Part shown: positions 1 through 38,028 of the stretch, in pieces
Layout: every line of letters begins with the position of its first letter
Numbering within the stretch: position 1 is the first letter of the stretch
Assembly (NCBI GenBank): GCA_025058515.1
Contig: JANXDW010000038.1
Location: forward strand, 1 to 38,028
Direction: 5' to 3'
From: Aigarchaeota archaeon
Lineage (GTDB): Archaea > Thermoproteota > Nitrososphaeria_A > Caldarchaeales > Wolframiiraptoraceae
DNA: 38,028 nucleotides
Program-made: the position numbers and the translations under genes
Notes under the pieces: model-generated
Told to the model about the DNA's origin: nothing
Seen by the model: the letters and a program-made list of their open reading frames with translations, nothing else
The model's database searches: none

Positions 1-1
1 C

Positions 2-565
2 TATCTTAGAGAAAAACATTATACAAAACCTTTAGCAGTATTGGCATTCACAATTCAAGTATTCTTCAGCAAAGCTTACCTTCTATCGATAATGCTGGTT
101 ATTATAACACTACTCATTACATCTCTTAGAGAAAAACATTACAACTATACTGTCTACATATCTTTCCTAACATCATTGGTCCTACTCTTCTACATGCTTA
201 TCTATTCTCAAAACATGCTCACCTTAGCTTTCAAAATATGCAATATCTATTACATATTGGCTTTAACAATCTCCACATGCTTATCGATCATATTACTCTT
301 AGATAGAGATATTACAAACTCATCAAAAATAGCTACAGCGTCCATACCGCTTCTCATAGGAAGCTTGTTCTTCTTCAAAGAATCTTACACAACTTTAATC
401 TACACAGCCATATTAACATCTTCATTCCTCACAACATATATACCCAAGTCTATAACTATTGATAGAGCAAGTCGAGAAGAAGTAGAAGTAACAATCATAG
501 TAAACAAGTTTCTAGTTTTTACGCCGATCATAATACTATTTGCAACGAGCATAATCCTCCGATAA
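2..565 (+). CDS. Multi-span membrane protein, 5' end outside the window
   Basis: I do not recognise this protein. The reading frame is open from the first bases of the window, so the TTG at 41 need not be the true start and the gene probably begins upstream. What is visible is a run of about five to six hydrophobic segments separated by short charged loops (LREKHY, DRDITNSSK, DRASREEVE), ending after a final hydrophobic stretch. There is no soluble domain or catalytic motif. An 18-base stretch encoding LREKHY occurs twice, 40 codons apart, which suggests an internal duplication. The gene precedes a glycan-assembly cluster on the same strand, so a role in polymer assembly or transport is possible but not shown by the sequence. 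Confidence 0.6.
   Translation, partial: YLREKHYTKPLAVLAFTIQVFFSKAYLLSIMLVIITLLITSLREKHYNYTVYISFLTSLVLLFYMLIYSQNMLTLAFKICNIYYILALTISTCLSIILLLDRDITNSSKIATASIPLLIGSLFFFKESYTTLIYTAILTSSFLTTYIPKSITIDRASREEVEVTIIVNKFLVFTPIIILFATSIILR
4..141 (+). repeat. 18-base direct repeat, two copies 120 bases apart
   Basis: The sequence tcttagagaaaaacatta is present at 4-21 and again at 124-141. Both copies lie in the same reading frame of the membrane protein and encode LREKHY-type residues exactly 40 codons apart. The sequence between the copies is not otherwise obviously repeated. Confidence 0.8.
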
Positions 566-939
566 ATATTTTCTTTCAGAAACGTTCTTAGATTAATGCC
601 GTTAACCAAAGAGTTGTATAAATGGTCGGAAGACGAACTCAGACGTTTTTGTCGAGGCAGTGAGACGAGGTATTACATGAATTTTTAATAGGTTGAGCTA
701 TTTTACATAAAGATATATTATATTTGAATTTATCAGTATGTTATTGATGATTTTTTCTATCCTCGTTGTACTTGTTTACGTTTAGATACACTTCTTTACA
801 CAGTGGATTATACTCCTGATTCAGATGACTTATGAAAGCTGTAACAGATATCTTGAGAATACATGCATGGCTTAGGTATATTCTTGCAACAATCAGAATT
901 GCAAATCTTCTTGCGGCTCCTTGAAAATTCTTCAAAAGA
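566..939. other. Intergenic stretch without a convincing gene
   Basis: No convincing gene lies between the membrane protein and the promoter at 940. A 30-codon frame at 596-688 (ATG to TAA) has plausible composition (peptide beginning MPLTKELYKWSEDELRRF). It lacks a Shine-Dalgarno site and is too short to judge. A 64-codon minus-strand frame at 741-935 looks accidental. Confidence 0.5.
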
Positions 940-949
940 TTTATATACC
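938..949 (+). promoter_or_regulatory. TATA-like box of the gene at 974
   Basis: The sequence gatttatatacc has its centre about 30 bases before the ATG at 974. This is the spacing expected for a leaderless or near-leaderless archaeal transcript. Because the box lies inside the longer frame that opens at 863, it argues that 974 is the true start. Confidence 0.55.
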
Positions 950-973
950 ACGCGTAGAAGTAAAAATTTGAGT

Positions 974-1402
974 ATGTTTATTCATGAAAATTCATTATCC
1001 ATTTCGCAGAAATCTTCTATAAATGTGGGCGTTATAATATTGCAGGACTTACGGAATACTGTAGTAAGGGTTAAGAAGAGGAGGAGATGGTACTTAGTTA
1101 ACAAGTTAACTCGAGCCTTCTTAGAATCCTGTCTTATAATGAAGTTAAAGAGTGTCAAAAGTCTCACCTTAATGAAAGTTATAGTTAAGACTATAAGAGA
1201 GCTTAAAGAAGTACTCTCAGAAGAGACTAGATTAATTAAGATAGGTGTAAACGAGGCTTGGAAGATAAGTAAGCTGGCCTTAAGTTGGGGTCACACCACT
1301 TCCAGAAATTGGAGAAACGACAAGTACTTCATAATATATCAGGCACTAACATTAAAATGGATATCAAGATTATATTGGAGTGACGTAAAGATAAGATTAT
1401 GA
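974..1402 (+). CDS. Uncharacterised basic protein, 142 aa
   Basis: I do not recognise this family. The frame is open from 863, but the ATG at 974 follows a TATA-like box at 938-949 and is the better start. The protein is basic, with a KKRRRWYLVNKL segment near residues 36-47, and appears mostly alpha-helical. Its C-terminal half is rich in Trp and Arg (WGHTTSRNWRNDKYF, then WISRLYW). There is no signal peptide or membrane segment. The composition suggests a nucleic-acid-binding or mobile-element-derived protein, but no motif proves that. It stands alone between a membrane protein and the glycosyltransferase genes, with about 200 non-coding bases after it. Confidence 0.55.
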   Translation: MFIHENSLSISQKSSINVGVIILQDLRNTVVRVKKRRRWYLVNKLTRAFLESCLIMKLKSVKSLTLMKVIVKTIRELKEVLSEETRLIKIGVNEAWKISKLALSWGHTTSRNWRNDKYFIIYQALTLKWISRLYWSDVKIRL

Positions 1403-1600
1403 ACATGAGAACTATAAGTAGAATTTAAAAGCGTTCCAAGTTCGATCCATTAAGTTAATAGGATTAATAGAATAAGAAATATAATATGCCACTTCCACGA
1501 CATAAACTATCAAAAACATATATTGAAATAGAAGAATTAGATAACTCTCTAAAAATTTAAAAAAGGTCGGAATCATTTCTGAAAGACACATTATAAAAGA

Positions 1601-2509
1601 ATGTCTCCAGAATTTAAAGTTCCTAAAGATATTATTACAGTGGTGTTACCAACGTTAAATGAAGAGAAAGCGGTAGGTAATGTTATTCAGGAGTTACTAA
1701 ACACTGGATACAGAAATATACTCGTTGTTGATGGTCACTCTACTGATAGAACTGTTGAGATTGCTCGCTCATATGGTGTTGAAGTAATCTATCAAGTAGG
1801 TGTTGGAAAAGCAGATGCTATAAAAACAGCTATTGAAAACGTTAAGACACCTTATTTGGTTATAATGGATTGTGATGGAACATATAATCCAAAAGATATA
1901 GAGAACATATTACGAGCGGCTTTAGAACACAATCTTGACGAAGTAATAGGGTACAGAAGAGATAGAAAAAACATACCATTTCTTAATAGAGTGGGCAACA
2001 GGCTGATTAGTAGCTTGTTGACGATATTGATGGGTCAAAGGGTTCGGGATCCATGTAGTGGAATGTATTTACTAAAGACGGATTTTGCAAAGAAGCTTGA
2101 AATAACTGCCACTGGTTTTGATGTAGAAGCCGAGATTGTTGCTCAATCTTTATCTTTAGGCAAAGTTGCCGAGATCGCGATTGAGTATAGGAAGAGAATT
2201 GGAATATCTAAATTAAAATCTCTTAAAGACGGTATTAGAATAATCTTAACTATGTTCAAAATAACTTGGCTTTATAGCCCAATTTTTCTATTCTCCAGCA
2301 TAGCCTCTATACTTAGCATACCGGGTTTTATCATAATCTTCTGGCAACTTTATGAGAGATATCTCCATGGAGAGAAAGCATTCTCATGGGGCTGGACTCT
2401 TCTAGGATTAACCCTTCTCATGATAGGTTTACAAGCCCTCACAATGACAATGATAGTATTAACATTGAAAAGATTTGAGAGGAGGCTTCTAAAACTTAGA
2501 ATATTATGA
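1601..2509 (+). CDS. GT2 glycosyltransferase, dolichyl-phosphate sugar transferase type
   Basis: This 302-residue protein is a family 2 glycosyltransferase of the dolichol-phosphate mannose/glucose synthase type, which moves a sugar from a nucleotide donor to a lipid phosphate at the cytoplasmic membrane face. The GT-A fold motifs are in order: PTLNEE (17-22), VVDGHSTD (42-49) and the metal-binding MDCDGTY (89-95). Two hydrophobic segments near 226-250 and 262-288 anchor the C terminus, as in archaeal AglD/AglJ-like enzymes. The ATG at 1601 is followed directly by the conserved region, so little N-terminal sequence can be missing. The next gene starts four bases after the stop, indicating one transcript. 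The exact sugar cannot be read from the sequence. Confidence 0.9.
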   Translation: MSPEFKVPKDIITVVLPTLNEEKAVGNVIQELLNTGYRNILVVDGHSTDRTVEIARSYGVEVIYQVGVGKADAIKTAIENVKTPYLVIMDCDGTYNPKDIENILRAALEHNLDEVIGYRRDRKNIPFLNRVGNRLISSLLTILMGQRVRDPCSGMYLLKTDFAKKLEITATGFDVEAEIVAQSLSLGKVAEIAIEYRKRIGISKLKSLKDGIRIILTMFKITWLYSPIFLFSSIASILSIPGFIIIFWQLYERYLHGEKAFSWGWTLLGLTLLMIGLQALTMTMIVLTLKRFERRLLKLRIL

Positions 2510-2513
2510 AAAC

Positions 2514-3725
2514 ATGAAAATAATATACTTAACTAACCTTTTTTCAAATTCATGTGGTAGTGAGTATGTCTTTTGGATATACGCTAAGTACATGGTTTTG
2601 GAAGGGCATGAAGTAGTCGTTGTATGTTACAGAGCTGAAGAAGAAGCTATAAAAAACGCTGAGAACTTAGTCCATGATGAGAAACTGCATATCTATCAGC
2701 TACGTCCTAACATTATACATCGAGGAGTCTTATTTACAGATATTCACTCTAACTTCTCTTATATTAGTGAAGGGTTATCCATTTTGAAGGAACTATGTAA
2801 AAACCATGATATAACGATAATCCATTCCAATACCTATATACCTGTATTATTAGGCTTCATGATTAGTAAATTCTTTAGAAAACCTCACTTTTTAACATTA
2901 CATGATGTCGCATCAATAGAGGGAACCAGATTTATTTACCGATGGTTCAGAGAGGATAATGCCGCCTTTGCAGCTGGTGCCAAATCTATATTTGCCAAAG
3001 CATATGAACAATTTATTCTTTCTTTACCATATAATGGAATTATTGTTCCATCTTTGACAACTTTAGAAGACCTTCGACAATTAAGATTTTCTAAGAAGAA
3101 TATTTTCGTTTTACCAAACGCTATAGACCCTTCCTTATACGATCAAGAGCATGTTAGCAATATTACATATGAACCAATTATACTTTATATAGGCAGGCTT
3201 GTATGGTATAAGAATTTGGACGTTTTGTTTTTGGCGTTTAAGCAAGTATCTAAGACTTATAGTAATGCTAAGCTTATTATAATTGGAGATGGACCATCAA
3301 AGACGCGATATGAACAACTGGCAATAAGGCTTGGCTTAAAAAATCGTATAGAGTTCTTAGGAAAGGTTCCGGGAAGGATTAGAGATTACTGGTTATCAAG
3401 AGCCACTGCAATAGTTAATCCATCACTATATGAGGGCTTTGGCTTAACAATATTAGAAGCTTGGTTATTCAAAAAGCCTATAATAGTCTCAAATATAAAA
3501 CCTTTGTCAGATATTATTAAAGATGGAGGAGGATTTACATTTCCTCCTAATGACCCAAGAACTTTAGCAGAGAAACTCATATTACTTCTCTCAGATAAAT
3601 ATACCTCTCAGGAAGTAGGTGAAAGAGGTTATAGAAAATTTGAAGCTTATTATAGACCTGATAAGGTAACTTCAACATTAAGTAAAATTTACAGATCCTT
3701 CCTAGAGCAGGAGACGTCATCTTAA
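2514..3725 (+). CDS. GT4-family glycosyltransferase
   Basis: This 403-residue protein is a GT-B fold retaining glycosyltransferase (GT4, Glycos_transf_1). The N-terminal Rossmann half contains a Gly/Ser-rich start and HDVAS. The C-terminal half contains ILYIGRLVWYKNLDVLF, IIIGDGP, and the donor-binding E-x7-E motif in YEGFGLTILEAW. There is no membrane segment, so it probably acts at the inner face of the membrane on a lipid-linked glycan. It is four bases downstream of the GT2 gene and probably cotranscribed with it. The N-terminal sequence MKIIYLTNLFSNSCGSEY is typical of the family and supports the ATG at 2514. Donor and acceptor sugars are unknown. Confidence 0.9.
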   Translation: MKIIYLTNLFSNSCGSEYVFWIYAKYMVLEGHEVVVVCYRAEEEAIKNAENLVHDEKLHIYQLRPNIIHRGVLFTDIHSNFSYISEGLSILKELCKNHDITIIHSNTYIPVLLGFMISKFFRKPHFLTLHDVASIEGTRFIYRWFREDNAAFAAGAKSIFAKAYEQFILSLPYNGIIVPSLTTLEDLRQLRFSKKNIFVLPNAIDPSLYDQEHVSNITYEPIILYIGRLVWYKNLDVLFLAFKQVSKTYSNAKLIIIGDGPSKTRYEQLAIRLGLKNRIEFLGKVPGRIRDYWLSRATAIVNPSLYEGFGLTILEAWLFKKPIIVSNIKPLSDIIKDGGGFTFPPNDPRTLAEKLILLLSDKYTSQEVGERGYRKFEAYYRPDKVTSTLSKIYRSFLEQETSS

Positions 3726-4188
3726 ATTTATTCCACATGCTTATGTTTCTTTAATGTCCAAAAATGTTTATATAAGCTTTTACTCATGATTATGAAAATT
3801 TAACAGCTAAATTTTTGACTTTTAGGGAAAAGCAATTTCAACCCAATACAAGCAGATTCAAAAATCATTGTTTTTCATTTTACCCTATTTTCACTTCAAT
3901 GAAGTACACATTTTAAAGATAAAACGCTAATGCTTCTACTAAGATGAAGGATGAAGATTATGAATTATGAAAGTTTTGAGAAAATAATATTGACATTCTT
4001 CCTAAATGTAAAAAAGAGATATGCATATGATGAGCCAATAGAATTTAACTTAAAAATAACCTGCACTCAAGATTCGGTGATTGCTAAAATTTTACTATAA
4101 AATATTGCTTATATGAAGAATTGTTAATTCTATGTATCTTATTATCTTCTAAGTTTTAAGAAATCGCACATAAGGAATATCTAAAAAC
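3726..4188. other. 463-base gene-poor stretch with an unused-looking promoter
   Basis: The stretch is very AT-rich. A strong TATA-like sequence (tttatataagc, 3767-3777) is not followed by a long frame, so it may drive a long 5' leader of the methyltransferase gene or a non-coding RNA. A 46-codon frame lies at 3960-4100. No tRNA, CRISPR or terminal inverted repeat is visible. Confidence 0.5.
3960..4100 (+). CDS. Possible small protein or gene remnant, 46 aa
   Basis: ATG at 3960 to TAA at 4098-4100. The middle of the peptide (KKRYAYDEPIEFNLKITC) resembles the first strands of Ig-like or intracellular-inhibitor-type beta domains, which often read Y-x-x-x-E-P-I-x-F-x-L. It may therefore be the remnant of a larger gene. 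There is no clear Shine-Dalgarno site. Nothing else supports expression, and it may be chance. Confidence 0.25.
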   Translation: MNYESFEKIILTFFLNVKKRYAYDEPIEFNLKITCTQDSVIAKILL

Positions 4189-5133
4189 ATGAAAATGTTA
4201 AAGTTTTCACGTAGGAATGTAATATCAAATCTAATTTCCTATTTACTATATTCTCCAATGATGTGGATGAGTGTTCTTTCTACAAATCATAAATTTGTAT
4301 TTCCTCTTCTACGAACTTGCTTCTTAGATTTTGGTTACATGTTATTTAAACGGTCTTATATAAGGGGGGATTCTTCTTTTCTAGGGAAACATCTAAAATA
4401 CAATTCATTAGTAAGGTCGATCAGTAATAAATTTTTTCTCGTTAGAAAATATTCAGAAGACTTAGGAGTTGTATCTCCAATATCTGAGGTAAGGGAATTT
4501 AGAATTATGAATAAGTTGATTAAGAAGGTTAATGAATGCTTAAGAACATACAGAGAAAGTCCATTCTTGATTTTTATAGATGTAGGGGCACATATAGGAA
4601 AATACTCTGTGCAATTTTTTGACAAAGTACATAAAGTAGTTGCAATAGAGCCTGATCCTAATAATTTTGCATTATTAAAGATTAATATCAGACTAAATAA
4701 AGCAGAAAATATCATTCCATTACAACTAGCAGCAGGTGCCGTCGAGCAGTATGCTAAATTATATAGCAGCAATCTTCTAACTGGGCGAACCTATATAACA
4801 ATGAGAGATGAACGGGTAAAAAGAAAGAAGAATGTAGAAGAATATATTGTTAAGGTAATGCGAGTAGAGGATATATTAAAAAGGTTAGGTTTGATGCAAG
4901 ATAACATAATTTACATCGTTAAGATTGACGTGGAAGGATATGAAGAAAAAGTTTTAAAGGGTATGAGTGAGGTACTTCCTAAAACTATAATTCTTATGAT
5001 TGAGACATCCTATGAAAATTTTAGGAATGTATTAAACCTCTTACCCAGAACATTCTATTTGGTTGCGAGCTTTTATTATCCTAAAACAATCAATCTAATA
5101 TTTATTCAAAGAAAGATGGTAAATGCCATATAA
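4189..5133 (+). CDS. FkbM-family SAM-dependent methyltransferase
   Basis: This 314-residue protein has the FkbM methyltransferase fold in its C-terminal two thirds. SAM-binding motif I is IFIDVGAHIGKYS (near 128-140), followed by the acidic EPDPNN (154-159) that binds the SAM ribose, and the family hallmark VKIDVEGYEEKVLKG (244-258). FkbM enzymes O-methylate sugars or polyketides, and in glycan clusters they usually methylate sugar hydroxyls. The first 100 residues are unlike the family core, with a hydrophobic patch (ISNLISYLLYSPMMW) that could touch the membrane. M3 is an alternative start. Its position between glycosyltransferase genes and a GT-C-like membrane protein suggests methylation of the surface glycan (inference). 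Confidence 0.85.
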   Translation: MKMLKFSRRNVISNLISYLLYSPMMWMSVLSTNHKFVFPLLRTCFLDFGYMLFKRSYIRGDSSFLGKHLKYNSLVRSISNKFFLVRKYSEDLGVVSPISEVREFRIMNKLIKKVNECLRTYRESPFLIFIDVGAHIGKYSVQFFDKVHKVVAIEPDPNNFALLKINIRLNKAENIIPLQLAAGAVEQYAKLYSSNLLTGRTYITMRDERVKRKKNVEEYIVKVMRVEDILKRLGLMQDNIIYIVKIDVEGYEEKVLKGMSEVLPKTIILMIETSYENFRNVLNLLPRTFYLVASFYYPKTINLIFIQRKMVNAI

Positions 5134-5166
5134 TATTCTTACTCAGACCAAAGTATAAGGTACATC

Positions 5167-6972
5167 ATGAAGATGAAAAAATTTACTCTTAATGAGAACC
5201 TGTCAGCTGGGTTCAAACTTTTAGCATTCCAAACTATTTTTATTGTTTTATCACCATTGATACAAAACATCTTTCAATATTTTGTATTGTATAACGATCC
5301 ATATCATCTCGCATTTATTTTTATAGTATTATTTCCATACTTATCTGGTATACTGTCTGTATTTATTCTGGGACGCGACGGAGAGATTTTCCTTGAAAAT
5401 GAGAATAAAACAGAAAAAAGAACTCTATTTGATAGTAAAGATCTGCTGCTTATGCTCTCATCTTTCGTTATAGCTTTAATGCTGTGGAGTAGATGGTTAT
5501 TTTACGAGCTTCCAGTAGGATTTGATACACCAAGATATCTCGCAGATGCTAAGAGATCTCTTGAACAATGGCATTCAATTGATATTAATAATCTGCTTTT
5601 CACGAGACAGCTATATCATTTAATTCTCGGTTTGGGATTAAAACTCTTTAATGAAGATGCTCTCCTATTAGGCAAGTCATTATGGCTACAAGTTCTTCTT
5701 ATCTTATTTGCAAATTATTTACTGATAAAGTCAGTAACTGGATCTAGAATAGCAGCTCTATTTTCAAATTATATGTGGGTTCTCTGGATTAGGACATCTA
5801 GAGTTATTACTGACTTACACGCAAATACGTTCGGCATATTTATTATACTATTGACACAGTTCACTTTAACATTATGGTTAAAAAGACCTACGATAAAGCT
5901 TTTAATCTTATTTTTCTTCTCATCTTCACTAATCTTACCTATCCATAATTTATCCTTTGCAGTTTTTGCATTATCACTATCATCTTATTTTGTTATTTTA
6001 AGTTTATCAAAAACCTCTATAGAAACATATTGCAAAATTCCACAGCTAAAAGCATTAGAATATTCAAGAAAATTTTTCATTTTGATACCTTTGGTTACCT
6101 ATATGATGGCCTTGATCGTTATGTCTAAATTGAATCTTGCTGATTTATTAAGGTGGTGGTGGCCTGAAACACCGATATATGATCTAGATAAATTCATCAA
6201 TAGCCTAGGTGGTTTAGTTCCAACGCTATTCACGCAATTTACGATTCTTTGTATTGTTTTGTTTGAGAGGAGAAATCCGATTTTTAGATACTTCTTTTCA
6301 TATCTCTTTATTACGTTACTTTGCTTTCAAAATAATATTTTTGGATTACATGCCCTTCCAGAGAGATTTGCAGTTTTTACATTTCTTCCTTTTTACTCAG
6401 GAATAGGATTATTCTTTCTATCAAGATTTTTTCAGAAAGTTATTAAACTTAATCTAAATATTAAATTTTTAATTAGGAGAAAATACATTCGAGCCCATTT
6501 TAGCTCTAAGGTCATCCATTTACTATTATTATTGTTTATAATGCTTGTTTCTCTATACCCGATGAGTATAGATCAAGTTAATTATGTATCTAAAACTAAA
6601 CCTTTGATAAATATAGATGAATACCAATGTTTAAAATTAGTCTATGAAAATCATATTTCTTTGGAAGAATATGAAAATAAAACAGTAGTAATTGTTGTCC
6701 CTAGACCTGTCCTTACAGAGTGGTTCAGAGAAATTTATCCTTATGCAATAAAGCTTAAAAGTCCTAACGTAGATCTTTTGAATGGAATATATGTTATCTC
6801 TTATAATCTATTGGAAAATAATTCATTTCCTAGAAAGTGGGATATAGTGTATTTAGTTAATATTGGTAATGAAATTAACACTAAGATTTCAATGGAAAAA
6901 TATCATTTAATAGAAGTTTCAGATAAAAATTGCAAAATTATTAAAGTAATCCTTAATAATTCTTTAACTTAA
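5167..6972 (+). CDS. Large multi-span membrane protein, probable GT-C-type glycosyltransferase
   Basis: This 601-residue protein has about ten to twelve hydrophobic segments in the first 470 residues and a soluble C-terminal part of about 130 residues. After the second or third segment comes a loop with GFDTPRYLADAKRSLEQW, an acidic and Arg-containing loop like the first extracytoplasmic loop of GT-C enzymes that use lipid-linked donors. No STT3 WWDYG motif is present, so it is not a classical oligosaccharyltransferase. A flippase, polymerase or other membrane assembly factor is also possible. It follows the FkbM gene by 33 bases and precedes the sulfatase-like gene by 19, consistent with one operon. 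Confidence 0.6.
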   Translation: MKMKKFTLNENLSAGFKLLAFQTIFIVLSPLIQNIFQYFVLYNDPYHLAFIFIVLFPYLSGILSVFILGRDGEIFLENENKTEKRTLFDSKDLLLMLSSFVIALMLWSRWLFYELPVGFDTPRYLADAKRSLEQWHSIDINNLLFTRQLYHLILGLGLKLFNEDALLLGKSLWLQVLLILFANYLLIKSVTGSRIAALFSNYMWVLWIRTSRVITDLHANTFGIFIILLTQFTLTLWLKRPTIKLLILFFFSSSLILPIHNLSFAVFALSLSSYFVILSLSKTSIETYCKIPQLKALEYSRKFFILIPLVTYMMALIVMSKLNLADLLRWWWPETPIYDLDKFINSLGGLVPTLFTQFTILCIVLFERRNPIFRYFFSYLFITLLCFQNNIFGLHALPERFAVFTFLPFYSGIGLFFLSRFFQKVIKLNLNIKFLIRRKYIRAHFSSKVIHLLLLLFIMLVSLYPMSIDQVNYVSKTKPLINIDEYQCLKLVYENHISLEEYENKTVVIVVPRPVLTEWFREIYPYAIKLKSPNVDLLNGIYVISYNLLENNSFPRKWDIVYLVNIGNEINTKISMEKYHLIEVSDKNCKIIKVILNNSLT

Positions 6973-6991
6973 TTAACTTAAAAGCCAGAAG

Positions 6992-7930
6992 ATGATTCTA
7001 AAAATAATGGAAGAAGATTGGGATGTTCTATTAATCTTAGATGCATGTAGATATGATTTTTTCGAGAAAATATGTGGTGAGTATTTTGAGGGTAAATTGG
7101 AAAGACGCTTGTCAGTAGATTTTTGCACCTTGAGTTGGGCGATCAAATCATTTCAAGGACATTATCCTGATGTAATATATGTTTCCGGCACTCCTTACAT
7201 TTCAAGTAAACATGAATTTGACGGTTTTCGAGGTAGCAAGCATTTCAATCAAGTCATTGATGTATGGGAATATGGATGGCAGGAGGGGTTGGGGGTTCAT
7301 CCAAGAATTGTAACGGAATCTGCAATAAAAGTGTTAAGAACTTTTAATAGTAAGCGGGTAATAATTCATTACTTACAACCTCACACCCCGTACATAAGTA
7401 ATGAATTATTTAGAGAGTTGTGGACAGCAATGGAAAAAATGCCAGTATGGATATTAATGAGAGTAGAGTACAATCTTATAACGAAAAATATCGATAAAAT
7501 TATTAATATTTTATCATTCCTTTTTTCAAGAGTAGGTCTGTTACGTGAACGCGTTGCGCTACGTATATTACTAGGTCAACTGTTTTTAGGTAATCCTGTA
7601 AAAAACTTTGCTCGAAAATATGGAATAGAAATTCTTAGAATAGCATATGAACAAAATTTACGCATTGTGATGAAATATGCTGCAATATTATGTTACAAAA
7701 TATTAAAAGAGAATCCTTCTGCAAAGATACTGATAACTTCTGACCATGGAGAATTACTAGGTGAAGATGGGCTTTTCGGACATTACAATGATCACATATA
7801 TACTAGGCTAGTTCCTTTATTAAGAGTGAGAAATGTAAAGATTTCTGATGACTCTATTAAAAAATTTGACAAAGAATTACTAAGACACAAGATCAAAAAA
7901 TTAAAATATAAATTTGGGTGGATCGGTTAA
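6992..7930 (+). CDS. Sulfatase/alkaline-phosphatase-fold hydrolase or transferase
   Basis: This 312-residue protein belongs to the alkaline phosphatase/sulfatase superfamily. The N-terminal metal site is ILDACRYD (15-22), and the C-terminal metal site is ITSDHGELLGEDGLFGHYNDH, the D-H-G-E...G-H pattern of sulfatases. It lacks a signal peptide and membrane segments and is shorter than usual (sulfatases are commonly 400-550 residues). It may act in the cytoplasm or depend on its membrane-protein neighbour. In such clusters these proteins may remove or transfer sulfate, phosphate or phospho-alcohol groups on glycans; which one applies here is unknown. Residue 6 (MEEDWD) is an alternative start. 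Its stop overlaps by four bases the stop of the convergent protease gene. Confidence 0.75.
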   Translation: MILKIMEEDWDVLLILDACRYDFFEKICGEYFEGKLERRLSVDFCTLSWAIKSFQGHYPDVIYVSGTPYISSKHEFDGFRGSKHFNQVIDVWEYGWQEGLGVHPRIVTESAIKVLRTFNSKRVIIHYLQPHTPYISNELFRELWTAMEKMPVWILMRVEYNLITKNIDKIINILSFLFSRVGLLRERVALRILLGQLFLGNPVKNFARKYGIEILRIAYEQNLRIVMKYAAILCYKILKENPSAKILITSDHGELLGEDGLFGHYNDHIYTRLVPLLRVRNVKISDDSIKKFDKELLRHKIKKLKYKFGWIG

Positions 7931-10023
7931 GAAAAGTCCGTTGTTAATGTTGGAGTAGATGATGTGTAACCGGTTAATTTTGTCCAAGATGTCCAAGTAT
8001 TTGTTGAAAGAACTTTAGTACGATGATATATGTAACTAGGATTGGCCATTCCTCTAACAACAATATGGAGAAGGTCATTACTAACAGTGATTGCAGGTCC
8101 ATCTGAAGTTGTTCCTGATGGTACTTGCTCCCAGCTACTCCATTTCCCCTCAGACCAAGTTCGAAGATATATTGTGTTTTTCAAACCTCTTACTGCTAAA
8201 TAGAGTTTACTTTCACCTGGGTTTACGGCTAAGTCAGGTGATGATGATGTAGCTCCTGAGATTCTCGTCCATCCTGAGAAAACTCCGGTCTCGATATTGT
8301 ATATTCCATGCCATATACTGTTTTCTGGACTAGATGCTCTAATAACGAAATGTAATTTTTTATCTAGAATAGCGATTGCCGGACTATCCGGGATTGTCCC
8401 CGGAATACGTTTCCACCCACTCCATGTAGTGCCATCATAAATATTGAGCCATATACCACCAGTTACCCCTCTAACCACAAGATAGAGATTACAAGAAGTT
8501 GGATCAGCTACCAGTTCTGGTTTGGAAGATGTTGATCCAGGTATCTTTTTCCATCCACTAAAGGATCCGCTGTTTATATCAACGTAACCATACCATATAC
8601 TGTTAACAGGATTAGTTCCTCTTACAACTAAATGTAGTTTATCTTTACAGGCTGCAGCTGCTGGACCATCGCTATTAGTGCTGTTAGGTACATTTTGCCA
8701 ATCACCCCAAGAATTTATGTAACTTCTCCAGTAAACTTGATTATCAACACCATTTACAACTAAATATGTGGTTATAGGTTTAACCTGCTTCGGCACATAA
8801 GCATAATACACGTATTTTTCAATCGAACATTCACCGTAGCCAACCTTAAGATGCCCGTCACCGTTCCAAGTTGGACCCCAGCTATTCCTAACAATCCAAT
8901 AACCGCCCACGTCGTCATAACCAACTATAACAACAGCATGATTAACAACATTATCGTTCGTACATCTATAAATGTCTCCATCCCAATATCCTCCAACATA
9001 AGAACCAATACCCATAGCTACAGATAATGGACCATAATTTATAAGAGAATTCTTTATCGACGTAGGATTTGGAGAAACTGACCCATATTCTTCTATCCGC
9101 CATGTTCTATTTTGCCAATTAGAACATCTATTTGAACACGTTGCATAACTGCATATTCCTTGACCACTATATGTGCAAAGACAAGCATTTGGACATTGAC
9201 ATCTACTATCTATATATGGAAAACATGTTTCGTCAACTATCCCATTATTTCTTATGTATTTTAATGCCGCAGGATGCCAACCACCACAACATGAATGACC
9301 TATTAGACAATCCGAAACAAGATTTTCTTCTGAAAGGTCTAGGTCAAGGTCTGGATTATGGTAAGCTATATTAAATACAGCTTCTACAGCTCCGACAGCA
9401 GAAAATGCCCAGCAACTTCCACAGGCTGCTTGATTCTTTACAGGGGTCGTCCAATCTCTTCCACCTAAGTTACGCCAACTAAAAGAAGTTGGTAAAGGAT
9501 TTACAGAAACTGCTTTAACAATTTGATTCGGTTCAGAACCTTCAGGAACTCTTACACCACATTGAGACATTTTCTCACTTAAATTCATCAACTCTGAAGC
9601 TGGTTTACTTTTTTTATCTGGCATTATGCAAGCAGTGTATTCTCGAGAGAATGGGTCTTTTCCATCAGCTAGAGTTACGGTTTCATAATCATTTACATTA
9701 CAATAACTATATTCCAGCCCGCACTTCCCTGCATAGAAATCCCATTCTTCACACCTAGATCCATCTGGGAAGATACAATAACCTATAGCTCCTTCTTTAG
9801 TGTTCACTATCTCGTAATCATATCCGAGAGATTTACAATAAACTGCAGCTGGATTAGCTACACCAATGCAATTAGAGTTTCCTTTTGAAGATTGTTGAGA
9901 AATGAAAGATAAAGCAGGCTGATTCAACATTAATATCGTTAATATCGAAAAAATTATAAGTAGGAGCAAAATCACGGTGAATCTTTTTTCTGGATGAGGT
10001 CCTTCATAATTTCTTGACCTCAT
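7927..10023 (-). CDS. Secreted papain-family (C1) protease with DUF333 prodomain and C-terminal beta-propeller
   Basis: A 698-residue cysteine protease with a hydrophobic anchor or signal (about 15-34). Residues 50-155 form a Cys-rich region whose first half matches the DUF333 (putative hemolysin) pattern: ANPAAVYC, then CIFPDGSRCEEWDFYAGKC. It occupies the position of a prodomain, and no ERFNIN-type I29 inhibitor sequence is visible. The peptidase domain (about 180-410) has oxyanion Q198, nucleophile C204 in CGSCWAFS, H362 in NHAVVIVGYD and N380 in RNSWGPTWNGDG, so the triad is intact, with many extra Cys pairs. Residues 420-698 hold six repeats ending in W-x-x-W or F-S-G-W, probably a propeller that binds glycan or protein. 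It probably acts outside the cell. A TATA-like box about 28 bases upstream makes the transcript leaderless. Confidence 0.9.
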   Translation of the reverse strand: MRSRNYEGPHPEKRFTVILLLLIIFSILTILMLNQPALSFISQQSSKGNSNCIGVANPAAVYCKSLGYDYEIVNTKEGAIGYCIFPDGSRCEEWDFYAGKCGLEYSYCNVNDYETVTLADGKDPFSREYTACIMPDKKSKPASELMNLSEKMSQCGVRVPEGSEPNQIVKAVSVNPLPTSFSWRNLGGRDWTTPVKNQAACGSCWAFSAVGAVEAVFNIAYHNPDLDLDLSEENLVSDCLIGHSCCGGWHPAALKYIRNNGIVDETCFPYIDSRCQCPNACLCTYSGQGICSYATCSNRCSNWQNRTWRIEEYGSVSPNPTSIKNSLINYGPLSVAMGIGSYVGGYWDGDIYRCTNDNVVNHAVVIVGYDDVGGYWIVRNSWGPTWNGDGHLKVGYGECSIEKYVYYAYVPKQVKPITTYLVVNGVDNQVYWRSYINSWGDWQNVPNSTNSDGPAAAACKDKLHLVVRGTNPVNSIWYGYVDINSGSFSGWKKIPGSTSSKPELVADPTSCNLYLVVRGVTGGIWLNIYDGTTWSGWKRIPGTIPDSPAIAILDKKLHFVIRASSPENSIWHGIYNIETGVFSGWTRISGATSSSPDLAVNPGESKLYLAVRGLKNTIYLRTWSEGKWSSWEQVPSGTTSDGPAITVSNDLLHIVVRGMANPSYIYHRTKVLSTNTWTSWTKLTGYTSSTPTLTTDFS
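7930..8770 (-). repeat. Six propeller-blade coding repeats in the protease gene
   Basis: Six degenerate protein repeats of about 45 residues each read roughly LHLVVRG-x-N-S-I-W-x-G...GWxxIPG-x-T-S-S-x-P. The blade-end motifs are WGDWQNV, FSGWKKI, WSGWKRI, FSGWTRI, WSSWEQV and WTSWTKL. Alternate blades are closer to each other, as after duplication of a two-blade unit. The fold resembles lectin or tectonin-like propellers (inference from pattern). Confidence 0.7.
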
Positions 10024-10060
10024 ATATTAAGCCATTTCCGAACTAATATTTAAATTTTTA
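10024..10060 (-). promoter_or_regulatory. Promoter of the papain-like protease
   Basis: Read on the minus strand, an AT-rich box around 10045-10056 (aatttaaatatt) is centred about 28 bases before the ATG. The ten bases ttaatatatg that include the start codon are identical at the neighbouring DUF333 gene (10615-10624). Confidence 0.5.
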
Positions 10061-10179
10061 AAGAATAAAACCCATATTAAAATTTTTATGATAGTAACAA
10101 CAAATCCAAGAGAGGTTATCATTAAAACTTGACTAAATACCTCTCTTCTATTGTTTTAAGAAAGAAGTTGGCGTTCTCA

Positions 10180-10617
10180 TCAACGTGATATAAATTGACT
10201 TAGGTTCATTAATTCTGAAGCAGGCTTCTTCGTTCCATCTGGTAGGACGCAGGCTGAATACTCTCGGGAATATGGATCTTTTCCATCATTCCTTGTCTCC
10301 AATAAATAACCCTGCCTAGTACAATAGCTGTATGTTTGACCACATTTTCCAGCATAGAAGCTCCACTCCTCACATTTACTTCCATCAATGAAGATGCAAT
10401 AACCTATGCCATTCTCACTACTATACTTATATCCTAACACAATACAATAGGCGGCAGCAGGATTACTAATACCGTGAAAAGTATTTTCTCTCTGCGATGT
10501 TAAAGTCTCTATATCTCCCCGAAAAGTCAAAGGTTTCCAAAATAAAGTATAAACTGAAGCGAACGTTATGAGCATGATTATTCCCATTATTGTGAATAAG
10601 AGTGTCCTCTTAAGCAT
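10180..10617 (-). CDS. Free-standing secreted DUF333-like protein, paralogue of the protease prodomain
   Basis: This 145-residue protein has an N-terminal hydrophobic segment (about 5-27) and then a close copy of the protease prodomain. Shared stretches are ISNPAAAYC, GYCIFIDGSKCEEWSFYAGKCG and DGKDPYSREYSAC, ending in KPASELMNLS, where the protease continues into its catalytic domain. The first Cys of the domain is His here. It is probably exported or membrane-anchored. Its start context and TATA spacing copy those of the protease gene 156 bases away. It could be an inhibitor or chaperone of the protease, like free prodomains elsewhere, or a truncated duplicate. After the stop, a different frame stays open for about 20 codons, so a frameshifted tail is possible. 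Confidence 0.8.
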   Translation of the reverse strand: MLKRTLLFTIMGIIMLITFASVYTLFWKPLTFRGDIETLTSQRENTFHGISNPAAAYCIVLGYKYSSENGIGYCIFIDGSKCEEWSFYAGKCGQTYSYCTRQGYLLETRNDGKDPYSREYSACVLPDGTKKPASELMNLSQFISR

Positions 10618-11220
10618 ATATTAATTCTACGTACTCTGACTTATAAAATTTTTAAGAAAAATAATTAAGCTAAAGAAGATCTATCACTAGCTAACTGTAA
10701 CTTTGCAAGGGCTTGATTGTAGTTAATAGTTAAGATTGATATAATATTAAAGGCCTTACTTAACATGCTATGTTTTTAATGTATTTACCTCTGTATTTAC
10801 CTCTAGAATTGTTTTTCACATCTTTGAGAATGGATAACTTATTGAGTTGAAAACCTCACTGAAAACTTAAGGTATATATGTTAAAGAAGACAACGTTGAC
10901 TTAATTAAGAAACTTCTGAATAAGTTTCTAAACATAAAGTTTATTCATTATTCTAAGAAGTTATTTTCCATGCCAAATATTAGGTATATTTTGCAAGTAA
11001 TAGGTTTCCTAAGTGATTTTGCAAGGAGGTGAAGTTTATGATCAAGCAATTTAATAATAAAAGCATTTAGCAATGTGACATTAGAAGATGATTTAACTGA
11101 GAATATAAAACTTCAACAATAATTACAGTATGTAATGTAACGAAACTGTGCTACCTTGATCCATCTTATTATCATGCACCTAGATTAAATGATTAAAAGT
11201 TTAAATAGCAATATTAATGT
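10618..11220. other. Gene-poor stretch with decayed coding-like sequence
   Basis: No intact gene of normal size is present. On the plus strand a frame without a usual start at 10871-11032 encodes a plausible peptide containing FIHYSKKLF and YILQVIGFLSDFARR. Its end holds a strong ggaggtg followed by an ATG at 11038 that runs only ten codons. A plus-one shift at aataataaaagc would extend that frame by about 20 codons (KAFSNVTLEDDLTENIKLQQ). This looks like the remains of one or two genes at the edge of the glycan island. Confidence 0.45.
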
Positions 11221-11222
11221 TA

Positions 11223-11235
11223 ATTATATATAATT
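11223..11235 (+). promoter_or_regulatory. TATA box of the sulfate-activation operon
   Basis: The sequence attatatataatt is centred about 26 bases before the ATG at 11254. This implies a leaderless mRNA and selects that ATG over the in-frame TTG at 11239. Confidence 0.6.
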
Positions 11236-11253
11236 AAGTTGGGGAATAGCCGT

Positions 11254-11514
11254 ATGGACCTAGAAGAATGTAAAAAACGACAAGAATACGAGTCGACAAG
11301 GAAAAAGTACACCACTATATCTATTCCTGTTTCTTTGTATGAAAGAATTAGAAATGTTATGGAGGGGACAGGGTTTAAGAGTGTTAGTGATTATGTCACC
11401 TACATCTTGAGAGAAGTTGTTTCTATGCATGAAAAAGAGCGTTTATCTCGCCCATTTTCACAAGAAGACTTACAACGGATCAAGGAGAAGCTTAAAGCAT
11501 TAGGTTATCTTTGA
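11254..11514 (+). CDS. Ribbon-helix-helix (CopG-like) protein, first gene of the sulfate operon
   Basis: An 86-residue protein starting at the ATG at 11254; a TTG at 11239 would add five residues. After a charged leader the sequence KYTTISIPVSLYERIRNVMEGTGFKSVSDYVTYILREV fits the beta strand and two helices of a ribbon-helix-helix DNA-binding dimer. A separate tail, PFSQEDLQRIKEKLKALGYL, recurs in the paralogue at the far end of the operon. It probably regulates this operon, perhaps by binding near its own promoter. Its stop codon overlaps the region where the ATP sulfurylase frame opens, and GAGGTG spanning the stop serves the next gene. The role is inferred from fold and position. Confidence 0.75.
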   Translation: MDLEECKKRQEYESTRKKYTTISIPVSLYERIRNVMEGTGFKSVSDYVTYILREVVSMHEKERLSRPFSQEDLQRIKEKLKALGYL

Positions 11515-11528
11515 GGTGGATGAGATTC

Positions 11529-12680
11529 ATGGTCTCCCTGCCTCATGGTGGAAAATTAGTAAACCGTGTAGTAGAGGGATCTAAGAGAGAGGCACGTGTA
11601 CATGAAGCAAATGAAGTAATAAGAGTAGACTTAGATGAAAGTCAGGCAGCCGATATTGAGAATATCGCTTATGGCGTATACAGTCCATTAGAGGGTTTCA
11701 TGACATACGAAGAAGTCTTGGATGTCTTAGAAGATATGAGACTTCCAAATGATTTGCCTTGGACTATTCCCATAATCCTTAACGTTCCTAATGATGTTTT
11801 CTCATTGATAAAAGAAGGCGATGAGATTTGTTTGACTTTTCAAGATAAGCCGATAGCTTACCTAACCATTGAAGAGAAGTACTCACTTGATAAGAAGCAT
11901 TTTTGTGAAAAAGTATTTAAAACGTATGATCCTCAACATCCAGGTGTTTTAAGAATTATTGAAAAAGAAAACAAGTTTTTGGGTGGTGCCATAGAGCTTG
12001 TAGGTGATATGCCGAATCTCTATGAAAGATATTTTCTAAGACCTATCGAAACAAGAATTTTGTTTATAGAAAAAGGTTGGAAGACTATAGCGGGTTTCCA
12101 GACTAGAAACGCACCACACCTAGGTCATGAATATATTCAGAAAGCGGCTCTCGTGTTTATAGATGGCTTATTCATAAATCCAGTAATTGGTAAGAAGAAG
12201 ATCGGTGATTTTAAGGACGATGTCATTTTAAGGTCTTATGAAGCTTTAATTAGTAACTATTACCCAAAAGATACTGTTGTAATGAGTATACTTCGATATG
12301 AGATGAAGTATGCTGGGCCTAGGGAAGCTGTGCATCATGCAATCATGCGTAAGAACTTTGGATGTACTCATTTTATTGTTGGCAGAGATCATGCAGGTGT
12401 TGGAAACTATTATAAACCTTATGAAGCATGGGAGATCTTTAATATGTTTCCAGATTTAGGTATAACACCTCTTTTTGTAAGTGATTCCTTCTATTGTAGG
12501 AAATGTTATGGGATGGTGACCGAAACAATATGTCCCCATGGAGATGAGCATAGAATGAAATTTAGTGGTACCCAAATAAGACAGATGATATTAAGAGGTG
12601 AGAGACCACCGCCTGAGATTATGAGACCAGAGGTCGCTGATGTTATAATGTCTTTTCCTAATCCTTTCGTGGAGGTGTGA
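11529..12680 (+). CDS. sat: Sulfate adenylyltransferase (ATP sulfurylase)
   Basis: Makes adenosine 5'-phosphosulfate (APS) from ATP and sulfate in the cytoplasm. The protein begins MVSLPHGGKLVNRV, the typical archaeal/bacterial Sat N terminus, which favours the ATG at 11529. GAGGTG lies about ten bases before it; the frame opens earlier at TTG 11511. Family motifs are QTRNAPHLGHEYIQ (nucleotide-binding QxRN and HxGH), GRDHAGVG, and a C-terminal Cys/His zinc-like site CRKC...ICPHGDEHRMKFSGTQIR. The full length of about 384 residues is normal. It is followed at once by the phosphodiesterase-like gene and APS kinase, so the operon makes PAPS rather than merely APS. Confidence 0.96.
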   Translation: MVSLPHGGKLVNRVVEGSKREARVHEANEVIRVDLDESQAADIENIAYGVYSPLEGFMTYEEVLDVLEDMRLPNDLPWTIPIILNVPNDVFSLIKEGDEICLTFQDKPIAYLTIEEKYSLDKKHFCEKVFKTYDPQHPGVLRIIEKENKFLGGAIELVGDMPNLYERYFLRPIETRILFIEKGWKTIAGFQTRNAPHLGHEYIQKAALVFIDGLFINPVIGKKKIGDFKDDVILRSYEALISNYYPKDTVVMSILRYEMKYAGPREAVHHAIMRKNFGCTHFIVGRDHAGVGNYYKPYEAWEIFNMFPDLGITPLFVSDSFYCRKCYGMVTETICPHGDEHRMKFSGTQIRQMILRGERPPPEIMRPEVADVIMSFPNPFVEV

Positions 12681-12686
12681 TGAGGA

Positions 12687-14060
12687 TTGAGGAAGATTCT
12701 TATCATAGGATTGGATGCAGCCGTTCCAGACCTCGTTTTCAACGAGTTTAGAGATGAATTAATAAATCTTACATACTTAGCGGAAAATGGTATATATGGG
12801 AGATTAACATCTTGTCATCCTCCTATAACCATACCTGCATGGGTAGTGATGGTTACAGGTGTTAACCCCGGCAGGTTAGGTCTATATGGTTTTAGACATA
12901 GGAAAAGTTTTTCCTATACTGAAATAACTCTCCCTACATCCTTATCAGTTAAAGAGAAGCGCATCTGGGATTATGTAACTGATAAAGGTGGAAAAGTATG
13001 CCTGGTCGGTGTTCCTCCAACTTACCCCCCACAACCGATAAATGGTTGGCTCATATCATGTTTGATGACGCCGGATACAAAGAGACAGTACACTTTCCCG
13101 CCAGAGTTTAGGAACGAGATTGAATCTTTAGTGGGTGAGTACATTATAGACGTAGGTTTTAGGAAGGAAAATAGAAGAAAGATATTAGAAGAAATATTTA
13201 CAATGACTGAGAGAAGGTTTAAGATAATCAAGTATATGCTTAAATCTAAGAAATGGGATTTCTTTACATTTGTTGAGATAGGGCTTGACAGGGTACAACA
13301 TGCTTTCTGGAAGTACTTCGATAAGAATCACCACTTATATGAAGCCGGGAACACTTTTGAATACATCATAAAAGACTACTATAAGTACCTTGACAAGGAG
13401 ATAGGTGAAATCCTTTCTTTAATTGACTCAGATACAGTGGTATTGGTAGTCTCAGATCATGGTGCAAAGAGGATGAAGGGTGCATTCTGTATAAATGAAT
13501 GGTTGAAGAGCGAAGGCTACCTAAAACTAATTGAAGAACCTAAGAATGTAGTAGACCTTGAAAACACGAAAGTTGACTGGAGTAATACCATTGCTTGGGC
13601 TTGGGGAGGATACTATGCGAGAATTTTCTTAAACGTAAAAGGTAGAGAGAGAAACGGCATTGTAGATCCTAAAGACTACGAATGGGTTAGAGAACAGCTT
13701 AGAAGTGAATTGCTAAAGATTAGAGGACCAAATGATGAGAAATGGAATACGAAAGTATATTTTCCTGAAGAACTATATCCAATTTGTAATGGCGATCCAC
13801 CAGATTTAATGGTATATTTTGATGACCTTTATTGGAGAGCAGCTGGAACACTTGGACAGAAGAACTACTACTTACCTGAAAATGATACAGGCCCAGATGA
13901 CGCTGTACATGATTATGATGGCATCTTCATACTATCTGATCTACAATCAACTATACATAAGAAAACCGATATCACGATCTACGATGTTGCTCCGACACTT
14001 CTAGAGATAATGAGTATTAGAGTTCCAGACTATATGGAGGGTAAGCCCTTGGAGGGTTAA
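12687..14060 (+). CDS. Alkaline-phosphatase-superfamily phosphodiesterase in the sulfate operon
   Basis: A 457-residue cytoplasmic protein of the type I phosphodiesterase/nucleotide pyrophosphatase group. Metal and nucleophile positions are D10 (IIGLDAA), T48 (ITIPAW), D201 and H205 (GLDRVQHAFW), D257 and H258 (VVSDHGAK), and a final HD near residue 413. The TTG at 12687 is preceded by a perfect GGAGGTG with nine bases between. The ATG at 12680 is out of frame. Lying between ATP sulfurylase and APS kinase, it may hydrolyse a nucleotide of the pathway such as APS, PAPS or PAP, or it may transfer sulfate or phosphate. The substrate is not established by sequence. Confidence 0.85.
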   Translation: MRKILIIGLDAAVPDLVFNEFRDELINLTYLAENGIYGRLTSCHPPITIPAWVVMVTGVNPGRLGLYGFRHRKSFSYTEITLPTSLSVKEKRIWDYVTDKGGKVCLVGVPPTYPPQPINGWLISCLMTPDTKRQYTFPPEFRNEIESLVGEYIIDVGFRKENRRKILEEIFTMTERRFKIIKYMLKSKKWDFFTFVEIGLDRVQHAFWKYFDKNHHLYEAGNTFEYIIKDYYKYLDKEIGEILSLIDSDTVVLVVSDHGAKRMKGAFCINEWLKSEGYLKLIEEPKNVVDLENTKVDWSNTIAWAWGGYYARIFLNVKGRERNGIVDPKDYEWVREQLRSELLKIRGPNDEKWNTKVYFPEELYPICNGDPPDLMVYFDDLYWRAAGTLGQKNYYLPENDTGPDDAVHDYDGIFILSDLQSTIHKKTDITIYDVAPTLLEIMSIRVPDYMEGKPLEG

Positions 14061-14063
14061 CCT

Positions 14064-14600
14064 ATGGAGAAAGCATTTATAATTTGGTTAACAGGATTAC
14101 CTTCTTCAGGGAAAACTACGCTTGCAAATAGACTTAAAGAAATTCTTCTTTCTAGAGGTTTTAAAGTCGAGGTATTAGATGGCGATGAGGTACGCAAATG
14201 GCTCAGCCCAGAAGCTGGATTTAGTAGAGAAGATAGAGAAAGGCATTTGAGGAGAGTGGCTTACGTCTCTATGCTTTTAGCGAGAAATGAAGTAGTAGTC
14301 ATAGCATCATTTGTATCTCCATATAGAAATATTAGAGAAGAGGCAAGACGACTTGCTGAGAACAATGGTATAAGATTTATTGAGATATATGTAAAGTGCA
14401 GTCTTCAAGAGTGTATGAGGAGGGATCCCAAGGGCTTATACCAGAAGGCAGTAGAGGGTGAGATAAAAGATATGACAGGGATACAAGATGTATATGAAGA
14501 ACCTTTAAACCCAGAGATTATAGTGGATACTGAGAGGAAAACACCTGAAGAATGTATTAAAGAACTTGTTAATGAAATGCAGAAATTCGGGTTGATCTAA
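14064..14600 (+). CDS. cysC: Adenylylsulfate (APS) kinase
   Basis: Phosphorylates APS at the 3' position to make PAPS, the universal sulfate donor. This 178-residue, single-domain enzyme has its P-loop GLPSSGKTT at 11-19, the CysC motif DGDEVR at 39-44, and the conserved GFSREDRERHLRRV region near 52-65. KGLYQKAVEGEIKDMTG near the C terminus corresponds to the family's lid region. GGAGGG at 14051-14056 lies seven bases before the ATG. It begins three bases after the phosphodiesterase stop and ends two bases before the permease. Confidence 0.96.
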   Translation: MEKAFIIWLTGLPSSGKTTLANRLKEILLSRGFKVEVLDGDEVRKWLSPEAGFSREDRERHLRRVAYVSMLLARNEVVVIASFVSPYRNIREEARRLAENNGIRFIEIYVKCSLQECMRRDPKGLYQKAVEGEIKDMTGIQDVYEEPLNPEIIVDTERKTPEECIKELVNEMQKFGLI

Positions 14601-14602
14601 GG

Positions 14603-15349
14603 ATGATAGAATGGCTTTTCTTCATTTTAGCAGGATTCGTTGCTCAAATGATAGATGGAGCACTAGGAATGGCTTATGGTGTCTCGTTAAATAGTATGTT
14701 ATTAAGCCTTGGTTTAAGCCCTGTGGTCGCTAGTTTTAATGTACATTTTTCAGAAATTTTCACGTCAATGGTTTCAGGTGCATCGCATTTGAAACTCGGG
14801 AATGTTGATAAGAGGTTATTATGGAAATTATTGATACCTGGGGTATTAGGTGGTATTCTGGGAGCCTATATTCTTACATCTGCGCCTACCGATATCATAA
14901 AGCCTATTGTATCGATATATCTTCTAGCTATGGGCGTAATTATAATTCTTAAAGCTATACACATGAAGAAATCTAAAAAATTTAAAGAACACTTTAAAGA
15001 AGCTCCAGCTCTAGCTCTTTGTGGAGGATTTCTAGACGCTGTTGGTGGTGGCGGGTGGGGTCCTCTAGTAACTTCCACACTAATAGCTGGTGGCGGTAAC
15101 CCGAGGATTTCTATTGGCACAGTAAATTTAGTTGAATTCTTTGTGACAATCAGTCAAGTAGCCACTTTCGCAGTATTTCTAAGAAATATTCAATGGCAGA
15201 TCGTTACATTCTTGGTGATTGGAGGGATAATAGCGGCACCCATAGCATCTTATACATGTAAGAGAGCACCAACGCGATTGCTACTTGTTCTAGTAGGTAT
15301 CCTAGTAAGCTTATTAAGTATAAGAAATATATATCTATCACTTACCTAA
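14603..15349 (+). CDS. TauE/SafE (TSUP) family permease, probable sulfate or sulfur-anion carrier
   Basis: A 248-residue membrane protein with about eight hydrophobic segments in two halves, each beginning with a Gly-rich amphipathic motif (GFVAQMIDGALGMAYG and GGFLDAVGGGGWGP). This is the signature of the TauE/SafE family (PF01925). Family members carry sulfite, sulfate, sulfoacetate and related anions across the cytoplasmic membrane. Being in the same transcript as ATP sulfurylase and APS kinase, it probably imports sulfate for activation, although export of a sulfur product cannot be excluded. Spacing to both neighbours is only a few bases. Confidence 0.88.
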   Translation: MIEWLFFILAGFVAQMIDGALGMAYGVSLNSMLLSLGLSPVVASFNVHFSEIFTSMVSGASHLKLGNVDKRLLWKLLIPGVLGGILGAYILTSAPTDIIKPIVSIYLLAMGVIIILKAIHMKKSKKFKEHFKEAPALALCGGFLDAVGGGGWGPLVTSTLIAGGGNPRISIGTVNLVEFFVTISQVATFAVFLRNIQWQIVTFLVIGGIIAAPIASYTCKRAPTRLLLVLVGILVSLLSIRNIYLSLT

Positions 15350-15364
15350 TCTTAATTGATAGGC

Positions 15365-15571
15365 ATGTCTGATGATAGGATTCCAGTATACATAAGTAAG
15401 AAATTATATGAGGAAATAGAGAAAAAACTCTCTGAATTTTCTAGAGAATTTAAAAATGTTGACGATTTCGTAGAGTTTGCATTGTCCGAACTTATGAAAG
15501 AAGAAGAACCTTATACAAAGGAGGAAGAGGAGACTGTGAAGAGAAGATTAAGAGACCTAGGATATTTCTAA
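15365..15571 (+). CDS. Small RHH-like protein, last gene of the sulfate operon
   Basis: A 68-residue protein; the in-frame TTG at 15356 would add three residues. The sequence RIPVYISKKLYEEIEKKL...EFKNVDDFVEFALSELMKEE fits a ribbon-helix-helix core. Its tail, PYTKEEEETVKRRLRDLGYF, clearly parallels the tail of the first operon gene (PFSQEDLQRIKEKLKALGYL). The two are paralogues that bracket the operon, and they could form a heterodimeric regulator or compete for one site. This is inferred from fold and arrangement only. Confidence 0.7.
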   Translation: MSDDRIPVYISKKLYEEIEKKLSEFSREFKNVDDFVEFALSELMKEEEPYTKEEEETVKRRLRDLGYF

Positions 15572-15705
15572 ATCAACCTTACCCCTCTAATTCCTCACAA
15601 CATTATCTTAAGACTTCATCGAAAAATAATTCAACTTAAGTTGATAATATTAGACTTACTGTGTATAGATTTTCATAGTTTTCTATTTAAGCATCATATG
15701 AGGAT

Positions 15706-15781
15706 TAGCGGGGGCTGGATTTGAACCAGCGCTCTCCGGGTTATGAGCCCGGCGGGTTCGCCCTGGCTACCCTACCCCGCT
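15706..15781 (-). tRNA. Initiator tRNA-Met (CAU)
   Basis: A complete 76-base cloverleaf on the minus strand: acceptor AGCGGGG/CCCCGCT, D stem GGGT/ACCC, anticodon stem CCGGG/CCCGG with loop CTCATAA, and T stem GCTGG/CCAGC with loop TTCAAAT. The A1-U72 pair and the GGG/CCC pairs next to the anticodon loop mark the archaeal initiator rather than elongator Met or Ile2. There is no intron, and the 3' CCA is not encoded. It lies downstream of the TraB-like gene on the same strand. Confidence 0.95.
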
Positions 15782-15814
15782 TTCTCCTCCATTATCTGTA
15801 TTGTGTATTAGGTC

Positions 15815-16735
15815 TTAATATAGGTTACATTTTAGATAGTTTAATTTTGCTCTTTTTCTATATATTCTGTAGAATTCTTCTTTACACTCTTCATAATCCA
15901 TATTGTTTATCTTGTTTATTATCTCTATTTCTTCTACTAGATGTGGGAAAAGAATTTCATGTGTTGGCGTCTTCTCCCCCCTACTTATTAAGAGGAGGTA
16001 GAGTAGAGATTGAGCAGCTTTCAATCTTTCATCTTCTCCCAATCCTATTTCCATCATGTAAGCTTTAGTTAATATATCTCCAGGGTTTTCCATTAATTTT
16101 AAGTTGTTCAGTATGCTTGCCTTTTCTACTAGATTTACTGTCGATGTTCTTATACCTTTTTCTTCTAAGTATCTCGGTAGGAGGATGTGTAGATATCCAG
16201 CTTCTACAACTATTTCTCCATCTATCTTTAAGTCTGAGATCGCTTCAGCTCTCATACGGTCTCTTAACTTAAATCTTTCAGCATCTTTCTTAGCAAATTC
16301 TATTATTCTACTCACTATTCTATCAAAATTTCCACGTAGTAATTCTTCTTGATAATTGATGAGTGCTCCAACAACATCCTTCTCAACTTCTAGAACCTTC
16401 TTGACCCTGAGGTCTATGCTGTACTCTTCAAATCTTCCAATCTCTATTGATTGATAGATCTCCTCTATTATCTCAAGATATGGTTCGACCTGAATAATCT
16501 CCACGCCTTTACTATGTAGATCCTTTAACAATCTTGCTTGATGCATTGTGTAAACTGGAAAGCTTGTATTAGAGAGCTTAACATAATCCTCTAAGCTTAA
16601 GTATCCATCTAGAAATCTTTTTAGCAATCTATCTTCAGGCTCCTCCAATATGATCGTAGTGTATCCTTCAACCTCTTCTCTAAGAAGTTCTAAGAACTCA
16701 ACTCTATGAGCTAGAAAGACTACTTTAACATCCAT
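15815..16735 (-). CDS. Divergent TraB/Tiki-superfamily-like protein
   Basis: A 306-residue soluble protein without signal peptide or membrane segments. Three spaced patches resemble the TraB/PrgY/Tiki (EreA-like) superfamily: EEPE (31-34), the helix RDRMRAEAI (158-166) and VEAGYLHILLPRYLEEKG (177-194), the last matching the GxxH element. Superfamily members are metal-dependent hydrolases or regulators of signalling peptides. Here the first motif is weaker than usual, so activity is uncertain. The C-terminal 80 residues are Lys- and Glu-rich and helical. It is divergent from tiaS across a 133-base gap holding TATA-like sequences. The family call rests on spaced motifs only. Confidence 0.5.
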   Translation of the reverse strand: MDVKVVFLAHRVEFLELLREEVEGYTTIILEEPEDRLLKRFLDGYLSLEDYVKLSNTSFPVYTMHQARLLKDLHSKGVEIIQVEPYLEIIEEIYQSIEIGRFEEYSIDLRVKKVLEVEKDVVGALINYQEELLRGNFDRIVSRIIEFAKKDAERFKLRDRMRAEAISDLKIDGEIVVEAGYLHILLPRYLEEKGIRTSTVNLVEKASILNNLKLMENPGDILTKAYMMEIGLGEDERLKAAQSLLYLLLISRGEKTPTHEILFPHLVEEIEIINKINNMDYEECKEEFYRIYRKRAKLNYLKCNLY

Positions 16736-16868
16736 GGACGTTTATCAATCCAACTATATTCCAAGTAGGGAGTTATTAACGTTTTTAGAGAATCACTTAG
16801 ATAGAAAATATTTTCAACAACTATGTTTAATTTATATCTTCAAAGATTTTATAGAGATCTAGGTAAGA

Positions 16869-18140
16869 ATGGATAAGGTTGTCTGGATTGGCATTGATGA
16901 TACAGATTCTAAGAAGGCTGGATGTACAACCTTCGTGGGAGCACTACTTCTGAGAAGGGTAAAGAGCTTAGGATATACTCTAGTCGGCTACCCTAGACTG
17001 GTTAGACTTAACCCAAACTGCCCATACAAGACTAGAGGAAATGCTGCGATAGCTTTAGCAGTTGAATCGGATAGATTTGATGTTCTTGAAGATGTAGTTA
17101 TTAAGACTGTGGAAGAGTATGCTGAGCTAGATGCTGAGGGGACGGATCCGGGAGTTGCATTCTTTTTCGGTGAGCCTCTTCAAGAGTTGAGAGAGTATTA
17201 TTGGCATACAGTTAGAGAATTATCATCTATCGAGGAGGCTGAGAAGATCGCTGAAAATATTGGTGCTAAACTGCTTAAGTGGAAGAGCGGTAGAGGAGTT
17301 ATCGGAGCTTTATCTGCGATAGGTGCAGATTTAACTAAGGGTAGAACATATGAGTTGATAGCTTATAGAAGAAGAGACTATTGGGGAACAGTCAGACTAG
17401 TAGATCCTGATAGCGTATGGGAGATGGATAAAACTACATACCCACTAACATTCGATAACGTTGATAGAGATACAGGTGAGATTAGGATTACACCACATAC
17501 ACCTTGTCCAGTACTGCTCGGTATTAGAGGAGTCACACCACATATCGTAGAACAAGCATACAATATGCTTAGAATATATGAACCAGTAGAATTTTATACA
17601 ATATTCGAGACCAATCAAGGAACAGACGCTCATCTACAGATGATGAAGATAAGTAATGTTAAGGAAGGCGTATCCGCGATCATTGATTGTACAGTGAGGT
17701 CAAAGCCAAGATATAGTATTGGTGGTCACGTATTCTTTAAGATAGGTGATGAGACAGGTGAGATAACTTGTGCAGTGTATGAACCTACGAAGAGGCTTAG
17801 GCATATTATAGTAGAACTTGAGCCGGGAGATGAGATAACAGTGTACGGGGGAGTTAAGATGAAGCCTGAAGGACTTACACTAAATCTAGAGAAGATACAT
17901 ATTAGGTCTCTTGTAAAAAGTTTTGTTAAAAGAGCTCCTAGATGTAGGTTTTGTGGAAGAAAGATGAAGAGGGTTGGTAAGCCGGGTTACGTATGTAAGA
18001 GTTGTAGGAGTTTTTCGAGAGAGCCTGAATTAGTTGAGGTTGAGAGGAAGATCCCTCTAGGAGTTTATGAAGTCCCTCCATCTGCTCGGAGACATCTATC
18101 TAGACCTTTAGCTCTCGCCACTAACTACCAACATGGTTAA
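16869..18140 (+). CDS. tiaS: tRNA(Ile2) 2-agmatinylcytidine synthetase
   Basis: Attaches agmatine to C34 of the CAU-anticodon tRNA-Ile2, using ATP, so that it reads AUA. The 423-residue length matches archaeal TiaS. Visible parts are the N-terminal WIGIDDTDSKKAGCTT, the catalytic middle with TRGNAAIAL and GTDPGVAFFFGE, an OB-fold region around YSIGGHVFFKIGDETGEITCAVYEP, and a C-terminal zinc ribbon (CRFCGRKM...CKSC) that contacts the tRNA. The last 33 bases overlap, antisense, the end of the Lrp-like gene. AUA codons are frequent across this window, so the enzyme must be essential here (inference). Confidence 0.96.
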   Translation: MDKVVWIGIDDTDSKKAGCTTFVGALLLRRVKSLGYTLVGYPRLVRLNPNCPYKTRGNAAIALAVESDRFDVLEDVVIKTVEEYAELDAEGTDPGVAFFFGEPLQELREYYWHTVRELSSIEEAEKIAENIGAKLLKWKSGRGVIGALSAIGADLTKGRTYELIAYRRRDYWGTVRLVDPDSVWEMDKTTYPLTFDNVDRDTGEIRITPHTPCPVLLGIRGVTPHIVEQAYNMLRIYEPVEFYTIFETNQGTDAHLQMMKISNVKEGVSAIIDCTVRSKPRYSIGGHVFFKIGDETGEITCAVYEPTKRLRHIIVELEPGDEITVYGGVKMKPEGLTLNLEKIHIRSLVKSFVKRAPRCRFCGRKMKRVGKPGYVCKSCRSFSREPELVEVERKIPLGVYEVPPSARRHLSRPLALATNYQHG

Positions 18141-18347
18141 AGTACTTCGAACTTTATCTAGTCTTCTTATCTTCCATGAAATTATCTCTTTCAACTTATC
18201 CATATTTTCTGCTTCAACCTTTGCTATTATATCGTATACACCATATACTACGTATGCCTCCTTTACATTAATTATCTTCTTTAATTCTTGAAGTATCTCT
18301 TCTTCAGCCCCTATCTCTGTATTAATTAAGACGAACGCAGATGGCAT
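18108..18347 (-). CDS. Stand-alone Lrp/AsnC effector (RAM) domain protein
   Basis: A 79-residue protein equal to the C-terminal ligand-binding and oligomerisation domain of Lrp/AsnC regulators: AFVLINTEIGAEEEILQELKKI, then VYGVYDIIAKVEAENMDKLKEII, then ST-T-LVV. It lacks the helix-turn-helix half. Such proteins (SraA type) bind amino acids and may modulate full-length Lrp proteins by mixed oligomers. The G-x-Y-D turn that forms part of the effector site is intact. Its 3' end overlaps that of tiaS by 33 bases on the opposite strand. Confidence 0.85.
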   Translation of the reverse strand: MPSAFVLINTEIGAEEEILQELKKIINVKEAYVVYGVYDIIAKVEAENMDKLKEIISWKIRRLDKVRSTLTMLVVSGES

Positions 18348-18471
18348 ATATTTTCTATGTTTAAGGCGGTAAATAAAGACTTCTACTGTTGAAAAGTTAA
18401 GAAACTTTAATAATCATGGTCTCTCGTCATGCTAATTACCTAGAGTATGATATGACCTTGAGTATAGATGT

Positions 18472-18858
18472 TTAATCATCTCTATACGCGATTAAATCTA
18501 TCTCTATTAGTGCTTCATCAATTGGAGGAGGAGCAATTATAGTAGTTCTCGTCGGCTTGGTCTCTGTAAAGAACTCTTCATATACTCTATTCAAGATCTT
18601 AAAGTATTCAGAACTCTTTAAGTATATGTTTACCTTGACTACATCGTTGAACTTGTATCCAGCTGCTTCTAAGATAGCTCCAATATTCTGAAAAATCTTT
18701 CTAGCTTGTTCTTCAAATCCTCCTTCTACCAGCTTTCCAGTATTTGGATCTATACCTAGCTGTCCAGAGATGAATAGAAATTTACCACATCTTATTGCTT
18801 GAGAATATGGTGCAACTGGTTTAGGAGCCTTCTCAGTATAAATTATCTCTCCGACCAT
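18472..18858 (-). CDS. ridA: RidA-family enamine/imine deaminase
   Basis: A 128-residue cytoplasmic trimeric protein of the YjgF/YER057c/UK114 family. Members hydrolyse reactive 2-aminoacrylate and related imines formed by PLP enzymes. Family motifs are PVAPYSQAIRCGKFLFISGQLGIDP near residues 14-38, the carboxylate-binding R104 in KPTRTT, and E119 in ALIEIDLIAY, which positions the catalytic water. An intact arginine supports true deaminase activity. It is divergently placed 68 bases from the HAD gene. Confidence 0.93.
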   Translation of the reverse strand: MVGEIIYTEKAPKPVAPYSQAIRCGKFLFISGQLGIDPNTGKLVEGGFEEQARKIFQNIGAILEAAGYKFNDVVKVNIYLKSSEYFKILNRVYEEFFTETKPTRTTIIAPPPIDEALIEIDLIAYRDD

Positions 18859-18926
18859 GTCTATATTGATTAAAATTTTTTGTAGATAAACTTTTAACCA
18901 AGTCTTTTGGAAGAACAGTATCGAAG

Positions 18927-19985
18927 ATGAAGGTTGTGCAGAGAGTAGAGAAGATTAAGAATGCAGAAGCATTATTATTAGATTGCGACGGAACGATAAT
19001 AGATACCTCTATGTCTTATGATCTGGCCATAAAACTATCAACGATAATAATCTTAGATAAGGTATTCAATGTAGAGATTAAACTAGGTAAGGAGGTTGAA
19101 AGAACATTAAATGCCTTTAGAATGGCTGGAGGCTTCAATAATGATTGCGACTCAGCTTCAGCCATAATACAGACACTCACGGCATTTTTACCTGAAACAG
19201 TAGAATTCAATAAAGATGAATGGAAGATCGTTCAAGATGTAGACGGTTATTTAAGACTAATAGGATATGAAAGATCTTATCCAGAGTTTGTCTCAACAGC
19301 TTTAGATTGGCTAACCTCTCAATTGATATTAAGAAAAGAGTACTTAGATTTAAAGAAAGTTGAAGAAATGATAAATGAAAAAGCAGCATTCCTCCGGAAT
19401 TCTAGTAAGCTCTCTAAGTTAAGGTCTTTCTTAAATTATCCAGGTAATTTCGGCTTAAGCCTCCTCGCAACCTTATTTGATGAATTGTTTCTTGGAAGTA
19501 AAGGTGTTAGAGAGAAGTATAATTGGGAGCCTAGATACGTGATCTACGATGGAACTCTAGTAAATGAAAGAGTTTTGATTAGTGAAGAATCTATGATAGA
19601 GCTTTCAAAAATCTTCGATGAATGTATTGGATTGATAACAGGTAGAGGTAGATGGGAGACCGAGAAGACTCTAGCACCATTTCTAAAATACCTAAATATG
19701 GAGGCATCTATCTTTACAGCTGATAAAGGTTTAGAGTATGAGAAACCGAGTCCAAGAGCTTTAATAGAAGTAGCGAAGATCCTTAAAACTAACAAGCTAC
19801 TATATGTTGGAAATGCTATGGAAGATCTCTTGATGAGCTTATCGGCTTCAAGAGAAGGGTTAGAGGTAGGATTTATAGGAGTTGCTAATACTGGAGAGAA
19901 AGCTCGAGAATTTCAACTAAGAGGAGCAGATGCCATCATTCATGATATTAACGAGCTACCAAGCTTAATCAAAGATCTTCAATAA
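18927..19985 (+). CDS. HAD-superfamily hydrolase
   Basis: A 352-residue HAD phosphatase, longer than the usual 220-280 because of a large cap insertion. Motif I is LLDCDGTIIDTS with nucleophile D19 and acid/base D21. Motif II is the Thr in GLITGRGRWETEKTL. The motif III lysine lies around YEKPSPRALIE, and motif IV is LYVGNAMEDLLMS, with a shorter acidic pattern than usual. The cap contains GGFNNDCD, a sequence seen in the subfamily IA group sometimes found near or fused to histidinol-phosphate aminotransferase (TIGR01548-like). The substrate is probably a small phosphate ester, but it is not defined. Confidence 0.82.
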   Translation: MKVVQRVEKIKNAEALLLDCDGTIIDTSMSYDLAIKLSTIIILDKVFNVEIKLGKEVERTLNAFRMAGGFNNDCDSASAIIQTLTAFLPETVEFNKDEWKIVQDVDGYLRLIGYERSYPEFVSTALDWLTSQLILRKEYLDLKKVEEMINEKAAFLRNSSKLSKLRSFLNYPGNFGLSLLATLFDELFLGSKGVREKYNWEPRYVIYDGTLVNERVLISEESMIELSKIFDECIGLITGRGRWETEKTLAPFLKYLNMEASIFTADKGLEYEKPSPRALIEVAKILKTNKLLYVGNAMEDLLMSLSASREGLEVGFIGVANTGEKAREFQLRGADAIIHDINELPSLIKDLQ

Positions 19986-20074
19986 CCATTAGCACACACT
20001 ATTGAGCCAGTATTGGACAGCTTTCATTAATACTAAATCTACTCAATCAAAATAAGATGTTCTTAAAAATTTAT

Positions 20075-21232
20075 CTAGGTTAATAATTTGAAGACCATCC
20101 TTAAGAGATTTTTAGGATTTATGAAGATTCTTGAGAGAGATGTAAACTGTAGATCCATGTCTGCGCTCTTAGAGATCTCTCTTAGTAGACTTCCGTCATT
20201 TATCATCTTGAATAGATTATCTAGTAGGTTTATCGGTAAACTCCTTAAGAACTTTGTAACCTTAGCTATTCTATCAAGCTCTCTCAATAGATGGTTTATC
20301 TCTTTTATGTAGCTTCTCTTTATAGGTTCTCCTAAAAGCTCAGAAGCAATTATCTTAGCAGTATAATTAGCTATAAGTCCTCCCATTATTACTCCTCCAC
20401 CTGTACTAGCTTTAACATGACCTGCAGCATCTCCAACTGGTATAAAATTAGATCTTGGGTCTATCCATAGAGGTCTACCTGTATAAACTGCGTGAGAAGC
20501 TCTCTTAACTATATCTACTCTCGGGAATCTCTCTTTTAGAAATTTATTCAGCTTACTTTTAAGATCATTTCTAGAGGCCACTCCTAGTTTACCTAGATAT
20601 TCATCGATAGGTATCACGTATGCGAAGAACTCTGGTAGATATTCTTCAAAGTATATGTAGACGTATCTTGGATCTAGACCATGGTCTCTAATCCAAAGCT
20701 GGATTATCGGTATCCACATATTTCTCTCTGTACTCTTCTTTAAGACTCTTCGAAGTATAGTTGAAGACATCCCCTCAGCATCTATAACCTTCTCCGCACT
20801 TACCTGATAACCATTATTTGTCTTTACCTTTACAAGATTATCAGAAGTAGACATTACTTCAAGTACTCTACTACCTAAAATTAATCTTCCTCCTTTATCC
20901 TCGAATTCTTCTGCTAAATATCTATCTAAATTCACTCTAGATGCAACTACTGCAACATGTTTTCCAGCATCTATGTGGATCGTTCTCCCACTCGGAGAAT
21001 AAAAGTATGCTCCTTCAACCCTATTCTCAATATATCTTCCTAAACTACTGATCCCTAATCTTTCAAGATTCTGTAGATTGAATAAGCCTGCACAGTGTTC
21101 TGGGATACCTATCTCTTCATGCTCTTCAATCAACACGGTATCTAATCCATCTTCAACTAAAGTCTTTGCAGCTATTAATCCAACGATTCCTCCACCTATA
21201 ACTACTACGTCAACAGTTTCAACTCCATCCAT
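20075..21232 (-). CDS. Geranylgeranyl reductase family flavoprotein
   Basis: A 385-residue FAD protein of the archaeal geranylgeranyl reductase family, which saturates the isoprenoid chains of archaeal ether lipids at the membrane. The FAD-binding VIGGGIVGLIAAKTL is at 11-25. The hallmark IPEHCAGL (43-50) contains the conserved Cys, and the second FAD contact is PVGDAAGHVKASTGGGVIMGG near residue 270. It may alternatively act on menaquinone or dolichyl side chains, as several paralogues usually exist per genome. It stands alone, convergent with the HAD gene and divergent from the acylphosphatase. Confidence 0.9.
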   Translation of the reverse strand: MDGVETVDVVVIGGGIVGLIAAKTLVEDGLDTVLIEEHEEIGIPEHCAGLFNLQNLERLGISSLGRYIENRVEGAYFYSPSGRTIHIDAGKHVAVVASRVNLDRYLAEEFEDKGGRLILGSRVLEVMSTSDNLVKVKTNNGYQVSAEKVIDAEGMSSTILRRVLKKSTERNMWIPIIQLWIRDHGLDPRYVYIYFEEYLPEFFAYVIPIDEYLGKLGVASRNDLKSKLNKFLKERFPRVDIVKRASHAVYTGRPLWIDPRSNFIPVGDAAGHVKASTGGGVIMGGLIANYTAKIIASELLGEPIKRSYIKEINHLLRELDRIAKVTKFLRSLPINLLDNLFKMINDGSLLREISKSADMDLQFTSLSRIFINPKNLLRMVFKLLT

Positions 21233-21352
21233 TTATAATCAAAGAGATCTCTAACAGCTTTATATCTCTTAGCAACTAGACTGCTTTCCATAGGTTTAAA
21301 CTTAAAAAATTGCTACTTCTTAAAATCTTCTTAGTTGGGTATGGTGACTTAG

Positions 21353-21625
21353 TTGAAGGTTCGAGCACATGTAATAATAGATGGGAGAGTTCAAGGAGTA
21401 TTTTATAGAGCTAATACAAAGAAGATGGCTGAGAGACTTGGAGTAAAAGGTTGGATTAGAAATCTCCCTGATGGAAGGGTTGAGGCAGTATTTGAAGGAG
21501 AGAAAGAAGATGTAAAGAAGCTACTCTCATGGTGCTGGATAGGTCCACCTGGTGCAAAGGTAACGAATATAGAGGTTGAGTGGGAAGAGTATCTAGGAGA
21601 ATATGAAGGATTCCAGATCCTCTAA
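21353..21625 (+). CDS. acyP: Acylphosphatase
   Basis: A 90-residue ferredoxin-like enzyme that hydrolyses acyl phosphates such as carbamoyl or acetyl phosphate. The active-site loop GRVQGVFYR carries R19, and N37 lies in GWIRNLPDGRVEAVFEG, the two catalytic residues. The start is TTG at 21353. GGTGA five bases upstream supports it, and no ATG fits the conserved N terminus. It is a single-gene unit with no operon partner in view. Confidence 0.94.
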   Translation: MKVRAHVIIDGRVQGVFYRANTKKMAERLGVKGWIRNLPDGRVEAVFEGEKEDVKKLLSWCWIGPPGAKVTNIEVEWEEYLGEYEGFQIL

Positions 21626-21735
21626 TAGATTATATGTAAGCATATCCGAAATTAAGAACTTCAAGATTCTAGAGAGTAGGTTGATAAAGGGTTTACGGTA
21701 GCTTTACAGCTAGTCTATGATGACTGAGAGATTGT

Positions 21736-23193
21736 TCAAAGAGTATTTTGAATAGTTCTCTTGTAGAATTCTTTACCAAAATCTGTTAGAGAGTATTTCT
21801 TCTGAGTTCTCTTTGATCTAGCTCGGTCTAGGACTGATAGTTGGATCAATCCAATACTATAGAGATCAGATAAGTGTTCATAGATGGTCGGAAGCTTAAC
21901 TTTAATACCGTAATGGTTAGCTAGCTCTCTCTGTATACCATATCCATGTAAAGGTTTCTTATCCAGTATCTCTAGAATCTTCTTCTTAGTTGAACCAATC
22001 CTCTTGAATTGGTTAGGTCTTTCAAATGTCTTGATCTCAGCGATCGACTGGATCGTTGATGGATCCTTCATTCCAGATCCAGTTACGATGTAAACAACTG
22101 TTTCATCTCTCTTTATTAAACCTAGATCTACTGCATCTATTAGTGTAGCAAGAGATACTGCTGCCGCAGGCTCAGCTAATATTCCTTCACTCTTAGCTAG
22201 AAGCTTTATTGCTTCTAATAATCGTTCTTGACTTACTGTTAAGATCTCTCCACTTGATTCTCTTACTGCTTTTAATGCCATGTGACCCCAGATAGGATTT
22301 GGTTCAGCGATATCTGGAAATATGACTTTAAATGTTGAGGTAGGTTTTATATCTTCACTATTATTCTTATAGGCTTCAGCTATCGGTGCACATGAATTGA
22401 TCTGACCTCCAAGTATACTTGGTAAACCATCTTTCAGTAAACCGATCTCTTCAACTTCCTTAACAGCTTTCCAAAGTGCAGTGATATGCGACCCGCTTCC
22501 AACTGGTATCAGGATCCAGTCAGGTGAGACCCAGTTAAGCTCATCTAAAACTTCAAGTGTACATGTCTTATAGCCTTCTATGAGAAATGGATTAGAAGAT
22601 GTAATTAGATGACAGCTTGCAAGTTCTTGAGTTAATGAGGTTATCACTGATTCTAAGTTACTTGTAAAGAAAACTTCTGCATCATATGCTAATGCTTGCA
22701 ATACTTTTACTTGTTCAACACCTGTCTTTAAGTAGACTGAACATGGGATACCTGCTTTAGCAGAATAAGCTGAGATAGATACTGAGAGGTTTCCAGAAGC
22801 AATACAGATTATCCTCGATACGCCTACCTCTAGATCTCTACTAATCTCTACTGTAGCACCTCTATCTGTGAAAGCTCCCGTAGGGTTTGTTGATTCATTC
22901 TTTATGTAGAGTTTTCTGAGACCGATCAGCCTCCCCAACCCTCTAGAAGAGTGGAGATATGTTCCACCTTCACCCATCGAGATTGGACTAATTCTTATAG
23001 GTGGTAGAAGCTCGAGGTATCTCCAAACACTCTTAGGTCGAGAATTAAACTTCTCTCTTAATTGAGACCTATCTAGAGTGTTGAGATCATATTCTATCAA
23101 GTATGGTGAACCACATCTACAGAGAGTTCTCTCAAGTAGTGTTGTATAAGCTTCTCTTCTACTACATCTAGTGCATTTGTAGATTAGGTTCAT
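21736..23193 (-). CDS. Threonine-synthase-like protein with catalytic Lys replaced and C-terminal winged helix
   Basis: A 485-residue fold-type II PLP-enzyme homologue of the threonine synthase family. It has an N-terminal Cys zinc-ribbon (C7, C10, C25, C27), the substrate/PLP loop ESTNPTGAFTDRG (100-112), IASGNLSVSISAYSAKAG, a phosphate loop VGSGS and VTGSGMKDP. The Schiff-base lysine expected in NPTGSFKDRG is Thr109 (codon ACA), so normal PLP chemistry should be impossible. Residues about 405-485 form a PadR-like winged helix: ILEILDKKPLHGYGIQREL, then TIYEHLSDLYSIGLI, then KKYSLTDFGKEFYK. Together these suggest a ligand-sensing transcription factor derived from an enzyme. A sequencing error is the main alternative. 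It is divergent from the ECF gene across a palindrome. Confidence 0.88.
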   Translation of the reverse strand: MNLIYKCTRCSRREAYTTLLERTLCRCGSPYLIEYDLNTLDRSQLREKFNSRPKSVWRYLELLPPIRISPISMGEGGTYLHSSRGLGRLIGLRKLYIKNESTNPTGAFTDRGATVEISRDLEVGVSRIICIASGNLSVSISAYSAKAGIPCSVYLKTGVEQVKVLQALAYDAEVFFTSNLESVITSLTQELASCHLITSSNPFLIEGYKTCTLEVLDELNWVSPDWILIPVGSGSHITALWKAVKEVEEIGLLKDGLPSILGGQINSCAPIAEAYKNNSEDIKPTSTFKVIFPDIAEPNPIWGHMALKAVRESSGEILTVSQERLLEAIKLLAKSEGILAEPAAAVSLATLIDAVDLGLIKRDETVVYIVTGSGMKDPSTIQSIAEIKTFERPNQFKRIGSTKKKILEILDKKPLHGYGIQRELANHYGIKVKLPTIYEHLSDLYSIGLIQLSVLDRARSKRTQKKYSLTDFGKEFYKRTIQNTL

Positions 23194-23210
23194 TTCCTAT
23201 ATATAGGGAA
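23194..23210. promoter_or_regulatory. Palindromic candidate operator at the start of the winged-helix gene
   Basis: The core cctatatatagg (23196-23207) is a perfect 12-base palindrome. It is extended by TT/AA pairs on both sides with one mismatch. It lies two bases before the start codon of the minus-strand gene, where it would cover the transcription start. That makes it a good candidate site for autorepression by the encoded dimeric winged-helix domain (inference). Confidence 0.5.
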
Positions 23211-23211
23211 T

Positions 23212-23226
23212 AGCTTATATAATATA
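23212..23226. promoter_or_regulatory. Shared bidirectional TATA element
   Basis: The self-complementary ttatataa at 23215-23222 lies about 26 bases from the minus-strand ATG (23193) and about 28 from the plus-strand ATG (23247). It can therefore act as TATA box for leaderless transcripts in both directions. Confidence 0.55.
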
Positions 23227-23246
23227 AAACCTTACTATATAAGTTG

Positions 23247-23969
23247 ATGGGTATCGGGAAATCTACATCGTTGGGGTTGAAGACAGCTAGACTAGCTTTA
23301 TCTACAGCTATCGTAATGGCTGCCACCATGGTCTTCACAGTATACGTTCCCAGTACTAGAGGTTATTTTAATCTAGGAGAAACTATGGTCTATTTTACAG
23401 CTCTATACTTTGGCCCTTTGATTGGAGCTTTCGCAGGAGGAGTGGGATCAGCTTTAGCCGATATAATCTTAGGATATACTGTATATGCTCCAGCAACATT
23501 AATTATAAAGGGGGCGGAGGGGTGGGTTGCAGGTTATCTAGCTAGAAAATTTTTAGAAAGAGAAAAGACTTTTATAAACTTCATATTATCTCTAACTGTT
23601 TCAGCTGGTTACCTATTGATAATCTTAGTGATCGGTTTGTTTCTCTTCTCAGGAGAAGTTGAGGTATCTTTCACTATGTTAATATCTCTCAGTGGATTTC
23701 TCCATCCATTCATCTGGTATCCATTGGCAGTATTAGCAGTAGCTACCCCTCTCTACTTATCTATAAGGTCTAAAAAGTCTGAAGGTCTTCTTATACTAAT
23801 ACTACTATTCTCAGGATTAATAATGATTTTAGGTTACTTTATCTATCAACAATTTATCTTAGGATATTATGCTTTAGCTGAGATACCGGTTAATCTTGGT
23901 CAAGTAGTTTTAGGAGCTGCTGTAGCTATCCCTCTATATAGAGCTGTGCAGAGATTATCTACTAGATAA
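23247..23969 (+). CDS. ECF transporter S component (substrate-binding membrane protein)
   Basis: A 240-residue membrane protein with about six hydrophobic segments. The first part, ARLALSTAIVMAATMVFTVYVPSTRGYFNLGETMVYFTALYFGP, followed by GAFAGGVGSALADIILGY and LIIKGAEGWVAGYLARK, follows the pattern of energy-coupling-factor S components, which bind vitamins or metabolites and dock on a shared T/A1/A2 module. No T or ATPase gene is nearby, as usual for group II systems. The substrate is unknown. Divergence from the threonine-synthase-like regulator suggests control by, or a ligand linked to, that protein (inference). Start: ATG 23247, or TTG 23244 just before it. The 3' end overlaps the DUF61 gene by 8 bases. 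Confidence 0.82.
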   Translation: MGIGKSTSLGLKTARLALSTAIVMAATMVFTVYVPSTRGYFNLGETMVYFTALYFGPLIGAFAGGVGSALADIILGYTVYAPATLIIKGAEGWVAGYLARKFLEREKTFINFILSLTVSAGYLLIILVIGLFLFSGEVEVSFTMLISLSGFLHPFIWYPLAVLAVATPLYLSIRSKKSEGLLILILLFSGLIMILGYFIYQQFILGYYALAEIPVNLGQVVLGAAVAIPLYRAVQRLSTR

Positions 23970-24378
23970 CTCCAATTACGATTATAGATGGAAAATTTGA
24001 GAGTAATTTTAAGATAACAGGCTTATATGTATAGTATTTTTCTCCATTAAAAGGTATAAAGTTTAATCCTGTCAACTTTTTAATTACCTCAGCTTCTAAT
24101 TCTCCACCATCGATAAAATATATACTCTCTCCACTCTCTATACTTCTACGGAAAACGAGAGGTAGCTTAAGATTCTCCTGTAAATCTTCAGGTAAAATAC
24201 TCTTTAATGATTTCAACTCATCTTTATCGAAGTAGTGGACTCCTCCAAGTGTTTCTATGAATGGATTATCCATTTTCAATAGGATAGGTAAAGGTACTCT
24301 AATTTTTGGAATATCTCTATTTAGCTCTCTCAATTGATGTCTAAGCCATTCATCTGAATCCTCTAAGACCAAGCCCAA
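23962..24378 (-). CDS. UPF0216/DUF61 family protein
   Basis: A 138-residue protein matching the archaeal UPF0216 (DUF61) pattern: LRELNRDIPKIRVPLPILLK, then GGVHYFDKDELKSLKSILPED, then LKLPLVFRR and YFIDGGELEAEVIKKLTG. The family is restricted to archaea, has no known function, and lacks membrane segments. It is convergent with the ECF gene (8-base overlap of ends) and divergent from cdc48 across 88 bases. Confidence 0.78.
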   Translation of the reverse strand: MGLVLEDSDEWLRHQLRELNRDIPKIRVPLPILLKMDNPFIETLGGVHYFDKDELKSLKSILPEDLQENLKLPLVFRRSIESGESIYFIDGGELEAEVIKKLTGLNFIPFNGEKYYTYKPVILKLLSNFPSIIVIGVI

Positions 24379-24466
24379 ATCTTAAGAATATCTCAGCGGT
24401 ATTAAATTATTCTCTAGTTATGGAGATTGGTTAGGGGAAAATCATTATATGATACATCTTTAGTTT

Positions 24467-26662
24467 ATGTTTTGGAGTAAGTGCATGTGGAGTAATAGTG
24501 GAGGAAAGAAAGAAGTCCAGTTGAAGGTTGCGGAAGCTAGGCAGAGAGATATTGGAAGGAAGATTGCTAGAGTTGATAGTAGAGCTCTTAGAGAACTTAA
24601 TCTTAGTCCTGGAGATTTGATAGAGATTGTTGGTAAGAGGTCTACTGTTGCTATAGTGTGGCCACCTTATAAGGAAGACGATGGTATGGGGCTCATCAGG
24701 ATCGATGGTGAAGTTAGGAGGAATGCAGGAGTATCTGTTGGAGAGTATATTAGGATACAGAAGGTAAACGCTAAACCTGGTACTAAGATAGTTTTAGCAC
24801 CATATGAGACCCTTCCATTCGTTGGAGATTTTGCAAGGATTGTTAAGAGCCAGTTGATGAATCTACCTGTAATGAAGGGGGATACAGTGATAGTTCCAAT
24901 ACTTGGAATGGGTATAGAGCTAAAAGTAACATCTACAAGTCCTACGAATGCAGTAATCGTAACTGAAACAACTGTAATAGAAGTGACTACTTCTCCTGTA
25001 AAGAGACTGGAGGAGGCGACGGGTGTAACGTATGAAGATATTGGAGGACTCCATGAAGAACTTCAGAGAATTAGAGAGATGATCGAGCTTCCACTAAAAC
25101 ATCCAGAACTCTTCCGCCACCTAGGAATAGATCCACCTAAAGGATTGATCCTATATGGTCCTCCAGGTACTGGAAAGACCTTGATAGCTAAAGCGATAGC
25201 TAATGAGACAGGCGCTCACTTCATCTCTATAAATGGACCTGAGATCATGAGTAAGTTCTATGGAGAGAGTGAGGCTAGGCTTAGAGAGGTCTTCCAAGAA
25301 GCTGAACAGAATGCTCCGAGTATTATATTCATCGATGAGCTTGATGCTATTGCTCCTAAGAGGAGTGAGGTTACAGGTGAAGTTGAGAGAAGAGTTGTCT
25401 CACAATTGCTAGCCTTAATGGATGGATTAAAAGGTAGAGGTCAAGTAATAGTTATAGGTGCAACAAATAGGATTGATGCAGTTGACCCAGCATTAAGAAG
25501 ACCTGGGAGATTCGATAGAGAGATAAGGATAGGTGTGCCGGATAGAAATGGTAGAAAAGAGATCTTGCAGATCCATACTCGTAGGATGCCTCTAGCAGAA
25601 GATGTAGACTTAGACGAGATCGCAGATATTACTCACGGATTCACTGGAGCAGATTTAGCAGCCTTATGCCGTGAAGCTGCTATGAATGCTCTAAGAAGAT
25701 TCTTGCCTAAGATAGATCTCGAGAGAGAAGTGATACCTGCAGATGTACTAGAAGAGCTTAAAGTTAGTAGAGATGACTTTGCAAATGCATTAAGGATGAT
25801 CCAGCCTTCAGCTCTCAGAGAAGTAATACTAGAGATACCCAACGTCAAGTGGGAAGATGTAGGAGATCTACAATCTGTAAAACAAGAACTTAAAGAAGCT
25901 GTTGAATGGCCTTTAAAATATCCTGAAGTCTTTAAGCGACTTGGTATAAGACCTCCTAGAGGAATACTTCTTTACGGTCCTCCAGGTACGGGTAAGACTT
26001 TACTAGCTAAAGCTGTAGCTACAGAATCGGAAGCTAACTTTATCTCTGTCAAGGGTCCAGAAGTCTTGAGTAAGTGGGTTGGAGAATCTGAGAAAGCTGT
26101 AAGAGAGATCTTTAGGAAAGCTAGAGAGACAGCTCCATGTATAGTATTCTTCGATGAGCTTGATGCTATAGCTCCTAGAAGAGGACTTCACGCAGATGCA
26201 GGTGTAACAGATAGAATTGTCAACCAGCTTCTCACAGAGATGGATGGAATACAGACACTTAAAGGCGTGGTAATCATAGGTGCATCAAATAGACCCGATA
26301 TACTAGATCCAGCACTCCTCAGACCTGGCAGATTTGATAGAGTCATCTACGTTCCACCACCAGATATAGATGGGAGGTATCAGATATTCCAGATACATAC
26401 TCGTGGAATGCCTCTGTCAGATGATGTTGACTTGAGTAAGCTTGCAGCCATGACAGATGGATACACGGGAGCAGATATAGAAGCAGTATGTAGAGAGGCT
26501 GCGATACTCGCAATGCGTGAGAACATAAATGTTGAGAAGGTCGGCATGAGGCACTTCATTATGGCTTTAGAAAAGATCAAGCCGAGCATATCAGCTGAAC
26601 AGAAGAGAGAATATGAAAGAATATTAACAGACTTTAAGAGGTCTATGGCCTACATCTCTTGA
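24467..26662 (+). CDS. cdc48: CDC48/VAT-type AAA ATPase (p97 homologue)
   Basis: A 731-residue unfoldase that threads proteins for degradation or remodelling as a hexamer in the cytoplasm. An N-terminal double-psi barrel domain (about 18-100, [19 protein letters not shown]) precedes two AAA domains. D1 has Walker A GPPGTGKT near 231-238 and Walker B FIDELDA near 289-295. D2 has Walker A near 504-511 and Walker B FFDELDA near 561-567. Both have arginine-finger regions ([25 protein letters not shown]). Start is ATG 24467 or ATG 24485 (six residues later); conserved sequence begins only around residue 16. The methyltransferase gene follows with one base between. An AN1 zinc-finger protease is encoded 9 kb away, a domain often tied to p97 in eukaryotes. 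Confidence 0.97.
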
Positions 26663-26663
26663 A

Positions 26664-27374
26664 ATGACTGGACTTGGTCAAGAGTGGACTAAAACCATTA
26701 GAGCTCTATCGAAGATCTCTGACTACTATAGAGAACTGAATTCAGTTATCTCTCTCGGCACAGATTTAAAGATTAGGAGAGAAGCAATAGAAAAGTTTCT
26801 TAAACAACCTAGGATAGTTCTAGACCTAGGATCTGGAGATGGAGTATTTACTGAGGTAACTATCTTTTCGAAACCATCTATTCATCTAGTAGTTATGCTC
26901 GACGTACTATTAGAGATGTTAAAGAAGGCAAAGAAGATTGATAACGTAGAGAAGGTTCAAGGAACCTTTGAGCATCTACCCTTTAGAGATCTAGGATTCG
27001 ATAATATTATTGCAGCATTCTCTCTACGCGATTCCATAAATCTAGAAAAAGCATTATCTGAAATTAAAAGAATAATGAAAGACCATGGAGGATTGGTTGT
27101 AGTTGATCTAGGTAAACCGGACACGTATCTAAAGAGGTTTTTAATATTTTTTTACTGGAATGTGATCGCACCTTTAATCGCAATGATCAAGCTTGGATCT
27201 AGAGGTATATTCAGTAGCCTAGAAATAGCGAGGACTCTAAAACCTTATCCCACTAATTCCCATCTAGCAAAAATCTACAAGAAATATTTTTCACATACTG
27301 TTCTATTTGAAAAGTTTATAGGTGGTGTAATACTACTCCACGCTTCTAAAGAGTTTTCAAGAGAAGCTTCTTAA
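26664..27374 (+). CDS. UbiE/MenG-type class I SAM methyltransferase
   Basis: A 236-residue methyltransferase with SAM motif I VLDLGSGDGVFTEV near 52-65, motif II with VMLDV, and a motif III-like IIAAFSLRDSINLEKALSEIKRIMK. The C-terminal part (FYWNVIAPLIAMI, SLEIARTLKPYPTNSHLAKIY, FIGGVILLHASK) is like UbiE/MenG, which C-methylate quinone precursors at the membrane. Demethylmenaquinone methylation is the most likely job, but the sequence is divergent. It starts one base after the cdc48 stop, so it is probably cotranscribed. Its last 29 bases overlap, antisense, the DUF72 gene. Confidence 0.8.
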   Translation: MTGLGQEWTKTIRALSKISDYYRELNSVISLGTDLKIRREAIEKFLKQPRIVLDLGSGDGVFTEVTIFSKPSIHLVVMLDVLLEMLKKAKKIDNVEKVQGTFEHLPFRDLGFDNIIAAFSLRDSINLEKALSEIKRIMKDHGGLVVVDLGKPDTYLKRFLIFFYWNVIAPLIAMIKLGSRGIFSSLEIARTLKPYPTNSHLAKIYKKYFSHTVLFEKFIGGVILLHASKEFSREAS

Positions 27375-28107
27375 AATTGGCTGCATCATCTCTCATAGAA
27401 ACATTATTAAACATAACGTAGACCTCCTCCCTCCCCTTCTCTCTTTCTCTCCTAATATTCTCTAATAATTTGTAGAGATCATCTATTGTATATCTGTATG
27501 AGTAGTTTACTTCTCTACCTCCTATTCCATGAAGTCTAAAGTAGCCGATAAGATGGTCAGAGACATTCTCAGATCTAAAAGGGTCTGTAATGTGTAGTAT
27601 GTCGAGTTTACTGCAAAGTCTTTTAACTTCACTTAAATGCTCTCTCCAATCTCCTCTCGGCTCCCACCCGATAATACATCTACACCTCTCAACTATTGAG
27701 AAGAACTCTTCAATATTCTTAACATTCTCTTTACTGTAATTAAATGATGCAGGAGTTTGAACAACTATTACCTTAGCATTCAATCCTTCTGCAACTTCAA
27801 GTATCTTATTCCATGCTTCAATATTTTCTTGTGTAGGTTTAAGATAACCATATGAATTAACCTTTGATTTAGGTATCTTTAATCCACTTCTCCTCCAAGT
27901 CGGGCTTCCAGGAGGATGGGTTACGACTTGCCAAGCCTTCATATTGAAGATAAACTCTACTGGAGCATCTTCTCTCCACTTCTTCACAGTCTCTACTCTA
28001 GGAAGCTTGTAAAAAGTTTCTTGAACTTCTATAGTACTAAATTCTTTGAAATACTCTTTCTTTCCACCTTTAACACACCATCCACAACATCCAACTCTAA
28101 CTATCAT
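27346..28107 (-). CDS. DUF72 family TIM-barrel protein
   Basis: About 253 residues from ATG 28107. The frame extends to 28155, but the added 16 residues are encoded over a TATA-like sequence, and the family begins at IVRVGCCGW. Features: VQETFYKLPRVETVKKWREDAPVEFIFNMKAWQVVTHP, then VVQTPASFNYSKENV, IGWEPRGDW, YFRLHGIG and the terminal VYVMFNNVSMRDDAANFKKL, all DUF72 hallmarks. The family forms a TIM barrel with a probable metal or phosphate site. Its biochemical function is unknown. It ends inside the 3' part of the methyltransferase gene on the opposite strand (29-base overlap). Confidence 0.92.
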   Translation of the reverse strand: MIVRVGCCGWCVKGGKKEYFKEFSTIEVQETFYKLPRVETVKKWREDAPVEFIFNMKAWQVVTHPPGSPTWRRSGLKIPKSKVNSYGYLKPTQENIEAWNKILEVAEGLNAKVIVVQTPASFNYSKENVKNIEEFFSIVERCRCIIGWEPRGDWREHLSEVKRLCSKLDILHITDPFRSENVSDHLIGYFRLHGIGGREVNYSYRYTIDDLYKLLENIRREREKGREEVYVMFNNVSMRDDAANFKKLLLKTL

Positions 28108-28135
28108 AGCCTTAATAGAAGATCTACAACAAAAT

Positions 28136-28146
28136 CTTATAAATAG
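28136..28146 (-). promoter_or_regulatory. TATA-like box of the DUF72 gene
   Basis: On the minus strand the sequence ctatttataag is centred about 34 bases before ATG 28107. It leaves a leader of only a few bases and supports that start over 28155. Confidence 0.45.
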
Positions 28147-28199
28147 ATCCTTCATTCTCTGTTATTTTTATACTGGGATAAGGATCTGAAAAGATAGAG

Positions 28200-31100
28200 A
28201 TGAGACCTAGGATAGATACTGGTCAGCTTCTAGATATGCTGGGCTATAGTTACTATTTCTTTGATCAGGATGGTGAATACCCTGAGTATGTTGAGGTATC
28301 TTTTGAAGAAGTTGTCCCCGAGATTTTAAATGGTTCATCTAAGAAAACTCTTGAACTAATCGGTAAGAAACTGTATAAACATCAGCTTGACTCTCTTGAA
28401 GCTCTTGAAAAAGGTATGAACATAATTCTAAAGTCTGGGACAGGCTCAGGGAAGACTGAGGCATGGTTTATTTACTCTGCAAAACGTAAGATTAAGACTT
28501 TATCGATCTATCCAACTCTTGCACTAGCTTATGACCAGCTTAATAGATTAAGTCAATACTGCTCAGACTTGAAGATGAATATAATGGTCTTAGATGCATT
28601 AAAGAGGGATGAGCTAGTATCTAGATATGGATTCAAGAATGTTAAGAAGATGGTCTCTGAATCAGATCTAATTGTTACGAACCCCGCCTTCTTTCTTAAT
28701 GAAATTAAGAAGACTGCCTTAGGCGGGTCGAGCTTACTATCTCCATTCTTCGAGAAGCTAAGGTTATTAGTAGTCGATGACTTCGATTTTTACGGTCCTC
28801 GAGAGATTGCATTACTATTCTCTATGCTTAAGATACTTGTAAAGATGTTTGGACGAGATATTCAGTTCGCATTCATGACAGCGATGCTCGCAAATCCTCA
28901 GGAGGTAGCTGAGTACCTTAAGACAATAAACAGTAGAGAGACTGAGATAATTTCGGGAAAGTCCTTTAAAGCACCGAATAGAGTATACATAGTTCTAGGT
29001 AAGAATCTTAGGAAATTATGGGAGGAGGCGAGAAAGTTTACTGATAGATTACAAGATGCAGGTGTTGGAGAAGATGTTTTAAGAACTCTTAAAGATTATG
29101 AATATTTTAAACAGAATGTCTACAAGGTTTGGGATGCTCTGAAATATGCTGGCGTTCCTGCACCTGAGCCTTTTTTGGATGTAGTAGAAATAATATCCAA
29201 CTACGTACTAGATGATGCAGTTACACTAGTATTTACTAGGAGTATTGAGCGTGCAGAGGAGATCTCTAGAAGATTGATTGATAAAACTGGGAGAAGAGAA
29301 CGTATCGGAGCTCATCATCACCTAGTATCAAGAGATGTGAGGAGAGAGATAGAAGATGCGGTAAGGTCTGGGATTGTTAAACTCCTCATATCTCCTAGAA
29401 CCCTCTCTCAAGGAATAGATATAGGAGAAGTGCTTAGAGTAGTTCACATAGGTTTACCAGATTCTCTAAGAGAGTTTTATCAGAGAGAGGGTAGGAAGGG
29501 TAGGAGGAGTGGAACAGAGCTTACAGAGACTCTCATAATCCCTCAAGGATCATGGGATTACGACTTACTTTCAAGAGGTGTAAAAACTGTGAAGAATTGG
29601 TTAAACCTACTATTAGAGAAGATAATCGTAAATCCTGAAAACAAATATTCAAGATTATTTGAAGCCTTATTGAAAGCTCAATCCCCTACTTTAAAGAGAG
29701 AGTTAACTTTAGAAGAAGTAGATTTCTTGAAGAGTTTAGGTCTCTTCAATGGTTCAGAGTTATCAAAGGCTGGGAAGAGGGTTTGGAGGCAGATGAACTT
29801 TTACGAGTTCGCTCCACCATATGGGATAAAGAGATTAAAGATAGAAGATGATGGATCAACTAAAAGACTTGAAGATATCAGTCACTGCGACCTAGTTGAG
29901 AAATTCCAGATAGGTGCGATCGACTATACCAGTGATGGTGTCGTGACCTCTCATAAACTTGGTGGAGGTAGAGCAGTTACAGGAGTTATGGTTGAGCCTC
30001 TGAGAGAGAGAATTCTCAGAAGATATGAAGGAACATCTTATGCTCTTGAAGAATATGAGAGAATAAAGAGGACATGGGGTGAGGAGCCGAATATCTTTAA
30101 AGACTATCTCCACGGTAGACTTCACTCTAGAGTATTCTGCGTCGTCCACCCACCTGTAGAAGGATTCGGTAAATACATCAAGATACCGAATAGAGTTGAA
30201 TGGGTAATAGTAGGTGAGAGAAAGAAGATGTTAAGAAGAGGGGAGGAGACTTTATTCTATAAAGATAAGAAATCGGTAGTGGTTGCTTCTCCAACCTATG
30301 GAAAATATGAAGATTATACTTATGGTATTGTGGTTGAGGTTGGGATAGAAGAAGACCCAGAACTACTTAAGCTTGGACTTGCATACGTAATGATCGTTTT
30401 GAGGAGGGTGCTTGGAATACCCTTAGAGACATTAATGTACGGTGTTCTGAGACTCGGTGAAAGGAAGTTCATAGCAATACATGAACCTGAGAGCGCGGGA
30501 TTGATTGAGAAGATAGATTGGGGGAGAGTCTATGAAGATGTTGAGAAATATGTTCCAGACGAGATAGATGAGATAGTACTAGAAGAATTAGATGAATACT
30601 CTTACTCAACTCTTGTATCACTTAAGATTGATTGGGAGACTGCTAGAGAATTTGCTCTGAGAGCTCTAGACTACATTAGACGTAGAGAGAAGATTAAGCT
30701 AGAATTTATGGGAAAGTTTTTAGAGATACCGAAACCTTCTAAGAGTTTAAAGATAGCATCTATATCAAGTGTTTATTTACAGCTTAGAGAAGATCTAAAC
30801 TTTGGTATATATGCTCTTCTCGTCTTCGATGGAGAAGAAGACACATACTGTTCTGGAATTACGGAAATTGGGAGACCAGACCAGAATTATCTAAAAGTTC
30901 AAGAAAAATTATCGAAGCTTATAGATGAAGGATTCAAAATCATAACATATGGAAGTAAAAATTTCTACAGAGTTTTAGATTCAGCTGGTTTAAAAAGTAC
31001 GAAGACATTGATAAAAGGTTTAGAAGCTGATGATGTTTTCTATGATTCTCGTGAGATGATCTCTAAAGTCTTGGGATATACTATAGAGTTAGAAGACCTG

Positions 31101-31298
31101 AAAAAAGCTCTCGGATTTACATCAACAAATATCAGCCGATTGGTACAGATTATAGATGATGTGAAGAGGATGGCTCCCGGGAGGAAGACTTTAGAATACA
31201 TCTCAAGGACCTTAGACAATGATCTAAAAGAATTCTTAAAAGAGGAGGCGGTTTCAGCATATATATCCTATCTAATCTCTCAGAAAAGTGGACTTTAA
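28200..31298 (+). CDS. SF2 helicase (YprA/Lhr-like) with a C-terminal domain possibly related to RNase H-fold exonucleases
   Basis: A 1032-residue DNA/RNA helicase. A KHQLDSL Q-like motif lies at 60-66, Walker A SGTGSGKTEAW at 79-89, motif II VVDDFDFYG at 191-199 (DDFD instead of DExH/DEAD), and motif III TAM at 227-229. Motif IV is LVFTRS near 343, motif V ISPRTLSQGIDIG at 397-409 and motif VI YQREGRKGRRSG at 427-438. The order and spacing suit the YprA/MrfA-Lhr group. The last 180 or so residues (ISSVYLQLREDLNFGIYALLVFDG, then IITYGSKNFYRVLD, then VFYDSREMISKVLG and LEDLKKALGF) echo the YprB/MrfB RNase H-like layout, but expected acidic metal ligands are partly absent. No Cys-rich MZB domain is seen. 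rtcB follows 64 bases later. Confidence 0.85.
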   Translation: MRPRIDTGQLLDMLGYSYYFFDQDGEYPEYVEVSFEEVVPEILNGSSKKTLELIGKKLYKHQLDSLEALEKGMNIILKSGTGSGKTEAWFIYSAKRKIKTLSIYPTLALAYDQLNRLSQYCSDLKMNIMVLDALKRDELVSRYGFKNVKKMVSESDLIVTNPAFFLNEIKKTALGGSSLLSPFFEKLRLLVVDDFDFYGPREIALLFSMLKILVKMFGRDIQFAFMTAMLANPQEVAEYLKTINSRETEIISGKSFKAPNRVYIVLGKNLRKLWEEARKFTDRLQDAGVGEDVLRTLKDYEYFKQNVYKVWDALKYAGVPAPEPFLDVVEIISNYVLDDAVTLVFTRSIERAEEISRRLIDKTGRRERIGAHHHLVSRDVRREIEDAVRSGIVKLLISPRTLSQGIDIGEVLRVVHIGLPDSLREFYQREGRKGRRSGTELTETLIIPQGSWDYDLLSRGVKTVKNWLNLLLEKIIVNPENKYSRLFEALLKAQSPTLKRELTLEEVDFLKSLGLFNGSELSKAGKRVWRQMNFYEFAPPYGIKRLKIEDDGSTKRLEDISHCDLVEKFQIGAIDYTSDGVVTSHKLGGGRAVTGVMVEPLRERILRRYEGTSYALEEYERIKRTWGEEPNIFKDYLHGRLHSRVFCVVHPPVEGFGKYIKIPNRVEWVIVGERKKMLRRGEETLFYKDKKSVVVASPTYGKYEDYTYGIVVEVGIEEDPELLKLGLAYVMIVLRRVLGIPLETLMYGVLRLGERKFIAIHEPESAGLIEKIDWGRVYEDVEKYVPDEIDEIVLEELDEYSYSTLVSLKIDWETAREFALRALDYIRRREKIKLEFMGKFLEIPKPSKSLKIASISSVYLQLREDLNFGIYALLVFDGEEDTYCSGITEIGRPDQNYLKVQEKLSKLIDEGFKIITYGSKNFYRVLDSAGLKSTKTLIKGLEADDVFYDSREMISKVLGYTIELEDLKKALGFTSTNISRLVQIIDDVKRMAPGRKTLEYISRTLDNDLKEFLKEEAVSAYISYLISQKSGL

Positions 31299-31362
31299 TC
31301 GGGGTAGAGTATAATGGACATGATTAAATACAAGTTCTAATCGTTTAGTTAGTGGGTTTAAT

Positions 31363-32820
31363 ATGCCTAAGATACCTATTCAGAAAATAGATCAATGTAT
31401 TTGGAGGATACCTCAAAACTTTAGACAAGATATGAAGGTACCTGTAACGATCTTCGCTTCTGAAGAATTACTCCAGAAGATGCAAGTAGATAGAACACTT
31501 GATCAAGGAGTCAACGTTGCAACTCTCCCAGGTATATTGAAGCATAGCGTAGTCTTACCTGATGCTCATGAAGGATATGGATTCCCAATAGGAGGAGTTG
31601 GTGCAACAGACTATAATGAAGGCGTTATCTCACCTGGTGGAGTAGGCTATGATATAAACTGTGGCGTTAGACTTATGGTTACAAATCTAGATGAGAAAGA
31701 AGTTAAACCTAAGATCATCGAACTAGTCAATGCTCTTTTTACAAACATCCCTTCAGGTCTCGGTTCTAGGAGAAAAGACTTCTCTATAACTATGAGCGAC
31801 TTAGATAGGATAGCTGTTGAAGGAGCTAGGTATATTGTTGAGAAGTTCGGTCTAGGGTGGAGAGAGGATATAGAGCATTGTGAAGAAGAAGGGGCAATGG
31901 ATGGCGCTGACCCGAAGTTCGTTAGCCCAACTGCCAAGAGTAGAGGCATAGGTCAGATAGGTACACTTGGTAGTGGAAATCATTTCCTTGAAGTTCAGCG
32001 TGTAGAGAAGATATATGATGCTAAAGCTGCTGAGAAGATGGGGATAACCCATGAAGGACAGGTAACTGTTCTTATACATACTGGTAGTAGAGGTTATGGA
32101 CATCAGATCTGTGGAGATTATCTAAGAGTTATGGAGAGAGCATCAGCTAAGTATGGGATAAGACTACCTGATAGAGAGCTAGCATGTGCACCTGCAAATA
32201 CTCCTGAAGCAGACCAGTATCTTAAAGCTTTCAAATGTGCAGTAAACTATGCTTTTGCAAATAGGCAGGCCATAACACATTGGGTTAGGCAGAGCTTTGA
32301 GCAAGTCTTCAAGAAGTCGGCAGACTCTCTAGGTATGAAGCTAATCTACGACGTTGCCCACAATATAGTTAAGCTAGAAGAACACGTAGTAGATGGAAAA
32401 CTTAGAAAAGTATGGGTTCATAGGAAAGGTGCTACAAGGAGCTTTCCAGCAAACCATCCTCTAATACCTAAAACTTATCGAGATATCGGTCAACCAGTTC
32501 TCATACCTGGATCTATGGGTACAGCAAGTTGGGTGCTATTAGGAAATCCGAAAGCTATGGAGCTTACTTTTGGAAGTACTGCACATGGAGCTGGAAGAGA
32601 GATGAGTAGAGCAGCAGCTAAAAGGACTACGAGAGCAAGCGATATCATAAATGATCTTAAAGAGAGGGGGATATATATCAAAGCAGATAGTGCAGAGACG
32701 ATAGTAGAAGAAGCTGATGAAGCATATAAATCTGTTGATAAAGTAGTTGAGGTTAGCCACGTAGTGGGAATAGGGACAAAGGTAGCGAAACTTAGACCTA
32801 TAGGTGTAGTCAAAGGTTAA
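31363..32820 (+). CDS. rtcB: RNA-splicing ligase RtcB
   Basis: Joins 2',3'-cyclic phosphate and 5'-OH RNA ends using GTP and Mn2+, mainly in tRNA intron splicing. The 485-residue length is normal for archaea, and there is no intein. Metal and guanylate-site motifs are VLPDAHEGYGFPIGG (66-78), GYDINCGVRLM with D97 and C100, GTLGSGNHFLEV, HTGSRGYGHQI, YDVAHNIVKLEEH, GSMGTASWVL and the HGAGREMSR motif carrying the guanylylated His. No archease gene is adjacent, although archaea usually need it. The helicase directly upstream on the same strand may be cotranscribed. Confidence 0.97.
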   Translation: MPKIPIQKIDQCIWRIPQNFRQDMKVPVTIFASEELLQKMQVDRTLDQGVNVATLPGILKHSVVLPDAHEGYGFPIGGVGATDYNEGVISPGGVGYDINCGVRLMVTNLDEKEVKPKIIELVNALFTNIPSGLGSRRKDFSITMSDLDRIAVEGARYIVEKFGLGWREDIEHCEEEGAMDGADPKFVSPTAKSRGIGQIGTLGSGNHFLEVQRVEKIYDAKAAEKMGITHEGQVTVLIHTGSRGYGHQICGDYLRVMERASAKYGIRLPDRELACAPANTPEADQYLKAFKCAVNYAFANRQAITHWVRQSFEQVFKKSADSLGMKLIYDVAHNIVKLEEHVVDGKLRKVWVHRKGATRSFPANHPLIPKTYRDIGQPVLIPGSMGTASWVLLGNPKAMELTFGSTAHGAGREMSRAAAKRTTRASDIINDLKERGIYIKADSAETIVEEADEAYKSVDKVVEVSHVVGIGTKVAKLRPIGVVKG

Positions 32821-32927
32821 TACTCTCACAATGTAAAACTTTGAGAAAATAAGCTATAACCAACCTCAACCTTCTAGATAAAGTTAATTAAAGAACACGT
32901 ATAGAAGAATCTCTAGGTGTTAGATTT

Positions 32928-33173
32928 TTGAGAGACATTAACGGGTTAAGCTTCTTCGTATTTCTCGGAATTATCTTAATCATAGTTGGTTTGATCTTGG
33001 TTCTATTACCACTCATCTCTAAAATGGGTGTTAGGCTTGAAAATATACATCCACTAATCTTAGTGTGGAAGAAGATCGATGATTTCTATATAGGCACATC
33101 ACCTATTACGATCATCCTGCTGATACTAGTATATCTCTTAATTACCTTCTTAAGAAGAGGATACTTAACATAA
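32928..33173 (+). CDS. Small two-span membrane protein, DUF2905-like
   Basis: An 81-residue protein from a TTG at 32928, as no ATG precedes the first membrane segment. Two hydrophobic helices (FFVFLGIILIIVGLILVLLPLI and SPITIILLILVYLLITFL) flank a loop of about 20 residues containing KKIDDFYIGT. The layout (long Gly-containing helix, loop ending in F-Y-x-x-x-x-P/T, second helix, Arg-rich end) resembles the DUF2905 family of unknown function. It lies 107 bases after rtcB and is convergent with the phosphoribosyltransferase gene. Confidence 0.6.
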   Translation: MRDINGLSFFVFLGIILIIVGLILVLLPLISKMGVRLENIHPLILVWKKIDDFYIGTSPITIILLILVYLLITFLRRGYLT

Positions 33174-33210
33174 TGAATAGATCGTTAAGTTACCAGTCAT
33201 CTAAGATCTT

Positions 33211-33867
33211 CTACTTTATCAATCTCTTACTGTGAGATAGATAGTATAGAACGTCCTCGTCAGTTAGTTGTCTAAAATCTTGATAGAATTGTCCAATTGC
33301 ATAGAATGGTGTAGGGGTCGCTACACATACTACTTCATCAGCTTCTCTTCTAAGTTTATGAATAGTCTCCGGTGGAGCTACTGGGATTGCACAGATCAAT
33401 CTTGAACAGTTCTTCTTCCTCAGAAACCTTAGAGAAGCTATCATTGTTGCGCCTGTAGCTACTCCATCATCTACAACTATTACCTTATACTTTGAGAGTT
33501 CAGGGATCTCTACTTCTCCACGATAGACTTTCAACCTCTTCTTGATTAATTCTAATTCTCGAACTACCGCAGACCTTATATATTCTTCACTAACTCCAAC
33601 TAGTTCTGCAACTTCTTCTTCAATGTATACTGTTCCATCTTCAGCTACAGCTCCTACAGCTAGCTCAGGTTGTAGAGGTGCTCCAATCTTTCTAGGAATG
33701 ATCACCTCTAGTAAGCAGTTAAGTTCTCGTGCTACGTAATATCCTATCTCTACACCTCCTCTCGGTATCCCGAATACTACGCACTCCTCTCCTCTATACT
33801 TCTGGAGTAATTGAGAGAGCTTTAACCCAGCTTCTCTCCTATCTCTAAAGATTATACCTTCAAACAT
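33211..33867 (-). CDS. Phosphoribosyltransferase-family protein (COG1926 type)
   Basis: A 218-residue type I phosphoribosyltransferase fold protein. The PRPP-binding loop is VIVVDDGVATGATM (129-142), and an N-terminal FGIPRGGVEIGYYVA (32-46) forms the family's first loop. IPRKIGAPLQPELAVGAVAEDGTVYI is typical of COG1926 members, whose base substrate is unknown. No purine- or pyrimidine-specific hood motif is visible. The first 8 bases overlap the end of the topoisomerase gene, so the two are translated from one message. No functional link between them is evident. Confidence 0.87.
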   Translation of the reverse strand: MFEGIIFRDRREAGLKLSQLLQKYRGEECVVFGIPRGGVEIGYYVARELNCLLEVIIPRKIGAPLQPELAVGAVAEDGTVYIEEEVAELVGVSEEYIRSAVVRELELIKKRLKVYRGEVEIPELSKYKVIVVDDGVATGATMIASLRFLRKKNCSRLICAIPVAPPETIHKLRREADEVVCVATPTPFYAIGQFYQDFRQLTDEDVLYYLSHSKRLIK

Positions 33868-35578
33868 CTCCTAACGACCTTGCAAGCCTTTCCGCTATAT
33901 CTCCTATCAATCTCTCCAACTGTTTATATAGTGAGAAGTAGATTTTAAGTGTCTCGTCGAGAGCTTCTTCATACTTCTTCTCTCCTCTAACGATCTTCTC
34001 CATATATTCTTCAACGATACGCCTAGTCTGAGGTGAGACAAGTCTCGGATCTACTTCTCTAAGAGATGTTATTAGACTCATCCCCAATCTAGTTGGTTTA
34101 ATTACTCTAGAAATTCTAGTAGCATACCTTCTCTCAATAATGATCTTAGGATACTCTGCTCTCGTAGCATCTGTCCCGATCCCATCTCGTTCCATAAACT
34201 TTAAGAGCTCAGACTCTGTAAGTCTACTGGGAGGCTTCGTCGATTCCTCCAACAACCTTATCTCCAAGACCTTGAGCTTCTGCCCATTCGATAATCTTGG
34301 TAAAGATCTAACATCAGGCTTAAAATATGGATATATCTCGTAGAATCCTATCTCCTTAATTATACTACCATTAGCCTTCAATACTTGTTCTCCCACCTTG
34401 ATTGATGTTTTCTGTTTTAAGATTTCTCCATCACTCCAGTAAACGTTAGCTAGGAATCTCCTTGAGACATACTCCCACACTTTCCACTTTAATGTATTAT
34501 CTCTCGGATATGGTTTGACTGGATAGATAGGCGGGTGAGCACCATCATTTAGATTACCGTTTAACGGGTTTGCAGTTTTATGGATTAAATGATCTAGTGA
34601 TGTAATACCTGTTAATGCGTTTAATGCTATCTTCTTAAAATCTAGGTTTTTAGGCCATTGATTAGTATCTGTCCTTGGGTAGCTTATGAATCCTTCGGCA
34701 TAAAGTCTCTCAGCGATAGAGAGAATCTTGGAAGCTGGAGCTCCAGTGATCTTGTGAAGATCTCTAAGCATCTCATCTGTCCTCAGTGGTTTAGGTCTTT
34801 TAACTACTTCAGATTCTTCTACATATTCTTCTACAACACCTTCTCTCAAATCTTTTATTTTATTGAACATCTTCTCTGCACTCTCTTTATCTTCTATCTT
34901 ACTACTTCTACTTTCAAATACTTCTCCAAGCTCTGTCTCAAATCTTGCAGATATCACCCAGTACGTTGTAGGTTTAAAGTTAATGATCTTCTCTTCTCTC
35001 TCCACTATGTAGTTTAAAGTAGGTATTTGACAGCTTCCCCAAGAGATCAATCCACTGAAACCTTTTCTACGTGAAGATAATGTTAAGAGTCTGGTAAAGG
35101 CTGCTCCCGTAATTAGGTCGAAGTCTCTTCTATACGATGCCTTCCAGATCCATCTCCAGTTCAATCCTTCTTCTAAATTCTCCCAAGCTCTCCACAATTC
35201 TTCTACAGATACAGCATTAAACCTCATTCTCTTTACTTTACCATAGCTATTAAACTCTCTGAAGATCTTGGTTACCTCGTATCCTATCAATTCACCTTCA
35301 GAATCGTTATCGGTTGCTATCACTAGCTCTTCTACTGAATTATCCCTAAATACTTTGAGGAGCTCAAGATAAGCTTTCCTATCTCTAACCTTTAATCTAA
35401 AATCTCTTACTTCAAATATTCTACTAGGATCTACCTTGCCCCATTCATATCCTTCTTTAAGATCTGATTCTAGTAAGTGACCTCTCAAGCCTACTACATA
35501 TGCTTTAACATTATTTTTCTTGAATACTTTATCTATGGCTCTAGCAACAGATGGTTTCTCTGCTACGACTACTATCAT
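33860..35578 (-). CDS. topA: Type IA DNA topoisomerase III, eukaryote-like
   Basis: A 572-residue enzyme that passes single strands to relax or decatenate DNA. The Toprim domain has VAEKPSVARAI with E7 and TDNDSEGELIGYEV with D90, D92, E94 (S93 stands where most enzymes have Arg). The GLISWGSCQIPTLNYIVERE segment reads like eukaryotic Top3 (ISYGSCQFPTL) instead of the bacterial SxGRVQ. The active Tyr is Y300 in GFISYPRTDT, and DGIGTDATRAEYPKIIIERRY matches the family's domain III/IV motif. No C-terminal zinc fingers are present. It heads a two-gene unit with the phosphoribosyltransferase. The gene symbol is by family only. Confidence 0.93.
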   Translation of the reverse strand: MIVVVAEKPSVARAIDKVFKKNNVKAYVVGLRGHLLESDLKEGYEWGKVDPSRIFEVRDFRLKVRDRKAYLELLKVFRDNSVEELVIATDNDSEGELIGYEVTKIFREFNSYGKVKRMRFNAVSVEELWRAWENLEEGLNWRWIWKASYRRDFDLITGAAFTRLLTLSSRRKGFSGLISWGSCQIPTLNYIVEREEKIINFKPTTYWVISARFETELGEVFESRSSKIEDKESAEKMFNKIKDLREGVVEEYVEESEVVKRPKPLRTDEMLRDLHKITGAPASKILSIAERLYAEGFISYPRTDTNQWPKNLDFKKIALNALTGITSLDHLIHKTANPLNGNLNDGAHPPIYPVKPYPRDNTLKWKVWEYVSRRFLANVYWSDGEILKQKTSIKVGEQVLKANGSIIKEIGFYEIYPYFKPDVRSLPRLSNGQKLKVLEIRLLEESTKPPSRLTESELLKFMERDGIGTDATRAEYPKIIIERRYATRISRVIKPTRLGMSLITSLREVDPRLVSPQTRRIVEEYMEKIVRGEKKYEEALDETLKIYFSLYKQLERLIGDIAERLARSLGDV

Positions 35579-35756
35579 GTTTACCTTGTATAGATCATTA
35601 AGGGAATCTATATCCTTATTCTTCTAAAGAGATTCAGTAGAAATAATTCTAGAAGAGAATGTAAAGAACTATTTTCATAAGTTTACTTAATCTTCATGAA
35701 ACTCTTCTTTGAGATATCTTCCATAACCTCGAGTCGACATAATTAATGATCGAGAT

Positions 35757-35766
35757 CTTTATATAC
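35757..35766 (+). promoter_or_regulatory. TATA-like box of the AN1-protease gene
   Basis: The sequence ctttatatac lies about 70 bases before the ATG. The mRNA should carry a leader of about 45 bases, and a weak ggtgg precedes the start codon. Confidence 0.4.
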
Positions 35767-35830
35767 TATTTTCAAGTAAAAGCTATAGTGAGATTTGTTT
35801 AACTAGGTAGACTTTCAGGGTGGTTGCGAG

Positions 35831-36622
35831 ATGAAGTGTTCTATTTGTGGTAAGGAGGAACTCTTACCATTCAAGTGTAAGTATTGTGGAGAGTATTTCT
35901 GCGCTGAGCACCGTCTTCCAGAGAAGCATAATTGTCTCGGTGCACAAGCAATTGCAAGTCCACATGAGAAAGAGATGAGAGAAGTTAGGTTAAGAATGAA
36001 GACAGAAGAAGAAGTTCTTAAATCTCTCTCTCGGAGAAGAGCTCTAAGAGAGGCTGGTCATATAGCTATCAGCTTAATACTAGTTTCTTTAGTTGGGTTA
36101 TCGATCGTCGGATACAGTTCCTACATTTTTATGTTACCCAGTATATTCATAATATACTTAGCTGGATTCATCTTATCATATCTCTTACACGAGTTAGCTC
36201 ATAGAATTGTTGCTAGAAGAAATAATGTGAAAGCATATTTCAAGCTAGATCCTATAGGTTCTCTATTAACTCTTGTATCTGCAATCCCCATGCTACCTAT
36301 AAAATTCATATCTCCAGGAGCGGTAGTTTTATCTACTCTCACATCTTTAAGAGTGATCGGTTCAGTAGCTTTCTGGGGGCCAGCGACTAACCTAATACTC
36401 TCGATCTCATTATACATCTTATCATTACTCTCTAAAACTCTTCTCTTACCAACTATCTATTCCACCATACTAATCATATTAGCCAAATTTAATGCTTTCA
36501 TAGCATTCTTCAACTTGATACCCTTCGGACCTCTAGACGGTTTAAAGATAATTAAGTGGAGCATAACTAGATGGGTAGTAATATTTACCTTGAGCCTACT
36601 TCTACTAATATTTACCTGGTAA
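35831..36622 (+). CDS. AN1 zinc-finger site-2 protease (M50 family)
   Basis: A 263-residue membrane metalloprotease with an N-terminal AN1 zinc finger. The finger ligands C3, C6, C16, C19, C24, H27, H33 and C35 match the AN1 spacing exactly. A charged linker (about 45-75) leads to about six hydrophobic segments. The catalytic zinc site is H120-E121-x-x-H124 ([11 protein letters not shown]). The third ligand D236 is in [13 protein letters not shown], and GPATNLIL (183-190) is the usual GPxxN motif. Site-2 proteases cut proteins inside the membrane, often to release regulators. The AN1 finger probably recruits a cytosolic substrate or partner. The aminopeptidase gene follows 40 bases later. Confidence 0.93.
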
Positions 36623-36662
36623 TCAGTTAAAATTTATGTAAACGTTAGAGAGATTTAAATCT

Positions 36663-38028
36663 ATGATAGATTTCATAGTTAAAGTTGGTAGAATAGGTAG
36701 AGAAGAAGGGATAAACGTTGTACCGATGATTGAGGATGAGAAGCCGAGACCTATCGTAGACCTACCAGAAGATATTCGAAAGATCATCGATCAATTCGCT
36801 GGCAAGGATTTTAAAGGAAGAATTGAAGAAGTCTTCACGATCCCTACATTCATCGAGAAAGGACCTGCTAAACTCCTCTTAGTAGGTCTTGGAAAGAAAG
36901 AAGAGTTAGAATTAGATTCTTTTAGAAGAGCTTGTGGGAGAGCCTCCATCAAAATTGATGAATCGTTAAATGAGTCTGCAGTCTTTCCAGTACCTAAAAC
37001 CTTCTTCAAAGAAGAAGATGTTGCTCAATCGATAGTAGAAGGAGTATTATTATCTATGTATAGGTTTGAGAAGTATAAGTCTGAGAAGAGAGAGCAGAGT
37101 TTAAAAAATGTAACTCTAATCATTGAGAATGAGAACTCTCTATACTGGGTTAAAGAGAGAGTTGAGGTAGCTAAGAAGATATGTAGAGGGGTTTATACTG
37201 CTCGTGACCTAGCTAATATGCCTAGTAATGATTCTTATCCAGAGAAGTTTGCAGAGATGGTTCAAGAGATAGGGAGGAGATCTGGATTTAATGTAAAAGT
37301 CTACAAGATCGAGGATCTGGAGAAGATGTCCATGGGAGGTATAGTCGCTGTAGGTAATGGAAGTGTTCACAAACCAGTTCTGATAGAGTTAGAATTCGAT
37401 GGAACAAGTGGGAGAAGTAGTAGACCATATGTAATTGTGGGGAAAGCTGTTACATTCGATAGTGGAGGGATATCGATAAAACCTTCAGAGAAGATGGAGG
37501 AGATGAAGTACGATAAGTCTGGAGGCTCAGCAGTTGTAGGAGTGATGGAAGCAGCATCGTTATTAAAACTCCCGATAAGATTGATAGGTCTCATACCTTG
37601 TGTAGAGAATCTACCTAGTGGATCCGCTTATAGACCTGGAGATATAATAAGGTTTAGGAATGGGAAGACAGCTGAGATCATCAGTACAGATGCTGAAGGT
37701 AGATTGATCCTCGCTGATGCTTTAGCTTATGGAGTAGAGAAGAATCCAGTAGCTATCATAGACTTAGCTACATTGACCGGTGCATGTATAGTAGCTCTAG
37801 GGACTCATGCATCTGGATTATTTACAAATAATCAAGAACTTGCAGAGAAGATTATAAAATCTTCAGAGAAGGTTGGTGAAAGAGTTTGGCAACTTCCACT
37901 CTGGAAACAATACAGAGAACAGATTAAGAGCGAGGTCGCAGACTTAAAGAATAGTGGTGGTAGACCAGCAGGAGCGATTACTGCTGCAGCATTCTTATCA
38001 GAATTCGTCAAAGACATTCCATGGGTAC
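36663..38028 (+). CDS. pepA: Leucyl aminopeptidase, M17 family (3' end outside the window)
   Basis: A cytoplasmic hexameric aminopeptidase that removes N-terminal residues from peptides. The frame is open without a stop from ATG 36663 to the window end (455 codons). After a divergent N-terminal domain, the catalytic domain shows VGKAVTFDSGGISIKP (metal-binding Lys and Asp), MKYDKSGGSAVVGVM, and STDAEGRLILADAL (Asp, Glu and active-site Arg; family usually NTDAEGRL). The end of the domain, with LWKQYREQIKSEVADLKN and GGRPAGAITAAAFL, follows normally. Only a short C-terminal piece should be missing. It probably shares a direction and perhaps a transcript with the AN1 protease. Confidence 0.95.
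   Translation, partial: MIDFIVKVGRIGREEGINVVPMIEDEKPRPIVDLPEDIRKIIDQFAGKDFKGRIEEVFTIPTFIEKGPAKLLLVGLGKKEELELDSFRRACGRASIKIDESLNESAVFPVPKTFFKEEDVAQSIVEGVLLSMYRFEKYKSEKREQSLKNVTLIIENENSLYWVKERVEVAKKICRGVYTARDLANMPSNDSYPEKFAEMVQEIGRRSGFNVKVYKIEDLEKMSMGGIVAVGNGSVHKPVLIELEFDGTSGRSSRPYVIVGKAVTFDSGGISIKPSEKMEEMKYDKSGGSAVVGVMEAASLLKLPIRLIGLIPCVENLPSGSAYRPGDIIRFRNGKTAEIISTDAEGRLILADALAYGVEKNPVAIIDLATLTGACIVALGTHASGLFTNNQELAEKIIKSSEKVGERVWQLPLWKQYREQIKSEVADLKNSGGRPAGAITAAAFLSEFVKDIPWV

Follow-up and report, generated by a model that had tools for sequence, protein, structure and literature searches.

A lysine-less threonine-synthase-like protein with a PadR winged helix as a probable vitamin B6 sensor-regulator of archaea

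The window, a 38,028-nucleotide stretch of DNA from an Aigarchaeota archaeon, is contig C22 of a genome (G000) of 1.47 Mb that is about 95% complete. At 21736–23193 on the minus strand it holds a reading frame for a protein of 485 amino acids, with zero internal stops. A PALP domain (PF00291, residues 71–372, 201.7 bits against a cut-off of 35) is followed by a PadR-type winged-helix domain (PF03551, residues 406–478, encoded at 21760–21978 on the minus strand, 44.5 bits against a cut-off of 27), which agrees with the C-terminal PadR-like winged helix that had been claimed in an earlier note on this DNA. The AlphaFold2 model (mean pLDDT 85.5, pTM 0.75) has the same layout, a threonine synthase fold and then a winged helix, and its best Foldseek matches are solved threonine synthases (2zsj at E 6.7e-27). 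The protein narrowly passes the TIGR00260 thrC cut-off (169.4 vs 167.1) and scores 267.6 with PRK05638, the NCBIfam model for ‘threonine synthase’, which is below the cut-off of 421.

The cofactor motif of this protein reads TNPTGAFTDR. When aligned with Lys-bearing threonine synthases, Thr109 takes the position of the lysine that forms the Schiff base with PLP. Translation and alignment thus bear out the threonine (ACA) that the earlier note had read in place of the lysine, although the codon had been placed two codons off, at 22873–22875; it lies at 22867–22869 on the minus strand. A sequencing error at this codon was ruled out, as threonine is found in four genomes of the same genus and lysine is missing from all 67 proteins of the window’s own clade (clade A, below), where the position is otherwise occupied by L, I, M, V, A or T. 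The genome also encodes a canonical thrC, L003 on contig C42 (NPTGSFKDR), and another Lys-bearing thrC-like copy, L002 on contig C38 (NPTHSFKDR). These two rule out the window gene as the only thrC of a threonine prototroph, and the second canonical gene for which the earlier note had asked a check is indeed present. Homoserine dehydrogenase is encoded as well. Next to L002 lies a further PALP homologue, L008 (G000:C38:56153-56947), which has no recognisable PLP-lysine motif.

Divergent from the fusion gene, at 23244–23969 on the plus strand, is a gene for an ECF transporter S component (PF07155, 101.7 bits against a cut-off of 26.7). Its open reading frame starts with TTG at 23244 and has an in-frame ATG at 23247. 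Between the two genes we noted a palindrome, CCTATATATAGG, at 23196–23207, which is the sole exact copy in the genome, and, 6 bases from it, a TATA-like element, CTTATATAA, at 23214–23222 (plus strand), which was read from the sequence and would form part of the promoter of the ECF gene.

To place the protein in its family, homologues were gathered from relatives, more widely within the phylum and from named archaeal genomes, which gave 193 distinct sequences. Loci of the same family bear the name Candidatus Terraquivivens and those of the same order the names Candidatus Caldarchaeum and Pelearchaeum, which would place the genome in or close to Caldarchaeales. Lysine was lacking in 112 of the 119 homologues that carry a winged helix (one of these, L120, ends before the Lys position) and was present in 74 of the 75 homologues that do not. 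The exceptions are seven homologues with both the winged helix and the lysine, and one with neither, an Arg-type sequence that is incomplete at its locus. In a tree of the PALP domain (FastTree, with some long branches, so that it does not settle the order of the deep splits), the window protein falls in a set of 68 rows that a branch of 97% SH-like support separates from the rest. We refer to this set as clade A. All 68 rows carry the winged helix and none has the lysine; among clade A proteins, whose members span many archaeal phyla, the lysine is missing in 67/67. The loss of the lysine together with the winged-helix fusion is a trait of the family.

A second winged-helix-bearing group, group B, has the motif NPTNSF[R/K]DR, mostly with Arg at the Lys position; the sister-group members that retain the lysine (NPTNSFKDR) are L097, L099, L100, L103, L108 and L218. 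Group B genes are usually accompanied by an ECF S gene in the same orientation. Nine group B loci (L083, L087, L088, L091, L186, L191, L194, L198 and L222) have a canonical Lys-bearing thrC as divergent neighbour or nearby, and most of them have an ECF S gene downstream, an arrangement unlike that of clade A. One Arg-type group B protein with a winged helix (L178:5081-6490) passes the PRK05638 equivalog cut-off (429.1 vs 421), so members of the family are probably misannotated as threonine synthases in databases.

The divergent pairing seen in the window is conserved. Across 65 distinct clade A loci, the divergent gene belongs to PF07155 in 32/65 and is PdxS in 7/65, a tally that includes the ECF genes of L040, L053 and L189 and the PdxS of L090, which are overlapped by other ORF calls. 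About a third of clade A loci had neither a PF07155 nor a PdxS partner in the sequence examined, and some of these have other neighbours. At the pdxS loci, PdxT lies behind PdxS; Pfam confirmed PdxS in L069, L170 and L209 and PdxT in L170. The pair of fusion gene and ECF gene recurs in three families of the order with varying flanking genes, and also occurs in Thorarchaeota, Lokiarchaeota, Hermodarchaeum and Thaumarchaeota. In Bathyarchaeota, Thermoplasmata and Nitrososphaerales, the gene divergently paired with the fusion gene encodes PdxS, and several of these loci share the palindrome of the window. Two of the three characterised prokaryotic vitamin B6 transporters, PdxU and PdxU2/HmpT, belong to PF07155 (PMC9997740). 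As the ECF gene alternates with pdxS, and PdxS is absent here, the S component in the window is predicted to transport vitamin B6 and to be a target of the fusion protein. However, PF07155 is a mixed family that also has transporters of other vitamins, and the genomes also lack ThiC and RibB, so at loci without pdxS the transporter may carry a different vitamin.

Some loci carry additional genes beside this pair. In many group B operons (for example, L178:7321-8337, L182:2790-3815 and L185:7338-8345) and in L071 of clade A (L071:1108-2118), the ECF S gene is followed by an AIR-synthase-like gene (PF00586/PF02769; weakly like HypE, ThiL and SelD), which is a candidate for the missing B6-vitamer kinase. 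Two loci have the exact palindrome and no adjacent ECF gene. At L183:3012-4627, the divergent gene encodes a GNAT acetyltransferase and is followed by an EamA/DMT-like permease; at L068:89-1060, an EamA/DMT-like permease is itself divergent. This permease is possibly an alternative B6 transporter.

The palindrome follows the fusion gene and its partners closely. At most clade A loci, over a range that runs from Caldarchaeales to Asgard archaea and takes in loci linked to pdxS, CCTATATATAGG stands between the start codon of the fusion gene and the TATA-like element. The spacing to the TATA-like element is conserved across 30 loci that were aligned, as well as at the unlinked ECF gene in G035. 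Allowing up to two mismatches, it was found in 49/70 clade A upstream regions, which include some loci twice, as compared to 53/5000 random windows of the same loci, a background that is overestimated because the random windows contain true sites. At the same threshold it was found in 0/50 upstream regions of group B and two Lys-bearing homologues. Exact copies number 14 in 61 genomes; 12 of the 14 are at the fusion gene or its ECF gene, one per genome. In G035 the fusion gene lies apart from the ECF gene, and it is the ECF promoter that carries this genome’s one exact copy; in G064, the unlinked pdxS has a copy with two mismatches. Some deep clade A loci (L077, L169, L171, L173-L176, L179 and L084) lack the palindrome. 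A larger regulon in G000 was rejected, as one-mismatch copies numbered 6 versus 5 for a reversed-pattern control (forward), and five other near copies in this genome (L275-L279) had no evident B6 gene beside them. Considering its conserved placement, the palindrome is a predicted operator of the fusion protein.

The position of the predicted operator differs between the two promoters. On the ECF or pdxS side it lies 6–7 bases upstream of the TATA box, and on the side of the fusion gene it follows the TATA box and precedes the start codon. Archaeal activators use sites just upstream of BRE/TATA, and a site between TATA and the start codon is typical of repression. Its position relative to both TATA boxes suggests activation of the vitamin genes combined with autorepression.

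We then considered what the protein might sense, for which the earlier note had proposed threonine, O-phosphohomoserine or PLP itself. In the 67 clade A proteins (window numbering), Asn135 is kept in 97%, Gly232 in 99%, Gly234 in 100% and Thr371 in 99%. By alignment with solved threonine synthases and from what is known of the family, we take Asn135 to be the O3' contact of PLP, Gly232 and Gly234 its phosphate-loop contacts and Thr371 its N1 contact. Of the residues that are presumably on the substrate side of threonine synthase, Thr136, Arg204 and Gln208 are invariant in an alignment of 38 canonical ThrC proteins and have been lost from clade A, where Asn236 is down to 12% as compared to 100% in the same 38. 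The Lys position is hydrophobic in most of clade A. The phosphate loop is also altered, with Asn233 replaced by Glu, Ser or Thr, so the affinity for PLP may differ. As judged from these residues, the pocket is what would be expected of a PLP sensor and not of a sensor of threonine or phosphohomoserine.

A protein that senses threonine or a pathway intermediate such as O-phosphohomoserine, possibly joined to PLP in an external aldimine, in order to regulate amino acid metabolism would fit with a sensor domain derived from threonine synthase, and with the 9 loci of the Arg/Lys sister group that are divergent from a canonical Lys-bearing thrC. Nevertheless, we consider it improbable: clade A is without the substrate residues Thr136, Arg204 and Gln208, a thrC paralogue was found within three genes at 0/75 clade A loci, and the partner genes that are conserved encode PdxS or an ECF S component. 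Among the ligands proposed earlier, then, threonine and O-phosphohomoserine lose ground on the lost substrate residues and the lack of a nearby thrC paralogue, while vitamin B6 in the form of PLP is favoured by the kept PLP-site residues and by neighbours that are pdxS(T) or S components of the PdxU/HmpT family.

The distribution of B6 synthesis points the same way. Among 61 relatives, PdxS was found in 0/25 genomes with a winged-helix-fused protein and in 21/36 without one, a comparison whose p-value is inflated by relatedness; the 25 include several genomes (G044, G051, G053 and G058) whose fused protein is of group B. As controls, ThiC and RibB showed no such split in these 61 relatives. 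Strict mutual exclusion of PdxS and the fusion protein was rejected, as it is true in the 61 relatives but fails phylum-wide, where some genomes have both. Three of these, G071, G105 and G180, have pdxS and the fusion gene side by side in divergent orientation, which suggests that the same regulator is paired with either synthesis or uptake. PdxS, ThiC and RibB had no match in G000 (about 95% complete), so the organism is probably a multiple B-vitamin auxotroph.

The absence of ThiC and RibB in these genomes, along with the mixed membership of PF07155 and the AIR-synthase-like gene (weakly like ThiL, HypE and SelD) after some ECF genes, would also suit a regulator for another ECF vitamin (thiamin/HMP or riboflavin), with the pdxS linkage being local reuse. 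We regard this as unlikely, because PdxS is the divergent partner in lineages as distant as Bathyarchaeota, Thermoplasmata and Nitrososphaerales, where several loci share the palindrome, because the presence of the regulator follows the absence of PdxS and not of ThiC or RibB, and because the sensor fold is a PLP-binding fold. It is very unlikely that the protein has remained an enzyme (a lyase or synthase that works without the lysine, its winged helix being structural or autoregulatory), since, even though the fold as a whole and a good part of the active-site scaffold are preserved and a few sister-group members retain the lysine (NPTNSFKDR), most of clade A has a hydrophobic residue in its place and has lost the substrate residues too, canonical Lys-bearing copies are present in the same genome, and a dedicated palindrome is found at the target promoters.

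We therefore favor a vitamin B6 sensor-regulator, and compared it with known systems. In Bacteria, PdxR targets pdxST or pdxK/pdxU, its gene adjoins its targets, it is autoregulated, and PLP is the signal (PMC5320631, PMC11619246). Bacterial PdxR is an activator of pdxKU in the absence of B6 and a repressor of its own gene (PMC11619246). According to published accounts, Archaea have no MocR regulators (PMC5320631), and for most prokaryotes the B6 transporters are not known (PMC9997740). PdxR, of the MocR subfamily of GntR, is like clade A in joining a sensor derived from a PLP enzyme to a winged helix, and the targets are comparable, with clade A having a divergent PdxS or PF07155 S component and a shared palindrome; the resemblance is in the way of working and not in homology. 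MocR proteins combine a fold-type I aminotransferase domain with an N-terminal GntR domain, whereas the window protein is archaeal and combines a fold-type II PALP domain with a C-terminal PadR domain. Also unlike the window protein, the fold-type I domain of MocR keeps its lysine. Threonine synthases (ThrC/PRK05638) share the fold, an N-terminal zinc-knuckle-like region and the PLP-site residues with the window protein, and the PRK05638 alignment extends into the C-terminal winged-helix region; the window protein differs in having neither the Schiff-base lysine nor the substrate residues. It shares with PadR regulators the PF03551 winged helix and a palindromic site (here a predicted operator, CCTATATATAGG), and differs from them in its fused PALP sensor domain. 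In Bacillus subtilis, CymR also uses a fold-type II PLP enzyme, CysK, as its sensor, but CysK is separate, active and Lys-bearing. ThiR is an archaeal vitamin regulator with an enzyme-derived sensor domain (ThiN), which senses thiamin phosphates and is of unrelated fold. No archaeal PLP regulator or HTH-fused threonine synthase was described in the open-access literature searched (subscription papers were mostly outside its scope).

Overall, the window protein is quite likely an archaeal sensor-regulator of vitamin B6 that works as PdxR does without being homologous to it, with binding of PLP and DNA and the sign of control as predictions. The earlier suggestion of a metabolite sensor, made up of a fold-type II pseudoenzyme of the PLP kind and a winged helix, agrees with all of the evidence gathered, ligand and DNA binding again being predictions. 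The loss of the lysine across the family, the predicted operator and the second group with Arg at the Lys position go beyond that note. The regulator would sense vitamin B6, most likely as PLP, non-covalently in the former cofactor pocket. Besides its own gene, it would control pdxST where the organism is a B6 prototroph and the divergent ECF transporter where it is an auxotroph. In the likeliest scheme, the B6-free form would activate uptake or synthesis and repress its own gene, and binding of PLP would stop the activation. The main alternative within the B6 explanation is that the PLP-bound form would repress both genes.

More broadly, these proteins probably form a class of archaeal B6 regulators (in Caldarchaeales, Bathyarchaeota, Asgard archaea, Thermoplasmata and Nitrososphaerales) that arose from a fold-type II PLP enzyme whose loss of the lysine would let it report free PLP by reversible, non-covalent binding. 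As a counterpart of PdxR, the class would bring to light the first ECF transporters for B6 in Archaea and, beside some of them, candidate B6 kinases. For archaeal B6, the family provides a predicted regulator together with candidates for its operator and for transporters, and it draws attention to misannotation among threonine synthases. PLP-sensing regulators probably arose twice from unrelated folds, here by shedding a residue thought to be essential.
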